Assembly: GCF_014522305.1 (NCBI RefSeq) | Contig: NZ_CP041982.1 | Span: forward strand, 563,001-627,000 | Source of the DNA: Lactobacillus sp. PV034 | GTDB lineage: Bacteria > Bacillota > Bacilli > Lactobacillales > Lactobacillaceae | Direction of reading: 5' to 3' | DNA: 64,000 nt | In this document: piece by piece, positions 1 through 64,000 of the stretch | How the letters are laid out: each line of letters starts with the position of its first letter | How positions within the stretch are numbered: the first letter of the stretch is position 1 | Notes under the pieces: model-generated | The model's input: the letters and a program-made list of their open reading frames with translations, nothing else | Told to the model about the DNA's origin: nothing | The model's database searches: none | Made by a program: the position numbers and the translations under genes

Positions 1-1806
1 TTGTTCATCATCATTGCTCTTATCTTGACTAAAAGTAATTCCAATTTTTAACGGTTTATCGCGTAAAGAATTTTGTTTCTTAAATTCTCGATAGTACATC
101 ATTGCCATTGGTGTAGAAGCATGATTTCCACCTACGTGAGTAGTAAAGAGAGCATTAAATTCTCCATTACGTGAGCGTTTATCCCAATTATCTAAGATAT
201 CTTTAACCACTTTCTCGACGTGCTTTTCATTATTATCATAGACACTTGGTTCAATCATATCGTCAGTATCTTCCGGTTGGAGGTTAGCAATTCTATTTTT
301 AATATCATCCTCCGTATAGTTAGGATATCGAGCTTTAAAATATGCAGGTAAGTATTGCTCTTTTAATACTTCTTCACTTAAAGTTGTTTCAAAATCAACC
401 TTAAAGCCTAAAGTATTACCATCCCTAATGGCATCAGAAATAGTATAGCTATGGATATTACTGCTAAATATATCTTTAGTAGTTGGAGAATTATCAAAAT
501 TAGGCGTGCCTGTATAACCTACCCAAGCTGATCTTGGTAAAGCCCTCTTAATATTATTCAACATGTCACCAGCAGTTGAACGGTGAGCCTCATCAACAAT
601 GAATAAAATATTCTTGTCAGCTAATGTACTAATATCCTTTTTGTCTTTTACTAGTGCTGACATCTTTTGTAATGAGGTAACGATGATACCATTACGTTTA
701 GACTTAAGCTTATTAGCCAAAACCCATCTATTAGCTGCGTCAGTCACTACACCACCAATACCATTTTCATCCTTTTCAGGATCATAAGCACTATATTCTT
801 CTACTGTTTGATTAGTAAGAGCAACTCTATCAACTAGAAAGACAACTTTATCTACATTTGGTAAATGAGAAGCCAGCCAAGCAGTCTTGAAAGAAGAAAT
901 TGTTTTTCCTGAACCTGTGGCATGCCAAACATATCCAATCCCTTGATCATGGATATCAAAATTATGTTGACGAACTTTATCAATAATTGAGCTTGCAGCA
1001 TAAACTTGATACGGACGCATAACCTTAATTGCTTGATTCTTAGGCGTACCATCCAGAATCATGTAATTGGTTGCCATTTGGTGTGCCATTGGAATAGATA
1101 AGACATTAGAAGTAAATTCATTCCAATCCATCACTGGAGAATTATCTTTTTTTCTTTGCCATCTGAAGGCAAAAGTTTTATTAAACTTTTCATGCGTGGT
1201 ATTGGCCATATATTTCGCATCTTCAGGCGTCATCCCCACAAGAATTTGTAAGGTAGAAAAAATACCAGTATATTGTCTTTCATAGATGTATTGCTGCATT
1301 TGATTTAGGGCTTCATCAACATCATGATTAGAAGCTTTTTCTTCAATTTGAATAATTGGTAAGCCATTAATAAGCAAAGTAGTATCAAAGCGCCGGTCTT
1401 GATAACCAGGAATAACAGCTGGTCTTTGAATCTGATTTACAACTTGATATTTAGTATTACCTGCTCCGACTTGAGCTTGATCAAACACCGTTAAATAAAC
1501 ATGATCTCCTGAATCTAAATCAACTTCAATTTGTGAGACACCATTTAAACCATAAAGAAACTGTCCTGCCTCATATGGGGTCTTTAAATTTTCAATAATT
1601 TGTTTTACTTGATTAAATTCGGTCTTAGATAAAGGATGATCAAGCTTATCTTGGTTATTATTTTCTAAGATATTTTTGAAATTATCCCATAAGTCAGCTG
1701 TAGTTTTAATATCTTTTCGATATTCCCATTGTTTAACTCCACCTAAAGTAGTTAGTTTATCTATTAATTCATCTTCAAATTTCAGTTCACTAGTTTGAAT
1801 TGCCAA
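1..1806 (-). CDS. hsdR: Type I restriction enzyme, R subunit (HsdR), partial
   Basis: The first 602 residues of a type I restriction-modification motor/nuclease subunit; the C-terminus lies beyond the left window edge (family usually about 1000 residues). Seen: N-terminal nuclease region with Asp near residue 141 and the E-x-K element IEEK near 154-157, then Walker A ATGSGKT at about 296-302 and DEAH at about 405-408 of the SF2 translocase. The start is a TTG at 1804-1806, chosen because GAGGAG lies about 8 bases upstream and no ATG fits. In this family HsdR works with HsdM and HsdS to cut DNA unmethylated at the HsdS site after ATP-driven translocation. No hsdM or hsdS is present upstream in the window; if they exist nearby they must lie beyond position 1. 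Confidence 0.93.
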   Translation of the reverse strand, partial: MAIQTSELKFEDELIDKLTTLGGVKQWEYRKDIKTTADLWDNFKNILENNNQDKLDHPLSKTEFNQVKQIIENLKTPYEAGQFLYGLNGVSQIEVDLDSGDHVYLTVFDQAQVGAGNTKYQVVNQIQRPAVIPGYQDRRFDTTLLINGLPIIQIEEKASNHDVDEALNQMQQYIYERQYTGIFSTLQILVGMTPEDAKYMANTTHEKFNKTFAFRWQRKKDNSPVMDWNEFTSNVLSIPMAHQMATNYMILDGTPKNQAIKVMRPYQVYAASSIIDKVRQHNFDIHDQGIGYVWHATGSGKTISSFKTAWLASHLPNVDKVVFLVDRVALTNQTVEEYSAYDPEKDENGIGGVVTDAANRWVLANKLKSKRNGIIVTSLQKMSALVKDKKDISTLADKNILFIVDEAHRSTAGDMLNNIKRALPRSAWVGYTGTPNFDNSPTTKDIFSSNIHSYTISDAIRDGNTLGFKVDFETTLSEEVLKEQYLPAYFKARYPNYTEDDIKNRIANLQPEDTDDMIEPSVYDNNEKHVEKVVKDILDNWDKRSRNGEFNALFTTHVGGNHASTPMAMMYYREFKKQNSLRDKPLKIGITFSQDKSNDDEQ

Positions 1807-1840
1807 AACAATTACTCCTCTATTAATTTCTAATAATTAG

Positions 1841-1846
1841 ATTATA
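1841..1846 (-). promoter_or_regulatory. Putative -10 element for hsdR
   Basis: A perfect TATAAT on the - strand about 35 bases before the TTG start of hsdR. No good -35 hexamer is visible at the usual spacing, so this is a weak prediction. Confidence 0.35.
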
Positions 1847-1892
1847 CAATATAAACTATCACTTGATTGGAACGAAAGTCATAAGACAAAAC

Positions 1893-1924
1893 AAAAAAAT
1901 AGCTAGTATTAAACTAACTATTTT
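1893..1924 (-). terminator. Intrinsic terminator after the hydroxyacid dehydrogenase gene
   Basis: An 11-bp stem around a 7-base loop, followed by a T-rich run on the - strand. The one irregular pair is G-U on the - strand and a mismatch on the + strand, so it suits - strand transcription. It isolates hsdR from the gene upstream. Confidence 0.75.
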
Positions 1925-1929
1925 CATCT

Positions 1930-2793
1930 CTATTTCCACCACAATTTAACCAGGGCTTGGGTACCATCATTACCTAAGCCTTTTTGGTCTACCAAAATTT
2001 CATATAACTTTTTAGCTTGCGTAGTGGCAGGTAAATCTAAGTTCATCTTTTCTGCTTCTTCCAAAGCAATACGTAAATCTTTCAAAAAGTGCTTGGCAAA
2101 AAATCCTGGTGTATAATCTTGCTTCAAAATTCTTGGACCATAATTGCTCAAACTCCAGTTTTGACCGGCCCCACTAGATACTGTTTTAATAACTTCATCC
2201 AGATCTAAGCCTGCAGCTTTGCCATAAACCAACATTTCGCTCATTCCAGTCATTGTGCCAGCAATCATAATTTGGTTAGCCATCTTGGCATGTTGACCGC
2301 TACCAGCTGGACCAAAATAATATTGTTGACTACTAATTTTAGTTAATAAAGGTTTAATTTTTTCAAAATCAGCCTTTTCTCCACCAATCATCATAGTCAA
2401 AGTTCCATTCTTAGCCCCAATATCACCACCTGAAACTGGAGCATCTAAAACTGCTACTCCCTTTTTGGCTCCATCTTGAGCAATTTTCTGAGCCAAACTT
2501 GGTTTACTAGTTGTCATCTCGATTAACAATTGCCCAGCTTGAGCAGCACCGAGAATACCATTTTTCCCATAATAGACTTCTTCAACATCTTTTGGAAAAC
2601 CAACCATGGTCATCACTACATCATTATTTTTTGTTGCTGCCGCTGGCGTATCTGCCCAAACAGCACCTGCATCAAGTACTGCTTGCGCATGTGCCTTAGT
2701 TCGATTAAAAACTGTTACTTCATTTCCGTGTTTTAGGAGATTTTTAATAATTCCAGTTCCCATAACACCAGTACCAATAAATCCAATTTTCAT
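1930..2793 (-). CDS. NAD(P)-dependent beta-hydroxyacid dehydrogenase (3-hydroxyisobutyrate dehydrogenase family)
   Basis: A 287-residue cytosolic oxidoreductase of the family that includes 3-hydroxyisobutyrate dehydrogenase, tartronate semialdehyde reductase (GarR) and glyoxylate reductases. Seen: N-terminal Rossmann motif GFIGTGVMG, the substrate-binding signature DAPVSGGDIGAKNGTL near residues 117-132, and the catalytic lysine in GSGQHAKMANQ near residue 170. Length is normal for the family. The gene stands alone with its own terminator, so context does not reveal the substrate. The family assignment is firm; whether it acts on hydroxyisobutyrate, succinic semialdehyde or another short acid cannot be read from the sequence. 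Confidence 0.9.
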   Translation of the reverse strand: MKIGFIGTGVMGTGIIKNLLKHGNEVTVFNRTKAHAQAVLDAGAVWADTPAAATKNNDVVMTMVGFPKDVEEVYYGKNGILGAAQAGQLLIEMTTSKPSLAQKIAQDGAKKGVAVLDAPVSGGDIGAKNGTLTMMIGGEKADFEKIKPLLTKISSQQYYFGPAGSGQHAKMANQIMIAGTMTGMSEMLVYGKAAGLDLDEVIKTVSSGAGQNWSLSNYGPRILKQDYTPGFFAKHFLKDLRIALEEAEKMNLDLPATTQAKKLYEILVDQKGLGNDGTQALVKLWWK

Positions 2794-2860
2794 AAAAATT
2801 CTCCTTTTTCAAAAAAATATTCTGATATTTTGCGTAATTAAAGATAGCTCTACTTTTATC

Positions 2861-3706
2861 TTACGCTACTTTGCTTGTGCCATCGTCATAATTTAAAGTT
2901 ACGCCATTTTCCACATTAAAAATATAAACATTGAAGTGAACAGTATTAGAATTAATAGATTGGCCTTCCATCTCTACTCCACGTGCCAAAAGTTCATCAC
3001 CACGAAAAATTGGCGTAACCCGATAACGAACATAATTATTAGGATTGGCTTTTAAATAATCAGCTACTTGATCTTCATATCTCACCATATCTGGATCATT
3101 TAATTGCCGTGTACCAGTCATTAAATTTTTCCAATTATTATTTTGACCAGTTAACTGATATCCAATTAAGTGTGAGCGATTATAGAGCCAGCCTCCAGCA
3201 ATTCTCTTATTATGCCAGCCAGTTGGTGTAACATTTAAAGGCTGACGTTTAGTATGAGGCATAAGAGATCTATTTAGTAATGCATTAGCGGAAGTCACCC
3301 GGTTCAAGTTATCTAAATTACCATATTCTTGCCAAGCTCCCTTTTGTGTTGAAAGGTCAGCTGCACTAAATTGGGGATCATTATTATTTACTGTAATTAC
3401 ATCTTGGCCCGAATAATTTAACTGAGCTAGTTTATTAGCTGAAACAGATTCAACTGCATGCGCCCCAGTATATTTTTTTAATTGCTGGCGCGCTTTGGCA
3501 ATTTTTTGATCTAAATCTTGAATCTCAGTTTCAGTTTTTTGATTTTCGGTTTCAATCTTTTTAGCTTTTTGTTCTGGGCTACGATCATACTTAATTACTT
3601 GCTTGATTTTAGCTTCAACATTAGTTTGAAGTGGTGAATTCAAAGTTGTTACCAGTCCACCTACTGCTAACCATCCAGTAATTAAGGTCACAATCTTTTT
3701 ATTCAT
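2861..3706 (-). CDS. Secreted or membrane-anchored DNA/RNA non-specific endonuclease (EndA/NucA-like)
   Basis: A 281-residue beta-beta-alpha-metal nuclease. Seen: a hydrophobic N-terminal segment (about 5-25) that may be a signal peptide or anchor, a charged coiled-coil-like stretch at about 40-78, then the nuclease domain with NRSHLIGYQLTG at about 176-187. NRSH replaces the DRGH of pneumococcal EndA and keeps the presumed catalytic histidine (179). TGTRQLN follows. Family knowledge: such enzymes degrade extracellular DNA or RNA with Mg, for nutrition, biofilm release or DNA uptake. The ATG directly abuts the stop of the upstream lipoprotein gene, so the two are probably co-translated. Confidence 0.88.
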   Translation of the reverse strand: MNKKIVTLITGWLAVGGLVTTLNSPLQTNVEAKIKQVIKYDRSPEQKAKKIETENQKTETEIQDLDQKIAKARQQLKKYTGAHAVESVSANKLAQLNYSGQDVITVNNNDPQFSAADLSTQKGAWQEYGNLDNLNRVTSANALLNRSLMPHTKRQPLNVTPTGWHNKRIAGGWLYNRSHLIGYQLTGQNNNWKNLMTGTRQLNDPDMVRYEDQVADYLKANPNNYVRYRVTPIFRGDELLARGVEMEGQSINSNTVHFNVYIFNVENGVTLNYDDGTSKVA

Positions 3707-4210
3707 TTATCTCTTAGCCTTTCTATATCCTGCGGCTATTGCCTCTTGTTCACTATTAAAATAAACTACATTAGCTGAATTCATCCGATAACCAGCTTGT
3801 CCGGGAACATGATAAATATGAGAATGAGAATTACCAATAATCTTTTGTGAATTACTTGTATCTAAATCACCGTGCTGGGTAGTAGAAGTTGTTGTATCTA
3901 CACTTGAAGAAGTATTATTTTCTCTTTGCTGCTTTTGTTCTTCTTGGGCCTGCTTTTGCTGCTCTTCTTGCTGTTTTTGATCATTGAGTTGATCTTGCAA
4001 CTTCTGATACTCTTTTTCTTTATCCTTTTTTTCTCGCGTTAGCGTATCTTTTTTGGCTTTTGCACTTGCTAATCTTTTCGTTCCAACTTTCTTAACTTCG
4101 ATATGTTCCTGGTTTGACGTTGAGTTAGTCGAACTGCAAGCACTTAAACCTAAAAAAGTGCCAAACAACATTACTCCACCTACAAATTTAACCAACTTAT
4201 TCTTTTTCAC
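3707..4210 (-). CDS. Lipoprotein with coiled coil and C-terminal sunset-like domain
   Basis: A 167-residue surface lipoprotein. Seen: signal peptide with lipobox LSAC (Cys about residue 25), a long Lys/Glu/Gln-rich coiled coil (about 50-95), a Ser/Thr linker, and a C-terminal module with GNSHSHIYHVPGQAGY and a terminal EAIAAGYRKAKR. That end resembles the small sunset domain often attached to bacterial extracellular nucleases. The usual cysteines of the related Ada-type metal site are absent. The gene ends exactly where the nuclease begins, so the domain commonly fused to nucleases is here on a separate, membrane-tethered partner. Function is unknown; tethering or positioning of the nuclease is inference. 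Confidence 0.75.
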   Translation of the reverse strand: MKKNKLVKFVGGVMLFGTFLGLSACSSTNSTSNQEHIEVKKVGTKRLASAKAKKDTLTREKKDKEKEYQKLQDQLNDQKQQEEQQKQAQEEQKQQRENNTSSSVDTTTSTTQHGDLDTSNSQKIIGNSHSHIYHVPGQAGYRMNSANVVYFNSEQEAIAAGYRKAKR

Positions 4211-4233
4211 CTAAAACTCCCTCATTACAAATA

Positions 4234-4265
4234 AAAGCGAAACTAGATTACTAGTTCCGCTTTTA
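4234..4265 (-). terminator. Intrinsic terminator after the FMN-binding gene
   Basis: A 14-bp stem with a 4-base loop and flanking A/T runs. One pair is G-U on the - strand but A-C on the + strand, so the fold is intact only in - strand RNA. It starts 3 bases past the FMN-binding gene. Confidence 0.8.
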
Positions 4266-4268
4266 AAA

Positions 4269-4544
4269 TTACTTTTCAGCTTTACTCAAAGCTTCTTTAG
4301 TTGCTTCAATAACTGCTTTAGACGTAGTGGTTGCACCAGTAATAGCATCGACATCAGCCGATTGCTTAGCTAAAATCTCATCTTTTAAATGAGGTCCAGC
4401 CATTTTACCAAACATAATGCTTTCACAAGAAACATCAATGTTTACATCTTCTATAGCCGTTTCATTAACAGTTAAATCAACTTTAATCTCTCCTGACATA
4501 CCTTTGGCAGTAGCAGAATATGAACCTGGATTGTACTTAATCAA
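4269..4544 (-). CDS. Small stand-alone FMN-binding domain protein
   Basis: A 91-residue protein consisting only of an FMN_bind domain. Seen: the flavinylation motif D-A-I-T-G-A-T-T-T at residues 66-74, matching the pattern in which ApbE attaches FMN covalently to the last Thr, and a typical N-terminal beta-rich half. There is no signal peptide, membrane segment or fused reductase, although most family members are parts of larger, usually exported flavoproteins such as fumarate reductases or RnfG/NqrC. No flavin transferase or reductase partner lies next to it. It may serve as an electron-carrying module for a protein encoded elsewhere (inference). It is flanked by a terminator, hence monocistronic. 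Confidence 0.82.
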   Translation of the reverse strand: MIKYNPGSYSATAKGMSGEIKVDLTVNETAIEDVNIDVSCESIMFGKMAGPHLKDEILAKQSADVDAITGATTTSKAVIEATKEALSKAEK

Positions 4545-4618
4545 TTTACTCTACACTTTCCTTAAAACATATAATATGAGTTTATCATGAATTGACCTAC
4601 ATAAAAAGATGAAATTTA

Positions 4619-6397
4619 CTAATTTTCATTAATTACAGCTAACATCTCTTTACCAAAGCGACGCATTTTTGTTTTACCAATTCCATTAATAGCTAACATT
4701 GCGGCTTCATTTTTTGGTTTGAGTTGGGCCATCATCTTTAAAGTTGCATCAGAGAATATCATAAAGGCAGGAACTCCTTCTTTACGTGCCAGTTCCCAAC
4801 GTTTAGAACGTAGTGCTGCAAATAAATCAGCATTTTGCACTTCATCAACACGTGCTCCCTTTTGACTAACTGCACGTTTTCTTAATTCTCGACGTTGAAC
4901 TTTCTTCTTACCATCAAGCACATCCCATCCCTTATTGGTTACATGCAAGATAGGATACGGATTACCATCAGATTCTAAAAATTCATTAGCAACTAAATAA
5001 TTAATTAAATCACTGGCATATTGTTGAGAAGTTTTTAAACTTCCAAAATGCTTCATTTCATTAGCACCTATTTCGCGCATCCGCATTGTGGTTGAACCGG
5101 TAACTGCTTGCGCAATTACGCTCTTGCCAAATCGCCCATCTAATTCATAAATCATTTGAATAATCTTTTGAGCATCAGCTGTTACGTCTAACAATTTACC
5201 CCTTAATTTACAATTAGAACAATGGCCACAAGGATCACAATCCTGGCCAAAATAGCGCACAATAAACTGCTGCAAACATTGATCAGTATTCGCATAAGCA
5301 CTAATAGCCGCTAACTTGCGATATTGCCGCTTCTTATAGTCATCATCAGCATCTGATTCATCAATAAACCAACGATATTGGTGCATGTCTCCAGGATGAT
5401 AAAGAAAAATTGCTTCACAATCATCACCATCACGTCCTGCTCGCCCTGCTTCTTGATAGTAAGCTTCGATATTTTTGGCAGAATTAGCATGAATTACAAA
5501 ACGAACATTACTCTTATCAATACCCATGCCAAAGGCATTAGTCGCTACAATTACCTGGACGCGATCATAAAGAAAATCATCTTGCACCTGACTCCTTTTT
5601 TCACTAGACATCCCACCATGATAGCCAGCCACTTTAATACCTTTAATAGATAAATATTCATTTATTTCTTCAACACGTTTACGGGTATTAGTATATACAA
5701 TTCCCGCCTGATCTGGATGTTGCTGAATATAGCGCAAAATATAACGCTTGCTATCACGCACTCCATTTTCTACTGTAAACGCTAAATTCGGTCTTGCAAA
5801 GGAAGTAATCACATAATTACTAGTTGGAATCTCCAATTGCTCTCCAATATCTTTTTGGACTGCCGGAGTAGCAGTTGCGGTCAGTGCAAGAATATTAGGC
5901 TGACTTTTCAAACCATTAATTCCTGCAAGAATTTGGCGATAAGCTGGTCGAAAATCATGGCCCCATTGTGAAATACAGTGAGCCTCATCCACTGCTACGA
6001 GACTAATATTAAGAAAATTTAACTGATAGCGAAAATAATCTAAAGCTAAACGCTCAGGTGTAACATATAGTAATTTAAGCTTACCTTCATAAGCCCGACG
6101 CAAGATGGGATTAACCTCTTCTTGCGGCGTAGTCGAATTAAGTGCAGCTGCAGCAATCCCATTCTGGCGTAAAGTATCTATTTGATCCTTCATTAATGAG
6201 ATTAAGGGTGAAATAACTAAAGTAACACCGTCCATTACCAAAGCTGGAATTTGATAACATAACGATTTACCGCCACCAGTTGGCATAATGGCAAGGGCAT
6301 TTTTTCCTGAAAGTGCTAAATTAATAATTTTTTCTTGTCCAGGACGAAAAGAATCATAGCCGAAAAAATCTTTTAAAACTGTTTTTGGGTTACGCAT
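4619..6397 (-). CDS. recQ: ATP-dependent DNA helicase RecQ
   Basis: A 592-residue 3'-5' superfamily 2 helicase for recombinational repair and stalled forks. Seen: Walker A PTGGGKS at about 39-45, DEAH followed by CISQWGHDFRP at about 137-150, the helicase C domain ending in QEAGRAGRDG, the RecQ zinc-binding cysteines (CLQQF through CDPCGHCSNC near 365-390), a winged-helix region, and a C-terminal HRDC domain (about 515-590, with INGIGKTKMRRFG). All RecQ domains are present and length is normal. No clear co-transcribed partner. Confidence 0.96.
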   Translation of the reverse strand: MRNPKTVLKDFFGYDSFRPGQEKIINLALSGKNALAIMPTGGGKSLCYQIPALVMDGVTLVISPLISLMKDQIDTLRQNGIAAAALNSTTPQEEVNPILRRAYEGKLKLLYVTPERLALDYFRYQLNFLNISLVAVDEAHCISQWGHDFRPAYRQILAGINGLKSQPNILALTATATPAVQKDIGEQLEIPTSNYVITSFARPNLAFTVENGVRDSKRYILRYIQQHPDQAGIVYTNTRKRVEEINEYLSIKGIKVAGYHGGMSSEKRSQVQDDFLYDRVQVIVATNAFGMGIDKSNVRFVIHANSAKNIEAYYQEAGRAGRDGDDCEAIFLYHPGDMHQYRWFIDESDADDDYKKRQYRKLAAISAYANTDQCLQQFIVRYFGQDCDPCGHCSNCKLRGKLLDVTADAQKIIQMIYELDGRFGKSVIAQAVTGSTTMRMREIGANEMKHFGSLKTSQQYASDLINYLVANEFLESDGNPYPILHVTNKGWDVLDGKKKVQRRELRKRAVSQKGARVDEVQNADLFAALRSKRWELARKEGVPAFMIFSDATLKMMAQLKPKNEAAMLAINGIGKTKMRRFGKEMLAVINEN

Positions 6398-6457
6398 TTT
6401 TCCTCCTGTTTCTTTTTAAAATACATACCAGATTATTTTACTCTTTTTTGTCTAAAC

Positions 6458-6486
6458 AAAAAACCATTCCAAAGGAATGGTTTTTT
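6458..6486 (-). terminator. Intrinsic terminator (symmetrical)
   Basis: A 13-bp stem, 3-base AAA loop, flanked by A and T runs on both sides, so it could work on either strand. It lies 70 bases downstream of the small membrane-protein gene on the - strand and upstream of recQ. The 70 bases before it hold nothing else recognisable. Confidence 0.85.
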
Positions 6487-6556
6487 CATAGTTAATTCAA
6501 GTGTGCTTTGTTTAACAATAAATCGTTTAATTAAAATTGGCTTAACAAGTTTCGTT

Positions 6557-6889
6557 TTATTGTTCAGCTTCTTCAATTAATTCTTTCAAAGTACTGTAAG
6601 TGCAATCTTTACCATACTTATTTTCCAATGATTCAAGAATATAAGCATTATCTTTGTTGCGGTGAATCATTTCACGGGCATCAGCAATAATTTGTTCCTT
6701 TAAATCATCAGAAACTTTGATATTACCATCTTTATCTACTTCAGCTAAAGTAGTATCACTAGCATCGGTATCACTACCGTTTTCAGCTTCATTTAAATGC
6801 TTTTGCTTAAGGTAATATGCAGTAGCAGCTGCAGCAATTCCACCTAATCCAGCAATCAATCCAACTTTGCCTAATACTCTTTTACTCAT
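6557..6889 (-). CDS. Small protein of unknown function with N-terminal membrane segment
   Basis: A 110-residue protein that I do not recognise. Seen: an N-terminal glycine/alanine-rich hydrophobic stretch (about residues 8-26) likely to be a membrane anchor, an acidic Ser/Asp linker (about 35-50), and a C-terminal helical, charged region (about 58-110) with one cysteine. The orientation of the anchor is not certain because basic residues flank both sides. The gene has a clear ATG and its own downstream terminator and appears monocistronic. Confidence 0.65.
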   Translation of the reverse strand: MSKRVLGKVGLIAGLGGIAAAATAYYLKQKHLNEAENGSDTDASDTTLAEVDKDGNIKVSDDLKEQIIADAREMIHRNKDNAYILESLENKYGKDCTYSTLKELIEEAEQ

Positions 6890-6969
6890 AATTATTACCT
6901 CTATTTCATATATTAACTCTACACTTATATTGTAGGTCCTTTCGCTTAAAAATACTAATAATAAGCTTT

Positions 6970-7635
6970 TTATTTAATCAAAAAATCATTAACAAATTCG
7001 TCAGCCTTAGGGTTTAGAGCTTGAGCATAAGCTACCTTAGGCTGTAATCCTTCTAGAACTTTATTATTGATTATAATGACAGGAACTTGATAGTTGCCCA
7101 AGTCTCTAAAACTTGCTTCTTGAACAATTACTTCTTCTCGATAAGCTGATGTACTTAAGACTTCTTTTGCTGCAGCAAGATCAAAACCAAGACTTTTAAT
7201 GATATCTAGTAATACGGCATGATCACTTATATTCTTATTTTCAGCAAATTCAGCCTTAAAAATTGCATCAATTAGGGCTTGAGTTTTGGTAGAATTAGCT
7301 TCAACACTTTGAATCCACGCCACTAAACGGTGAGCATCCAAGGTATTAGTATTATAAGCAAATCCTGCTTCAACATCTATGCCTTCTTTTTTCCCTTCTT
7401 CTTGCCACTTTTTAAAATACGCTTGTGCCTTATCTAAAGTAATATCTTTTTTCAACGATAATTTAGCTGCATTAGTTTCTACTGCTTTATCAGATGCATT
7501 TGGATTAATTTGATAAGCACGTGCTTCATACTCTACTTTATCTGTTAAATTTAATGCTTTAATTACATTTTGTAATCTTACTTGTGCTAAATAAGATGCC
7601 GGAGATGTAAAATCCGACCAAACTATAATTTTCAC
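6970..7635 (-). CDS. DsbA-family (FrnE-like) protein lacking the redox cysteines
   Basis: A 221-residue cytosolic thioredoxin/DsbA-fold protein. Start: the GTG at 7633-7635 is preferred because GAGAGGTGAT lies just upstream; an in-frame GTG at 7644 would fall inside that ribosome-binding site. Seen: MKIIVWSDFTSPASYL at the N-terminus, where FrnE proteins carry CPxC; here both cysteines are serines (about 11 and 14) and the whole protein has no cysteine. The family signatures NTLDAHRL (about 110) and the cis-proline VPV (about 185) are kept. So the fold is clear but classical disulfide chemistry is not possible; a serine-based transferase or isomerase, or a binding role, is inference. Confidence 0.85.
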   Translation of the reverse strand: MKIIVWSDFTSPASYLAQVRLQNVIKALNLTDKVEYEARAYQINPNASDKAVETNAAKLSLKKDITLDKAQAYFKKWQEEGKKEGIDVEAGFAYNTNTLDAHRLVAWIQSVEANSTKTQALIDAIFKAEFAENKNISDHAVLLDIIKSLGFDLAAAKEVLSTSAYREEVIVQEASFRDLGNYQVPVIIINNKVLEGLQPKVAYAQALNPKADEFVNDFLIK

Positions 7636-7710
7636 ATTTATCACCTCTCAACTTAAGTTTAATAATCCCAGATTTAACTTGCAATAATAATGACTCCAAG
7701 AAAAAATAAA

Positions 7711-7732
7711 AAGACAGGTCAATCCCTGTCTT
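7711..7732 (-). terminator. Intrinsic terminator after the lipoprotein gene
   Basis: An 8-bp stem (AAGACAGG/CCTGTCTT), 6-base loop, followed by a T-rich run on the - strand, only 5 bases past the stop of the lipoprotein gene at 7737. Confidence 0.8.
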
Positions 7733-7736
7733 CGTG

Positions 7737-8327
7737 TTAGTCTTGAGCCATAACTTGGTCAAAATTATTATTAAGAGTCTTATCTGTACTTTCAACTAAA
7801 TTGATACGACTACTATCCCTTGTCGTGTCTACCAAAACAATTGGTTTATTATCATGCATACAGAATAAATACGTTTCATGATGTCCTTGGTTACCTAAAT
7901 CATGATTGTAAATCGACATCACATCATAGTCATACTTATGCTCACCTTGAGGACTCCAACCAATTGATATTTTTTGTCCCTTTAAGTAGAAAGTATCCTT
8001 TTTAAAAGTATCCGGATAGAGCCGACCACCAGCCACTTTCAAGGAATGTTTATTATCATATTTAGTTAAACTAATCTTTCTTTGCTTAGCATACGCCTGC
8101 ATTTTTTGATCAAGGGTAGCACTTTTACGCTCATCCCAGCGTTGAGTTTCTTGCTTACTACTTTGACTAGGAACTTTTTTAGTATTAGAAGTAGATTTTT
8201 TAACTGTCTTCTTAGTGGGTTTATTAATCTCTAAACTATTACCATCTTTAGATACATTAACACTACAACCTGTACTTAAACCAGCTACAACCAAGGCCAA
8301 AGTACCTAATAAATATACTTTTTTCAT
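7737..8327 (-). CDS. Putative lipoprotein, DUF4767-like
   Basis: A 196-residue lipoprotein. Seen: signal peptide with lipobox LSTGC (Cys about residue 21), a Lys/Ser/Thr-rich linker to about residue 60, then a globular domain starting WDERKSATLDQKMQAYAKQRKIS and continuing with GRLYPDTF and WSPQGEHKYDYDVMSIYNHD. The W..KS..L...M pattern resembles DUF4767 domains found in many lactobacillar lipoproteins; I cannot confirm this without a search. Located on the outer face of the membrane. Function is unknown and the neighbours give no clue. It has a private terminator. Confidence 0.7.
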   Translation of the reverse strand: MKKVYLLGTLALVVAGLSTGCSVNVSKDGNSLEINKPTKKTVKKSTSNTKKVPSQSSKQETQRWDERKSATLDQKMQAYAKQRKISLTKYDNKHSLKVAGGRLYPDTFKKDTFYLKGQKISIGWSPQGEHKYDYDVMSIYNHDLGNQGHHETYLFCMHDNKPIVLVDTTRDSSRINLVESTDKTLNNNFDQVMAQD

Positions 8328-8438
8328 TTCTAACCTCTAGATTTATCTTTTTCTTTTATCCTACCATTAATCCCAAAAAATGCACAAAAAAATAATGATA
8401 GCTCAATACTACCATTGTTTTTTAAATCATCAATTAAC

Positions 8439-8921
8439 TTATTTACGCGTAACCTTATAACGATTACTACGATCTACCTCTTTTAATTCCTCTTCAGGAT
8501 GACCAATTGCAACAATCACACTGGCTTCAAAGCCATGATCAATGCCAATGTGTGACATCACTTCAGGATTCTTATTTAGTTCCATTGCAGATAAAGTATA
8601 AGTAGATCCCAAACCTAATGAAGCAGCTTCAATCATCACATTTTGGGCTGCTACAGAAGCATTTCTTTCGCCCATAGGGTCATCTTTGCGAGTAGCAATT
8701 ACAAAAAGTAATGGTGCATTATGACCATGACCGTTAATGGCATTTTCAACTTCATCCAAATACTTAGGCTTTTGGACTACCATAGCCTGCATATTTTCAA
8801 ATTTACCCATTGCAGCTGGCGAAGCATTAAAAGCCTTAACTAGTTTTTCCACATCTGCTTCACTAACAGTTTCACGACTAAATTTTCTAACTGAAACACG
8901 TTTTAAAACTGGATCTGACAT
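8439..8921 (-). CDS. Nitroreductase family protein
   Basis: A 160-residue FMN-dependent NAD(P)H nitroreductase-like enzyme, at the short end of the family. The start is the ATG at 8919-8921 (MSDPVLKRVSVRKF), because AAAGAGGAA lies just upstream; the reading frame extends 16 codons further without a good site and would run into the toxin gene. Seen: N-terminal RRSVRKF-type element (VSVRKFS) for FMN phosphate binding, AAQNVMIEAASLGLGSTY in the middle, and the C-terminal VAIGHPEEE. Cytosolic, probably a dimer. The natural substrate (quinone, flavin, nitro compound) cannot be inferred. Confidence 0.9.
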   Translation of the reverse strand: MSDPVLKRVSVRKFSRETVSEADVEKLVKAFNASPAAMGKFENMQAMVVQKPKYLDEVENAINGHGHNAPLLFVIATRKDDPMGERNASVAAQNVMIEAASLGLGSTYTLSAMELNKNPEVMSHIGIDHGFEASVIVAIGHPEEELKEVDRSNRYKVTRK

Positions 8922-8958
8922 AATAAATTCCTCTTTTCTTTCTCTCAATTTCATTTTA

Positions 8959-9366
8959 TTAGTAATCAATCATTAATGCCAATGAAAGCAACTGGTGAAC
9001 AAAAGTAAAATCAGAAGCTGTCATCCGCTCACCAGTTTTATCAATAATTCGGCTCTGGTCAAAACTATGGATTTGGGAACAATTAACACGTCCATGAACG
9101 GTTTCATAATTTACCAATTTAAAATATATTGGTGCATCCGAACCATGAGAGGTAATCGGACACACAATAACATAATTGCCCGCCCGATTATAACTGTCAG
9201 TTGAAACGATTACCGCAGGGTGCTTGCCACGCATTTCATTTCCTTCTGAGGGTGAAAAATTAAGCCAAACAAAGTCTCCCTGGTGATATTGGTTCTCTGG
9301 CTTTTCTTCTTTAATCTTCCCAGTCTTCACTTGCTCTTTGTTCAAGATACTCACCTTCTGGATCAT
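8959..9366 (-). CDS. mazF: MazF/PemK-type toxin (endoribonuclease)
   Basis: A type II toxin of the MazF/PemK family, up to 135 residues. Seen: the family core GDFVWLNFSPSEGNE, then HPAVIVSTDSYN, VIVCPITSHG, and the C-terminal SQIHSFDQSRI. MazF enzymes cut single-stranded RNA at short motifs and are blocked by the cognate antitoxin. The usual RP at the start of strand 3 is HP here. The ATG at 9366 overlaps the antitoxin gene by 56 bases; a later GTG at the 13th codon would reduce the overlap, so the exact start is open. The pair is on the - strand, toxin downstream of antitoxin. Confidence 0.88.
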   Translation of the reverse strand: MIQKVSILNKEQVKTGKIKEEKPENQYHQGDFVWLNFSPSEGNEMRGKHPAVIVSTDSYNRAGNYVIVCPITSHGSDAPIYFKLVNYETVHGRVNCSQIHSFDQSRIIDKTGERMTASDFTFVHQLLSLALMIDY

Positions 9367-9535
9367 TCATATCAATTTTTCCTTGTGTATAAGGGTTTTC
9401 AAGCTTAGGTGTCAGAATCAAAGCACCATTATGGGTTTTTGTAATCAAAAAAGCTTGATTAACTTCAATATTTAAACTTTTAGGTAAGATAATCGAAACT
9501 GAATTTCCTACTTTTCTACTTCTAATTTCTAGCAT
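9311..9535 (-). CDS. mazE: MazE-type antitoxin (AbrB/SpoVT fold)
   Basis: A 74-residue antitoxin for the overlapping MazF-like toxin. The start at 9533-9535 is chosen for the strong GAGGAGATATAG just upstream; the frame is open 14 codons further without a site. Seen: swapped-hairpin AbrB motif MLEIRSRKVGNSVSIILPKSL in its first 21 residues, and an acidic C-terminal tail (EGEYLEQRASEDWED) typical of the toxin-wrapping segment. Family knowledge: the N-terminal domain binds its own promoter, alone or with the toxin, so autoregulation is expected. Confidence 0.88.
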   Translation of the reverse strand: MLEIRSRKVGNSVSIILPKSLNIEVNQAFLITKTHNGALILTPKLENPYTQGKIDMNDPEGEYLEQRASEDWED

Positions 9536-9684
9536 TACTATATCTCCTCTATCTTTTGCCTTAATATAATTATACATGTAAAACTTGAAATTATAAATAT
9601 TAGTTACTTTTTAGCTTAAATTGTGTGCTTGGCCTTGACTAGAGGTAAAATATAAGTGATAGAAAAAAGGAAAGTCGTGTAATT

Positions 9685-11280
9685 ATGGACAATAATAATA
9701 TTCTTTCTTACATAACTTGGCGCGGAGATCTTGATTTTTCATCCCGTGCATTATCTGATGTAGATGCCTTAGTTTTGGCATGTTTTTCATATTTAGATTT
9801 AAATAATGTAGTTTCTTCGGGTAATGAAACAATTACCGTCAAAGCTGCTGCAAAAAAATACTTTAGTTTCAAGCACCCCCACTATAACGGTTCCCGATAT
9901 GAACCCTTATTTCGTTTAATGGCAAAATCGGCTCGTTTTAGTGATGCAAAACTTTCTAACTTTGTGTTTGCTTTAACTGATCAAACCCAGTTTTGTGCAA
10001 TAAAAATTCAGCTTGATGATGGTACTAACTTCATATCATTTAGAGGTACTGATGATACAATTGTTGGCTGGCGTGAAGACTTTGAAATTTCTTTCAAAAC
10101 TACGCCTGCTCAAGAAGCAGCTGCAACTTATTTAAAAGAATTACTCAAAGATAACGATGAAATCTATAGCTTATGTGGTCACTCTAAAGGTGGTAATCTA
10201 GCAGAATTTGCGCTTTATGCACTCCCCAAAGATGAAAGAGACCGTATTTCAGCAGTTTACACTTTCGATAGTCCTGGTCTAGTAAAACGAGTTGAAAAGC
10301 ATAATCCTAAAATTCATCGTTTTGTGCCTGAATTCAGTATTGTTGGTCGACTATTTGAACCCGATGAAGGTGATGAAGCCGTAATTGTGGTGTCTGATCG
10401 CAAAAAATTTGCACAGCATGACCCCCTTAGTTGGCAGATTGAGGGCTCACAATTTGTAACCAAAACTCACCGTAACGGTGAATCTAAGCTATATAATGAC
10501 ATGATCAATCAGTGGATTGCGGAAGCTTCACCCGAAGAAAGACAATCTTTAACTAATGATTTATTCGATGCTTTTGCGGCTAGTGGCTCTGACAAAATTA
10601 CCGAACTTGGAAAAAATGGTTTAGGTAGTTTTGGTGCAATCTTGCTATCCTTAACTACCTCTTCTCGTAGGACGCGTTTTGTTCTGGGTAGTCTTTTTCA
10701 AACTATTTGGGAAAAAATTCGTAATCTGCACTTAGAGCGGTTATTTATCACACGTGATTCAATTATTGGATGGTCTTGTATGGTAATTGGAATAATTGCT
10801 TTACTAGTGCCTCACTATGCTTTTAGAGCTCTTGGATTGTTGGCTGCATTCTTTGGTCTATTTTGGAGTAGTCTCAAGATTATTCATACCGGGAATGCCA
10901 AGCTCAATTCTAAGTCAAAACGATTTTTTATTATTACATATTTAGTAGTGTTTGCCTTTTGCATGGGCATCATCTCTAATAGTACCTGGTTAGCTTTCCT
11001 AGCCCACTTTGTAATTGGTATTTTCTTAATTGGTTTTGCTTACAATCGACTGCGAGCAGTCATCTTTAAGCGCATTGAAGGTGTTCTACGAAACATCATC
11101 GATGTAATTGAAGCTATCTTAGCTTTCATCGTTGGTATTTTGATTATGATCAAACCAAAAAGTTTAAGTACTCAGGCAATAATTTCTTTAGGAATTTTCT
11201 TAATTGTTTACGGTCTGTTCAAATTAATTATTGATCTCTTTCGACAAAGAAAAATTCGTTTTCCAAAATCACATAAATAA
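9685..11280 (+). CDS. DUF2974 alpha/beta-hydrolase domain fused to a membrane domain
   Basis: A 531-residue protein. Seen: an N-terminal DUF2974 (Mbeg1-like) lipase-fold domain (about 1-290) with FISFRGTDDT near 115 and the nucleophile elbow GHSKGG near 163-168, then FDSPGL, and His-containing KTHRNGES near 270. The C-terminal part (about 345-520) holds about six hydrophobic segments in pairs, resembling HdeD/DUF308 membrane domains. So it is probably a membrane-anchored serine hydrolase with the catalytic domain at the N-terminus; substrate is unknown. It is the first + strand gene after a long - strand block and appears monocistronic or followed by the YbjQ gene 68 bases on. Confidence 0.85.
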   Translation: MDNNNILSYITWRGDLDFSSRALSDVDALVLACFSYLDLNNVVSSGNETITVKAAAKKYFSFKHPHYNGSRYEPLFRLMAKSARFSDAKLSNFVFALTDQTQFCAIKIQLDDGTNFISFRGTDDTIVGWREDFEISFKTTPAQEAAATYLKELLKDNDEIYSLCGHSKGGNLAEFALYALPKDERDRISAVYTFDSPGLVKRVEKHNPKIHRFVPEFSIVGRLFEPDEGDEAVIVVSDRKKFAQHDPLSWQIEGSQFVTKTHRNGESKLYNDMINQWIAEASPEERQSLTNDLFDAFAASGSDKITELGKNGLGSFGAILLSLTTSSRRTRFVLGSLFQTIWEKIRNLHLERLFITRDSIIGWSCMVIGIIALLVPHYAFRALGLLAAFFGLFWSSLKIIHTGNAKLNSKSKRFFIITYLVVFAFCMGIISNSTWLAFLAHFVIGIFLIGFAYNRLRAVIFKRIEGVLRNIIDVIEAILAFIVGILIMIKPKSLSTQAIISLGIFLIVYGLFKLIIDLFRQRKIRFPKSHK

Positions 11281-11348
11281 GATCAACCTCTTCAAATTAG
11301 TTAGCCCGATAGGTATAATTAATTCTAACTAATTTGGGAGGTTTTTTT

Positions 11349-11675
11349 ATGGAAAAAATTTTAGTCACTACTACCGAAACAATTCCAGGCAAAAAATACG
11401 AGATTATTAGTGAAGTTTTTGGAGTAACGACTCAATCACGTAATGCAATATCCGATTTTGGCGCAGGTCTTAAAAGTCTCGTGGGTGGTGAAATTAAAGG
11501 TTATACCAAAATGCTAACTAATTCACGTAATGCAGCAATTGATCGCTTACGTGAAGCAGCATTGGATTTAGGTGCAGATGCTGTTGTCATGATGCGATTT
11601 GACTCAGCTTCAATTGCCGGGGATATGCAATCAGTTGTAGCTTACGGTACAGCAGTAAAATTTATTGAGGATTAA
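11349..11675 (+). CDS. YbjQ/UPF0145 family protein
   Basis: A 108-residue protein of the widespread UPF0145 (YbjQ) family; function not established. The start is the ATG at 11349 because TTGGGAGG ends 10 bases upstream; the upstream TTG is inside that site. Seen: [15 protein letters not shown] at the start, [21 protein letters not shown] in the middle (written here in family order), and [12 protein letters not shown] near 80, all typical of the family. Probably a small soluble oligomer. Followed at once by a hairpin terminator shared with the convergent phosphatase gene. Confidence 0.9.
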
Positions 11676-11707
11676 TAAAAAGCACTTCATAATGAAGTGC
11701 CTTTTTT
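11676..11707. terminator. Bidirectional intrinsic terminator between convergent genes
   Basis: A stem built on GCACTTCA/TGAAGTGC with A and T runs on both sides, lying between the + strand YbjQ gene and the - strand phosphatase gene, whose stop codon it overlaps. Confidence 0.85.
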
Positions 11708-12182
11708 AGTTATTAAGATTTTCAATTTTATTGTAAAGAGATTGACAGCCACGTTTAATTTCTTGATAAGCAGTTTCAAAATCACCGGTATACCAAGGAT
11801 CATCAACATCAGCCATCGAATCAGCATAAAATAATAATTTCTTTTCCTTAAGTTCAGGATCCCCACTTGAAATTCTATTCATATCGTAGAGATTTTCTTC
11901 ATCCATGCCAACTAAATAATCATAATTTTGATAATCTGCTTTGGTCATTAAGCGTGCAGAATGATTTTTAAAAGGAATTTGGTGTTGATCTAGCACTCTT
12001 CGTGCGCGATTATCCATTGCATTTCCTAAACCGGTTGGACTAATTTCATCGGTAGTTGTAGCAGCAGAATCAATTTGGTAGTCTGCTTGATGTCCATTTT
12101 TATTAACAATATCTTGCATAATAAATTGCGCCATCGGTGAGCGACAAATATTACCATGACAAACAAACAAGATTTTTTTCAT
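11706..12182 (-). CDS. Low-molecular-weight protein tyrosine phosphatase
   Basis: A 158-residue cytosolic phosphatase. Seen: the P-loop CHGNICRS (Cys 8 and Arg 14 from the ATG chosen here) and the general-acid segment DVDDPWYTGDF near 125. A TTG three codons earlier is also possible; GGAAAGG lies 4 bases before that TTG and 13 before the ATG, so neither spacing is ideal. Family members dephosphorylate tyrosine (or arginine) residues on kinases and exopolysaccharide regulators. No kinase or polysaccharide gene adjoins it, so the substrate is unknown. Confidence 0.92.
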   Translation of the reverse strand: MKKILFVCHGNICRSPMAQFIMQDIVNKNGHQADYQIDSAATTTDEISPTGLGNAMDNRARRVLDQHQIPFKNHSARLMTKADYQNYDYLVGMDEENLYDMNRISSGDPELKEKKLLFYADSMADVDDPWYTGDFETAYQEIKRGCQSLYNKIENLNN

Positions 12183-12287
12183 ATTTTTCAACCAACCTTT
12201 CCTTTATTCTAGGGCTTCTCGCTAATTTCTACATTCAGTAAATTTCAATATTATCATAAATTTTGTTTCTTTTTTGTCCCTTGTGAT

Positions 12288-12318
12288 AAAAAAACATCGG
12301 AAAAGTACCGATGTTTTT
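12288..12318. terminator. Intrinsic terminator after the unknown membrane-protein pair
   Basis: A 10-bp stem (AAAACATCGG/CCGATGTTTT) with a 7-base loop, T run on either strand. It lies about 75 bases past the stop at 12394 on the - strand. The rest of the gap to 12182 holds only the AT-rich upstream region of the phosphatase gene. Confidence 0.8.
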
Positions 12319-12393
12319 GATAATGCAAGTTTTACATCTTAAGTATATCATGAATTCAAATTACTAAATTTATTTTTGCTTAGATTTACTTAA

Positions 12394-13161
12394 TTATGAA
12401 GCAGCATGTTTTCCTTGATAGTCATTCTTATTGGATATTCTTTGCTTTCTCTTCCTTCTCTTTTCAATAGTTGCCCACCAAAACCAGATAATACCGATAA
12501 TAATTGCGAGGACAATACTATTGTTAAAACTATTAGCCATAGTAACAGTTATGCCCTGATAAATTTCAGTTTGTAATTGTGTTTGTACTTGGCTAGTCAC
12601 AAAAGCAATTATGGCATATCCACCTAGCGCAGCTAGCAAATATGGATAGACACCAAATCTTTTACCAAATAATACCAAAATAATTCCCAACAAATAAAGG
12701 CCAATAATAGCATAAAAAATCATCTGGTAGTAATTAATTCCTTGATTTATCTCTGACTTATTTTGTTCTAAGGCATTATTTACATACTTAGTTACTAAAT
12801 CACTAATAGTTTTTTGTTGGTCAGTTTGATAAGGTAATCCAAGTTGACTACCTGATACTTCACCCTTATCTTGATATGCTTTGGCTAAATTATAAAGATC
12901 TAAATATGAGCTTGTAACTTTTAAATTTTTGGGAAGTTGATCAAAAATCTGATCTTCAAGTCCCAATGCATTAAGAATACCCCAACTACTCTTTACTACG
13001 TTACCTACTCCATACTGGTTAGCAGTCTTATTAATCGCTTCTTTAACAATGCCTTTTGTCGAAACTTGCATTGAAATATTAGATGATAAGGTTAACGACA
13101 TTGTAATTACCATGCCAATAGAAATAACCAGTCTGACTACCCATGAAACTATTTTTCTCAA
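12394..13161 (-). CDS. Membrane protein of unknown function (1+3 transmembrane segments)
   Basis: A 255-residue protein that I do not recognise. Seen: an N-terminal hydrophobic segment (about 8-28), a polar helical region of about 110 residues (30-143) predicted to be outside, then three hydrophobic segments (about 146-165, 171-190, 212-232) and a very basic cytosolic tail (KRRKRKQR). This layout recalls a receptor or transporter accessory protein, but no motif supports a function. The gene is 17 bases downstream of another unknown membrane-protein gene, with which it should be co-transcribed. Confidence 0.7.
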   Translation of the reverse strand: MRKIVSWVVRLVISIGMVITMSLTLSSNISMQVSTKGIVKEAINKTANQYGVGNVVKSSWGILNALGLEDQIFDQLPKNLKVTSSYLDLYNLAKAYQDKGEVSGSQLGLPYQTDQQKTISDLVTKYVNNALEQNKSEINQGINYYQMIFYAIIGLYLLGIILVLFGKRFGVYPYLLAALGGYAIIAFVTSQVQTQLQTEIYQGITVTMANSFNNSIVLAIIIGIIWFWWATIEKRRKRKQRISNKNDYQGKHAAS

Positions 13162-13178
13162 AATATATACTCCTTTAG

Positions 13179-13697
13179 CTAAATAGCCTTAATATGCTTT
13201 TTGAACAAGACAATGCTAATCCATGCAGACATAAACGATGGTAGAATTACAACTGCTAGCAGATTTGGATCTAAAATATTTCCGACCTTAATATATTTTG
13301 CCCAGTGTGATACTTTATCAATATTTGCAAAGATCGCTTGATAAACCGTAAAATAAATCAAAGTCCATTGAATATAATATTCAATAATAGTAAAAATTGT
13401 AGTTTCAAAGGGAAAGAATTTATTGCCAATTCTTAATCCTAAATATAAAAATTCTCCTACAATCACAATCATGATTGCCAATAGAATAAATAGATTCCCC
13501 AATTTTAATTCTTTATTAAAATGCATAGTTAAAAAGGCAATATACAAAAGAATTAAGAAAAGAATGACTGATGTAATTAACATTCCAGCAAACAGGATCA
13601 AAGCTTTGATAAATTCAAAATGACCTTGCTCTTTAAACAGCATAACAATGAATGGCACTAATAAGATTGCTAAAAAAATTGGCCAAATTTGTGTCAT
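13179..13697 (-). CDS. Polytopic membrane protein of unknown function
   Basis: A 172-residue, very hydrophobic protein with four to five predicted membrane segments (roughly 4-20, 29-55, 65-88, 98-120, 145-165) and short loops; no recognised motif. It begins about 85 bases downstream of the engB terminator and is followed by the 255-residue membrane protein, so the two look like a private two-gene operon. They may act as one complex (inference from spacing only). Confidence 0.68.
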   Translation of the reverse strand: MTQIWPIFLAILLVPFIVMLFKEQGHFEFIKALILFAGMLITSVILFLILLYIAFLTMHFNKELKLGNLFILLAIMIVIVGEFLYLGLRIGNKFFPFETTIFTIIEYYIQWTLIYFTVYQAIFANIDKVSHWAKYIKVGNILDPNLLAVVILPSFMSAWISIVLFKKHIKAI

Positions 13698-13748
13698 AAT
13701 TTTATCTCCTTTAACTTCTTATATTATAAAAGTTCTTGTAGACAAAAT

Positions 13749-13784
13749 AAAATAGGAAATAGAACTAAGTCTATTTCCTATTTT
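13749..13784 (-). terminator. Intrinsic terminator overlapping the engB stop codon
   Basis: A perfect 15-bp stem around a 6-base loop (ACTAAG); the outer arm includes two bases of the engB TAA. T-rich sequence follows on the - strand. It ends the clpX-engB transcript. Confidence 0.88.
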
Positions 13785-14367
13785 ACATATTAGCTTGGAT
13801 CCAATTCCAAAATTCATCAACATTTAATTTAGTAACACTTGAAAACGGTAAAAATGAGACATTATCATGATTTAAATCTAAGCTTTTGCCAACTTTTTGC
13901 TTAATTTGACTAGCTTCCATTTTCTTCAACTTATCCATTTTAGTTGCAACTACCAAAATAGGAATATCTAACATTAAAGCATAGTTATACATATTGATAT
14001 CATCGGCTGTTGGATCATGGCGAGCATCCACTAAAAGAACTAATCCCTTTAAGTCAGCCCTTGTTTCTAAATAATCTTGGATCATTTCACCAAATTTCGC
14101 ACGCTGCTTTTTAGAAACTTTAGCATAACCATAACCAGGTACATCAACTAAGTACAAATCTTCATTAATGAGATAAAAGTTTAAAGTTTGTGTTTTTCCA
14201 GGTTGCTGTGAGGTACGCGCCAATTTCCTACGATTAACAATGGTATTGATTAAACTAGATTTTCCCACATTAGAACGCCCAGCCAAGGCAAATTCTGGCA
14301 AATCATCCTTAGGGAATTGTTTTTCACCGACAGCACTAATAATAAAATCACTTGATTTTATTTTCAT
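13783..14367 (-). CDS. engB: Ribosome biogenesis GTPase EngB/YsxC
   Basis: A 194-residue TrmE-Era-EngA-EngB-Septin GTPase needed for assembly of the 50S subunit. Seen: G1 GRSNVGKSS (about 31-39), G3 DVPGYG (about 75-80), G4 TKMD (about 142-145) and a G5-like SSVTK. Its ATG overlaps the clpX stop by 4 bases (ATGA), a coupling common in Firmicutes. Cytosolic, ribosome-associated. Confidence 0.97.
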
Positions 14368-15641
14368 TTTTTAGCCTTTCCTACCACTTCTTCATCTTTT
14401 GTTTCATTGTCCTTTTTATAGGTAATTCGTGGTTGCGCATGTTTGGTAATTACGTCTTTTGTTACCTGCACGCTTTCAATGTTATCTTCACTCGGTGTAC
14501 GATACATTACATCCATCAATGCATTCTCAATAATTGAACGTAAACCTCTCGCACCCATATGGCGATTAATAGCCAATTCAGCTATTGCTTGTAAAGCACC
14601 ATCACTAAAAGTTAAATCAACATTATCTAGTGAAAATAACTTTTGATATTGTTTTACTAATGCATTTTTTGGCTCAGTCAAAATTCTAATCAAATCTTTG
14701 TCTTCAAGTCGATCTAAAGTACTAATAATTGGAATACGACCAATGAATTCGGGAATAAGACCAAATTTCACTAAATCTCCTGTAGTTAAATACTTCTGCC
14801 AGTTATCAGCATCTTTAGTATTAAAACCATTTTCAGCACCAAAACCAATTGTTTTTTCACCTAAACGATTCTTAACGATCGATTGAATACCATCAAAGGC
14901 TCCACCAACAATGAAAAGGATGTTACTTGTATCAATATGTAACATTTGTTGTTGGGGATGCTTACGGCCACCTTGAGGAGGAACTGAAGCCATTGTACCT
15001 TCAAGAATCTTCAAAAGTGACTGTTGGACCCCTTCACCTGAAACATCACGTGTAATAGACATGTTTTCAGCTTTTTTGGAAATTTTATCTATTTCATCAA
15101 TATAAATAATACCTTTTTGGGCACGTTCAATATCATAATCAGCATTCTGAATTAATTTAAGTAAAATGTTTTCAACATCGTCACCAACGTAACCAGCTTC
15201 AGTCAAAGTAGTCGCATCAGCAATAGCAAATGGAACATTTAAAATTCTCGCTAATGTTTGAGCAAGATAAGTTTTTCCTGAACCAGTTGGTCCAATTAAA
15301 GCAATATTGGATTTTTGAAGTTCAGTCCCGTCTTGTTCTACTTCCATCTGATTAATTCGTTTATAGTGGTTATAAACTGCCACTGATAAGACTCTTTTTG
15401 CCCGATCTTGACCAATAACATATTCGTCAAGTTGTTTTTTTATTTCCATTGGCTTTGGCAAATCTTTGCTTTCTTTCAAAGAATCTGCCTTCAATTCGTC
15501 GTCAACTATGCGCTTTGAAAGTTCAATACATTCATTACAGATATAAACTCCATTACCCGCAACGATCTTTTTAACTTGAGATTGTGATTTACCACAGAAA
15601 GAACATTTAATTTCTTCTGTATCTTTAGTATCAATAGGCAA
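14364..15641 (-). CDS. clpX: ATP-dependent Clp protease ATP-binding subunit ClpX
   Basis: A 425-residue AAA+ unfoldase that feeds substrates into ClpP. The start is a TTG at 15639-15641 because AAGGAGG lies 8 bases upstream; the frame continues 10 codons further without support. Seen: N-terminal C4 zinc finger (CSFCGKSQ then CNECIEL), Walker A GPTGSGKT, Walker [11 protein letters not shown], the ClpP-contacting IGFGAE loop (IGF tripeptide), and sensor-2 GARGLRSI. Translationally coupled to engB. clpP is not nearby, as usual in lactobacilli. Confidence 0.97.
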
Positions 15642-15675
15642 ATTAAAAACCTCCTTATAAATAGTAAGCACAGTA

Positions 15676-15704
15676 ACTTTATCATGAATAAAAAATATCG
15701 TAAA
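15676..15704 (-). promoter_or_regulatory. Putative clpX promoter with extended -10
   Basis: On the - strand: -35 TTTACG (15699-15704), 17-base spacer, extended -10 TGATAAAGT (hexamer 15676-15681), about 35 bases before the clpX TTG. Confidence 0.5.
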
Positions 15705-15716
15705 GTAATTTGTTTC

Positions 15717-15750
15717 AAAAAAAGAGCGGCCTCGAGCCGCTCCCTTTTTT
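15717..15750 (-). terminator. Intrinsic terminator after tig
   Basis: GC-rich stem GAGCGGC/GCCGCTC with a 5-base loop, extended by A/T pairs and followed by seven T on the - strand. Confidence 0.9.
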
Positions 15751-15765
15751 CTCTTCTTACTCTAA

Positions 15766-17154
15766 TTAGTCCTTATCAGATTTCTTAGTTGAAGATTTCT
15801 TAGTAGTCTTCTTTTCAGTAGACTTCTTAGTAGTTGACTTCTTTGCAGTTGATTTCTTAGTTGATGATTTCTTTGCTACTTCTTTAGCCTTATCAGTGAT
15901 TAAATCGATAGCCTTTCTAATAGCAATATCATGCTTAAGCATATCATCTGACAAAGTATTACGTACAACTTTTTCATCCATGTTGTATTCTTTTGCTAAA
16001 TCCTTGATTTCTTGTTCAATTTCTTTAGCAGTTGCGTCAAGTTTTTCTTCCTTAACAATTGCTTCTAACACAAGGTTAGTCTTAACTCTTTCTTCAGCAT
16101 CCTTGGCAATTTGATCACGAAGTTGAGCTTCAGTCGTACCAGTTAACTTAAAGTAAGTTTGTGGATCAATACCTTGACGTTGCATATTACCCAAGTATTG
16201 ATTCAATTGATTTTGTACGTCTTCATCAATCATTGCTTGAGGAATTTCGTCAATTTTGGCATTCTTCACAGCACCAGTAATAGCTGCATCTTGAATTGCT
16301 GCCTTAGCTGCATCTTCTTTTTGTTTCTTTAAATCAGCCTTGATTTTATCTTTTAATTCATCAAGTGATTCTACAGAGTCATCAATATCTTTAGCAAACT
16401 CATCATCTAATTTAGGTAATTCTTTAGATTTAACTTCATGAATCTTAGTAGCAAAGTGAGCTTCTTTACCAGCTAAATCTTTTGCACCGTAATCTTCTGG
16501 GAATGTTACCTTAACGTCAACATCATCACCCGCTTTGTGACCTTCAAGTTGATCTTCAAAACCTGGAATAAATGTATTAGAACCTAATTCAAGTGAGTAA
16601 TTTTGGGCGCTTCCACCATCAAATTTCTTACCATCGATAGTACCTTCGTAATCAATAGTAACAGTGTCACCCTTCTTAGACTTACCATCTTTTAATACTA
16701 ATTCAGCATTTTGTTCTTGACGCTTCTTAAGTTCAGCATCAACATCTTTAACTAAAACGCGCTTACTTTGCTTAGGAACTTCAATTCCTTTATAATCACC
16801 TAATTTTACGTCAGGTTTTACTGAAACAGTAGCCTTCATTACCCAAGGCTTGTTCTTTTCCATTGAAACTGGAGTGATTTGAGGTTGTCCAACAGGATCG
16901 ATACCAGCTTCTTTAACAGCTTCTGTGTAAGCTTCTGGTAAAACAAGGTTTAATGCATCTTCATAAAGTGCTTCTTCACCATAAAATTGGTCAAAAATCA
17001 CACGAGATACGTGACCCTTACGAAATCCTGGAACACGTAAGTTCTTCTTAACACGTTTAAATGCTTGATCTAAAGCTTTTTTAACTTGATCTTCTGAAAT
17101 TTCAAAAGTTAATTCACCGGTGGTTTTACCGGTCTTTTCCCATTTTACAGACAT
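15766..17154 (-). CDS. tig: Trigger factor (ribosome-associated chaperone, peptidyl-prolyl isomerase)
   Basis: A 462-residue trigger factor that binds the ribosome exit tunnel and nascent chains. Seen: N-terminal ribosome-binding motif GFRKGHVSR (about 44-52), FKBP-type domain at about 160-245 ([20 protein letters not shown]), and a helical C-terminal chaperone domain. The last 30 or so residues are a low-complexity run of Lys, Ser and Thr in repeated KKST units, a tail not needed for the fold and longer than in many relatives. Monocistronic, with a strong terminator. Confidence 0.96.
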
Positions 17155-17283
17155 TAATTAATACCTCCGATGTCAAATTTGGGTTTGCTATTGCACACTT
17201 AATTATATTACCCTAAACTAGCTCTAAACACAAATTTACAAGGATTTTTTTCAGATATTTCTCTCTTATTATCAAAAATTGGT

Positions 17284-17316
17284 AAAAAAAAAGATGTGCA
17301 AAGCACATCTTTTTTA
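17284..17316 (-). terminator. Intrinsic terminator after tuf
   Basis: Stem GATGTGC/GCACATC with an AAA loop, extended by A/T pairs and followed by a T run on the - strand, ending 10 bases past the tuf stop. Confidence 0.88.
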
Positions 17317-17325
17317 CTATTAGAA

Positions 17326-18516
<1,191 letters not shown>

Positions 18517-18583
18517 TAAAATGACCCTCCTGTAAATTTGCAAGAAGTCCGTTGAGTAAGTAACGGATAATTCTCTGTTGATT

Positions 18584-18681
18584 ATTATACTACTTTCAAA
18601 GGTAAAAGCATAGCTTTAATTGCTTTCTACCCCTTTGAAAATATCCTTAGTTGATTATACTAAATCTAGAAAAAAAGTAAA
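18584..18681 (-). promoter_or_regulatory. Tandem promoter region of tuf
   Basis: Two perfect TATAAT hexamers on the - strand, at 18654-18659 (with -35 TTTACT at 18676-18681, spacer 16) and at 18584-18589 (no good -35). Both are preceded by AG and followed soon by ATCAAC. Between them lies an imperfect inverted repeat with CAAAGG and CCTTTG arms, which could fold in RNA from the upstream start. Confidence 0.55.
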
Positions 18682-18712
18682 CCTTTTTAATTGGGAAAAT
18701 TAGTAAATATTA

Positions 18713-19570
18713 TTAATTAAAATGATCATTAAGCCTCTCTTGTGCTAAAAATTGATAAATTTCATTTAATAGCTCTTGGTTGCTGCCACCCTTTTTTTCC
18801 TCAATATATTTACGAAAATCATGAGCAAATTGATCTGGATGTGAAATGAAATCATGTAGTTTAGGATAAAGTAACCCCATCACAATATTTAATTCTCCGA
18901 TCATTAGGGTCAGCTTACTTGGATCGCGACGTAAATAATCTGCTATGCTGGTGCATACTTCACGATAAATTGGGTCTTTTTCCAAAAGCATTGTATTTTT
19001 TGGATTAAATGTTTTAACTTTTCCTAAAATAAATACTTGTATTTCTTGATCGATACCTAGCTTTATTAAATCTTCACACAAGGACAGACGTAAAGCAAAA
19101 TTTTGACTCGGATCAAGTAAGAGACTTTGTGCAAGAAGTACAAAATTTTGCTTACTTAATTTAAATAATTTTAAATAATCTGATTCAGTTATATTCGTTA
19201 AGCGGCGAAAATTTTGCATTATGTTTTGTTGGTCTACTTCTGTAACCGGCATGATTTCGGTTTGAATTTTTTTACCTAACAGATATTCTAACTGCAATTT
19301 TTCAATATTAAAGTGACACGCCTTTAAAACTAAAAGGTAAGTTTGAAAGACATCTTGATTTGAAAAAAGATCAGGCTCTTCCTTAATTAGACTATATGCC
19401 TGATCTTCTTTTTTTTCACTTAAGTAAATTTCACATAATTCGCAAACTATCGCAGAATTATGTCCAATTCTTAAAGCTTCAAGCAAATACTGCTTAGCTT
19501 GCGGTAAATCATTTTTTTCTTTAGCTTGGTGAGCTAAAATAACTAAATTTTCTTGGCTAGAACTTTTCAT
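18713..19570 (-). CDS. TPR-like protein of unknown function
   Basis: A 285-residue soluble, helical protein. Seen: one clear tetratricopeptide-like unit at the N-terminus (about 5-40: LAHQAKEKNDLPQAKQYL followed by LEALRIG) and a second weaker one (to about 75); the rest is helical with no motif I know. It starts 4 bases after the stop of RNase J2, so it is co-transcribed with it and possibly coupled. A role as scaffold or adaptor is a guess from the fold only. Confidence 0.75.
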   Translation of the reverse strand: MKSSSQENLVILAHQAKEKNDLPQAKQYLLEALRIGHNSAIVCELCEIYLSEKKEDQAYSLIKEEPDLFSNQDVFQTYLLVLKACHFNIEKLQLEYLLGKKIQTEIMPVTEVDQQNIMQNFRRLTNITESDYLKLFKLSKQNFVLLAQSLLLDPSQNFALRLSLCEDLIKLGIDQEIQVFILGKVKTFNPKNTMLLEKDPIYREVCTSIADYLRRDPSKLTLMIGELNIVMGLLYPKLHDFISHPDQFAHDFRKYIEEKKGGSNQELLNEIYQFLAQERLNDHFN

Positions 19571-19574
19571 CTTC

Positions 19575-21425
19575 TTAAGCCTTCTTTTGTGCTAAGTTAT
19601 CTTTACTATGATTTTGCTTATTATTTGCTTTTTTATGTGGACGCTGATTTTTTGAACTAGTAGTATTAGACGTTTGAGAGCGATTTGGGCGAGCATTCTT
19701 ATCTTTTATTTCTTCTTTTGCCTTGTGAAGCTCATTACGTTTTACCATCGCACGATGTCTATTTTGATTTACTTCCATTACGACTGGAAGTACAACTGGT
19801 CGACGACCGGTTTGCTTATACAAAAATTTTTCTACGCTATTTCTTACATCTTGTTTTAACTCTGTCCAATCAAAACGTTTATGTTCAAAATTATTAGCAA
19901 TTGCTTCTTTGATAGCATCTACCGCACCATTCATCAACTCGTGGTTTGTCTTGATATAAACAAATCCTCTAGTTGATACTAATGGTTCAGAAACAATCTT
20001 TTTCTTTTTGCGGTCAATTGTTACTGCAGCAATGAAGACACCATCATCTGATAAAACTTCACGATCTCTTAAAACAATGTTTCCGACATCCCCTACACCT
20101 GAGCCGTCGATCATCGTATCTTCGCCTGGAACAGGATCACTAAGGTAGAATCTACCTTTTTCTAATTTTAAGACGTCACCATTCTTAGTTAAGTACACAT
20201 CTTTAGGATCCATACCTACTTCAACGGCTAAATTCTTATGTAGTTCCAGCAAACGATATTCACCAATTGCAGGAATCAAGAATTTAGGTTTCATGGTATC
20301 AATTAAGATTTGCAAATCGCGTCCAGTAGCATGACCACTCGTATGACGTTCCCGGCCTAATTGTTTTACGGTACCACCAGCACGATAAATCATATCGCTG
20401 GTTTGAGCTACCATAGTTTCTACTGAATGAGAAGGAGTCGTTGCAATAAACACCATGTCTCCCTTTTTAATCTTAATCAAACGGTGACGATTAGTAGCCA
20501 TCTTTTGAAGTGATTTAAGTGGTTCTCCCATTCTACCAGTTTCCAGAATTACTAGTTCGTTGTCTGGGATTTTCTTTAAATCTTTACTATGAACTAATAA
20601 ATCTTTTGGAACATCAAGATAGCCCAATTTCATTGCAGTATAAACTATCTTACCAATGTCACGTCCGGTTAAATAGACATGACGTCCGGTTGCTGCTGCT
20701 GCTTGGAAAATTTCTTGAATTCTAACAATATTAGAAGCTTTAGAAGCAACAATAATTCTACCTTCATGGTTATTAAAGGTATTAAGAATATAGTTTTGAA
20801 TTGATGACTGGCGATCGTTAGGGAAGACCGCTTCTGCATTAGTAGAATCACTTAATAAAGCTAAAACGCCCTTTTGAGATATTTCGGATAATCTAACAAA
20901 GTCAGTTCGATATCCTTCTTTAGCTGATGGATCAAACTTAAAGTCACCAGTATAAACAATTTCTCCTTCTTTTGTAGAAAGATCAATTCCGAGTGAATCA
21001 GGAAGTGAATGCGTAGTCTTAAAGAAAGATACACTTGCATTCTTAAAATCAATTTCAGTATCAGCATCAATTACATGGAATAAATTGTTTTTGCGACGCT
21101 TATTTTCACGTTGAACTGCAATTTTTGCTAATTCAATTGTAAGTTTAGAACCGAATACTGGAATATCATGATTGCGCAAAATATATGGAAGTGCTCCAAT
21201 TGCATCATCATGACCATGAGTTAAAAAGATTCCTGCAATTCGATCGCCATATTCTTTGAAAAAGTCTAAATCTGGAATTACGACATCAATTCCAAGCATT
21301 GAGCTGTCTGGATATTTAAGTCCAGCATCCATAATAAAAATTTCATCGTCAACTTGAACAGCATACATGTTCTTTCCATTTTCACGCACGCCACCCAACA
21401 TCATTATCTTAATGTTTTGTGCCAT
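19575..21425 (-). CDS. rnjB: Ribonuclease J2
   Basis: A 616-residue beta-CASP metallo-beta-lactamase RNase. The start at 21423-21425 (MAQNIKIMMLGG) follows GAAAGAAG; a frame seven codons longer has no site. Seen: motif 2 is HGHDDAIGA, with Ala where active RNase J has His, and the beta-CASP domain carries HTSGHATGRD; an Asn/Lys/Ser-rich tail (about 570-616) follows. The degenerate motif matches the RNase J2 type, which forms a complex with RNase J1 (encoded at 33278 here) and has weak activity by itself. Located downstream of rpsO. Confidence 0.92.
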   Translation of the reverse strand: MAQNIKIMMLGGVRENGKNMYAVQVDDEIFIMDAGLKYPDSSMLGIDVVIPDLDFFKEYGDRIAGIFLTHGHDDAIGALPYILRNHDIPVFGSKLTIELAKIAVQRENKRRKNNLFHVIDADTEIDFKNASVSFFKTTHSLPDSLGIDLSTKEGEIVYTGDFKFDPSAKEGYRTDFVRLSEISQKGVLALLSDSTNAEAVFPNDRQSSIQNYILNTFNNHEGRIIVASKASNIVRIQEIFQAAAATGRHVYLTGRDIGKIVYTAMKLGYLDVPKDLLVHSKDLKKIPDNELVILETGRMGEPLKSLQKMATNRHRLIKIKKGDMVFIATTPSHSVETMVAQTSDMIYRAGGTVKQLGRERHTSGHATGRDLQILIDTMKPKFLIPAIGEYRLLELHKNLAVEVGMDPKDVYLTKNGDVLKLEKGRFYLSDPVPGEDTMIDGSGVGDVGNIVLRDREVLSDDGVFIAAVTIDRKKKKIVSEPLVSTRGFVYIKTNHELMNGAVDAIKEAIANNFEHKRFDWTELKQDVRNSVEKFLYKQTGRRPVVLPVVMEVNQNRHRAMVKRNELHKAKEEIKDKNARPNRSQTSNTTSSKNQRPHKKANNKQNHSKDNLAQKKA

Positions 21426-21533
21426 AATTTTCTTCTTTCTATACATTTATTCAATTTTCTTGTGGATCAATATGATCAAAACGAAATTTGTCTATTTAAT
21501 TTTAGCATATTAAGACATGATTTTAAAAGCGTA

Positions 21534-21568
21534 CAAAAAAAGACAGCCTCAAATTGATTCTGTCTTTT
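21534..21568 (-). terminator. Intrinsic terminator after rpsO
   Basis: Stem AAAAGACAG/CTGTCTTTT with a 13-base loop and T-rich tail on the - strand, between rpsO and rnjB. Confidence 0.75.
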
Positions 21569-21591
21569 GTGTGCAATGCAAATATTTATTA

Positions 21592-21861
21592 TTAACGACG
21601 TAAACCTAATTCTTGGATTAAGTCACGGTAACGTTGAATGTCCTTATTTCTTAAGTAACGAAGTAAGTTACGACGGTGACCAATCTTCTTAAGCAAACCA
21701 CGGTATGAGTGGTGATCTTGTTTGTTTTCTTTTAAGTGTTCGTTCAAGTTGTTAATTTCGTCAGTAAGCAAAGCAATTTGAACTTCAGGAGAACCTGTAT
21801 CACCTTCGTGACGACCATACTTCTTAATTAATTCATCTTTTTTTTCTTTTGAAATTGCCAT
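21592..21861 (-). CDS. rpsO: 30S ribosomal protein S15
   Basis: An 89-residue primary-binding protein of the 16S rRNA central domain. Seen: [34 protein letters not shown] and LRYLRNKD, all family hallmarks; length exact. It has its own promoter and a long structured leader, and is followed by a terminator before rnjB. Confidence 0.98.
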
Positions 21862-21978
21862 GAATAAATACCTCTCTATATATAATTGCCACTAACATCG
21901 TTTACCGTCGGCAACGTGAAAACAGCGTTAATGGTTCCAACAAGGTTATATGATACCTGTAAGAATTTAAAAATGCAA
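21862..21978 (-). promoter_or_regulatory. rpsO promoter and structured leader
   Basis: On the - strand: -35 TTGCAT (21973-21978), 17-base spacer, -10 TATCAT (21950-21955). The resulting leader of about 80 bases can fold: CCATTAAC pairs with GTTAGTGG (8 bp, one G-U), enclosing an inner stem TTGCC/GGTAA with GAC loop just before the ribosome-binding site. Many bacteria use S15-binding leaders for autoregulation; that this is one is inference. Confidence 0.5.
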
Positions 21979-21990
21979 GTACAATTTATC

Positions 21991-22019
21991 TTGCAAGCTA
22001 TTGCCTCATTTAGTACAAT
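21991..22019 (+). promoter_or_regulatory. rpsT promoter
   Basis: TTGCAA (21991-21996), 17-base spacer, TACAAT (22014-22019) on the + strand, about 36 bases before the rpsT ATG and back-to-back with the rpsO promoter. Confidence 0.65.
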
Positions 22020-22055
22020 TAACTGGTAAATCTATATTTTATCGAGGTGAAATTC

Positions 22056-22313
22056 ATGCCACAAATTAAATCTGCAATCAAGCGTGTTAAAACTACTGCT
22101 ACTGCTAACAAGCGTAATGCTTCTGAAATGAGTAAATTGAGAACTGAAATCAGAAAGTTCAACGAAGCTGTTGAAGCCAAATCAAAGGACGTCCTCGAAT
22201 TACAAGTTAAAGCTGCTCGTGCTCTTGATAAGGCCGTTTCAAAAGGTCTTATTTCAAAGAACAAGGCTAACCGTGATAAATCACGTATGGCAAAAAAAGT
22301 TGCTGCTAAATAA
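22056..22313 (+). CDS. rpsT: 30S ribosomal protein S20
   Basis: An 85-residue, very basic helical ribosomal protein binding the 5' domain of 16S rRNA. The start is the ATG at 22056 ([13 protein letters not shown]), placed by GAGGTG upstream; the in-frame GTG at 22047 lies in that site. Seen: [13 protein letters not shown] and [18 protein letters not shown]. The only + strand gene between 11.7 and 32 kb, divergent from rpsO and convergent with holA across a shared terminator. Confidence 0.97.
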
Positions 22314-22324
22314 TTTTTAATCAT

Positions 22325-22357
22325 AAAAAGACAGGAGTTAAAACTCCTGTCTTTTTT
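22325..22357. terminator. Bidirectional terminator between rpsT and holA
   Basis: A perfect 15-bp stem (A run, GACAGGAGTT) with a tiny loop and T runs at both ends, between convergent genes. Confidence 0.9.
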
Positions 22358-22360
22358 ATT

Positions 22361-23347
22361 CTAAAGTGACAATATAAACATCTTAAGGTATTCATTACCT
22401 CGATATTGCCCATTTTTATAACCAAAATCAAGCGCAATACACTTTTGCAATAAGTATTTTAACTTTTCTAACGTGACCACATTTTGCATTGCTAATTTAA
22501 TTCTGTACGGATTTGCCTTTAATTCTTTTATAATTTGTTCTCTAGTCCATCTTCTTGTTTGTAACGTCTTCACAACCATTAAAAATTCTATTTGCGACTC
22601 AAAAATTCCTAATATTTGGATAGCATTATTTCCTTCGCGTAAATGCTCATCCAGTCTAGCACTCGCTTGAGCGTAATCTCCTTTAAAAGCGACAGTTAGG
22701 ATCTCAAATATATTTTCAGATAAAGAGCGATCAACATTCTGCTCGATTAAAGACTCTCTTATTTTTTGATCTTCACTGATACTTTTTAATTTAACATAAT
22801 TATTTAAAGCTGTATCTAATACCTGGTCACTACGTTGAATTAGTAATTGTAAAGCCTGATTAGTAATAGTATAGCCTTCACTCTTACTGATTCCCTTTAT
22901 CAGACCACTTATTTCATAAGGACGGTATTTAGTTTCAACTACATCGACTTGATCAAACAAGATTTTGCTTATTTTTTTACGTTTATCTATTTTTTCATAA
23001 CTTGCAATAATAACTAGGATATTTTCTATTTCCTGTAGATGATCAAGGATTAGTTGTAATTTATTTACTTGTTTTTTGTATTTATCTGCGATTCTTGCAG
23101 TCAAAAAGAAGGGATTTTTAACAACAATCAATTTTTGTTGTGCAAATAATGAGGACTCGGTTAAGTTTGCAATTAATTCTTCTATCCCATCTTCACTACA
23201 ATCAATAATAGTTTGTTCTAAATTTTTAAATTTTTCTTGTCTAATAAAATCTTTTGCAACATAATCATTTAAATATGCATCTGGTCCTGTAATTAAAGTG
23301 TGACTATTTTTTAAATTCGTGGGTTTGAATAATTCAATTAATGCCAT
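22361..23347 (-). CDS. holA: DNA polymerase III subunit delta
   Basis: A 328-residue clamp-loader subunit that opens the beta clamp. Seen: N-terminal HTLITGPDAYLNDYVAKDFI, SLFAQQKLIVVKNPFF and the C-terminal helical collar with PYRIKLAMQNV and ALDFGYKNGQYR. Length is normal. Its ATG overlaps the end of comEC by 14 bases, so replication and competence genes share a transcript. Confidence 0.93.
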   Translation of the reverse strand: MALIELFKPTNLKNSHTLITGPDAYLNDYVAKDFIRQEKFKNLEQTIIDCSEDGIEELIANLTESSLFAQQKLIVVKNPFFLTARIADKYKKQVNKLQLILDHLQEIENILVIIASYEKIDKRKKISKILFDQVDVVETKYRPYEISGLIKGISKSEGYTITNQALQLLIQRSDQVLDTALNNYVKLKSISEDQKIRESLIEQNVDRSLSENIFEILTVAFKGDYAQASARLDEHLREGNNAIQILGIFESQIEFLMVVKTLQTRRWTREQIIKELKANPYRIKLAMQNVVTLEKLKYLLQKCIALDFGYKNGQYRGNEYLKMFILSL

Positions 23348-25622
23348 GTAAAGATCCTTGATTAAAAGTTGTAAATTTATTCTGACGATTTAGTGGATAA
23401 TATGTCCATGTAATTGTACCACTATCTTGAGTTGCATAATATGGAATTTTTAACGACTCCAGCGTTTGAAGTGTTTCTAAATGAGGATGTCCAAAACGAT
23501 TATTTCTCCCCGCAGAAATAAAAACGAGTCGGGGATTAATAGTTTTTAAAAATTCGGGATTAGACGATGTTTTACTTCCATGATGTCCCAGTTTAAAGTA
23601 GTCCACTTGTATGGGAAATTGCTGAATAAGTTTTTTCTCTCCCTCCTGATCTAAATCTCCAGTAAAAAGCCAACTTTTACCGCCTAAATTAAAATATAAC
23701 GAAAGTGAATCTTCATTTTTACCGGTTCCTGGTAAAAATGGATACATCACATGAAAAGTAATATCTTTATTCTTAACCACATCTCCAGCAAGTAATGGTA
23801 CTAATTTTGTATGCTTAACTTTTCCATTAATTCTTTTAATAAATGAAGGATTCTCGTTTAAACCTTGAGCAAAATACAGTTTTCTTACGGGTACTTGATC
23901 TAATAATGGTCCCAAATCCCCAATGTGATCGGCATCCTGATGAGACAAGAAAACTGCATCCAAATGATCAATTCCTTGTGCATAAAGATAAGGTAATGTA
24001 ATACGATTTATTTGAGGACTTGATTTTTTCTTACCAAAATTCACTTTTCCTCCTGTATCAATTAAGTAGGCTTTGCGTTTAAACGGTGTAGTAACTAAAA
24101 TACTATCCCCCTGGCCTACATCTATAATTGAGACTCTACCGTACAAAGGAAAATGTATTGATACGAAAATAACCACATAGGTCATCAATAAACTTAAATA
24201 AAAGAGTCTTTTTTGCTGTTTCTTGTGACTATAAATAATAATGACTAATGAAAGAAGCAATAATAAGATAGTTTGCCACCAGTTAATTTTTCCAAAATTG
24301 ATGATCCCTAAATTAGTTCTGGCTAATTTTTCCATGAGTTCCATAACTATATGAAAAATTTTTTCAATAAAGAAAGTTAGACCAGGGCATAATTTAAAAG
24401 TTATTACACCAATTAGCGTTAAAGGTAACAAGCAAAAATTAAAAATTGGTACAATTATAAAATTAAATAAAAGGCTTAAAGCATTAAATTGATAAAAATT
24501 ATTTAACAAGATTGGTGTAATTAAGAGATTCAACAATAATCCCTGTTTAATTGCTCCTTTTTCGCCAATTAATTCTAAGCCCAAAACCAATAAATATGAT
24601 AAGATTGCACCACAATTAAAAAATAAGCGTGGCTTTATAAATAGGTGAATTAGTGCTACTAACCCAAGACGATCTCCCCTAGTTAGGGGGATATTTTTCA
24701 AAGAGAATATTTTTCCTAGAAAAAAGCCTAAGCTTGCCCTAACAAAGCCAGCCTGAAAATCAGCTAAAGCAATTTCTATTCCCAAGACAAGGATGCAGAT
24801 GAGAAAAGTTTGATATTCATCTCGTTTCAACAAAGTGCAAATAATTGAAATAAAAGTAGTATATAGTCCCACATGCAACCCAGAAATACTTAAGAGATGA
24901 ATTACACCCAAATTTCGATAACTATCAAGAATAGTTTGATTTTTACTATCCAAATTTTCAGCTAGTAACATTTCACTTGTCATAAAGCCAACTAACCTCG
25001 GCAATTGTAAACAAAAATTTTTTAATTGATTACGTAAACCATGAAAATAGTCAATTAAGTTTCTTTTTTTAGGTAAAATTTGATAATTTTTTAAAATTAC
25101 CCGCTCATAAATATGCTCACTAGCATAAAATTTTCGATAATCAAATTGACCAAAATTAGTGGCTGGCTCTATTTCTTGCGTTTGTCCAACTAAATTGGTA
25201 AGAATCACTGTTTTATTTTTATTCAAAGCCGCTTCTAATTCTTGCGATACTGGTAAACTAATTAGAATTTTATCATTTCCTATTTTAGCTTCTCCATGCC
25301 CAAATCCTTCCTTGATCTTTAATTGATCCGGTTGAAGGACGATACTATTACCTAAATCACACGTACTATATTTAGACTTAACTTTATCTCCTAAAAATAT
25401 AAATACGATAATTAGTAAGAACATGAAAATATTTAGGCTGCGATTATATTTAATCATAATCAGACTCATCAGGTATCCAATAATAATAAGTCCTAAACAG
25501 TGCTGCAATGTTGTATTTGCTTCAAAATAATAAATTGAAAGAAGCGAAAACAATAATCCTAAAAGAAACAAATATCCAGGATTAAGACAATTATAAAGCC
25601 AATTGGTCTTTAAACTTCTCAA
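23334..25622 (-). CDS. comEC: DNA internalization channel protein ComEC/Rec2
   Basis: About 762 residues. Seen: N-terminal membrane segments and a DUF4131-type region, the ComEC core with LLSISGLHVGLY near 245, about ten membrane helices in all, and a C-terminal metallo-beta-lactamase-like domain (GQGDSILVTT, SHQDADHIGDL, GHHGSKTSSNPEFL). It forms the channel that takes single-stranded DNA into the cell. A TTG at 25620-25622 with GGAG nine bases upstream is the best start; another TTG at 25637 is possible. Both lie inside comEA, so the genes overlap by 32 bases or more. The gene is intact, which would allow DNA uptake if the rest of the machinery is present. Confidence 0.94.
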   Translation of the reverse strand: MRSLKTNWLYNCLNPGYLFLLGLLFSLLSIYYFEANTTLQHCLGLIIIGYLMSLIMIKYNRSLNIFMFLLIIVFIFLGDKVKSKYSTCDLGNSIVLQPDQLKIKEGFGHGEAKIGNDKILISLPVSQELEAALNKNKTVILTNLVGQTQEIEPATNFGQFDYRKFYASEHIYERVILKNYQILPKKRNLIDYFHGLRNQLKNFCLQLPRLVGFMTSEMLLAENLDSKNQTILDSYRNLGVIHLLSISGLHVGLYTTFISIICTLLKRDEYQTFLICILVLGIEIALADFQAGFVRASLGFFLGKIFSLKNIPLTRGDRLGLVALIHLFIKPRLFFNCGAILSYLLVLGLELIGEKGAIKQGLLLNLLITPILLNNFYQFNALSLLFNFIIVPIFNFCLLPLTLIGVITFKLCPGLTFFIEKIFHIVMELMEKLARTNLGIINFGKINWWQTILLLLLSLVIIIYSHKKQQKRLFYLSLLMTYVVIFVSIHFPLYGRVSIIDVGQGDSILVTTPFKRKAYLIDTGGKVNFGKKKSSPQINRITLPYLYAQGIDHLDAVFLSHQDADHIGDLGPLLDQVPVRKLYFAQGLNENPSFIKRINGKVKHTKLVPLLAGDVVKNKDITFHVMYPFLPGTGKNEDSLSLYFNLGGKSWLFTGDLDQEGEKKLIQQFPIQVDYFKLGHHGSKTSSNPEFLKTINPRLVFISAGRNNRFGHPHLETLQTLESLKIPYYATQDSGTITWTYYPLNRQNKFTTFNQGSLHGIN

Positions 25623-26265
25623 AGGTTTTATCTCCAATACCTGATACTTTAGTAATATCTTCTATTTGATTAAAACCACCGTTTGCATCTCTAAACTGAA
25701 TAATTTGTTCCGCTCTTTTTTGACCAATTCCACTTAATTTTTGTAAGTCAGCTACACTAGCACTATTTAAGTGAATTTGTTCTTTGTTGGTATTATCAGT
25801 TGAAGTATTTGAGTTTTGTCCTCCAGTAGGCATAACGGGATCTACCTTTTCACCATCATGTGGGATATATATTTGATCTTGATCCTTTAATAATTGAGCG
25901 CGATTTATTGCTTTGATTTGTGCTTTTTCTGTTAGCCCTCCTGCTGCATCAATCAAATCTAATAAGCGAGCTCCTGCTTTCAAAGTATATACTCCACCAT
26001 GTTTCACAGCCCCTGAAATATCACAGGTAATTTTAGTTGATGCAGATGTCTTAGGAGCCGTTGAAGCATTTGATGATAAATTTGGAGATGGAGCACTTTT
26101 GTTGGCTGACTGAGAACTTTGACTTGATTGTGGAAGTAAATTAGAATTATCAACCTCGCTTTTTTGAGCATTAATATAAAAAAACATTATTCCAATTAAT
26201 AAAATTCCAATTAAGCAGTACTTCTTATTTTCTTTAATAATTTTCTTGATTTTTTCAAAATCCAT
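25591..26265 (-). CDS. comEA: Competence protein ComEA (DNA receptor)
   Basis: A 224-residue membrane-anchored DNA-binding protein. The start is the ATG at 26263-26265 (MDFEKIKK), because GAGGTGATAAAA precedes it. Seen: N-terminal membrane segment (about 18-33), Ser/Asn/Pro-rich linker, SLBB domain (about 80-135, with ITCDISGAVKHGGVYTLK), a second linker and a C-terminal tandem helix-hairpin-helix (LNSASVADLQKLSGIGQKRA and ITKVSGIGDKTFEKF). It collects double-stranded DNA for ComEC. Confidence 0.95.
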   Translation of the reverse strand: MDFEKIKKIIKENKKYCLIGILLIGIMFFYINAQKSEVDNSNLLPQSSQSSQSANKSAPSPNLSSNASTAPKTSASTKITCDISGAVKHGGVYTLKAGARLLDLIDAAGGLTEKAQIKAINRAQLLKDQDQIYIPHDGEKVDPVMPTGGQNSNTSTDNTNKEQIHLNSASVADLQKLSGIGQKRAEQIIQFRDANGGFNQIEDITKVSGIGDKTFEKFKDQLAL

Positions 26266-26313
26266 TTTTATCACCTCATAACTAATTACGCATTTTTCGA
26301 CAATTTTTATCAT

Positions 26314-26339
26314 AAAAAAAGCTTTCAAATGAAAGCTTT
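26314..26339 (-). terminator. Intrinsic terminator overlapping the sepM stop codon
   Basis: Stem AAAGCTTTC/GAAAGCTTT, AAAT loop, then seven T on the - strand; the arm covers part of the stop codon of the upstream protease gene. It separates that operon from comEA. Confidence 0.8.
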
Positions 26340-27375
26340 AAATTTTATGTGTATTTAAATAAGAAAGAGCATCATTAAAATTATTTACTGGAATTATTTT
26401 CATTTTAGTATGAATTTTTTTTGCAGTTCTAACAGCTTCAGCATAATTTGTATCTCTTTGTTTAATTCCAACGGGTTGTTCAGCAGGAGCAAAAAATACT
26501 TTTATTCCTTGCTTACTGGCAGCGACAACTTTTTTATCTATTCCTCCAATCATTCCAACATGTCCCTTTTCATCGATCGTACCAGTTCCTGCAACCTTGG
26601 TTATTGATAATTTTTGATGAATAAAGTATTGATAAGCAGCCAAACTAAACATTAAGCCAGCTGATGGTCCACCAATATCACCTGCATCAATTGCAAGTCG
26701 CGGAATTGTTTTAACTTGCGAATGGTCAATTAACTGAATGCCAATACCAACTTGCTTAGTTCCTGCTATTTTGACTGTTTTTCCGGTCATTGTTAAAGAA
26801 TGCTTAGCTCTGATTACCTTAAGTGTTATTGGAGTATTAGGTGCCAAATGATTGAGATAAGATTGTAGTTGTGCAGTAGACCTAAAATTTTTGTCGTTTA
26901 CTGCTTGAATGTTATCACCAATTTGCAACTTATCTTTAAATGTTGAGTTAGATAAAATACTCATCACATAAACGCCTAGATATTTCTGGGAATATGGTAC
27001 ATTAGCTTTTTTTGCTGCATAAACCAGAGCATTATTTTGGCTAGTCTGCATATAATACTTTTGAATTTCATTATATTGTTTATTGCTAGCATCCCCTTGA
27101 ATTTCCTTTTTTGTATATCGACTATCAAAGGGTCTTAAATAAGATGTAAGATAATCTATTAAAACTGCGGGACGTTCAGATACGGTAACATAATATAAAT
27201 TATGATAATTATATTTTGATTTCGTTTTTATCAAACTACTTATCGGACTTGCTTGACCCGGGCTTTCAATCACATAATTAGTCGGCCAAAGACAAATTAT
27301 AAGTGCAACAAAAAATGCTGCTATTATTAGCAGCCAATTTTTTATCTTAGATTTTGAATGTTCTTTTTTATTCAT
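26338..27375 (-). CDS. SepM/YlbL-type PDZ and Lon-like serine protease
   Basis: A 345-residue membrane-anchored protease. Seen: one N-terminal membrane segment (about 13-32), a PDZ domain (about 130-200, with GVYVMSILSNSTFKDKLQIGD), and a C-terminal Lon-type catalytic domain with the serine in GGPSAGLMF (about 237-245) and lysine in GGIDKKVVAA (about 281). Relatives process peptide pheromones (streptococcal SepM) or damage-induced division inhibitors (Bacillus YlbL). Overlaps coaD by 8 bases; order ftsW-ylbG-rsmD-coaD-ylbL is conserved in Firmicutes. Confidence 0.92.
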   Translation of the reverse strand: MNKKEHSKSKIKNWLLIIAAFFVALIICLWPTNYVIESPGQASPISSLIKTKSKYNYHNLYYVTVSERPAVLIDYLTSYLRPFDSRYTKKEIQGDASNKQYNEIQKYYMQTSQNNALVYAAKKANVPYSQKYLGVYVMSILSNSTFKDKLQIGDNIQAVNDKNFRSTAQLQSYLNHLAPNTPITLKVIRAKHSLTMTGKTVKIAGTKQVGIGIQLIDHSQVKTIPRLAIDAGDIGGPSAGLMFSLAAYQYFIHQKLSITKVAGTGTIDEKGHVGMIGGIDKKVVAASKQGIKVFFAPAEQPVGIKQRDTNYAEAVRTAKKIHTKMKIIPVNNFNDALSYLNTHKI

Positions 27376-27856
27376 GTTGATTGACTTTCTTTTTTAGTCC
27401 AATTGCTACTTCACTAGGAACAAGTTTAGTTACATCTCCCCCGAACATTGCTGTTTCTTTAATCATCGATGAAGAAATAAAACTATTCTCTGGACTAGTT
27501 AACAAAAAAACTGTATTTAATTCTGGGGCGAGGGTTTTATTTATTTGGGCAATTTCACGTTCATAATTAAAATCAGCATCATTTCTAAGACCACGAACAA
27601 TTATAGATGCATGCAGTTTTCGTGCTACGTCAACGGTAAGTTCCAGCGGGCGACCAATTACTTCAACATTCGTAATTGGATTCAATACTTTTTTTGCCAA
27701 TTCAACTCGCTCTTTTTCATCAAATAAATATTTTTTTTGAGTATTGGTCATAATTACCACAAACAATTCATCAAACATTTTTGCAGCTGTCTTAATAGTT
27801 TCTAAATGACCATTGGTTAAAGGATCAAAACTTCCTGGAAAAATTGCCTTTACCAT
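27368..27856 (-). CDS. coaD: Phosphopantetheine adenylyltransferase
   Basis: A 162-residue enzyme of coenzyme A synthesis, making dephospho-CoA from 4'-phosphopantetheine and ATP. Seen: nucleotidyltransferase motif FPGSFDPLTNGHLE (T/HxGH type) at the start, VRGLRNDADFNYE near 88-100, and the conserved C-terminal SSSMIKE. Three bases downstream of rsmD. Confidence 0.97.
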   Translation of the reverse strand: MVKAIFPGSFDPLTNGHLETIKTAAKMFDELFVVIMTNTQKKYLFDEKERVELAKKVLNPITNVEVIGRPLELTVDVARKLHASIIVRGLRNDADFNYEREIAQINKTLAPELNTVFLLTSPENSFISSSMIKETAMFGGDVTKLVPSEVAIGLKKKVNQHE

Positions 27857-27859
27857 AAA

Positions 27860-28408
27860 TTATATCCTCTCGTAAATCTTAACTTTGGTTCTTCCCAAGT
27901 GATGATTCTTTTTCAAATTAAAGCCATCTATCACTGGTAATTCCGTATGTTCATCAGTTTCTGCAATTACTAAGGCATGCTTATTTAGCAAATCTAGTTC
28001 CTGCAATTTTTTCATCACTTTAACAATCTTTTCTTTTGCATATGGTGGATCCAAAAAAATAAGATCAAACTTCTTACCATGTTCAGCCAACATTTTTAAA
28101 GCCTTAAAATCACTTGCTTTTAAAACTTTAAATCGGTCTGCTTCTCTAGTTAAATCAACATTTTTGTGAATAATTTTGCAAGCTTGGGCACTGATATCAA
28201 CTAAATATGCTTCCTCATAGCCTCTGGATACCGCCTCAATTCCCAAGGCTCCGCTACCTGCATAAAGATCTAAAACACGTCCTCCTGAAAAAAACTGACC
28301 TAAAGAGTTAAACAGAGATTCTTTAACTTTATCGCTAGTTGGTCTCGTACTATTACTTTTTAGCGTTACTAAATTTCTTTTAGCATATTTTCCAGAAATA
28401 ACTCTCAA
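27860..28408 (-). CDS. rsmD: 16S rRNA (guanine966-N2)-methyltransferase RsmD
   Basis: A 182-residue SAM-dependent methyltransferase acting on 16S rRNA of the assembling 30S subunit. Seen: N-terminal MRVISGKYAKRNL, RPTSDKVKESLFN, SAM motif VLDLYAGSGALGIE (about 44-57), and catalytic LIFLDPPYAK (DPPY near 120). Overlaps the upstream ylbG stop by 4 bases. Confidence 0.96.
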   Translation of the reverse strand: MRVISGKYAKRNLVTLKSNSTRPTSDKVKESLFNSLGQFFSGGRVLDLYAGSGALGIEAVSRGYEEAYLVDISAQACKIIHKNVDLTREADRFKVLKASDFKALKMLAEHGKKFDLIFLDPPYAKEKIVKVMKKLQELDLLNKHALVIAETDEHTELPVIDGFNLKKNHHLGRTKVKIYERI

Positions 28409-28737
28409 TTAAGTGTCTCTCCTTTATCTAACATTTCTTCAGCTTGAAGTCGCAAGTCTTCCATAAATTTTTCTTCGTATTCAGCTGAGAAATTTAAATT
28501 ATCTTGCTGTGACCTTTCAACTTTTTTGACAAATTTTTCTTTTTTAAGAGAATTGATTGTTTGATCAACTTGTTCCGCATTTAAATAAATAATAACGTAC
28601 TTGTTTTTTCTTGAAAAATATACAATATCACCGAAGTGTCTCAATTTATACTGGTCTCTTGCATTATAAAGCCAAACAATAATACTTTTTCTAGCTTCTA
28701 TGTGATGCTTAGAATTATCCTGATAAACCAATCCCAT
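28405..28737 (-). CDS. YlbG family protein (DUF2129)
   Basis: A 110-residue cytosolic protein of the conserved DUF2129 family. Seen: KSIIVWLYNARDQYKLRHFG and DIVYFSRKNKYVIIYLN, the family core; the last 30 residues are charged and helical. The ATG shares one base with the ftsW stop (TAATG). Function is not established; it is always next to rsmD and coaD in this group. Confidence 0.88.
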   Translation of the reverse strand: MGLVYQDNSKHHIEARKSIIVWLYNARDQYKLRHFGDIVYFSRKNKYVIIYLNAEQVDQTINSLKKEKFVKKVERSQQDNLNFSAEYEEKFMEDLRLQAEEMLDKGETLN

Positions 28738-29921
28738 TATTGTACGGTCTCGCTTTCCATAAGATATTTACGCTCACTTGCCGCAATATTTAATACGATT
28801 CCAAGTCCTGCACTTAAAACTATTAGTGACGAACCCCCATACGAAATAAAGGGTAAAGTAACCCCTGTAATTGGAAGTAAACCTAATACTGCTCCCACAT
28901 TGAATAGGGTTTCGGTAAAAATCATTGTTGTGACACCAAAACATACTAAGGCATTAAACTGAGTATGAGCATGAATTCCTACTTCCATAATACGCCACAT
29001 TAAGAAGAATAATAGTGAAACAATGGCGATTGCTCCGATTACACCAAGTTCTTCTGCCGTGATCGAAAGAATAAAATCAGTATAAGGTTCAGGTAAATAA
29101 CCACGTTTTTGCATTGAATTTCCTAAGCCAGATCCAAACAAGCCACCATTGTGAATTGCGTAGTAAGAATTAACTAGTTGTGCACCACCTGTTTTTTCCA
29201 ATTCGAAGGGATGAGCAAATGCAAGTAAACGTTGAAACTGATAAGATCCTTTAATAAATCCAGGTTCCCAAACGAGTAGGACAAAAACTAATAAAATAAT
29301 GGCGATAAATAAGGTAGCTAACCATTCTAACGCTAATTTTGTCGGAATACCTGAAACCAAATACATCACAAATACAATCATAAAGAGAATTGCTGAACCA
29401 CCAAAATCAGGTTCAACTATTACCAAAGCAATCATACAGAAAGAAATAATTGTTGGTCCAGAAAGATTTTCTCGGATTTGACCTGGAATAATTTTTCCAT
29501 CTCGCCGATCTAAAACATAAGCTAAGTAAAGTACCAGAGACAATTTGGCTAACTCAACAGGTTGAATATTAATAAACCCTAAATTGATCCAGCCTACCGC
29601 ACCATTAACAGCTGCTTGACCATGACTAATTATTTTTAGCGCAACTAAAAATAAAAGTAAGACAGCAGAAATCCCTAAATAAGATAAGACAAATTTTTTA
29701 TTCTTGAATATTTTTAGCTTTAATCCAAAAGTTGGAATACCAAATAAAACAAATGCTGCAACAAAATAGATTATCTGACGTGACATATAGACTGTTGACT
29801 TGAAGCCATTGACTAATAAAATATCAGAACTCGCTGAATATACCATAATAATTCCCAACAAACAAAGAATAAGATAAGGAATTAAGATGGAATAATCTAA
29901 ATACTTAATTTTTTTTCGCAC
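28737..29921 (-). CDS. ftsW: Septal peptidoglycan polymerase FtsW
   Basis: A 394-residue SEDS-family glycosyltransferase with about ten membrane segments, polymerising lipid II with its partner class B PBP (pbp2x at 57043). Seen: GAVGWINLGFINIQPVELAKLSL (read in two parts: GWINLGF and QPVELAKL) near 115-128, the YQFQRLLAF region, NSYYAIHNGGLFGSGLG and the C-terminal LPFISYGGSSL. FtsW and RodA are hard to tell apart; the neighbourhood (ylbG, rsmD, coaD) is the FtsW one. Confidence 0.92.
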   Translation of the reverse strand: MRKKIKYLDYSILIPYLILCLLGIIMVYSASSDILLVNGFKSTVYMSRQIIYFVAAFVLFGIPTFGLKLKIFKNKKFVLSYLGISAVLLLFLVALKIISHGQAAVNGAVGWINLGFINIQPVELAKLSLVLYLAYVLDRRDGKIIPGQIRENLSGPTIISFCMIALVIVEPDFGGSAILFMIVFVMYLVSGIPTKLALEWLATLFIAIILLVFVLLVWEPGFIKGSYQFQRLLAFAHPFELEKTGGAQLVNSYYAIHNGGLFGSGLGNSMQKRGYLPEPYTDFILSITAEELGVIGAIAIVSLLFFLMWRIMEVGIHAHTQFNALVCFGVTTMIFTETLFNVGAVLGLLPITGVTLPFISYGGSSLIVLSAGLGIVLNIAASERKYLMESETVQ

Positions 29922-29984
29922 GTTTGCTTACTTCCTCTCAGTTAATTGCTTATATTATATCATGCAATAATTTGAATTAAGACA

Positions 29985-30018
29985 TAAAAAAAGACAAGGA
30001 TTAATCATCCTTGTCTTT
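29985..30018 (-). terminator. Intrinsic terminator after typA
   Basis: Stem AAAGACAAGGAT/ATCCTTGTCTTT with a 5-base loop, then a T run on the - strand, 17 bases past the typA stop. Confidence 0.88.
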
Positions 30019-30034
30019 CAAGATTATCTTTAAA

Positions 30035-31867
30035 TTACTTACCGCGTTTCTTGTCGGCTTTCTTTCTTTCATTGGTGTTTAAAATCTTCTTACGTAAACG
30101 AACACTTTGTGGAGTAACTTCACAATATTCATCTTCATTTAAGAATTCAAGAGATTCTTCCAAAGTTAACTTCTTAGGAGTCTTAATAGAAGCTGAGTGG
30201 TCCTTACCAGAAGCACGAGTGTTAGTTAAGTTCTTACCTTTAGTGACGTTTACGGCAATATCACGTTCACGAGATGATTGACCCACAATCATACCTTCAT
30301 AAACTTCAACACCAGCTCCAAGGAACAATTCACCACGTTGTTCAACTGATTGAAGTGAGTAAGTAGTTGATTGACCCTGGTTAATCGAAACTAAAGCACC
30401 ATTACGACGGCCTGGTTCCCAATTCTTAATTACTGGAGCATACTTTTCAAAAGTATGGTTCATAATACCATAACCAGCTGTTTGAGACATAAATTCGTTG
30501 TTGTAACCAATCAAACCACGAGATGGAACTAAAAATTCTAATCTAGTTTGACCATTACCAGTTGATTCCATATTCTTCATTTCACCTTTTCTTTGTGAAA
30601 GAGAATCAATAACAGAACCTACATATTCATCTGGTGTATCAACTTGAACAGTTTCATATGGTTCACTCATTACACCATCAATTTCACGATAAATTACTTT
30701 AGGACGTGAAAGTTGTAATTCAAATCCTTCACGACGTAATTCTTCAACTAAAATTGAAAGGTGAAGTTCTCCACGACCAGAAACAGTCCAAGCGTTAGTT
30801 CTATCAGTAGGTTCAACTTTTAAGGAAACATCAGTACGAGTTTCACGAATTAAACGATCTTCAAGTTTCTTAGGTGTAACTTGATCACCTTCTCGACCAG
30901 CAAATGGTGAATCGTTAGCAACAAAGTCCATTTGTAAAGTAGGTGGATCAATATTAAGAAGTGGTAAAGCTTCTGGTTTATCTGCTGATGCAATAGTTTC
31001 ACCAACATAAATATCATTAATACCTGAAATAGCAATGATATCGCCAGCCTTAGCTTCTTTAATTTCATTACGCTTCAAACCGAAGTAACCAAATAATTTA
31101 GTTACTCTAAAGTTTTGAGTTGAACCATCACGTTTCATAACTGTAACGTTGTCACCAACTTTAACAGTTCCTCGGAAAACGCGACCTACACCGATACGAC
31201 CAACATAGTCATCCCAATCAAGCATAGTAATTTGGAATTGCAATGGTTGATCAGCAGTATCTTCTGGTGCAGGAATACTCTTAATAATGGTATCAAAGAT
31301 TGGATCCATAGTTTCTTCTTGTTTACTTGGATCAGAATCATATGAAGAAGTACCATTCAATGCACTAGCATAAACAACTGGGAAATCAAGTTGTTCATCA
31401 GTTGCTCCTAATTCGATGAATAATTCAAGAACTTCATCTAACACTTCTTGTGGACGCGCACCTGGACGATCAATCTTATTAATTACAACAACTGGCTTAA
31501 CTCCAGCTTCTAAGGCCTTCTTTAACACGAAACGTGTTTGAGGCATGGTACCTTCATAAGCATCAACTAATAAAAGTGCACCATCTACCATGTGCATGAT
31601 ACGCTCTACTTCACCACCAAAGTCGGCGTGTCCTGGCGTATCCAAGATATTAATAGTAGTATCGCCGTATTTAACCGCAGTATTCTTAGATAAAATAGTA
31701 ATACCACGTTCACGTTCAATATCATTTGAGTCCATTGCACGATCTTCAAGATTCATATGCTCTGGTAAAGTATCGGATTGCTTTAATAATTGGTTAACTA
31801 AAGTAGTTTTACCGTGGTCAACGTGCGCAATAATCGCAATATTTCTTACATCGTCTCTTGTTGCCAA
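30035..31867 (-). CDS. typA: Translational GTPase TypA/BipA
   Basis: A 610-residue ribosome-associated GTPase that assists 50S assembly and growth under cold or other stress. The start is a TTG at 31865-31867, giving an N-terminus [21 protein letters not shown], because AGGGAGG lies six bases upstream; the frame stays open eight codons further, into the leader hairpin. Seen: G1 HVDHGKTT, G3 [15 protein letters not shown]4 NKIDRPGA, beta-barrel domain II, EF-G-like domains and the basic TypA-specific C-terminus. Controlled by the unusual leader described separately. Confidence 0.96.
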
Positions 31868-32011
31868 AAGAAATTCCTCCCTGAATTTCATAAAAAAACT
31901 GTGACTCCAGTCACAGCCCTTCTATGCAAAAATAAAATTGCAGTTTGTTGAAGCTTTATCATCTGTATAGTTTCAGTTGAAGATTTTAACAAAATATTGG
32001 AGCAACGTCAA
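31868..32011 (-). promoter_or_regulatory. typA promoter and leader with internal terminator and SD hairpin
   Basis: On the - strand: -35 TTGACG (32006-32011), 17-base spacer, -10 TAAAAT (31983-31988), expected start near 31976. The leader of about 108 bases then holds a stem CTGTGAC/GTCACAG (31899-31905 with 31910-31916) followed by seven T, the form of an intrinsic terminator, and directly after it a stem GAAATTC/GAATTTC (31870-31876 with 31883-31889) whose loop AGGGAG is the core of the Shine-Dalgarno. A small extra stem TGCAA/TTGCA lies before them. Only about 25 bases separate terminator and start codon, so it must act on typA transcription itself. Confidence 0.65.
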
Positions 32012-32147
32012 TAAGGTCTACGATTTAAAGGTAGATAATACTTCAATAATCATTAAAAATGTTATAAACTGTTATAAGTTTGTTAATTAAATTTCTATTT
32101 CAATATAGTTTTATATTATATATTCTTAAGTTAAGGAGAGAATTATT

Positions 32148-32702
32148 TTGATCTTAATGCATGATATTGTTCGCGATGGCGATCCCGTTTTGAGAAAGGT
32201 AGCTAAGCCACTAACTTTTCCCCTTTCCGATGAAGACAAAAAATTTGCTGAGGAAATGATGGAATACCTTGTCAACTCACAAGATCCAAAAATTGCAGAA
32301 AAGCATCAATTACGAGCTGGAGTTGGTTTAGCTGCTCCCCAAGTTGGTCGTAGTATTCAAATGGCTGCATTATTAGTTCCAAATAACGAAGGCGAAATTA
32401 TCTTTAAAGAAGTTTTTGTAAACCCTAAGATTCTTTCTGAATCTGTTAGACAAGCTTGCATTGCTGAAGGAGAAGGTTGTTTAAGTGTTGACGAAGACAT
32501 TGAAGGGTACGTACCTCGACCAGACAAATTAAAAATTCATTATTATACTGTTGACGGTGAAGAAAAAACCATTCGTCTAAAAGATTATCCTGCAATTGTG
32601 GCTTCTCATGAAATTGATCACCTTAATGGTCATTTGTTTTATGATCGTATAAATAAAGAAAATCCATTTTCAATGGACGAAGATACTATTGTAATTTCCT
32701 AA
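32148..32702 (+). CDS. def: Peptide deformylase
   Basis: A 184-residue metalloenzyme removing the formyl group from nascent N-termini. Seen: motif [11 protein letters not shown] (about 60-69), motif II EGCLS (metal Cys, about 109-113) and motif [11 protein letters not shown] (about 154-161), the type II insert between motifs I and II being present. The start is a TTG at 32148, nine bases after GGAG; an ATG three codons on is an alternative. Divergent from typA, with its own terminator. Confidence 0.96.
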
Positions 32703-32716
32703 AATTTCAATACTAT

Positions 32717-32755
32717 AAAAAGACCAGGAACACATCACGAGTTCCTGGTCTTTTT
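32717..32755 (+). terminator. Intrinsic terminator after def
   Basis: A 15-bp stem (AAAAAGACCAGGAAC and its complement) with a 9-base loop and T run on the + strand. Confidence 0.92.
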
Positions 32756-32794
32756 GTCAACATGTTTATATAAATTATTGTAAGGCTTTTTCGC

Positions 32795-32884
32795 AAAAAA
32801 AGTGCTAGCACCACGCTAGCACTCCCATGTTACTTAAGAAGAATGAAGATACTCCTAATGTAGATGATAACCACTCATCTACAT
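32795..32884 (-). ncRNA. Candidate small RNA, about 89 bases, between def and rpoY
   Basis: The - strand of the 350-base gap between def and rpoY carries a complete small transcription unit. The predicted RNA starts near 32883, opens with a stem of 10-12 bp (32856-32867 with 32875-32886, 7-base loop), continues through a single-stranded, pyrimidine-rich stretch (with UCUUCAUUCUUCUU) and ends with a 9-bp GC-containing stem AGTGCTAGC/GCTAGCACT (32801-32809 with 32815-32823) followed by six or more U. No reading frame with a ribosome-binding site fits inside. The remaining gap contains the def terminator and the rpoY promoter. I do not recognise the RNA as any known class. Confidence 0.65.
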
Positions 32885-32889
32885 TAATA

Positions 32890-32918
32890 ATAATACTTAT
32901 AATTTTATAATTTGTCAA
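32890..32918 (-). promoter_or_regulatory. Promoter of the candidate small RNA
   Basis: Perfect -35 TTGACA (32913-32918), 17-base spacer, -10 TATTAT (32890-32895) on the - strand. It is the closest match to the sigma-A consensus that I found in the window. Confidence 0.7.
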
Positions 32919-32971
32919 TTATATATTAATAGATATTACAAATTCATCTTATATACTTACATTATAATTTA

Positions 32972-33018
32972 TGGTAAAATTTTAATAGCTATTGAGTCAA
33001 ATATTTAGTTTTGACTCA
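32972..33018 (+). promoter_or_regulatory. rpoY-rnjA promoter and 5' stem-loop
   Basis: Extended -10 TGGTAAAAT (hexamer 32975-32980) on the + strand without a good -35; expected start near 32987. Six bases later the transcript forms a 9-bp stem TGAGTCAAA/TTTGACTCA (32993-33001 with 33010-33018, 8-base loop). No T run follows, so this is not a terminator. A 5'-end stem-loop can block 5' exonucleases such as RNase J itself, or the palindrome may be an operator. Confidence 0.45.
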
Positions 33019-33053
33019 CATTTGAACGTTTTATATATAAGGAGATTTAACAA

Positions 33054-33278
33054 ATGATCTATAAAGTTTTATACCAAAAAGACCAGATCGTTAATCCAAG
33101 AAGAGAAACAACTCAAACTCTTTATCTTGAAGCAGATAATTTAGTTGAAGCAAGAAAATTGGTTGAGGATAACACCCCCTATAATATTGAACTCATCCAA
33201 GAACTAACTGGTAATTCCCTTGCTTATGAAAAGCAAAATCCAGAATTTAAGCTTACAACTATTGAATCTAAGGATTAA
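33054..33278 (+). CDS. rpoY: RNA polymerase epsilon subunit RpoY
   Basis: A 74-residue small subunit of Firmicutes RNA polymerase (formerly DUF1447/YkzG). Seen: [20 protein letters not shown] and [13 protein letters not shown], the family core, and [30 protein letters not shown] precedes the ATG. Its stop overlaps the rnjA start by one base, the arrangement conserved in Bacillus, tying polymerase and RNase J1 expression. Confidence 0.95.
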
Positions 33279-35029
33279 TGGCTGTCAAATTAAAAAATAA
33301 TGAAGTCGGCGTTTACGCTATTGGGGGTTTAGGCGAAATCGGCCGTAACATGTACTGCGTTGAATTCCAAGATGAAATCATCATCATGGATTGCGGTATC
33401 AAATTCCCTGAAGATGATGAAATGGGAATTAACTATGTAATCTCTGACTACTCTTACTTAGTTAAGAATCGTCATAAAATTAAAGCTTTAGTTATTAGTC
33501 ACGGACATGAAGACCACATCGGGGGAATTCCATTCTTATTAAAGAAAATCCCTGAAATTCCGGTCTATGCCCCACCTTTTGCTTTGGCATTAATTAGAGG
33601 CAAACTTGAAGAACATGGTCTTTTAAAAACTACTGAACTCCATGAAGAACTCGAAGATACAGTATTAAAGTTTCCTAAACTTTCTGTTTCCTTCTTTAGA
33701 ACTACTCACTCAATTCCCGATACACTTGGAATTACTGTTCATACTCCAGAAGGAGCCGTAGTTTTTACTGGAGATTGGAAATTTGATCTTACACCAGTTA
33801 TGAATCAACCAGCACCAAACTTCCAAAAAATGGCTAAAATTGGTGAGGAAGGTGTACTTGCCCTACTTTCTGATTCTACAAATGCAGAAGTTCCTACCTT
33901 TACAAAGTCAGAAAGATTTGTTGCACAATCACTCCATAACATTATTACTGGTATTGATGGCCGGATAATTTTTGCTACTTTTGCTTCTAACCTTTATCGT
34001 GTATCAACTGCTATTCAAGCTGCAATTGATACTGGTAGAAAGGTAGCCATCTTTGGCCGCTCAATGGAAAACGGAGTTCAAAACGGTATTGATTTAGGCT
34101 ACTTAACTATTCCAGACGGTACAATTGTAGATGCCAGTGAAATAAATAAACTTCCTCCTGAAAAGGTAATGATTTTATGTACTGGGTCACAAGGAGAGCC
34201 ACTAGCTGCTCTTTCAAGAATTGCTAACGGTACACACCGTCAGATTTCTTTACAACCAAATGATACAGTGATTTTTTCATCTAACCCTATCCCAGGAAAT
34301 ACTACCAGTGTTAACCATTTAATTAATAAGTTAACTGAAGCTGGTGCAAAGGTGGTTCATGGAAAGATTCATAATGTGCATACTTCTGGACATGCCGGAC
34401 AAGAAGAACAAAAAATGTTAGTTGAATTAATGAAACCTAAGTTCTTCGTCCCTGTTCACGGTGAATATCGGATGCAAGTAGTTCATACCCAAACTGCCCA
34501 AGAAACAGGTATGCCAGCTGATCATACTTTTGTATTAAAGAACGGAGATGTTTTAGCCTTAACCAGAGACTCTTCAAGATTAGCAGGTCATATCAACATT
34601 CCAGATGTTTACGTCGATACTTCTGGATCTGATGATGTTGGTAATGTTGTTGTCCGAGATCGTCAAATCTTAGCTGAAGAAGGTCTCGTAGTTGTGGTAG
34701 CAACGGTAGACTATGAACACCAACGTGTTTTAGCTGGTCCAGATATTCTCAGCCGTGGTTTTGTCTATATGCGTGAATCTACAGATTTAATTAGTGCTGC
34801 CCAAAAGCATGTTTACCATATCTTAAGAGGAGAAATGGCAAAGAAATCCAAACCAGATGAACGTGAATTAAAGAAGACGATTATTGAGAATTTACAAGAT
34901 TTTCTCTATTCTCGCACTGAACGACGTCCAATGATTTTACCAATGATTATTGATAAAAATAGAAACGAAAAAACTTACAAAAAAGGTAAGAAAAAAGAAC
35001 AAGACCAAAATCCAATAAAAAACGATTAA
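33278..35029 (+). CDS. rnjA: Ribonuclease J1
   Basis: A 583-residue beta-CASP RNase with 5'-3' exonuclease and endonuclease activity, central to mRNA decay and rRNA maturation. Seen: complete metal motif HGHEDHIGG (about 74-82), GDWKFD, the beta-CASP region with HTSGHAGQEE, PVHGEYRMQ, and a C-terminal domain with a Lys-rich end. Compared with rnjB in this window it keeps the full HxHxDH motif, so it should be the main catalytic subunit of the J1/J2 complex. Confidence 0.96.
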   Translation: MAVKLKNNEVGVYAIGGLGEIGRNMYCVEFQDEIIIMDCGIKFPEDDEMGINYVISDYSYLVKNRHKIKALVISHGHEDHIGGIPFLLKKIPEIPVYAPPFALALIRGKLEEHGLLKTTELHEELEDTVLKFPKLSVSFFRTTHSIPDTLGITVHTPEGAVVFTGDWKFDLTPVMNQPAPNFQKMAKIGEEGVLALLSDSTNAEVPTFTKSERFVAQSLHNIITGIDGRIIFATFASNLYRVSTAIQAAIDTGRKVAIFGRSMENGVQNGIDLGYLTIPDGTIVDASEINKLPPEKVMILCTGSQGEPLAALSRIANGTHRQISLQPNDTVIFSSNPIPGNTTSVNHLINKLTEAGAKVVHGKIHNVHTSGHAGQEEQKMLVELMKPKFFVPVHGEYRMQVVHTQTAQETGMPADHTFVLKNGDVLALTRDSSRLAGHINIPDVYVDTSGSDDVGNVVVRDRQILAEEGLVVVVATVDYEHQRVLAGPDILSRGFVYMRESTDLISAAQKHVYHILRGEMAKKSKPDERELKKTIIENLQDFLYSRTERRPMILPMIIDKNRNEKTYKKGKKKEQDQNPIKND

Positions 35030-35032
35030 AGT

Positions 35033-35060
35033 AAAAACCCATCAAGGGTTTTTATTTTTT
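35033..35060 (+). terminator. Intrinsic terminator after rnjA
   Basis: Stem AAAAACCC/GGGTTTTT, ATCAA loop, then ATTTTTT on the + strand; it ends only 14 bases before the next gene. Confidence 0.85.
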
Positions 35061-35073
35061 AGAACATATACTT

Positions 35074-36000
35074 ATGAGTAAAAAATTTTATCTATTAGTT
35101 AATCTAAAATCAGGTGCAGATCGTGGTACCTTTTCTTATCGCAAAGTTACGAAAATCTTAGAGCAGCAAAATATCGAATATGAGACAATTCTCTCAAAAT
35201 ATCCACGTTATCTCATTAAAGCTGCACGGCAATTAGCAAATGAGCTCCAAAATGATCCGAATACTTATCTTATAGTAATCGGTGGCGATGGAACTTTAAA
35301 TCAAGTTTTAAATGGCATTAAACAATCAGACTTCCCCTCTACACCGCTTGCTTATTTACCATCTGGTACAGGCGACGACTTTGCGCGTGCGCTTAATTTA
35401 CAATCTTCGCCTGAAGCACTAATTAATAAATTGTGTACCAATCCTGAAGTAACTGAAATTGATTGTGGTTATTATTTTAATGTGAATAACCAACATGAAG
35501 GATATTTCATTAATAACTTAGGGATTGGATTGGATGCATATGTGGTAGCAGAAACCAATAATTCAAATTCTAAAAAACGCTGGGGCCATTTTTCTTATGG
35601 TCTTAACGTTTTTAAGGCGGTGCTCAACCAGCCAGGTTTTCCCGTCACAATTAAAGTTAATGATGAAGTTCATTCTTTTAATAATGCGTATCTTGTTACT
35701 ACAACTAACCATCCGTTTTTTGGCGGTGGAGTCCCAATCTTACCTAAGGCAAGCCCTACTAATCATTTATTAGATGTCGTAATCGTAGAAAAACCTTCTC
35801 TTTTAAAATTTATCTATCTTTTTAGCAAAATGATCATTACCAAAAAACAAATAAAAGACCCTAATTTTCACTATTATGGTGCAAAAGAATTAGAAGTAAG
35901 TACAAAAGATCTAGAATATGGACAATTAGACGGTGAGGAATTAGGTAGTAAAAATTTTGATTTATTATTCCATATAGATAAATTTAATTTATTACATTAA
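35074..36000 (+). CDS. Diacylglycerol kinase family lipid kinase
   Basis: A 308-residue DgkB/YegS-type lipid kinase. Seen: catalytic GGDGT at about 70-74, LPSGTGDDFARAL near 94-106, and a C-terminal beta domain with GGVPILPKASP and QLDGEE. Firmicutes DgkB recycles diacylglycerol released during lipoteichoic acid synthesis; that role is probable but not proven here. There is no visible ribosome-binding site before the ATG, since the rnjA terminator ends 14 bases upstream; it may depend on read-through or have a very short leader. Confidence 0.9.
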   Translation: MSKKFYLLVNLKSGADRGTFSYRKVTKILEQQNIEYETILSKYPRYLIKAARQLANELQNDPNTYLIVIGGDGTLNQVLNGIKQSDFPSTPLAYLPSGTGDDFARALNLQSSPEALINKLCTNPEVTEIDCGYYFNVNNQHEGYFINNLGIGLDAYVVAETNNSNSKKRWGHFSYGLNVFKAVLNQPGFPVTIKVNDEVHSFNNAYLVTTTNHPFFGGGVPILPKASPTNHLLDVVIVEKPSLLKFIYLFSKMIITKKQIKDPNFHYYGAKELEVSTKDLEYGQLDGEELGSKNFDLLFHIDKFNLLH

Positions 36001-36036
36001 AAAAGCCATTGAGTAATATAATACTCAATGGCTTTT
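36001..36036. terminator. Bidirectional terminator between the lipid kinase gene and recD2
   Basis: An 11-bp stem GCCATTGAGTA/TACTCAATGGC plus A/T extension and T runs on both strands, between convergent genes. Confidence 0.92.
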
Positions 36037-36037
36037 T

Positions 36038-38443
36038 TTAACCTAATTTTATGTTTTCCATTCCAATCATCGGATCAATTTTTCCTGAATAAATTAATTC
36101 TGGCGTTAATATTTTTTCTGAATTGCTTATCTTTTCTTTATCTTCAATTTGAGAACCATCCTTCAATTGAGTATCTGATTTTAATTCTAAATTAGTTTTT
36201 ATTGAATTAGTTAGCTCAATTTCAAGAATCTTTTGAATCTTTTGAATCTTTTTAGTTAGTCCAGTTTGACGATTATTTCCAGGTGTTCTTAGCGCCATTT
36301 CATACGCCCTTTTTTCACCTACCATCACCAAATTCTTGGACGCACGTGTAATAGCGGTATATAAAAAATTTCTTCGTAACATCATATAATTTTGCATCGT
36401 CAAATTTAAGATAACTAAGGGGAATTCTGACCCCTGTGACTTATGCACAGTAATGGCATATGCACGCGTTATATCAAGTAAATCTTTACTATCAAATTTT
36501 ACTTCTCTTCCGTCAAAATTCGCGACAAGACACTCTTTGTTCTTCTCTTCATCAATCCCTATTACTTTTCCGATTTGACCATTATAGATATCTTTTTCAG
36601 GATTATTTTGTAATTGGAGGATGCGATCTCCAATATGAAAGACCTCATTATGAGCTTTTAATTCTTTTCTTTTATTCATATCCTCGGTTGCAGGGTTAAT
36701 AATATCTTGAATTAAATCATTAAGATGGTTAATTCCGCCAATCCCATTATACATCGCACCTAAAACCTGAATTTCATCCTTTTTAAACCCCTTCTTAAGT
36801 GCATAATCAACAATTTGCTCAATTGCGGGGCCAACTAAATTAGGCTTACAAGGGATAAAAGAATAATTAGCAGTTTTCCCAAAAATTATTTTCTCAGCTA
36901 GTTTTTGATCTTCATTGATAGCATGAGCCAATTTAATAATTGAAGAATCTTCTCCTTGACGATGAATAGTATTTAACTGGGTAGTAGGAAATGCTCGAGA
37001 AGCAATCAAATCATGATAAATATTTCCGGCTCCAACTGATGGTAACTGATTTTGATCTCCCACAAAAACGATGTGCTTAGTTGAATCAATACTTTTAACT
37101 AGTAGACGAAAAAGAAACATATCAACCATCGACATTTCATCTACAATCAACATGTCGCCGTTTAATTCGTTTAACTCAGTATCATCATTTTCACCAATCC
37201 CTAATCCTAATAACCGATGTACTGTTTTGGCATTAATTCCAGTGATCTCACTCATTCTTTTAGCTGCCCTACCAGTTGGAGCAGCTAATAAAATTGGTGG
37301 GTCATCACTGTAAATACTCGCTGAAGGAATTTGGGCTAGTTCTTGTAGACATAAGATAATTCCATTAATAATTGTAGTTTTTCCAGTACCGGGACCACCT
37401 GTAAGAATAGTAACAGGATTTTGAATAGCATTTTTTATTGCTATTTTTTGAGTTTCATCATATTTTATTTTTAAAGATTTTTCAGCTTTCTTAATCGCTG
37501 AAGAAATTTCTTGATCAGAAAATTGTTTAGTTTTCGGACGCGTATTTACTATGCGCTTCAATTCTTGAGCTATATCTTGTTCTACCTGAAAGATATTTTG
37601 TAAGGCTGCGCTATCATCATCAACAACTACTTTTCCCTGCTTTTGAAGTTCATTAAGAGTAGTAGCAATTGGATCATATTCATTAATAGATAATAATTCA
37701 CTAGCTTTAGTTAATAAATCAGCAAGTTTTACAAAAGTATCTCCCTGTGAAGCTAATGCACTTTGTAAAATTTGAAATATTGCACCTTTAATTCTACGTG
37801 TATCATATGGTTCAATTCCCAAATCCACTCCAATTTCGTCAGCAGTTTTGAACGCATAACCGCGAATTTCACTGATTAAATCATAAGGATCAGCCTGAAT
37901 TTTTTCTAATGCTTGACCATGATAATTTTTATAAATTAAAGTTGCTACATTCTTTTTAATACCAAATTTTGCAAGTTTTAAAACTACTTCAGATAAAGAA
38001 TCCATTTTATTAACACCGGATAAAAGACTATCTCTTTGTTTAGGAGTCAAATTTAAATTATCTATCTGATGAGGATTATCTTTAAGAGTATCCAATACAT
38101 TGGTCCCCAATGTTGTAACAATTTTTTCAGCAGTTTTTTTCCCAATACCTGGAAATTGATCGGAACTTAGATACTTTGTTAGACTGTCTTCTTCATGGGG
38201 AAGCAGTTGTTCATAACTTGATGCTTTAAATTGAGGTCCAAATTTTGGGTGAACTATGAGTTCTCCTTTAAATTTATACGTCGATCCCAACTGAAGTTCT
38301 CCAAAATTTCCTGTTACCCGGATACTTTCTTGCTCATAATTTGGTAATTGGCTAATAAGATCAATATCTATTATTTTAAAAAGATCTTGATCATTTTCAA
38401 AAACAATATTATTTAATCTGCCAGTTAGTTCTGTTTCACTCAT
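36038..38443 (-). CDS. recD2: ATP-dependent RecD2-like DNA helicase
   Basis: An 801-residue superfamily 1B 5'-3' helicase. The start is the ATG at 38441-38443 (MSETELTGRLNNIVF), placed by AGGGG six bases upstream and by the family N-terminus. Seen: N-terminal OB/HhH region (FPGIGKKTAEKIV), Walker A GGPGTGKTT (about 345-353 from this start), DEMSMVD, GDQNQLPSVGAG, and the C-terminal UvrD-like domain with TVHKSQGSEFP. In this sequence the frame is open upstream into the TPR gene through a one-base loss, giving a 1011-residue fused frame (36038..39073); I regard 801 residues as the real protein. Confidence 0.9.
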   Translation of the reverse strand: MSETELTGRLNNIVFENDQDLFKIIDIDLISQLPNYEQESIRVTGNFGELQLGSTYKFKGELIVHPKFGPQFKASSYEQLLPHEEDSLTKYLSSDQFPGIGKKTAEKIVTTLGTNVLDTLKDNPHQIDNLNLTPKQRDSLLSGVNKMDSLSEVVLKLAKFGIKKNVATLIYKNYHGQALEKIQADPYDLISEIRGYAFKTADEIGVDLGIEPYDTRRIKGAIFQILQSALASQGDTFVKLADLLTKASELLSINEYDPIATTLNELQKQGKVVVDDDSAALQNIFQVEQDIAQELKRIVNTRPKTKQFSDQEISSAIKKAEKSLKIKYDETQKIAIKNAIQNPVTILTGGPGTGKTTIINGIILCLQELAQIPSASIYSDDPPILLAAPTGRAAKRMSEITGINAKTVHRLLGLGIGENDDTELNELNGDMLIVDEMSMVDMFLFRLLVKSIDSTKHIVFVGDQNQLPSVGAGNIYHDLIASRAFPTTQLNTIHRQGEDSSIIKLAHAINEDQKLAEKIIFGKTANYSFIPCKPNLVGPAIEQIVDYALKKGFKKDEIQVLGAMYNGIGGINHLNDLIQDIINPATEDMNKRKELKAHNEVFHIGDRILQLQNNPEKDIYNGQIGKVIGIDEEKNKECLVANFDGREVKFDSKDLLDITRAYAITVHKSQGSEFPLVILNLTMQNYMMLRRNFLYTAITRASKNLVMVGEKRAYEMALRTPGNNRQTGLTKKIQKIQKILEIELTNSIKTNLELKSDTQLKDGSQIEDKEKISNSEKILTPELIYSGKIDPMIGMENIKLG

Positions 38444-39073
38444 TTTTTCCCCTAAGCAGTTTGACCAGAGCAGCATACTGATTTTGCGCCTGTTTAAAAT
38501 AGATTGGATCAATCTTTTTGCTAACTCAAAATATTTCTGTGCTTGATCACGATCATGATCAAATATTGTTAATCCTAACAAAAAGTTAACTTTAGCAGAT
38601 CGCTGTTTCTTAGGAATTAGCTCAAATTGCTTTTGTGCCGTCGTTAATTCACCTAAGCTTAGCCAAATATCTCCTAACAATTCTAAAACTCGGTTATCTA
38701 TTTGTTTAATTGTTAAAGCATATGCCAAAGCCTTTTGAAATTGGCCTAACTTCATAAAAATTAAAGCTTTTTGATATAAAGTTTCATCATCATTAGGTAA
38801 GGTATCGATAAGTGCTAAAGCCCTTTCAAAGTCACCTGAAAGATAGTAACAAATTGCTAAATTGTATGTTAATTTTTCTGGATCTGCTACAATTCCTTGA
38901 GCTTTTTGCAAAAGCTCCAAAGCTTGATCAATTGAATTTTCCTCTATCAAGTAAGTTGATAATTGAAGATAATTTTCAATATCTTTTGGATCTTGATCAA
39001 TTTTTTTTACTAATAAATGGAAAGCCTGGTCTTTCTCATTATTGTTGAAAAGTTTATCAATATTCTTATCCAT
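38436..39073 (-). CDS. TPR-repeat protein gene, frameshifted near its 3' end
   Basis: A helical TPR protein, about 212 residues if intact. Seen: five or six TPR units (for example AFHLLVKKIDQDPKDIENYL at 17-36 and NLAICYYLSGDFERALAL). At 38515-38519 an A5 tract follows GC; with A6 the frame would continue as KKIDPIYFKQAQNQYAALVK and then LLRGKNE to a TGA overlapping the recD2 ATG by 8 bases, a normal TPR end. With A5 the frame instead runs through about 30 unrelated residues into recD2. The simplest reading is one lost base (mutation or sequencing error). Its ATG overlaps the phosphatase stop by one base. Confidence 0.82.
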
Positions 39074-39738
39074 TAAATAGTATCCCTACTTGTAATTTTT
39101 CGATCTAAATATGAAGTTTCATTCCATAATTTTTCTTGGAATGTCTTTCCACCATCATCTGTTTCAAGTACGGTTAAGCTTGTATTAGTCAAACCTCCAC
39201 GCTTTCTAATATCAGGTATCTCATACCCTTCTAACGTACGCGTTAAAGCACAGAGAGCTGCCCCATGACTCACTAATAAAACATTATCATCAGCTTTGGG
39301 ATATTTTTTGACAATATCTTCGATTAACTCCTTGCCACGTTTAATCATATGTTCAAACGTTTCACCATTAAATGCTGATGAGTCATAATCTTTTGGTTCA
39401 AAGCGAAATGCATGAATTTGATCAGGATATTTTGCTTCAGCATCAACAAATTTCATCCCTTCTAATTCGCCTAAATTGAACTCTTTAAGCCGTCTATCTT
39501 CTATTACCGGCACTTGTATGCCCATGTCCTTTTTTAGAGTTTTAGCTGTTGTAACTGCCCTTTCAAGCGGACTAGCATAAAATGCTTGAAATTTAACTTG
39601 CTTTTTCTTTAAATATTCAGCCAATTTTTCTATATCTTCATAACTACTTGGGAGTAATGGAGAGTTCCCTCCTCCCCCTTGATAACGTCCCTCTAAGTTC
39701 CATTGTGTCTTCCCGTGTCTAACAAAATATAACTTCAT
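39073..39738 (-). CDS. Histidine phosphatase family protein (phosphoglycerate mutase-like)
   Basis: A 221-residue cytosolic phosphatase. Seen: catalytic RHGKTQWN (His about 8), SPLERAVTTAK near 56-66, FNLGELEGM near 92, and the second catalytic His in LLVSHGAALCAL near 153. Length and end differ from glycolytic GpmA, so it belongs to the broad GpmB/CobC-like group acting on small phosphates; substrate unknown. First gene of a phosphatase-TPR-recD2 operon with one-base overlaps. Confidence 0.9.
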   Translation of the reverse strand: MKLYFVRHGKTQWNLEGRYQGGGGNSPLLPSSYEDIEKLAEYLKKKQVKFQAFYASPLERAVTTAKTLKKDMGIQVPVIEDRRLKEFNLGELEGMKFVDAEAKYPDQIHAFRFEPKDYDSSAFNGETFEHMIKRGKELIEDIVKKYPKADDNVLLVSHGAALCALTRTLEGYEIPDIRKRGGLTNTSLTVLETDDGGKTFQEKLWNETSYLDRKITSRDTI

Positions 39739-39806
39739 AAATACGAATCTCCCATCATTATATTAATAATTATAATGATTTTTACTATTGTTTTACAAGA
39801 GAACTT

Positions 39807-39838
39807 AAAAAAAGAGGCCAAGTAATATTGGCCTCTTT

Positions 39839-39840
<2 letters not shown>
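39807..39840 (-). terminator. Intrinsic terminator overlapping the mnmA stop codon
   Basis: Stem AAAGAGGCCAA/TTGGCCTCTTT, 6-base loop, followed by T on the - strand; the outer arm reaches into the mnmA stop codon. Confidence 0.88.
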
Positions 39841-40966
<1,126 letters not shown>

Positions 40967-40987
40967 TTAAATCCTTCTCCTTTAAAT

Positions 40988-41323
40988 TTAGGCCAATTTA
41001 ATAATTTGATGATCTTCAAGATCCTTTAATGTGTAATCAAGTAGCTTAACCATTTCACTTAACTGTTCGTTTTTAAAAATATTAACTTTTTGTAATCCAC
41101 TTCGATCTGTTATAACCATCGTAAGGTGATTCATCTCTTCGTTAATAGTTATTTTTAGCTTACAAGTAGCATTATATGGTGAATCATTATATAGTGGACG
41201 ATCATATACAAAATTGCCACGTTTAGTTTGCTTGAAGCCAACGTCTATCAATGCATAACGTTTAACATTTGGATCAATTGTAAACTTTCTAGTATCACCG
41301 TTAATTATTATTGTATTTGCCAT
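40988..41323 (-). CDS. DUF1831 family protein
   Basis: A 111-residue protein of the lactobacillar DUF1831 family, beta-rich with a helical end; no catalytic motif seen. The start is the ATG at 41321-41323 (MANTIIINGDTRKF), at a better distance from AGAGAG than the ATG three codons earlier. It lies 21 bases before mnmA and shares its promoter, and the cysteine desulfurase gene is just upstream, so a role in sulfur transfer or tRNA thiolation is a reasonable inference. Confidence 0.85.
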   Translation of the reverse strand: MANTIIINGDTRKFTIDPNVKRYALIDVGFKQTKRGNFVYDRPLYNDSPYNATCKLKITINEEMNHLTMVITDRSGLQKVNIFKNEQLSEMVKLLDYTLKDLEDHQIIKLA

Positions 41324-41343
41324 ATCTATCATTTCTCTCTATT

Positions 41344-41371
41344 ATTTTAGCTTACTTAAAATAAGTGTCAA
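41344..41371 (-). promoter_or_regulatory. Promoter of the DUF1831-mnmA operon
   Basis: Perfect -35 TTGACA (41366-41371), 16-base spacer, -10 TAAAAT (41344-41349) on the - strand, about 20 bases before the start codon. Confidence 0.7.
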
Positions 41372-41400
41372 GTTAAATTATTTATTTACTTAATTATACA

Positions 41401-41439
41401 AAAATAAGTCGTCTAAAAGTTCTTAATTAGACGACTTAT
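41401..41439 (-). terminator. Intrinsic terminator after the cysteine desulfurase gene
   Basis: A 13-bp stem ATAAGTCGTCTAA and complement, 10-base loop, then TTTT on the - strand. It separates nifS from the following promoter and the mnmA operon. Confidence 0.85.
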
Positions 41440-41443
41440 CAAA

Positions 41444-42595
41444 TTATTTACTTAATCGCTGACACATTTTAATTAAAGCCTTACTAAATTCCTCTACTTC
41501 TTCTTCAGTAGTAAAACGACCAAATGAAATTCTAATTGATTCAGCAATTCTTGGGGAATCTGCCCCATACATTGCAGTTAAAACATGAGATGGAGTAAGT
41601 GAGCCTGCAGTACATGCAGAACCACCCGACACAGCAAAACCAGCCAAGTCAAGATTTGTTAAAGCCGAATAAGTATTAATTCCTTTCAACCAAAGATTAA
41701 GAACATGATGAGAAACTTCTCCCGTAACATCGCCATTTATTGCATAATCAATTTTAGCATCATTCAAATTATCTAAAATAATTTGTTGCAAGCGAGCGTA
41801 TTTTGTTTGCAAAGTCTCTTTATCTATTTTACTTTCTTCGTCAACTGCTACACCAAAACCAGCAATTGCAGGTACGTTCTCTGTTCCTGGACGACGTTTC
41901 TTTTCTTGTTCGCCACCAAGTAATAAATTAGAGATATTTAAACCATCACGTTCATATAAAAAGCCCAAAAACTTTGGTCCATTTATCTTATGAGCCGATG
42001 TGGATAAAAGATCAATGTGCATCTTTTTTACATCTACTTCAATATTTCCATATCCTTGAACATTATCAACGTGGAAATAAGCATTTGTTGGTGCAACAAG
42101 GGCCCCAATTTCTTCCAAAGGCATAATAGACCCTACTTCATTATTGACCGCCATAATAGAAACCAAAATGGTATCAGGTGTTAATTCTTTCTTTAATTGT
42201 TCTAATGAGATGTGGCCACTTTGATCAACATCTAAATAAACCACTTGATAGCCTTGTTCTTCAAGTTGTTTCATTGGATTCAAAACAGAAGGATGTTCGA
42301 TCTTGGTAGTAATAATCTTTTTTCCAATATCACTACGAGTTTTAGCCGTTCCGAAAATAGCAGTATTATTACTTTCTGAACCACCAGATGTAAAAATAAT
42401 ATCACCGGGTTTTGCATTGATAGATTTTGCTAGAATATCACGAGCATGATCAACTGCTTCACGTGCCTTTCGGCCGAAAGCATGTTGACTTGAAGCATTA
42501 CCAAAATCATTAGCCATTTCTTTACTAATTACTTCTACTACCCTTTGATCCATTGGTGTAGTAGCTGCATTATCGAGATATATGTTTTTAGTCAA
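41444..42595 (-). CDS. Cysteine desulfurase (NifS/IscS family)
   Basis: A 383-residue PLP enzyme that takes sulfur from cysteine and holds it as a persulfide. Seen: YLDNAATTPMD at the start, PLP lysine in STSAHKINGPKF (about 205), ILVSIMAVNNEVGSIMP near 155, and the mobile-loop cysteine in SGGSACTAGSLTPSHVL (about 328). The short loop fits the IscS/NifS class I type. Neighbouring mnmA suggests tRNA thiolation as a main job (YrvO-MnmA-like pair). Confidence 0.95.
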   Translation of the reverse strand: MTKNIYLDNAATTPMDQRVVEVISKEMANDFGNASSQHAFGRKAREAVDHARDILAKSINAKPGDIIFTSGGSESNNTAIFGTAKTRSDIGKKIITTKIEHPSVLNPMKQLEEQGYQVVYLDVDQSGHISLEQLKKELTPDTILVSIMAVNNEVGSIMPLEEIGALVAPTNAYFHVDNVQGYGNIEVDVKKMHIDLLSTSAHKINGPKFLGFLYERDGLNISNLLLGGEQEKKRRPGTENVPAIAGFGVAVDEESKIDKETLQTKYARLQQIILDNLNDAKIDYAINGDVTGEVSHHVLNLWLKGINTYSALTNLDLAGFAVSGGSACTAGSLTPSHVLTAMYGADSPRIAESIRISFGRFTTEEEVEEFSKALIKMCQRLSK

Positions 42596-42634
42596 AATTA
42601 ATCTTTCTTTCTTTTTGTAAGTGAATGTTTAATA

Positions 42635-43336
42635 CTAATTTAACACTTCTTTATCTAAATAGGAAGAAATAATTGTAGCTGCTTTTTGGCCGACTTCTTT
42701 GACAAAGGTATCAAAATCTTCATCTGCTCCTTCATCACCATTATCAGAGATAGCGCGTAAAGCAACTAAAGGAACGTTAAACTTGCTAGCTACTTGAGCA
42801 AAAGCAGCCCCTTCCATTTCAACACCTAAAGCATTTGGAAAGTTTTTCTTAATTGTTTCTTTTTGCTCATTAGAAGCAATAAAACTATCTCCTGTGACAA
42901 TTAAGCCCTCTTTAAAGTCAATGTTATTATTCTTCAAATAATTTAAGAAATTACTTCTTGCCTCACTATTAAGTTCAAACTGAGCTGGTTCTTGAGGAAT
43001 TTGCCCTTCAACATAATTTCCAGCCTTGGTATTATGCGCATCATGATAGGTAAAACTATTGGGCAAGATTAAATCTTTTTGATGAATATCTTTATTCATT
43101 GAGCCAGCTGAACCGGTCATAAAGATCAAGTCAATATTTTCATTTGCCAATAAAGCAGTTAAATTCATGGCTGCATTAACTTTTCCAATTCCACTTAATC
43201 CAATATAAACATCATTCCCACTAACAGAAAAATGTTCGAATTCTGTTGATCCGAACATTTTTTTGTCATCAGAATGGAAATGTTGCTTATAATATTCGGC
43301 TTCTTCAGCCATTGGTACAATAATTGCAACTTTCAT
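42635..43336 (-). CDS. mtnN: 5'-methylthioadenosine/S-adenosylhomocysteine nucleosidase
   Basis: A 233-residue nucleosidase that cleaves MTA and SAH, recycling methylation by-products and starting autoinducer-2 synthesis where LuxS is present. Seen: N-terminal KVAIIVPMAEEAEYY, GIGKVNAA near 50-57, FMTGSAGS near 72, GDSFIAS near 148, and the catalytic pocket VEMEGAAFAQV (about 172-182) followed by RAISDNGDE. Seven clustered - strand genes from ileS to nifS lie close together. Confidence 0.94.
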   Translation of the reverse strand: MKVAIIVPMAEEAEYYKQHFHSDDKKMFGSTEFEHFSVSGNDVYIGLSGIGKVNAAMNLTALLANENIDLIFMTGSAGSMNKDIHQKDLILPNSFTYHDAHNTKAGNYVEGQIPQEPAQFELNSEARSNFLNYLKNNNIDFKEGLIVTGDSFIASNEQKETIKKNFPNALGVEMEGAAFAQVASKFNVPLVALRAISDNGDEGADEDFDTFVKEVGQKAATIISSYLDKEVLN

Positions 43337-43354
43337 TTTGATTCTCTTTCTTTT

Positions 43355-43684
43355 TTATAAATTAAATAATGCTACAAAAACTAAAATTAACAATAAAATT
43401 ACTACTAATATCGCAAGATTCAATCGCTTCTTCAAACGACTAATTTTATTTTCACGTTCCTCATTCAGACTTAGTTGTTTTTGCGTAGAACGTGCAAGTC
43501 TCTGCTCGCTTACTTTAGTATCTTCCACAAAGGGAGTTCTTACTTTCTTCTCTTCTTGAGAAGAGCGAGTAAATTCTAGATTAACATCTACTTTATCATG
43601 AGATGGCGCTTTTGCTCGTTTCAGTAAACGCGATAAACTATCTTTTTGATGCTCCTTACGATATTGCGATCTTTTTTCAGTCAT
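43355..43684 (-). CDS. Small tail-anchored membrane protein of unknown function
   Basis: A 109-residue protein that I do not recognise. Seen: a very charged, helical, mainly basic N-terminal 85 residues and a single C-terminal hydrophobic segment (about 88-107, with LAILVVILLLILVF) that should place the N-terminus in the cytosol. It overlaps the Nudix gene by 8 bases and precedes the nucleosidase gene, so it is part of the ileS-led operon. Confidence 0.7.
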   Translation of the reverse strand: MTEKRSQYRKEHQKDSLSRLLKRAKAPSHDKVDVNLEFTRSSQEEKKVRTPFVEDTKVSEQRLARSTQKQLSLNEERENKISRLKKRLNLAILVVILLLILVFVALFNL

Positions 43685-44246
43685 TATTTTGTTGTCCAGT
43701 TAGTAACATATTTTCCCAGAACATAATTGCGGTCACTGTTTTACCATCAACAATTTTTCCTTGAGAAATTAATTGCTTTAATTCATCCAAGCTATACCAT
43801 TCTTGTGTTAAAAATTCATCTTCATCAAGTGGTCGCTTGTCTGTTTCATCTAACTTAGTTAACGTATCACAATAAAATAGATACATCTTTTCGTCACTAA
43901 ATCCAGGAGAAGGATAAAATTCAGAAACCTTTTCCCAATATTCAGCTTTATAGCCACCCTCTTCATTAAGTTCACGCTTCATTGCATCTAAAGGCGAGTT
44001 ATCAGTTGGATCAATTAATCCAGCAGGAATTTCTAAAGTAAGCTGCTTAATTGGTTCACGCCACTGCTTGACCAATAACATTTTTTTCTCACTATTAATT
44101 GCAATAGCTGCACTAGCATCGGGATGTTTTACTACTTCACGCGTAGCAGTTTTTCCATTTGGTAAACTAACCGTTTCAACTTTGAGATCAATTAATTTTC
44201 CTTCAAAAACAGGATTATTTGATATTTCGGTCTCAGTTAAATCCAT
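43677..44246 (-). CDS. Nudix hydrolase, ADP-ribose pyrophosphatase type
   Basis: A 189-residue hydrolase. Seen: the Nudix box, read as GLIDPTDNSPLDAMKRELNE followed by EGGYKAEYWEKV near 75-107, slightly longer than the canonical spacing between G and REL, and the family N-terminus NPVFEGKLIDLKVETVSLPNGK. Similar proteins hydrolyse ADP-ribose. The ATG directly follows the stop of the cold-shock-like gene. Confidence 0.9.
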   Translation of the reverse strand: MDLTETEISNNPVFEGKLIDLKVETVSLPNGKTATREVVKHPDASAAIAINSEKKMLLVKQWREPIKQLTLEIPAGLIDPTDNSPLDAMKRELNEEGGYKAEYWEKVSEFYPSPGFSDEKMYLFYCDTLTKLDETDKRPLDEDEFLTQEWYSLDELKQLISQGKIVDGKTVTAIMFWENMLLTGQQNND

Positions 44247-44471
44247 TTAATTCTCCTCTTTATGGCCACGTTCAATGTAAATATTAATACATTGCAACCC
44301 CTTTTTACCTTGTGCAAGTTGGTAACGAACACGTTGACCAACTTCAAGACGTTTATAGCCATCTTCTTTAATAGATTTATAAAAGGCAAAATAAGTCGAA
44401 TGCGTTAAATCGTCTTCAATAAATCCATAAGGTGCATTTTCATCAAATTGTGTTACAGTTCCAGTTCGCAT
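44247..44471 (-). CDS. Degenerate cold-shock-domain protein
   Basis: A 74-residue protein with the layout of a cold-shock domain: [20 protein letters not shown] at the start and VGQRVRYQLAQGKKGLQCINI at the end. The RNA-binding motifs are altered: the usual KGFGFI is APYGFI and the VFVHF motif is TYFAFY, so nucleic-acid binding may be weaker or different from CspA. Its start shares one base with the ileS stop (TAATG), so it is expressed with isoleucyl-tRNA synthetase. Confidence 0.72.
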   Translation of the reverse strand: MRTGTVTQFDENAPYGFIEDDLTHSTYFAFYKSIKEDGYKRLEVGQRVRYQLAQGKKGLQCINIYIERGHKEEN

Positions 44472-47263
44472 TAATCATCAAGTCCTTCTTCAACTGCTTC
44501 TGGATAATTCTCACTAACAATTTTAGCACAACGTGCACATAAGTTAGGGAAATTAGGATCAGAACCGATATCTGTAGTAATGCGACGACATCTTGGACAA
44601 ACTTCACCTTCCGCATGTTTCACCACAATTTTACCTGAAGGTAAATCTTGGGCATCAGCTGGTGCTTCATCATCTGGACTCTTAATGTCTAAATCAGAAA
44701 CGATTAAGATTTGACGAATATTAGCATTAAGTTCTTTTAGTAATTCAGCGGTTGCTTGAGTTGGATAAATAGTAACTGCTGCATCAAATGATTTACCAAT
44801 TACTTTATTGTTACGAGCAACTTCTAATGCCTTTAAGACATCTGAACGAACCTTCATGAATTCATTCCAACGAGCTAAAATTTCCGCTTCATTAGCAAAG
44901 TGTTCAATTTCAGGCATATTAGTTAATTGAATGAAGTCTTCAGGTTCTTTTAAGAAGCCCCAAATTTCTTCCATAGTATGGGGCAATACCGGAGTTAAAA
45001 CTTTAGCTAATTTAACCAGGATATTGTAAATGACTGTTTGCATTGAGCGACGTGTTTCACTATTTTCGGGATCAATATAAAGAATATCCTTAGCCAAATC
45101 AAGGTAAAATGCTGACAAATCATTAGAGATAAAGCTCAAGATCTTCTTATAAACAGTCAAGAAGTCATATTTATCATAAGCAGCATAAACTTCATCAAGC
45201 AACTTATTAAGTTTTACTTCCATGTATTGATCTACGCCAGCCATATCAGGGTAAGCAATGGCATTAGCCTTTGGATCAAAGTCTGAAGTGTTGGCAAGCA
45301 TAAAACGGAAAGTATTTCTAATCTTACGGTAACTTTCTGCACTTTGACGTAAGATATCTTGTGAAACAGCAACATCAGAAGTAGTATCTGAACTTGCTAC
45401 CCAAAGACGGATAATTTCAGCACCCATTTGCTTAATTACGTCATTAGGTGCAATAACATTTCCTAATGATTTAGACATCTTGTGGCCTTTATCATCAAGC
45501 ACAAATCCTTGAGATAAAGTAGCCTTATATGGAGAAAGCCCGTTAACAGCAGTTGAAGTAATCAAGCTTGAGTTAAACCAACCACGGTATTGGTCGCTAC
45601 CTTCAAGATAAAGATCTGCAGGATAACCAAGGTTACGTGCTTCTAACACACCAGCCCATGATGAACCAGAATCAAACCAAACGTCTAGGATATCAGTTTC
45701 CTTGGTAAATTTACCATTTGGAGAATGTTCTGATTTGAAGCCTTCAGGAAGTAATTCTGTTGCAGTATGAGTATACCAAGCATTGGAACCTTCCTTAGCA
45801 AAGATTTCAGCAATATGTTCGATAGTTTCTGGAGTAACAATTGGAGTTCCATCTTCAGCATAAAAAATTGGAAGTGGTACACCCCAAGCACGTTGACGTG
45901 AAATTACCCAATCACCACGATCTTTAATCATATTGTGAAGACGTGTTTTACCCCAAGATGGAGTAAATTTAGTTTCATCAATTTGTTTAAGAATTTGATC
46001 ACGAATCTTGTCAATGGAAGCAAACCATTGAGTAGTTGCACGATAAATCACTGGTTTCTTAGTACGCCAATCATGTGGGTATGAGTGAGTAAAGAAACTA
46101 AGCTTCAATAATGCCCCAGCTTTTTCAAGCTTGTCACTAACTACCTTATTAGCATCATCATAAAACATACCTACAAGGTCGGGATCTGGGATTTCAGCAG
46201 TAAAACGACCTTGTGCGTCCATTGGACTAAAGACTGGTAAACCATATCTTTGAGCTACATTGTAGTCATCTTCACCAAAGCCAGATGCGGTATGTACTAA
46301 TCCGGTACCATCACCAGATGTAACGTGCATTGCATTCATCACTAAACTATCTTGATCGTATAATGGGTGCTTAGCGACCATGCGATCCATTTCAGTTCCC
46401 TTTAAATGTTGCACAACTTTATAATCTTCCCAACCAAGATCTTCAGCAACAGCATCTAAACGATCAGTACCAACAACATAGCGCTTATCGCCCACTTGAA
46501 CTACTGAATAATCAAATTGTGGGTTAACAGTAATCCCTTGGTTAGAAGGAATTGTCCAAGGAGTAGTAGTCCAAATTACAAAGTAAGTATCCTTTTCATC
46601 TAAAATTCCTTTACCATCTTTAACTGGGAAAGCAATGTAGATGGAAGGAGATTTTACATCATGATATTCAACTTCTGCTTCTGCTAAAGTTGATTCACTT
46701 GACCATGACCAGTATACTGGCTTCTTACCTTTGTAAATCAAGCCCTTTTCAAACATTTTACCGAAGACACGAATTTCTTGTGCTTCAAACTCTGGTTGAA
46801 GAGTAATATATGGATGATCCCAATCTGCCATTACACCTAAACGTTTAAAATCAGCCCTTTGCTTTTGAACTTGTTCTTCGGCAAATTGACGACATAATTC
46901 ACGATATTTGGCACGATCCATGGTCTTACGGTCAACACCCTTTTTAGCCAACTGTTGTTCAACTGGTAACCCATGAGTATCCCATCCAGGTACAAATGGC
47001 GCATAAAAGCCCTTCATACCCTTGTACCGAACAATAATATCTTTAGAAATCTTGTTCATAGCGTGACCCATGTGGATATTACCATTAGCAAATGGTGGGC
47101 CATCATGTAAATCAAAACGAGGGTGTCCTTCGTTTAACTTTAAACGCTTTTGATAAATATCATTATCTGCCCATTCCTTTTGCCATTGTGCTTCGCGAAC
47201 TGGAAGATTTCCTCTCATCTTAAATTTAGTTTTGCCTAAATTTAAAGTATCTTTTACTCGCAT
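44471..47263 (-). CDS. ileS: Isoleucyl-tRNA synthetase
   Basis: A 930-residue class I synthetase with editing domain. Seen: HIGH motif as [14 protein letters not shown] (about 56-69), CP1 editing domain ([13 protein letters not shown]), KMSKS as [10 protein letters not shown] (about 593-602), and a C-terminal zinc finger (CPRCRR, CARC near 889-912). A T-box leader with an isoleucine specifier precedes it, so transcription rises when uncharged tRNA-Ile accumulates; the downstream small genes are likely carried along. Confidence 0.98.
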
Positions 47264-47283
47264 ATTAATTCCTTTCTAAAAAT

Positions 47284-47465
47284 AAAAAAGGCTCCACCCA
47301 AATAGGGCGAAGCTTTCCTCGTGGTACCACCTAAATTGAACAATAAAAAATAATTGTTCCACTTAATTCCTCGTAACGTAAGGAAAACGATTAAGTCTAT
47401 TGGCAGCTGATCAACTTTCAGCCTTGTTAGTCTTGCACCATCACTAACTCGCTAAACTGCTTACT
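47284..47465 (-). promoter_or_regulatory. T-box riboswitch (isoleucine) before ileS
   Basis: The conserved T-box AGGTGGTACCACGAGG is at 47317-47332 on the - strand, followed by the terminator stem GCTTCGCCC/GGGTGGAGC (47291-47299 with 47305-47313, two G-U pairs) and six T. Upstream, a long stem I closed by GCAG/CTGC has AUC (47409-47411) just before its 3' arm, the expected place of the specifier, matching Ile. Uncharged tRNA-Ile should favour the antiterminator. Confidence 0.93.
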
Positions 47466-47489
47466 TGTTTTACTGTCGACTTAAAATTA

Positions 47490-48311
47490 TTAATGGTTTT
47501 TATAATCATCGGGGAAAACGATCGTTGGACCTTGGTCTCTCTTTGGAGCAGGTTGAGTAACGTTTTCTTCATGGCTAGGAGAATCCCCACTCAAGATTTG
47601 TGGTTGATGCTCATCTAAACCTTGTTCAGAGTTTACTTCATTTGATGTAGGATTGTCAACCGGAGATTGAACAGATATATTAATTGCATCTGCATTAACT
47701 TCTTGATTTGCCACATTTGACTCTGTTGAGCCATTACTTTCATTTTGATTAGTCTCATCCGTAGGAGTTTCATCAGGTAAAACTGGCTGTCCACCGTCTG
47801 CAGGATATAGACGCGTACGGCCATAATACTGATCTAAATAATATTGCCAGTTTTCATCATCTAACTCTTTAAGTTGATCCTTTAAAAGTTTTTGGGTCTC
47901 ATCTCTAAAGTTTGCAACTTTTCCTTTTAACAATTCATAATCATTGTTTAAAGTATCATATTGCGCTTGTAAATCCTTCGTTTTATCAGCAGCATTGGTC
48001 TTTGCTTCATCTAAAATTTTTCGAGCCTCTTCATGAGCATCTTGCTTAATTTTTTCTGCATTAGCTTGTGCTGATATTAAAGACTTATTTAATGAGTCCT
48101 TAATTCGATCATATTCTGCTAATTGTTGCTTCAAATCGCTAATCTGTCTTTTTAATTGACGATTTTCATTAGTTATATCAATGTTCTTATCTAATGCATC
48201 TCCGTAAGCATCAACAATTCTGTCTAAAAAACTATCAACTTCTGTTTCATCGTATCCACGCATCTTAGTATTAAATTCTTTATTGTGGATATCCATTGGT
48301 GTTAATGACAT
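47490..48311 (-). CDS. divIVA: Cell division initiation protein DivIVA
   Basis: A 273-residue coiled-coil protein that binds curved membrane at septum and poles. Seen: N-terminal lipid-binding domain LTPMDIHNKEFNTKMRGYDETEVDSF (first 28 residues, read in two parts), coiled coil at about 35-150, and a long acidic, Asn/Ser/Gln-rich tail (about 170-273) that is more variable than the rest. Last gene of the dcw block before the ileS T-box. Confidence 0.95.
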   Translation of the reverse strand: MSLTPMDIHNKEFNTKMRGYDETEVDSFLDRIVDAYGDALDKNIDITNENRQLKRQISDLKQQLAEYDRIKDSLNKSLISAQANAEKIKQDAHEEARKILDEAKTNAADKTKDLQAQYDTLNNDYELLKGKVANFRDETQKLLKDQLKELDDENWQYYLDQYYGRTRLYPADGGQPVLPDETPTDETNQNESNGSTESNVANQEVNADAINISVQSPVDNPTSNEVNSEQGLDEHQPQILSGDSPSHEENVTQPAPKRDQGPTIVFPDDYKNH

Positions 48312-48315
48312 ATTT

Positions 48316-49113
48316 TCACCTTTTCTTCGATTGCCATAATTTTATATTCAAGCGATATTTTCCTTTTTTAGTTGTATTTACTCCAATAATTTTTATTCGC
48401 CCAAAATGACGAATACTTAAAATATCGTCCTCACTAACAATTATATTCGATTCCGTTGTTTCATGCCAATTTAATTTAATTTCTTTCTCCAAAAGCTGCC
48501 GTTTTACCTGACTTCGAGATAAATTCGTAACTGCAGCTACAACAGCATCTAATCTTAAAGTAACACTGACTGCTGTTGCCTCTACACTATCATCAGCAAC
48601 TTCAACGATTTCTTTTTTTGAAATAGGAAGAAGATCAACTTTACTACGGCCAATTCTAGTAATATTCTCTATAAAAAAATTTGCCAGTTCTGCCTTAACA
48701 AAAAATTGCCAAACCTTATTATTGTTAATAATGTCGCCAAAAGTACTTAATTCCACACCTAAATGCGTTAATACACCCAAAATTTGACTATGACTTAACT
48801 CATTCCATTTTTGATTATAATTTATTTGAATTGGTACGATTTCAAACATCTCTGGACTGATGTTCTCTTCCCATTCACAAAGATAAATTCGTCTTTTTTC
48901 AGCATTTTGATACCCACCAAATTCTACTATTTGAGCTTCATTACCCACAATTTTTTTAAAAATATATCTTTCTCGGGGATTTAAAAAGTCAGTTAATATT
49001 GGCTCAGAAGTAAAAATAAACCGATTAAAAAGACCGGTAAAAAAATCAACTACCGGTCTTTCTTCAGGATCAAAATGTTGATAAAAACTACTTGCTTGTC
49101 GCTTTTCTATCAT
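48316..49113 (-). CDS. YlmH family RNA-binding protein (S4 domain)
   Basis: A 265-residue protein. Seen: the YlmH N-terminal domain (FYQHFDPEERPVVDFF near 11-26; NPRERYIFKKI; FGGYQNAEKRR), and a C-terminal S4 domain (about 185-255; LRLDAVVAAVTNLSRSQVKR). Bacillus YlmH binds ribosomes/tRNA in a quality-control role; here it is placed between yggT and divIVA as in other Firmicutes. Confidence 0.93.
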   Translation of the reverse strand: MIEKRQASSFYQHFDPEERPVVDFFTGLFNRFIFTSEPILTDFLNPRERYIFKKIVGNEAQIVEFGGYQNAEKRRIYLCEWEENISPEMFEIVPIQINYNQKWNELSHSQILGVLTHLGVELSTFGDIINNNKVWQFFVKAELANFFIENITRIGRSKVDLLPISKKEIVEVADDSVEATAVSVTLRLDAVVAAVTNLSRSQVKRQLLEKEIKLNWHETTESNIIVSEDDILSIRHFGRIKIIGVNTTKKGKYRLNIKLWQSKKR

Positions 49114-49131
49114 TTAGTTCCTTATTTAATT

Positions 49132-49422
49132 TTATCTAAATATGTGTATTAAAATATTTGCAATCCATACTAATACATAATTATTAACTAAGTAAATAAC
49201 TAACAAAGCTAAAATTGGGGCAAAAGAAATTCCTGCAATGGGCGGAATTAGCCTTTCAAACCAATGTAAATATGGTTCAACAATTCTAGCCAAGATCTGT
49301 CCAACTTTAGTTTGTAGTAGTCTTGGAATCCATGTTAGTAACGTATATATTACTATTAAAATACTATAGATATAAAGGATCTGAGCTAAGATTCTTAATA
49401 TCCACATACAAGCTAATAACAT
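49132..49422 (-). CDS. YggT family membrane protein
   Basis: A 96-residue protein with two membrane segments (about 10-30 and 65-90) separated by the family loop TWIPRLLQTKVGQILARIVEPYL (here split: TWIPRLLQ and VEPYLHWFERLIPP). It shares one base with the sepF stop. Conserved between sepF and ylmH in Gram-positives; a role in division-site membrane organisation is assumed but not shown. Confidence 0.92.
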   Translation of the reverse strand: MLLACMWILRILAQILYIYSILIVIYTLLTWIPRLLQTKVGQILARIVEPYLHWFERLIPPIAGISFAPILALLVIYLVNNYVLVWIANILIHIFR

Positions 49423-49853
49423 TAATCAATGTTATCTTTCTTTTCAACCAATTCAGCGATTTTTCCATCTGTTTCAAACTTAGGTGGAGTAGCTAAAAAG
49501 ATTTTGTCACCTACTCGTTGAATTTCACCATTTAAAGCATAAACAGTTCCAGTAATAAAATCTACAATACGGCGAGATTGTGAATCATCCATACGTGCAA
49601 AATTAATAATAACTGCTTTATTGCTTAAAAGATTTTGAGCAACTTCTTTTGCATCAGAATACACACGTGGTTCATATAAAACAATCTTACTTGTTGGAGT
49701 ATTTACTGAGTTAATTGAAACAACATTTGTACGTCTTTCGTTTTTCATTGGTTGATCATCTTCACTCATTTCAGGTTCTTCAACATATGAACTTTCATCC
49801 ATCTCGTCATCTTCAGCAATGCCAAAAAATCTTCCTAATTTGTCAAATGCCAT
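49422..49853 (-). CDS. sepF: Cell division protein SepF
   Basis: A 143-residue FtsZ membrane tether. Seen: N-terminal amphipathic segment (MAFDKLGRFFGI), acidic linker (about 13-40), and the DUF552 domain (about 55-135, with EPRVYSDAKEVAQNLLSNKAVIINF read as EPRVYSDA and VIINFARMD, SRRIVDFITGTVYALNG). Directly follows ftsZ. Confidence 0.96.
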   Translation of the reverse strand: MAFDKLGRFFGIAEDDEMDESSYVEEPEMSEDDQPMKNERRTNVVSINSVNTPTSKIVLYEPRVYSDAKEVAQNLLSNKAVIINFARMDDSQSRRIVDFITGTVYALNGEIQRVGDKIFLATPPKFETDGKIAELVEKKDNID

Positions 49854-49867
49854 AATTTTCCTCCTAA

Positions 49868-51196
49868 TTAACGCTTACGACGATGTTTAAAGAACGGAAT
49901 ATCATCATCGTCATCGTCTGTACTAGTTTCTATTTGTGAAATACTTTTTTGTGTATCCGCACTAAATGAATCAAAATTATTTTTTTCTTCTTCAATTTCA
50001 GCTTGATTCAAATCTGGACGGTTAACTTCTTTTTTATCTTGTTTCCAAACACTTGTTGGATCAAGCAATGAATCTTGATCTTCATGGTCTGTTTGCGCAG
50101 TTTGCTCAGCAACTGAAACATTATTAGATTGTTCATTTTCAGTTACTTGCGTATTTGTTGTTGGCTTTTCTGAAGTAGCTTGTTGCATTCTACTGCGGCG
50201 ATTTAAGCGTCCAGTTTCTTTTGAAGCTTCTTCTTCGGCAGCTGCATCAATACCAGTTGCAATAACCGTAACAACTACTTCATCTCCCAAATTAGCGTTA
50301 ATTGAAGTACCAAAAATAATGTTTACTCCATCTCCTGCTGCCTTGGAAACAATATCTGAGGCATCTTGAGCTTCAAATAATGTTAAGTCTGGTCCTCCAG
50401 TAATATTAAGAAGAACTTGTTTTGCACCATCAATGGAAACTTCCAATAATGGTGATGAAATAGCTAATTTAGTTGCTTCAACAGTTCTATTTTCACCACT
50501 TGCTCTACCAATACCCATTAAAGCGGCGCCTTGATTTTCCATTACAGTTTTTACATCAGCAAAGTCTAAGTTAACGTAATCAGTAGAGGTAATCAAGTCT
50601 GAAATACCTTGTACACCTTGTCTTAAAACATTATCAGCTTCTTTGAAGGCATCCATCATTGGAGTCTTCTTATCAACCATTTCTAATAAACGGTTATTTG
50701 CAATAATGACCAAAGTATCAACATATTGCTTTAATTGTGCAATACCCTCAGTTGCATTTTTAGAACGCTTTGGTCCTTCAAAAGTGAAAGGACGTGTAAC
50801 CACGCCGACTGTTAAAGCACCTGTTTCTCTTGCAATTTTAGCAATTACCGGTGCCGCACCTGTACCAGTACCACCACCCATTCCGGCAGTGATAAAGATC
50901 ATATCTGCACCTTTAAGAGAATCTTCAATAGTCTGTTGACTTTCTTCGGCAGCTTTTTCACCTACTTCAGGATGAGAACCTGCACCTAAACCTCTAGTTA
51001 ACTTTGGTCCAAGTTGAATCTTGTTTTCAGCTTTGTTACTATTTAATGCTTGAACATCAGTGTTAGCAGCGATAAATGAGACACCTTGAACGCCTTCATC
51101 TATCATACGGTTAACAGCGTTTCCACCAGCACCACCAACACCGATTACTTTAATGACTGCATTTTTGTTGTCATCCGAATCGAAAGTAAAATCCAT
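49868..51196 (-). CDS. ftsZ: Cell division GTPase FtsZ
   Basis: A 442-residue tubulin-like GTPase that builds the Z-ring. Seen: [13 protein letters not shown] near 20-32, the GTP signature [13 protein letters not shown] (about 107-119), T7 loop [11 protein letters not shown] near 208, a long Gln/Asn/Thr-rich linker (about 320-425) and the conserved C-terminal peptide with [11 protein letters not shown], preceded by an unusual run of six aspartates, which contacts FtsA and SepF. Confidence 0.98.
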
Positions 51197-51216
51197 CTAA
51201 ATTAACCACCCTTAAA

Positions 51217-52590
51217 TTAATCGAAAAATTTCTTAAAGAAATCTCCGAGTCCTTTTTTATTCTTCTTATTATCTCTGGTACTGTCATTATTCTTTTTTTG
51301 CTGAGATACCACAGTACCTTTATTATAATCTTCTTTTCCAGCTATTTCACTATTAGACTGCACTCTTTTGAAAAATTTCACCTTTTCTGGAGAATTTTCT
51401 TGAGTTTCAGCAGCAGCCATAACAGGTGAATTATAAATTACACTATTTACTAAATAATCTATATCAGCTAAATCATAGGCATATTTTACCACGCCAAAAC
51501 TAGCTGCATATAAAGGATTTCTCAGGCCAATTTGATTAGGCTGAAAAATTCGAGCTTTGACATCATAAATATCTTTTACAATATCATCAGTTCCTTGTAA
51601 AATGCTGGTTCCTCCAGTAATTGTTACGCCACCAGGTAGACGAAAGGCATCATGAGCTTCCAAGCCTTTACCAATTCTTGTCAAAATTTGTTCTAACCGA
51701 GCATTAATAATTTCACTTAAATATTCTTCATCAATCATTTGTGGTGCATTTTCACCTACAACATTAACTGGGAATTGATTATCAGGTGAAGTTAATTCTG
51801 GGTCTGCATAACCAAACTCTTGCTTAATTTTTTCAGCTTCTTTTTTAGAAGTATTAAGAACAACTGAAATATCTTTGGTAATGTCGTTCCCGCCTTCTAA
51901 ATCTATTGTCGCATATTTAATTTTGTTTTCATGAATGACAGTAGCTGTCGTCGTTCCTCCACCTAGATCAAGAATAATCGAACCAAAGGTTCTTTCACCT
52001 TCATCAAGAGCAACACTTGCAATTGCCAATGGTGTTGGAACGAAGAAATTATTCTGATACCCTGCACGCTCGATTGCCTTACGAATATTATGCAAATCTG
52101 AAGCCGGAGCCGTAAGTAAAATTCCATGTACTTCTAAGGAATGTGCAATCATTTTTCGTGGGTCATCCACGTCTGTTTTGCCATCAATCAAAAATTTGTT
52201 TGGTAAAAATGCTATTGGTTCTTGCCCCTCTATAACAGCAGAGCTGATTGCAGATGCTAAAACTCGTTTAACATCATTGTCCCCAACTTCTTGTCCTTTT
52301 TCACCGATATTGATCAGGCCACTAGCACTATCTAATCTGAGCATTCCAACAGGAATTCCTGTAACAACTCGATAAATTTTAGAATTAGTCTTTTCAGAGA
52401 CCTTTTTTAATGCTGATGAAATACTGCTTGCAGTTTGATCAATATCGACAATTTTGCCATGTCGCATTCCTTTTGTTGGACTACTTGCAGCGCCAATCAC
52501 TCTTAATTCATTTGATGACGTATCTGCAACAACAGTTTTCACACTTGTTGTTCCAATGTCCAATCCAACTAATAAACCTGTCTTATCCAT
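51217..52590 (-). CDS. ftsA: Cell division protein FtsA
   Basis: A 457-residue actin-like membrane anchor for FtsZ. Seen: phosphate-1 motif VGLDIGTTSVKTVV (about 8-21), IILDLGGGTTTATV near 205 (phosphate-2), ITGGTSILQG near 332 (adenosine motif), and the C-terminal amphipathic helix KKGLGDFFKKFFD that binds the membrane, after a flexible linker. 20 bases before ftsZ. Confidence 0.97.
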   Translation of the reverse strand: MDKTGLLVGLDIGTTSVKTVVADTSSNELRVIGAASSPTKGMRHGKIVDIDQTASSISSALKKVSEKTNSKIYRVVTGIPVGMLRLDSASGLINIGEKGQEVGDNDVKRVLASAISSAVIEGQEPIAFLPNKFLIDGKTDVDDPRKMIAHSLEVHGILLTAPASDLHNIRKAIERAGYQNNFFVPTPLAIASVALDEGERTFGSIILDLGGGTTTATVIHENKIKYATIDLEGGNDITKDISVVLNTSKKEAEKIKQEFGYADPELTSPDNQFPVNVVGENAPQMIDEEYLSEIINARLEQILTRIGKGLEAHDAFRLPGGVTITGGTSILQGTDDIVKDIYDVKARIFQPNQIGLRNPLYAASFGVVKYAYDLADIDYLVNSVIYNSPVMAAAETQENSPEKVKFFKRVQSNSEIAGKEDYNKGTVVSQQKKNNDSTRDNKKNKKGLGDFFKKFFD

Positions 52591-52657
52591 GATTATGCCC
52601 CCACATATTCACTGTTATTAAAAATTTTACCATAACAAAAGCGAAATAGTATAGTAA

Positions 52658-53509
52658 TCATTTAATTCCTAATTTAGCTTTTTCGCTTGCAGATAATGGT
52701 CTTGAAAAAGCCCCAATTTCCAAATCTACAATTGATGGTTCACTTAATTGTTTTTTTATCTCTGGATAATACTTAATCTTATTATTAATGGTTGTCGTAT
52801 TACCAATGATTACATTATTATCTTTCATTACCAAAATGATCTGCGTCGATCGTTTAGTTCGACCACTCATAATTTTAACTTGTTTTTGAATAGATTTAGG
52901 TAATTTTGCATAAATATCCAAATCATCTACCAAAGAAACACTCTTATTGTACCCTATAAATAAAGGCTTTTCCGGATTTATTTGTTTATCAGAAATAATT
53001 TGACTAGCTACTTTACCATTATTCAATATTTTTCGATAACCATTATCCTCTTTAATATAGCCAATTACTGGTTTTTCTTTGACATTCAAGACTAGATTAT
53101 TTAAATGGTTCACGTGAAGACTAACACTTTCAACTTCAGGAAATCTTTTTTGTAAGCGTAAGCTGTAATCTTTATTTTTTAAAAGCAGGGGAATTACCTT
53201 ATCCTGCGCTGTAATACCACTAGCTTTGACAACCTCATTGCCATTTAGTTCACTGGCACCCTTTATCTGGACACTAGCTATATTTGCTTTAGCTGAAACA
53301 TAATAAGATAGGCTTAAAATTCCAATAACACAAATTGCAATGATAATACCTAATCTTTTAGTTAAAGACTTTCTACGTTCAGCTTGTAACTTATTTAATG
53401 AGGCAGACACCTTCTTTTTACTATTATTAGCTTGATCATTTTGTTTATATCGTATCCAACCTGATATTTCTTCATTTGGATCTTTTTTTGTAATTTTCTT
53501 TTTTGGCAT
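52658..53509 (-). CDS. divIB: Cell division protein FtsQ/DivIB
   Basis: A 283-residue bitopic division protein. Seen: basic cytosolic N-terminus (about 1-50), one membrane segment (about 52-70), POTRA domain (about 72-140; IKGASELNGNEVVKASGI), and the beta domain with FIGYNKSVSLVDDLDIY. Forms the FtsQ-FtsL-FtsB complex with FtsL (59199) regulating septal synthesis. Between murG and ftsA. Confidence 0.94.
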   Translation of the reverse strand: MPKKKITKKDPNEEISGWIRYKQNDQANNSKKKVSASLNKLQAERRKSLTKRLGIIIAICVIGILSLSYYVSAKANIASVQIKGASELNGNEVVKASGITAQDKVIPLLLKNKDYSLRLQKRFPEVESVSLHVNHLNNLVLNVKEKPVIGYIKEDNGYRKILNNGKVASQIISDKQINPEKPLFIGYNKSVSLVDDLDIYAKLPKSIQKQVKIMSGRTKRSTQIILVMKDNNVIIGNTTTINNKIKYYPEIKKQLSEPSIVDLEIGAFSRPLSASEKAKLGIK

Positions 53510-53524
53510 CTACCTCACCTCTCT

Positions 53525-54640
53525 TTACTTCTTATTTTCGGTCAATTGTTCCATCACTTTAATTACTTGATCAGATGCATCCGGTACTCCTAATTGCTTA
53601 GAAGCTTTACTCATTTTTTTGGCATACTTTTGATCTAATAAAATATGATCAATTGAAGAAACAAAACTATTTGGATTTAAATCATTTTCTCCAATGACTA
53701 ATGCTGCCCCTGCTTTTTCTAAATCAAGCGCGTTTTTCATTTGGTGATTATGCGTAACATTAGGGCTAGGAATCAAAATAACTGGTACTCCTAATGCAGT
53801 GAATTCAGCTAAACTAGTCGCTCCAGATCGTGCTACGACACAGGTCATCTCTGGTAGCAAAGCTGGCATATTATCAATATATGGCACAATCTTAATATTC
53901 TTATTTAATTGGTGTGATGCTAGTTCTTTTTTGATATTACCATAATATAATTGGCCCGTAGCCCAAATTATCTGATATGGCTTTTTCTCCAAATCTGGTA
54001 ACGATTTCTGAACAATTTGATTAATTGCATAGGCACCTCGAGAGCCACCAAAAATTAATACCGTAGGTAAATTTGGATTCAAGTCCCACTTTTTAGCAAT
54101 ATCAATTTTCTTATTATTTAGACCTAAAACTTGTTGAGAACGAGGATTACCAGTTTTTACTAATTTTTTCTTTTCTGAAAACTGACTGGCTGCATCGTCA
54201 AAAGTATAACAAATTTTGTCAACATAATGAGCTAAAAATTTGTTTGCTAAACCGACAACTGAGTTAGACTCATGAATCATTGTCGGAATATGCATCTTTG
54301 CTGCTGTATACACAATTGCGCCTGAAACATATCCACCTGTACCTAAAACAATATCAGGCTTAAAAGACTTTATTATTTTCTTTGCTTCTTTGTTAGCTTC
54401 TAAAAACATTTTGATAGTCTCAAAATTTTTTAGTAAATGATGACGATCAAAACCTTGAATTTTTAATGTTTTAAAAGGAACGCCAGCTGCAGGCACAATT
54501 TTTGATTCGAGTCCTTTTTCAGTTCCAACAAATAAAATATCTTCATTTGTTACAAGCTTACGTTCTTTTAATCTTTCAATTAACGCCATAATTGGGTAAA
54601 TGTGGCCACCAGTTCCGCCACCGGAAAATATAATTCTCAT
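53525..54640 (-). CDS. murG: UDP-N-acetylglucosamine transferase MurG
   Basis: A 371-residue GT-B enzyme at the inner membrane face converting lipid I to lipid II. Seen: N-terminal loop FSGGGTGGHIYPIMALI, LGTGGYVSG near 100, GGSRGAYAINQ near 198, and the donor-site VARSGATSLAEFTALGVP (about 262-279). Two bases downstream of murD. Confidence 0.97.
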   Translation of the reverse strand: MRIIFSGGGTGGHIYPIMALIERLKERKLVTNEDILFVGTEKGLESKIVPAAGVPFKTLKIQGFDRHHLLKNFETIKMFLEANKEAKKIIKSFKPDIVLGTGGYVSGAIVYTAAKMHIPTMIHESNSVVGLANKFLAHYVDKICYTFDDAASQFSEKKKLVKTGNPRSQQVLGLNNKKIDIAKKWDLNPNLPTVLIFGGSRGAYAINQIVQKSLPDLEKKPYQIIWATGQLYYGNIKKELASHQLNKNIKIVPYIDNMPALLPEMTCVVARSGATSLAEFTALGVPVILIPSPNVTHNHQMKNALDLEKAGAALVIGENDLNPNSFVSSIDHILLDQKYAKKMSKASKQLGVPDASDQVIKVMEQLTENKK

Positions 54641-54641
54641 T

Positions 54642-56030
54642 TTATTTAGTATTTAAATCCTCTATAAATTTTACAAAATAGTCGCCACGTTCTTCAAACG
54701 TATTGAATTGATCCCAAGATGCACACGCAGGTGAAAAGAGAATAACATCACCCTCATTACTTGCTTCGTAAGCACGCGGAACTGCTTCTTGCAAAGTATT
54801 TACAATTATAATATTGCTATCTTTTATTCCAGCTTTTCTAGCTGCATCAGCTAAAAGATACTTTGTTTCTCCATATAGAACCGCAGTTTTAACATGCTCT
54901 TTAATTAATGGTACTAAATCATCAAAAGTAAATCCACGGTCTAATCCCCCCGCAATCCATACTTCAGGTACATTAAATGATGGAATTGCTACACTAGCAG
55001 CCTCAATATTAGTAGATTTAGAATCATTATAAAATCTTCTTTGATTATAAGTAGTTACATATTGTAGACGGTGTTTAGCACCAGAAAATGTACTTAAAAC
55101 TGTTTGAATATCATCATTAGTTGCACCAAGTAGTTTAGAAATTGCAATTGCAACTAAACTATTTTGTTGATTGTGGATACCAGGAATCTTAATGTCATCT
55201 TTTTTCATGAATTGATGATCATTTTTTCCTTCAAGATACTCATCACCAATATAGTAATCAGCATGACTATCATTTTCAGAAAAAGTAATAATTTTTGCTT
55301 TTGTAGCTTGCTTTTCTTTTTCAAGAATATCTTTTTGATCCCAATTTGCAATAAAGTAATCACTCTCATCTTGTGCCTGGGTAATTCGTAATTTGGCATC
55401 AACATAGTTTTCAAATGTTTTATGATAATCCAAGTGCACATTATTATAGATATCAACTACAGCTGCGATTTTGGGCTTAATATCAGTTACTCCTAGTAGT
55501 TGGAAACTCGACATTTCTACTACCAATAAATCTTTTGCCGTAGCTTTTTCAACTACTTCAGAAATTGGCACACCAATATTTCCTACCGCATAGGCAAGTC
55601 CACCTTGCTTGCTTAAATGGTGATCCATAATTTTCTGAGTCAACATAACAGTAGTAGTTTTTCCATTTGAACCTGTTACACAAACGTATGGGGCTTCACT
55701 TACACTCAAAGCAACTTCCGGCTCTGTTATTACCGGAATATCTAAGGCCTGAGCTTTTTCAACCATTGGATTTTCATATGGAATTCCAGGATTTTTTACT
55801 AAATAATCAAAAGCTTCTTTTTCAAAAATATCAACTGGATGATAGCCAGAAATAACCTGAACACCCATTTTTTCTAATTCAAGTGCATTTGAATTATCAC
55901 TCAAATCTTGTTGATCATTTAAAGTAAGTTTAGCACCAAGCTTTAATAATAGCTTAGCAACAGCAAAGCCACTTTTTCCTAATCCTAAAATTAAAATATT
56001 TTTTCCGTCATACGTTTTTACTTGTTTCAT
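54642..56030 (-). CDS. murD: UDP-N-acetylmuramoyl-L-alanine:D-glutamate ligase MurD
   Basis: A 462-residue Mur ligase adding D-Glu to the wall precursor. Seen: N-terminal LILGLGKSGFAVAKLL, ATP loop VTGSNGKTTTVML (about 117-129), VEMSSFQLLGV, NVHLDYHKTFENY, and the C-terminal domain with NDSKSTNIEAA and ILFSPACASWDQF. Between mraY and murG as usual. Confidence 0.97.
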   Translation of the reverse strand: MKQVKTYDGKNILILGLGKSGFAVAKLLLKLGAKLTLNDQQDLSDNSNALELEKMGVQVISGYHPVDIFEKEAFDYLVKNPGIPYENPMVEKAQALDIPVITEPEVALSVSEAPYVCVTGSNGKTTTVMLTQKIMDHHLSKQGGLAYAVGNIGVPISEVVEKATAKDLLVVEMSSFQLLGVTDIKPKIAAVVDIYNNVHLDYHKTFENYVDAKLRITQAQDESDYFIANWDQKDILEKEKQATKAKIITFSENDSHADYYIGDEYLEGKNDHQFMKKDDIKIPGIHNQQNSLVAIAISKLLGATNDDIQTVLSTFSGAKHRLQYVTTYNQRRFYNDSKSTNIEAASVAIPSFNVPEVWIAGGLDRGFTFDDLVPLIKEHVKTAVLYGETKYLLADAARKAGIKDSNIIIVNTLQEAVPRAYEASNEGDVILFSPACASWDQFNTFEERGDYFVKFIEDLNTK

Positions 56031-56057
56031 TTAACTACGACTCCAAACAATTTAAAC

Positions 56058-57023
56058 CTAATAAATGCAGATTAAATAGATAGCACTACCAACTAGACCT
56101 ACAATCCAAAAAACAATGTCTACTTTCCATTCAGACCAACCAAGCATTTCAAAATGGTGGTGAATTGGGGTCATTTTGAAAATTCTTTTTCCTGTAGTTT
56201 GGAAGGAAATAACTTGTAAAATCACACTAAGTGTTTCACCCACAAAAACAATTCCCACGAGTAGTAAAGACCAAGGATGGTGTAAATAAATAGATACCGC
56301 AGCTAAGCCCCCACCTAATGCAAGAGAACCAGCATCACCCATAAAGATTTTGGCAGGTTTGTGATTATATATAATAAATGCTACTAGACCACCAATCACA
56401 CTACAAGTAAAAATTAAAACTGCCCAAGCATGTTGTTGGTAAGCCATAAATGCATAAGTTCCATAAGCAATAATAGATAATCCGGTGGCCAGACCATCCA
56501 ACCCATCAGACAAGTTAACTGCGTTTGAAAAGCCAACTAACCAGAATAATACAAAAGCAATAAAAAGGATTGCGCTTTTTACCATTCCGATAAATGGAAG
56601 ATAAAGTTCAAATGGAAAATGATCAGCAGCTGCAATAATAATGATAAGAGCAGCGATGATAATTTGCCCCAATAACTTTTGCCACGCACGTAATCCTAAA
56701 TTACGTTTAAAGTAGAGCTTGAGCCCATCGTCTAAGAATCCAATTATTCCATATCCTAGAAATGCAATAATTAAAACCCAGATACTTTTATTTAAATTAT
56801 GTTGCCAGATACCTACCCAAATAGAAGAGATAATACTAGATAAAACAAATACTACACCACCCATTGTGGGAGTACCTGACTTTTTCTGATGCCACTTAGG
56901 ACCTTCATCCCTGATTTGTTGTCCCTCTTTATGCATAATCATATATCCAATAAATAATGGCAAACTAATGACAGCCAGTACAAAGCTTGATATAAATGGA
57001 ATCAAACTATCCTGTAAATGCAT
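56058..57023 (-). CDS. mraY: Phospho-N-acetylmuramoyl-pentapeptide transferase MraY
   Basis: A 321-residue integral membrane enzyme with about ten segments that makes lipid I on undecaprenyl phosphate. Seen: [13 protein letters not shown] near 46-58, [17 protein letters not shown] near 94-110, [15 protein letters not shown] near 165-179, [13 protein letters not shown] near 223, and [16 protein letters not shown] near 285-300; the Asp pair DD and the HHH motif are catalytic. Confidence 0.98.
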
Positions 57024-57042
57024 AATCTAAACTCCTTTAAAA

Positions 57043-59199
57043 TTATTTACAAGTTACCGTTAACTTACTATTTTGACTAATTACCTGATCTTTTGGTGTA
57101 TTTTGAGAAGTTACCTTGTTGCCTGAACCAGAAATTGTAATCGAGATACCTGTTACTGAACTAAAACTCATTACTTCTTGTTTTGTCCAGCCTTTCATGT
57201 CTGGACATTTCACAGTACCACCTGTATATAATAAAACTTTTGTTCCATTATTCACCTTAACCCCAGCAGCAGTAGCTTGCTGAACAACAGTTTTACCATT
57301 ACCAATTATTTCAGCTGTCAGTCCCCTGTCACCTAAGCTAGATTTAGCCTTATTAATACTCTTATTTGTTACATCTGGTACTTCAACCTTAGTAACTGAA
57401 GCATGGCTAGATGAAACGCTCAATCTATTAACTAAAGGTTTAAAAATTTGAGCTAAAATCATCTCGGGATCATCAGTCATTTTTTGTGGTTGACGCATTG
57501 TAATATAAACACAATATCGCGGATCATTAGCTGGCGTTAATCCTACTACAGAGAAAACATAGTTGTTATCACCTGTCAAATAACCACCAGTTGGTCCCGC
57601 AATTTGAGCTGTTCCCGTTTTGACAGCCAAACTTGTACCATCTATTTTATAAGCACGTCCTGTACCATACTCTTTATTTACAACATCTTGCATTAAGTCA
57701 AGTGTCTTTTTAGCTGTTTCTTCAGAAAAGACTGGACTACCAACTTTTTCACGATGGAATGATGAGACTGTTTTTCCATCCGGAGACACAATTTTATCTA
57801 CCAATTGTGGTTTAATCATCTGACCGCCATTTGCTAACGCACTGTAAACTTGCATCATTTGCATAACATTTACATTAACACCCTGACCAAATGAAGTAAC
57901 GGCACCGTCCAAATTACTTTTGACACTTACTAAACCAGGATTTTCTCCAGGAAGAGTAACATTAGTTTTTTCGCCAATATGAAATTTCTTTAAGTATTCT
58001 TTCCACGTCTTATTACCCATCTCTTGTTCGAGCGTTGCCATACCTACATTACTTGAACGAGGAAATGCTTGTGACATTGGAATTGAACCCCATCCACTTG
58101 TATTCCAGTCATGGATGGTTGAGCCATTTAAAGTAATTGAACCTGAACGATAAAGTTGATTAGGATTATAAGTACCAGTCTGAATTGCAGCAGTCATTGA
58201 AAGAATTTTAAAAACTGAACCAGGCTCATATGAATCTTGAATCAAAATATCACGCCAATTTGAATCAAGCCCCTTCTTGGTTTGAGGGTCAAATGTTGGT
58301 CGTTGAGATGCCGCAAGAATTTTACCTGTTTTTACATCTTCTACAACTGCGGTTAGACTTTTTGGATCATATTTATTTTGAACATTATCTAATAAGTTCT
58401 CCATATATGTCTGTAATTGGGAATCAAGGGTTAAATAAATATTATCCCCATCTTGCTTTGGTTTATAAACATGTGCATTAGAAGATGTTTGGTATTGAGC
58501 AGCATCAACGAAAGTCTCGCGATAACCATTTTTTCCAGCTAATTGTTTATTAAAATATTCTTCGATTCCCATTGTACCCACTAATGATTGACTTGAACTA
58601 TTGTGAGAATCATTCTGTAATTGTGCCAATCCGATAATATGGGAAGCAAAGGTTCCATTAGGATAAAGACGAGAATTTGTTTCTTCAAATTTAATTCCTG
58701 GTAATTTCATGGCCTGAATTTTTTTCTTTTGTTCCATGGTTAAGCCAGAACCAGCACTACCAAATTCTACTTGATAAGCCTTATGCTTGGGATGAAGGTA
58801 TTTCAGAATTTTTTCTTTACTAATAGGTAAAACCTCTGCTAGTTTACTGGCAGTCTTTTCTTTATCACTTACATACATGGGACGATTTTTGTAATCAACC
58901 GAACTTTTATCAAGAATCGCATATACAGTATAAGAATGAGAATCTTCAGCAATCGTTAAGCCATTACTATCATAAATAGTTCCCCGAGTTGCTTTTAAAA
59001 CTTCATTACGCTTATACAAATCATTAGTTCTTTTAGCAATATCTTGGCCTGCGACATCACGTGAGATGCCTAAATATAAAAATCTACCTATAAATACAAG
59101 AAAAACCAAAGCCAGGACTACTTGGAGGATTCTCCCCACCGTAAAGCGGTAGCCGTGGGCTTTGGATCTATTCTTGTTCAAATTATTGAATTTTTTCAT
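57043..59199 (-). CDS. Penicillin-binding protein 2X-type septal transpeptidase with PASTA domains
   Basis: A 718-residue class B PBP partner of FtsW. Seen: basic N-terminus and one membrane segment (about 25-45), pedestal domain with ATRGTIYDSNG, transpeptidase motifs SxxK in YEPGSVFKI (about 326-334), SSN in RSSNVG, KTG in VKTGTAQIAG (about 529-538), then two PASTA domains (about 595-660 and 660-718) that bind wall or support activity. All active-site residues are present. Shares one base with the ftsL stop. Confidence 0.96.
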   Translation of the reverse strand: MKKFNNLNKNRSKAHGYRFTVGRILQVVLALVFLVFIGRFLYLGISRDVAGQDIAKRTNDLYKRNEVLKATRGTIYDSNGLTIAEDSHSYTVYAILDKSSVDYKNRPMYVSDKEKTASKLAEVLPISKEKILKYLHPKHKAYQVEFGSAGSGLTMEQKKKIQAMKLPGIKFEETNSRLYPNGTFASHIIGLAQLQNDSHNSSSQSLVGTMGIEEYFNKQLAGKNGYRETFVDAAQYQTSSNAHVYKPKQDGDNIYLTLDSQLQTYMENLLDNVQNKYDPKSLTAVVEDVKTGKILAASQRPTFDPQTKKGLDSNWRDILIQDSYEPGSVFKILSMTAAIQTGTYNPNQLYRSGSITLNGSTIHDWNTSGWGSIPMSQAFPRSSNVGMATLEQEMGNKTWKEYLKKFHIGEKTNVTLPGENPGLVSVKSNLDGAVTSFGQGVNVNVMQMMQVYSALANGGQMIKPQLVDKIVSPDGKTVSSFHREKVGSPVFSEETAKKTLDLMQDVVNKEYGTGRAYKIDGTSLAVKTGTAQIAGPTGGYLTGDNNYVFSVVGLTPANDPRYCVYITMRQPQKMTDDPEMILAQIFKPLVNRLSVSSSHASVTKVEVPDVTNKSINKAKSSLGDRGLTAEIIGNGKTVVQQATAAGVKVNNGTKVLLYTGGTVKCPDMKGWTKQEVMSFSSVTGISITISGSGNKVTSQNTPKDQVISQNSKLTVTCK

Positions 59200-59564
59200 T
59201 AACGGACATTCCTAATGTTACTTTCAATTAGGCGTAAGCCTTCTTGTTTAGCAATTTTATTCATTCGAGATGATGAAGTTAATTCACCAATTTCTTGACG
59301 CAAATCTGTATTTCGATTTTGTGTAGCTAACACACTTTGTTCTGAATCGGTCAACTTATGCTGAGCATTAGTTGAAGAGATACTTGCTGAAACCAACAAG
59401 GTCATCATCACTAAAGTGATTAAGCTTCCTAATACAATCAATGTTTTCTCTAATCGATTTAAAGGAACATTTTTTGGATTAAGAATAATCTTTTTTTGTG
59501 GCTGCCCAGCCTCTCGAGTAACTGGTTCTTGATAATTATATATTTTTGCCGAGCTATCAGCCAT
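59199..59564 (-). CDS. ftsL: Cell division protein FtsL
   Basis: A 121-residue bitopic protein. Seen: cytosolic N-terminus (about 1-37), one membrane segment (about 40-62), and a short extracellular leucine-zipper-like coiled coil (about 65-115). Sequence is poorly conserved in this family; assignment rests on size, topology and position between rsmH and the PBP gene. Confidence 0.92.
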   Translation of the reverse strand: MADSSAKIYNYQEPVTREAGQPQKKIILNPKNVPLNRLEKTLIVLGSLITLVMMTLLVSASISSTNAQHKLTDSEQSVLATQNRNTDLRQEIGELTSSSRMNKIAKQEGLRLIESNIRNVR

Positions 59565-59588
59565 ACTTTTCTCCTTAGAATAAATTTC

Positions 59589-60536
59589 CTATAACTTTTC
59601 TGCAACCCTCAACTTGGCACTGTGTGAGCGATTATTCTCGTTCAATTCTTCACTACCTGCCACGATAGGTTTACGACTTACCAGTCGCAATGTTGGTTTG
59701 GCATCCGCAGGTGCCATTGGCATTCCTCGTGGAATCTCCACTTCGGAATATTTTTTAAAAATATTCTTAACGATCTTGTCTTCATGAGATTGGAAGGTAA
59801 TAACACATATCCTACCACCTGGTTTAAGCAGCTCAATTGCTTCTTCAAGTGATTGTTTCAAGACATCCAGTTCATTATTCACAGCAACTCTAATTGCTTG
59901 GAAGGTCTTTTTGGCTGGGTGTCCACCACTTCTTCTTGCAAAAGCAGGGATTGCTTCTTTAATAATATCTACGAGTTCAAAAGTTGTAACAATAGGATGT
60001 TCTAGTCTTTTTTCAACAATCTTTCTGGCAATTTGGCGAGAATATTTTTCATCACCATATTGATAAAGAATGTCAGCTAATTCTTTTTGACTCCAGGTAT
60101 TAACTATAGTATATGCATCTAATTCTTGATCACGGTTCATCCTCATATCTAGTCTTGCATCAAAGCGATAAGAAAACCCCCGTTCTGGTTGATCAAATTG
60201 CGGAGATGAAACACCTAAGTCATAATAGATTCCATCAATGCCATCAGAAAAACCTAGCTTTACTAGATTATCTTTCAAATGACTAAAATTATCATGAACT
60301 AATTCCAATCTCGGCTCACTGCCTGCTGCCATTTTATCCGCAAAGTTTAACTTTGCTGCCTCAATAGCATAGTCATCTTGATCAAATCCAACTAAAGTTC
60401 CCTTATCAAGTTGATTCAAGAGATAACGAGCATGACCACCGCCACCAAATGTAGCATCCACATAAAGTCCATTCTCTTTAAGATTTAAATTTCTAATTGT
60501 TTCGTGTAAAAGTACACTATAATGCTTGAATTCCAT
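59589..60536 (-). CDS. rsmH: 16S rRNA (cytosine1402-N4)-methyltransferase RsmH
   Basis: A 315-residue SAM-dependent methyltransferase (formerly MraW) modifying the ribosomal P site. Seen: HYSVLLHETIRNL, GLYVDATFGGGGHARYLL (SAM motif, about 23-40), GVSSPQFDQPERGFSYR near 108-124, RSGGHPAKKTFQAIRVAVN (read as family motif KTFQAIRVAVNNEL) near 205, and ICVITFQSHEDKIVK near 245. Confidence 0.97.
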   Translation of the reverse strand: MEFKHYSVLLHETIRNLNLKENGLYVDATFGGGGHARYLLNQLDKGTLVGFDQDDYAIEAAKLNFADKMAAGSEPRLELVHDNFSHLKDNLVKLGFSDGIDGIYYDLGVSSPQFDQPERGFSYRFDARLDMRMNRDQELDAYTIVNTWSQKELADILYQYGDEKYSRQIARKIVEKRLEHPIVTTFELVDIIKEAIPAFARRSGGHPAKKTFQAIRVAVNNELDVLKQSLEEAIELLKPGGRICVITFQSHEDKIVKNIFKKYSEVEIPRGMPMAPADAKPTLRLVSRKPIVAGSEELNENNRSHSAKLRVAEKL

Positions 60537-60541
60537 AATTA

Positions 60542-60973
60542 TTATATCTCGATGTCATCCAAGTCTTCAGCGATGTCGTCATAGTTTTCGTTGGCATCAT
60601 CGGCAAAATCTTCCCACCGATCTGCTGACCAAATTTCAATTCGATCAGATACCCCAACGATTACACATTCTTTCATCAATTCAGCGTGGTCTTTCAGTGT
60701 CGTGGTCAGATTGACACGGCCTTGCTTATCGAATTCAGTTTCCATCGCTCCTGAGTAGAAAAGACGTGTAAACTTACGCGCACTTCTCTTTGTCAGAGGA
60801 AGTTTGGCTAACTTAGCTTCAATTTTTTGCCATTCTGGTAAAGGATAACCAAAAATACAGCCTTCCATACCACGGGTAAATACTACTTTTTCACCAATCT
60901 CGTCACGAAACTTGGCTGGTATAATCAACCGCCCTTTGCTATCGAGATTATGATGATATTCACCCATGAACAT
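60542..60973 (-). CDS. mraZ: Transcriptional regulator MraZ
   Basis: A 143-residue AbrB-fold DNA-binding protein that represses the dcw operon by binding repeats in its own promoter. Seen: MFMGEYHHNLDSKGRLIIPA and a second copy of the DxxGR motif in DKQGRVNLTTTL near 84-95, the two swapped-hairpin halves. GGAGGG precedes the ATG. A matching operator lies 30-66 bases upstream. Confidence 0.97.
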   Translation of the reverse strand: MFMGEYHHNLDSKGRLIIPAKFRDEIGEKVVFTRGMEGCIFGYPLPEWQKIEAKLAKLPLTKRSARKFTRLFYSGAMETEFDKQGRVNLTTTLKDHAELMKECVIVGVSDRIEIWSADRWEDFADDANENYDDIAEDLDDIEI

Positions 60974-61002
60974 GGTCTAGCCCTCCTTTCCAAATTCTAA
61001 TT

Positions 61003-61039
61003 TACCACAAATCCCCACTTTCTACCACACAGTTTCCCA
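61003..61039 (-). promoter_or_regulatory. MraZ operator repeats
   Basis: On the - strand, TGG-starting repeats begin at 61039 (TGGGA), 61027 (TGGTA), 61017 (TGGGG) and 61007 (TGGTA), with spacings of 12, 10 and 10 bases. Direct repeats of TGGGN with about one-turn spacing are the known binding sites of MraZ, so autoregulation of the dcw operon is expected. Confidence 0.65.
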
Positions 61040-61089
61040 TTTTTTTGAAAAATAAGTTATTTTATTAATACTTTTTATTTATATATACT

Positions 61090-61123
61090 AAAAAAGCCTT
61101 CTAGCATAAGAACTAGAAAGCTT
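61090..61123 (-). terminator. Intrinsic terminator after the DUF3397 gene
   Basis: An 11-bp stem with one G-U pair on the - strand (AAGCTTTCTAG/CTAGAAGGCTT), 8-base loop, then a run of T. It isolates the DUF3397 gene from mraZ. Confidence 0.8.
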
Positions 61124-61147
61124 AAATTAGACAAAAATAAGTGGGGC

Positions 61148-61483
61148 TTAAAGTAAAACTACAATAAATAAACCAACATACCAAAACACCGAGCACGCGA
61201 TTAAATAATCCCACAATTGTCTCAAAGTCTTTTTCATTGAAATATTTTTATTTTGGACCGCTATCTTAATAGTAACAATTAAAATTAAAATAAAATAGAA
61301 TAAAAACCCATACGGTAAAAACGAAGGCTTATGCTTCAAAGTTGTCAACAATTGACAAGCTGGAATGAAAAAGAGGGGCAAAATATCATATCCCTTAAAT
61401 TTTGCTTTTGGAAATACTTTAACAATTAAAGCATCTAACAGTAAGCCTAATATTGGTAATAAAAAAATCCATATAATTTGCAT
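61148..61483 (-). CDS. DUF3397 family membrane protein
   Basis: A 111-residue protein with three to four membrane segments (about 2-22, 38-55, 60-78, 90-110). The start is the ATG at 61481-61483 (MQIIWIFLLPILG), placed by GAGGAAATC upstream; a frame 19 codons longer has no site. The DUF3397 family is found beside mraZ in many Lactobacillales; its function is unknown. Confidence 0.8.
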   Translation of the reverse strand: MQIIWIFLLPILGLLLDALIVKVFPKAKFKGYDILPLFFIPACQLLTTLKHKPSFLPYGFLFYFILILIVTIKIAVQNKNISMKKTLRQLWDYLIACSVFWYVGLFIVVLL

Positions 61484-61534
61484 GATTTCCTCCACTACAT
61501 ATTTTACCCTACTTTTCAAATTTAAAATATAGAA

Positions 61535-61563
61535 TTGCAAAAGTTTAAGAGCTGGACTAGAAT
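61535..61563 (+). promoter_or_regulatory. Promoter of the DUF4044 gene
   Basis: TTGCAA (61535-61540), 17-base spacer, TAGAAT (61558-61563) on the + strand, about 26 bases before the start codon. Confidence 0.55.
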
Positions 61564-61588
61564 AAAAAATAATTTAGGAGGTTCGGTA

Positions 61589-61714
61589 ATGAGCAGAAGA
61601 AAGAAAAAGAAGAAGTCAGGTTTTCAAAAATTAACCATTGTAATGGCTTGGTTGATGGCACTTATTACGCTAGTCGGCGTAGTTGCGACAGCTATTACTT
61701 ATCTAATTCAATAA
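61589..61714 (+). CDS. DUF4044-type 41-residue membrane peptide
   Basis: A short gene with a perfect TAGGAGG eight or nine bases before its ATG. The 41-residue product starts MSRRKKKKKSGFQKLT, a run of basic residues, followed by one membrane segment (about 18-38, with MAWLMALITLVGVV). This matches the DUF4044 family of very short proteins in Lactobacillales. It has its own promoter and terminator and is the only + strand gene between mreD and mraZ. Function unknown; membrane insertion with the N-terminus inside is predicted from the charge. Confidence 0.85.
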   Translation: MSRRKKKKKSGFQKLTIVMAWLMALITLVGVVATAITYLIQ

Positions 61715-61715
61715 T

Positions 61716-61748
61716 AAAAAAGAGAGGGACATATCCCTCTCTTTTTTA
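61716..61748. terminator. Bidirectional terminator between the DUF4044 gene and mreD
   Basis: A 14-bp stem (AAAAAAGAGAGGGA and complement), CATA loop, T runs on both strands, between convergent genes. Confidence 0.92.
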
Positions 61749-61755
61749 TTGGAAT

Positions 61756-62292
61756 TTATAAATAAGTTCTTTGACTTTCTAAAAATGGATATTTTTCTAT
61801 TAAATTTTTCCAAAAGGCATAAGTAATAAAGAAAATAATTACACAAACTAACCAACTTGGAAGAATACTTAATAAAAACGTCTCAAAGCCAATTTGTTGA
61901 GTTCCTATAATCGCATAAATTAAGAAAACATATAATGAAACAAATAAATAGGCAAGTAAGCATATAATTAACCGAAACCACAAGGTTTCAGGTAAAAAGC
62001 GCGTTAATTTTTGTAAGATAAAATATACCAGCGGAAAAGCAACAGTATAAATACCAAAATAACCAAAATAATAACTATCAGCTAGTATTCCTATCCCGAG
62101 TACTAACCAGATATTATTTTTATTCAAATCGTCAAAAAGCGCAATTAAGCAAATACCCACGACAGTAAACCAACAAGCTGCACCCCAATTAGGATGATAA
62201 AACACCTTTTGAAAAGCTAGGGCTAACGAACCATCAAGAATCATTGCGAAAAATAGTGCAATTCCGACATACCATTTACATAATGTTGTCAC
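61756..62292 (-). CDS. mreD: Rod shape-determining protein MreD
   Basis: A 178-residue integral membrane protein with five to six hydrophobic segments, part of the elongasome. The start is a GTG sharing one base with the mreC stop. Sequence conservation is low in this family; position after mreC and the topology (LVLGIGILADSYYFGYFGIY typical of MreD) support the call. Confidence 0.9.
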   Translation of the reverse strand: MTTLCKWYVGIALFFAMILDGSLALAFQKVFYHPNWGAACWFTVVGICLIALFDDLNKNNIWLVLGIGILADSYYFGYFGIYTVAFPLVYFILQKLTRFLPETLWFRLIICLLAYLFVSLYVFLIYAIIGTQQIGFETFLLSILPSWLVCVIIFFITYAFWKNLIEKYPFLESQRTYL

Positions 62293-63143
62293 TATTCTTC
62301 CACCTTTCTTTTGATTACACTTACAACAGATGGATCATTTAAATTTCCTGCAGGCTTAACTTCAATAATATCCGATAAACCGAAACTATCACGTGTAGTC
62401 TTGGTAACAGCTCCAATTAACAATCCTTTTGGAGAGTTACCACCCATGCCACTGGTATATATTTTAGTACCCTTTTTTAGCTTACTTGCATCTACTACTT
62501 GGGTAAATGCAAGTTGATTTTTACTCATAACAGTAATAATGCCATGGACTTTTTTTCCACTAGTAGAATCAGCTTCAACTGAAAAACGATTAGCTGATTT
62601 ATCTGTTGAAGTAATTAGCTCAACCTTTGAACTAGTGGTATCAACTTCAATTACGCGTCCAATTACGCCTCCACCTGACATTACCGGCATATTCTTTTTA
62701 ACGCCAGCTCGTGAACCTTGATTAATAATTAAAAGATCTGACCAGGTATCAGGACTACGTGAAATAACACTTGCATCTACTATATCATAATTAGTCAAAG
62801 TATCTTTAAGTTTTAAAGCATCTTTAAGTTGTTGATTTTCAGCTTCTAAAGCACTATTTCTAGCCTTTGTTTGGGCAAGACTATTAATTTGTTGCTTTAA
62901 ATGATCATTTTCATTTTCTGCTTCAACTAACTGACTAACACTATCAGCACCACCTGAAACTAATCTGATAGGCCAATCCACTACCTGACTAACAATTGCC
63001 ATTGTATCGTTACCTAGGCGCTGTACAAACAAAGGCGACTTTCGATTATTTCGCATCCTTACCGAAATAGAAAGCATGCACAAAACCCCAATAATGATAA
63101 TTAAAATTGTTAGAACTTTTCTATTTCCAAAAAACTTTTTCAT
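62292..63143 (-). CDS. mreC: Rod shape-determining protein MreC
   Basis: A 283-residue bitopic protein that scaffolds lateral wall synthesis. Seen: N-terminal membrane segment (about 8-27), coiled coil (about 65-110), and the beta-rich extracellular domain (about 115-275) with VISRSPDTWSDLLIINQGS, GVIGRVIEV and YTSGMGGNSPKGLLIG. Translationally linked to mreD. Confidence 0.96.
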   Translation of the reverse strand: MKKFFGNRKVLTILIIIIGVLCMLSISVRMRNNRKSPLFVQRLGNDTMAIVSQVVDWPIRLVSGGADSVSQLVEAENENDHLKQQINSLAQTKARNSALEAENQQLKDALKLKDTLTNYDIVDASVISRSPDTWSDLLIINQGSRAGVKKNMPVMSGGGVIGRVIEVDTTSSKVELITSTDKSANRFSVEADSTSGKKVHGIITVMSKNQLAFTQVVDASKLKKGTKIYTSGMGGNSPKGLLIGAVTKTTRDSFGLSDIIEVKPAGNLNDPSVVSVIKRKVEE

Positions 63144-63160
63144 TTACTACATATCCTAAT

Positions 63161-63183
63161 AATAAAAGCCGGCAATTGCCGAC
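63161..63183 (-). terminator. Weak hairpin between mreB and mreC
   Basis: A 6-bp GC-rich stem GTCGGC/GCCGGC with AATT loop followed by TTTTATT on the - strand, between mreB and mreC. It may reduce rather than stop read-through into mreC. Confidence 0.45.
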
Positions 63184-63189
63184 CCCTAC

Positions 63190-64000
63190 TTACTTAACTT
63201 TACGCATTACTTCAATATTCTTTAATGATTCACCGGTTCCAATGGCAACACAATCAAGTGGATCTTGTGCAATAAAGACAGGAACTTTTGTAGCATCTGA
63301 GATAACTTCTGGAAGATTCTTTAGTAACGCACCACCACCAGTTAAAACAATTCCGTGGTCAATTACATCAGCAGCAATTTCAGGAGAAGTTTCTTCAAGA
63401 GTTTCTTTAATTGCAACAATAATGCTTTGAACCACTTCTTGAATAGCTTTAGCAATATCAACAGCATCAATATCAATGGATTTTGGTAAACCTGTTACTA
63501 AATCACGTCCACGGATATTTAATGATTCAATTTCGCTAGCTTTTTCAATAGATGCTGAACCAATTTGCATCTTAATAGCTTCAGCTGTACGTTCACCAAT
63601 TAATAAATTAAAGTTTTGGTGAATATAGGCTGAAATAGCACTATTAAATTTATCTCCTGCCATTCTAGTTGAACGTGATGAAACAATTCCACCTAAAGAA
63701 ATAGTAGCTACATCAGTAGTACCACCACCAATATCGACAACCATTGAACCAGTTGGATCCATAACTGGAAGTCCAGCACCAATCGCAGCTGCAAATGGTT
63801 CTTCAATAACATAAGCTTCGCGAGCTCCTGCAACTCTAGCTGCATCAATTACGGCACGCTTTTCAACTTCAGTAACTCCAGAAGGAACACAAATCATTGC
63901 TGCTGGTTTTGAATTGCCAACTGTCTTTTCAATAAAGTACTTGAGCATTGCAGCAGTAGTATCGTAATCAGCAATTACACCATCTTTCATTGGACGAATA
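63190..64000 (-). CDS. mreB: Rod shape-determining protein MreB, partial
   Basis: The last 270 residues of an actin-like MreB; the N-terminus lies past the right window edge, since the open frame continues to base 64000 with IRP before [10 protein letters not shown], which is an internal MreB segment. Seen: phosphate-2 region [24 protein letters not shown], and the adenosine motif [14 protein letters not shown] near the end, followed by [11 protein letters not shown]. Polymerises under the membrane to direct lateral wall synthesis with MreC and MreD. MreB and Mbl paralogs cannot be separated from this part alone. Confidence 0.95.

Follow-up and report, generated by a model that had tools for sequence, protein, structure and literature searches.

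Among the small RNAs of the Firmicutes, RoxS/RsaE and other RNAs carrying a C-rich motif are short molecules that run from promoter to terminator and possess pyrimidine-rich seeds. The CiaR-dependent csRNAs of Streptococcus are, according to the work describing them, intergenic RNAs of 51–202 nt with a promoter and a terminator of their own, encoded by 2–6 genes per genome, associated with the CiaR repeat TTTAAG-N5-TTTAAG and endowed with anti-Shine-Dalgarno and, mostly, anti-start-codon motifs; two stem-loops are present in 32 of the 61 predicted csRNAs and in the pneumococcal ones an unpaired stretch lies between them (PMC3091779). As to the lactobacilli, a transcriptome study of the Lactobacillus acidophilus complex goes no further than to allow that transcribed short frames might be noncoding RNAs (PMC6099100). 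Our literature search found no small RNA named at the def–rpoY locus and little on Lactobacillus small RNAs in general; since subscription journals lay mostly outside its reach, an earlier mention is possible.

The element presented here was found in a window of 64,000 nucleotides of Lactobacillus sp. PV034 (contig NZ_CP041982.1, positions 563,001–627,000), to which all coordinates refer. On the minus strand of the gap between def and rpoY, a promoter, a 5′ stem-loop and a terminator stem followed by a run of seven T occur within ~90 nt; the positions of promoter and terminator, together with covariance-model matches, delimit a predicted small RNA of about 90 nt (32795..32885, minus strand). 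The neighboring genes are presumably def (peptide deformylase, 32148..32702, plus strand, from the list of reading frames), rpoY (RNA polymerase epsilon subunit, 33054..33278, plus strand, from the same list and from synteny) and, directly after the latter, rnjA (RNase J1, 33278–35029, plus strand), the first two having been so named also in a preliminary description of this DNA. The small RNA is thus convergent with def and divergent from rpoY. Its gene lies in the space delimited by the def stop (32702) on one side and the rpoY start (33054) on the other, overlaps neither neighbor and, as had been proposed, is antisense to no gene. It is with high confidence that we regard this element as a real small RNA gene, whose transcription is predicted from sequence. 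Two further features of the surroundings may be mentioned. On the 3′ side of def (window 32720–32752) there is a stem of 12 bp that is accompanied by T runs on either strand and can presumably terminate def as well as, from the opposite side, read-through of the small RNA. Furthermore, what we take to be both RNase J paralogues are encoded inside the window, ~12 kb apart and on opposite strands (19575–21446, minus; 33278–35029, plus).

The preliminary description knew of no RNA of this form, a statement with which both the literature search and Rfam agree. No match at gathering score was obtained with Rfam 15 over the whole window, and permissive scans of 32700–33060 and of eight relatives yielded sub-threshold matches alone (PrrF, FopS, RsaJ, miRNA families, STnc370, and the Phe and Thr leaders), all of which are taken as chance. 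The best permissive score on 32700–33060 was that of PrrF (RF00444; 24.7 bits, E 0.035), whose well-aligned part falls in the terminator; since this score is far under the gathering score of 90 and no PrrF match at E ≤ 1 was found in the eight relatives scanned, this likeness too is ascribed to chance. As for the known small RNAs of the Firmicutes, the permissive scan of 32700–33060 returned just a fragment of RsaJ, located over the def terminator on the other strand and scoring 9.7 bits.

When compared with the systems mentioned above, the RNA resembles RoxS/RsaE in being small, promoter-to-terminator, pyrimidine-rich and from the same phylum, but differs in that its core contains two UCUUC motifs instead of a C-rich one and in that the window has no Rfam match at gathering score. 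With the csRNAs (PMC3091779) it shares the succession of 5′ stem-loop, conserved stretch and terminator; unlike the csRNAs, with their 2–6 genes, it is present as one strong copy per Lactobacillus carrier genome. Moreover, in the larger (16 members) of the two groups into which its 21 members fall, the middle of the molecule folds into a hairpin of its own; CAU is contained in the cores of the window's group (five members) only, and no general affinity of the core for the start regions of the window was observed. The CiaR repeat TTTAAG-N5-TTTAAG is not found within two mismatches near the window promoter (32918); within three mismatches it occurs, perhaps by chance, upstream of the core in 4 of the 21 members.

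Transcription would start from a near-consensus σA promoter, consisting, as originally proposed, of the −35 hexamer TTGACA (32913..32918, minus strand), a 17-base spacer and the −10 hexamer TATTAT (32890..32895, minus strand). It matches the consensus at 11 of 12 positions and ranks first of the 13 sites listed in 32000–33300. TTGAC is present in all 21 members (full TTGACA in 11) and the −10 element matches at least four of the six consensus positions in all of them (best of spacings 16–18), the spacer being 17 bases long in 19 members and 18 in two. The promoter is therefore the RNA's own, as befits a stand-alone intergenic small RNA; the start of the RNA is predicted to lie 5–8 bases past the −10 hexamer. 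Thirteen of the 16 larger-group promoters, those of L038, L039 and L046 for example, have TAAAATAAC in the spacer, one base on from TTGAC; conservation of this kind exceeds what sigma factor contacts need and a regulator site may possibly be located there.

The RNA would begin with P1, a perfect stem of 12 bp (32886–32875 with 32867–32856, minus strand) closed by a 7-nt loop (GTGGTTA), and end with P3, a 9-bp terminator stem (32823–32815 with 32809–32801, minus strand) having a loop of five (GTGGT) and followed by seven T (32795..32801, minus strand), the first of which closes the stem. Both the perfect stem of 10–12 bp expected at the predicted start and the 9-bp terminator stem with its U run were thus found, the latter being borne out by sequence, fold and conservation. 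The 93-nt strand folds with −32.9 kcal/mol compared to −18.2 ± 2.8 for its shuffled versions (z = −5.28), none of 200 being as good. Every one of the 21 members ends with a run of at least five T; a simple terminator scan of 32000–33300 lists nothing, neither the terminator of the small RNA nor that of def, so that the assignment of an intrinsic terminator belonging to the RNA itself depends on the fold and on conservation, namely the ends of the members and the covariation of the stem. When 13 of the 21 members were folded singly, the minimum-energy structure contained P1 as drawn in 12 (all except L037), the middle hairpin P2 in 12 (all except L017) and P3 in 12 (all except L051). For the larger group the predicted RNA measures about 110 nt. 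In one member (L041:956–1090, minus strand, genome G027) the 5′ arm of P1 is part of a 25-nt tandem duplication (AAATATGTAGTGAATGATTTATAAA twice), which brings the RNA to ~135 nt. In 12 of the 15 members of alignment A2 (see below) the terminator loop, 9 nt long, carries AGTC despite the turnover of the stem, a feature that the window's group lacks.

The two outer stems are preserved by covariation. In alignment A3 (20 members), which was fitted to the structure model, 97.8% of the cells are paired and 12 of 25 pairs are changed on both sides (55 cells); none of 500 shuffles reaches any of the five measures of covariation and structures slid along the alignment pair in 35–53%. In the MAFFT alignment A2 (15 members) 95.7% are paired and eight pairs (18 cells) have both-side changes, with 0/500 shuffles reaching four of the measures and 95/500 the fifth, further pair types. 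A third alignment, A1, like A3, comprises 20 of the 21 members, as compared to 15 in A2, L041 with its duplication being excluded from all three. Taken separately in A3, P1 has 97.8% of its cells paired and four of nine pairs changed on both sides, P3 98.3% and eight of nine. In L004 and L005, for instance, P1 is written in other letters with its pairing intact, the middle of the molecule being letter-identical to the window. The conserved secondary structure is therefore attested by the covariation of P1 and P3; P2 hardly varies. A lack of conservation of promoter and stems in relatives had been named as what would speak against the candidate; upon inspection of the relatives, promoter and both stems turned out to be all kept.

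Between the two stems lies a near-invariant core of 23 nt (32834..32856, minus strand), which reads AGAAGT[A/C]TCTTCA[A/T]TCTTCTTAA in the family and begins with AGGAG in the window. Identical letters in 20/20 rows are found in 18 of its 23 columns, which span both arms of P2 and most of its loop, and the core retains ~90% mean identity between the window's group and the larger one, compared with ungapped flank identities of 35% over the 60 nt that precede the promoter and 32% over the 40 nt past the terminator. Conservation extends past P2, where most larger-group members have UUCCCA and most of those in the window's group GUAACAUGGGA. Within the core, P2 is formed in the window by AGGAG (32856–32852) and CTTCT (32841–32837), on the minus strand, around a 10-nt loop; with −2.1 kcal/mol and one G-U pair its stability there is marginal, that in the relatives being greater (−2.6 to −5.4). 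By group, the energy lies between −2.1 and −2.7 kcal/mol for the window's group and between −3.8 and −5.4 for the larger one, where P2 is a hairpin of 6–7 bp; if AGAAG pairs with the first UCUUC instead, −1.0 to −1.5 kcal/mol are obtained. Not a single double (compensatory) change affects P2 in the 20 members of A3, so that covariation does not prove its pairing, the support for which comes from its energy and its invariance. Accordingly, the pyrimidine-rich open stretch of the preliminary description is a fitting picture of the window's RNA, whose centroid fold leaves the middle open and whose minimum-energy fold has there a weak third hairpin other than P2, but not of the relatives, in which that stretch is folded into P2.

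The distribution of the small RNA was studied at loci anchored on rnjA, present in 74 of 75 Lactobacillus genomes, by reading the def–rpoY gap. Seventy-three loci could be read; in 71 of them def and rpoY lie on a single piece, with 20 carriers and 51 non-carriers. In a further carrier, G067, the locus is divided between two contigs. The RNA is therefore found in 21 of the 75 genomes, about a quarter, always at def–rpoY and in one orientation, and the gap measures 329–410 nt in carriers vs 117–223 nt in non-carriers. In L021, L022 and L024–L030, counted as non-carriers, a loose pattern match corresponds to the rpoY ribosome-binding site only. A DNA search of the 75 genomes gave matches in nine, consisting of the window's own, L002–L005 at def–rpoY and four short ones elsewhere. 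The covariance model built on 15 members recovers exactly the 21 carriers at E ≤ 1.1e-4, with one strong match each. At E ≤ 1 the model matches 28 of the 75 genomes, and besides the members there are 12 weak matches (E 0.0026 to 0.81), all of which were read as alignments and set aside, most of them being devoid of the core. The L114 match, in the non-carrier G059, contains 21 nt identical to the core (L114:1527–1549) within, and in the same sense as, the reading frame of a presumed Ser/Thr-kinase gene with PASTA-like repeats and is taken as chance; L113 and L115 display partial core likeness inside long frames of the opposite strand.

Outside the genus, the model matches at E ≤ 0.1 in 22 of 397 family genomes, 10 of which are Lactobacillus and 12 others, with 13 places in the latter; six of these were read as alignments, and no match was convincing in the other genera sampled. 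The core is missing from the best one (L119, with E 1.6e-4 for its genome), and L121, whose core likeness is partial, overlaps the last part of a reading frame together with the sequence beyond. No match outside the genus was obtained at E ≤ 0.001 among 295 order genomes, the four matched ones being Lactobacillus; in both the family and the order searches stricter filters were applied, with which weak matches are lost. The core pattern with up to three mismatches occurs in 66 of the 397 family genomes, each listed hit outside the genus having two or three; a recurring site with 2–3 mismatches in the non-carriers G021, G023, G024, G034 and G059, and one with two mismatches in G083, were rejected as lying inside long opposite-strand frames. 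An exact-pattern search of 84,980 species genomes returned 14 stretches, all in records titled Lactobacillus (kefiranofaciens, gallinarum, hominis, hamsteri, ultunensis, rodentium, kitasatonis, kalixensis, xujianguonis and agrestimuris, among others). Viral contigs contained no exact core, and plasmids and phages gave no blastn match at E 0.01 with one larger-group member (L089) as query; a mobile origin is unsupported by these searches. Some weak matches share other traits with the RNA. In L231:1007–1099 (minus strand, G003) and L120:1501–1600 (minus strand, another genus) AAUUCCCAAU is found shortly before a terminator-like stem, as it is in most of the larger group, and may represent either a tail motif common to other RNAs or chance. 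P1-like hairpins (AGTAAATGA...TCATTTACTCG and similar) occur, with weak scores and without the core, near 1501–1606 of L131, L123 and L116, in other genomes and genera.

In a def + rpoY tree of 72 rows, from which G038 was dropped because of a contig end, the carriers occupy three places with SH-aLRT of 94 (the five with the window), 88 (nine) and 90 (seven of nine rows). The carrier state requires at least five changes (two counting starred branches alone) vs 18.2 for shuffled labels, counts that, being unrooted, do not distinguish gain from loss. The single fixed site suggests an old gain followed by losses. The small RNA most likely represents a new Lactobacillus-specific chromosomal family kept at one site.

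As to its function, the proposal that the pyrimidine-rich stretch pairs with purine-rich ribosome-binding sites received no specific support. The core binds 63 start regions of the window (frames of at least 80 codons with script-chosen start codons, a choice that leaves out rpoY with its 74) with a mean of −9.81 kcal/mol, exactly that of shuffled cores, 94 of 200 of which are as low, a result that lends no specific backing to a general anti-Shine-Dalgarno role. The top candidate of the 63, the junction between the end of rnjB (RNase J2) and the start of the next gene (−17.3 kcal/mol), is equaled by shuffles in 135 of 300 cases and, in a comparison of 20 of the 21 carriers with eight non-carriers, its energy is attained in two of the 20 carriers, the window included, so that it is unconserved. 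The ratio of antisense-core sites to a reversed-pattern control is 1.75 for the larger group, while the window's group and 24 non-carriers give 1.29 and 1.23, respectively; since a ratio of 1.69 (81 vs 48) is reached in G035, a non-carrier that groups with carriers, composition suffices for this excess, which was rejected as a target signal. No conserved target site was found among the 63 start regions and the starts of def, rpoY and rnjA.

Notwithstanding this outcome, we consider it somewhat probable that the small RNA acts mainly by pairing in trans, a best guess that follows from architecture and not from target evidence. A stand-alone noncoding RNA whose σA promoter, on the minus strand, and intrinsic terminator are both its own would be composed of three hairpins, P1, P2 and the terminator P3. 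P1, at the extreme 5′ end and kept as structure only, would probably protect that end, possibly against RNase J1 as the preliminary description suggested; P2 would present the near-invariant U[A/C]UCUUCA[A/U]UCUUCUUAA in its loop and 3′ arm, and these could pair antisense with purine-rich mRNA sites in trans, with the consequence that translation would be repressed or mRNA stability changed.

That no mRNA target turned up in the tests run would also be understandable if the RNA bound a protein or the ribosome via the invariant P2, acting as a sponge or decoy instead of pairing with mRNA, and a protein site would likewise leave 18 of 23 core columns fixed in 20/20 rows. We know of no binding motif recognizable in P2, the conserved stretch passes this hairpin and differs between the groups, and the marginal stability of P2 in the window's group would be odd for a protein-bound hairpin; this explanation is therefore judged unlikely.

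The fixed synteny (21/21) could also signify that the RNA acts on its own neighborhood, either by pairing with the Shine-Dalgarno region of the rpoY–rnjA operon, which also encodes an RNA-decay enzyme, or through transcription towards def. Indeed, several carriers have UUAAGGAGA around the Shine-Dalgarno site of rpoY, a sequence to which the 3′ part of the core is able to pair, and the rpoY start region of 20 of the 21 carriers binds the core with a mean of −11.28 vs −7.69 kcal/mol for permuted cores, only 2 of 200 being as low. Suggestive as this is, genomes that lack the RNA show just as much complementarity at rpoY: with two forms of the core, 52 non-carriers yield −10.30/−9.78 vs −10.14/−10.21 for the 21 carriers (P = 1.0 and 0.18), which gives no sign of co-evolution, and rpoY was rejected as a target. 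The other two of the three genes tested gave no clear signal, 17/200 permuted cores being as low for rnjA (15 carriers) and 133/200 for def (20 carriers). An action on the neighborhood thus appears decidedly improbable. We would lend still less credence to a broader scheme in which the RNA is a genus-restricted global regulator whose invariant hairpin shifts folds, AGAAG pairing with either UCUUC and thereby exposing one of them as seed, perhaps with a 14-codon peptide gene in the window's group and perhaps with feedback on rpoY–rnjA.

The statement that the RNA contains no credible reading frame holds in general, inasmuch as no frame with start and stop is conserved across both groups, but must be qualified for the window's group, where a 14-codon frame starting with GTG in the P1 loop is open, and of equal length, in 5/5 members although the sequence of P1 differs (VVIIYIRSIFILLK / VIKLFTRSIFILLK). 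A dual-function or small-peptide gene encoding a hydrophobic peptide of 14 residues might be surmised from this, and in most larger-group members the core reads RSLFNLL in the peptide frame. However, no Shine-Dalgarno site precedes the GTG; the matching frame of the larger group has an upstream start, comes to a stop before the RNA ends in 5 of 16 members and is shifted by indels in others; and, in the sole frame common to both groups, six of the core's seven wobble positions are invariant in 20/20 rows (the seventh differing in the window alone), which points to selection on the RNA. The chance that a peptide is the product seems slender. Finally, that a chance pair of hairpins stands untranscribed beside a chance promoter is hardly credible at all, for, although a promoter scan of this 1.3 kb lists about twice as many sites as shuffles do (13 vs 6.7), conservation, covariation and synteny speak against it.

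If feedback on rpoY–rnjA were to prove true, it would link the small RNA with the enzyme of its own decay. The RNA is common to named species such as L. kefiranofaciens, L. gallinarum, L. hominis and L. ultunensis, and the clear gene, the covariance model and the natural absences in close relatives make its function testable by deletion and complementation.
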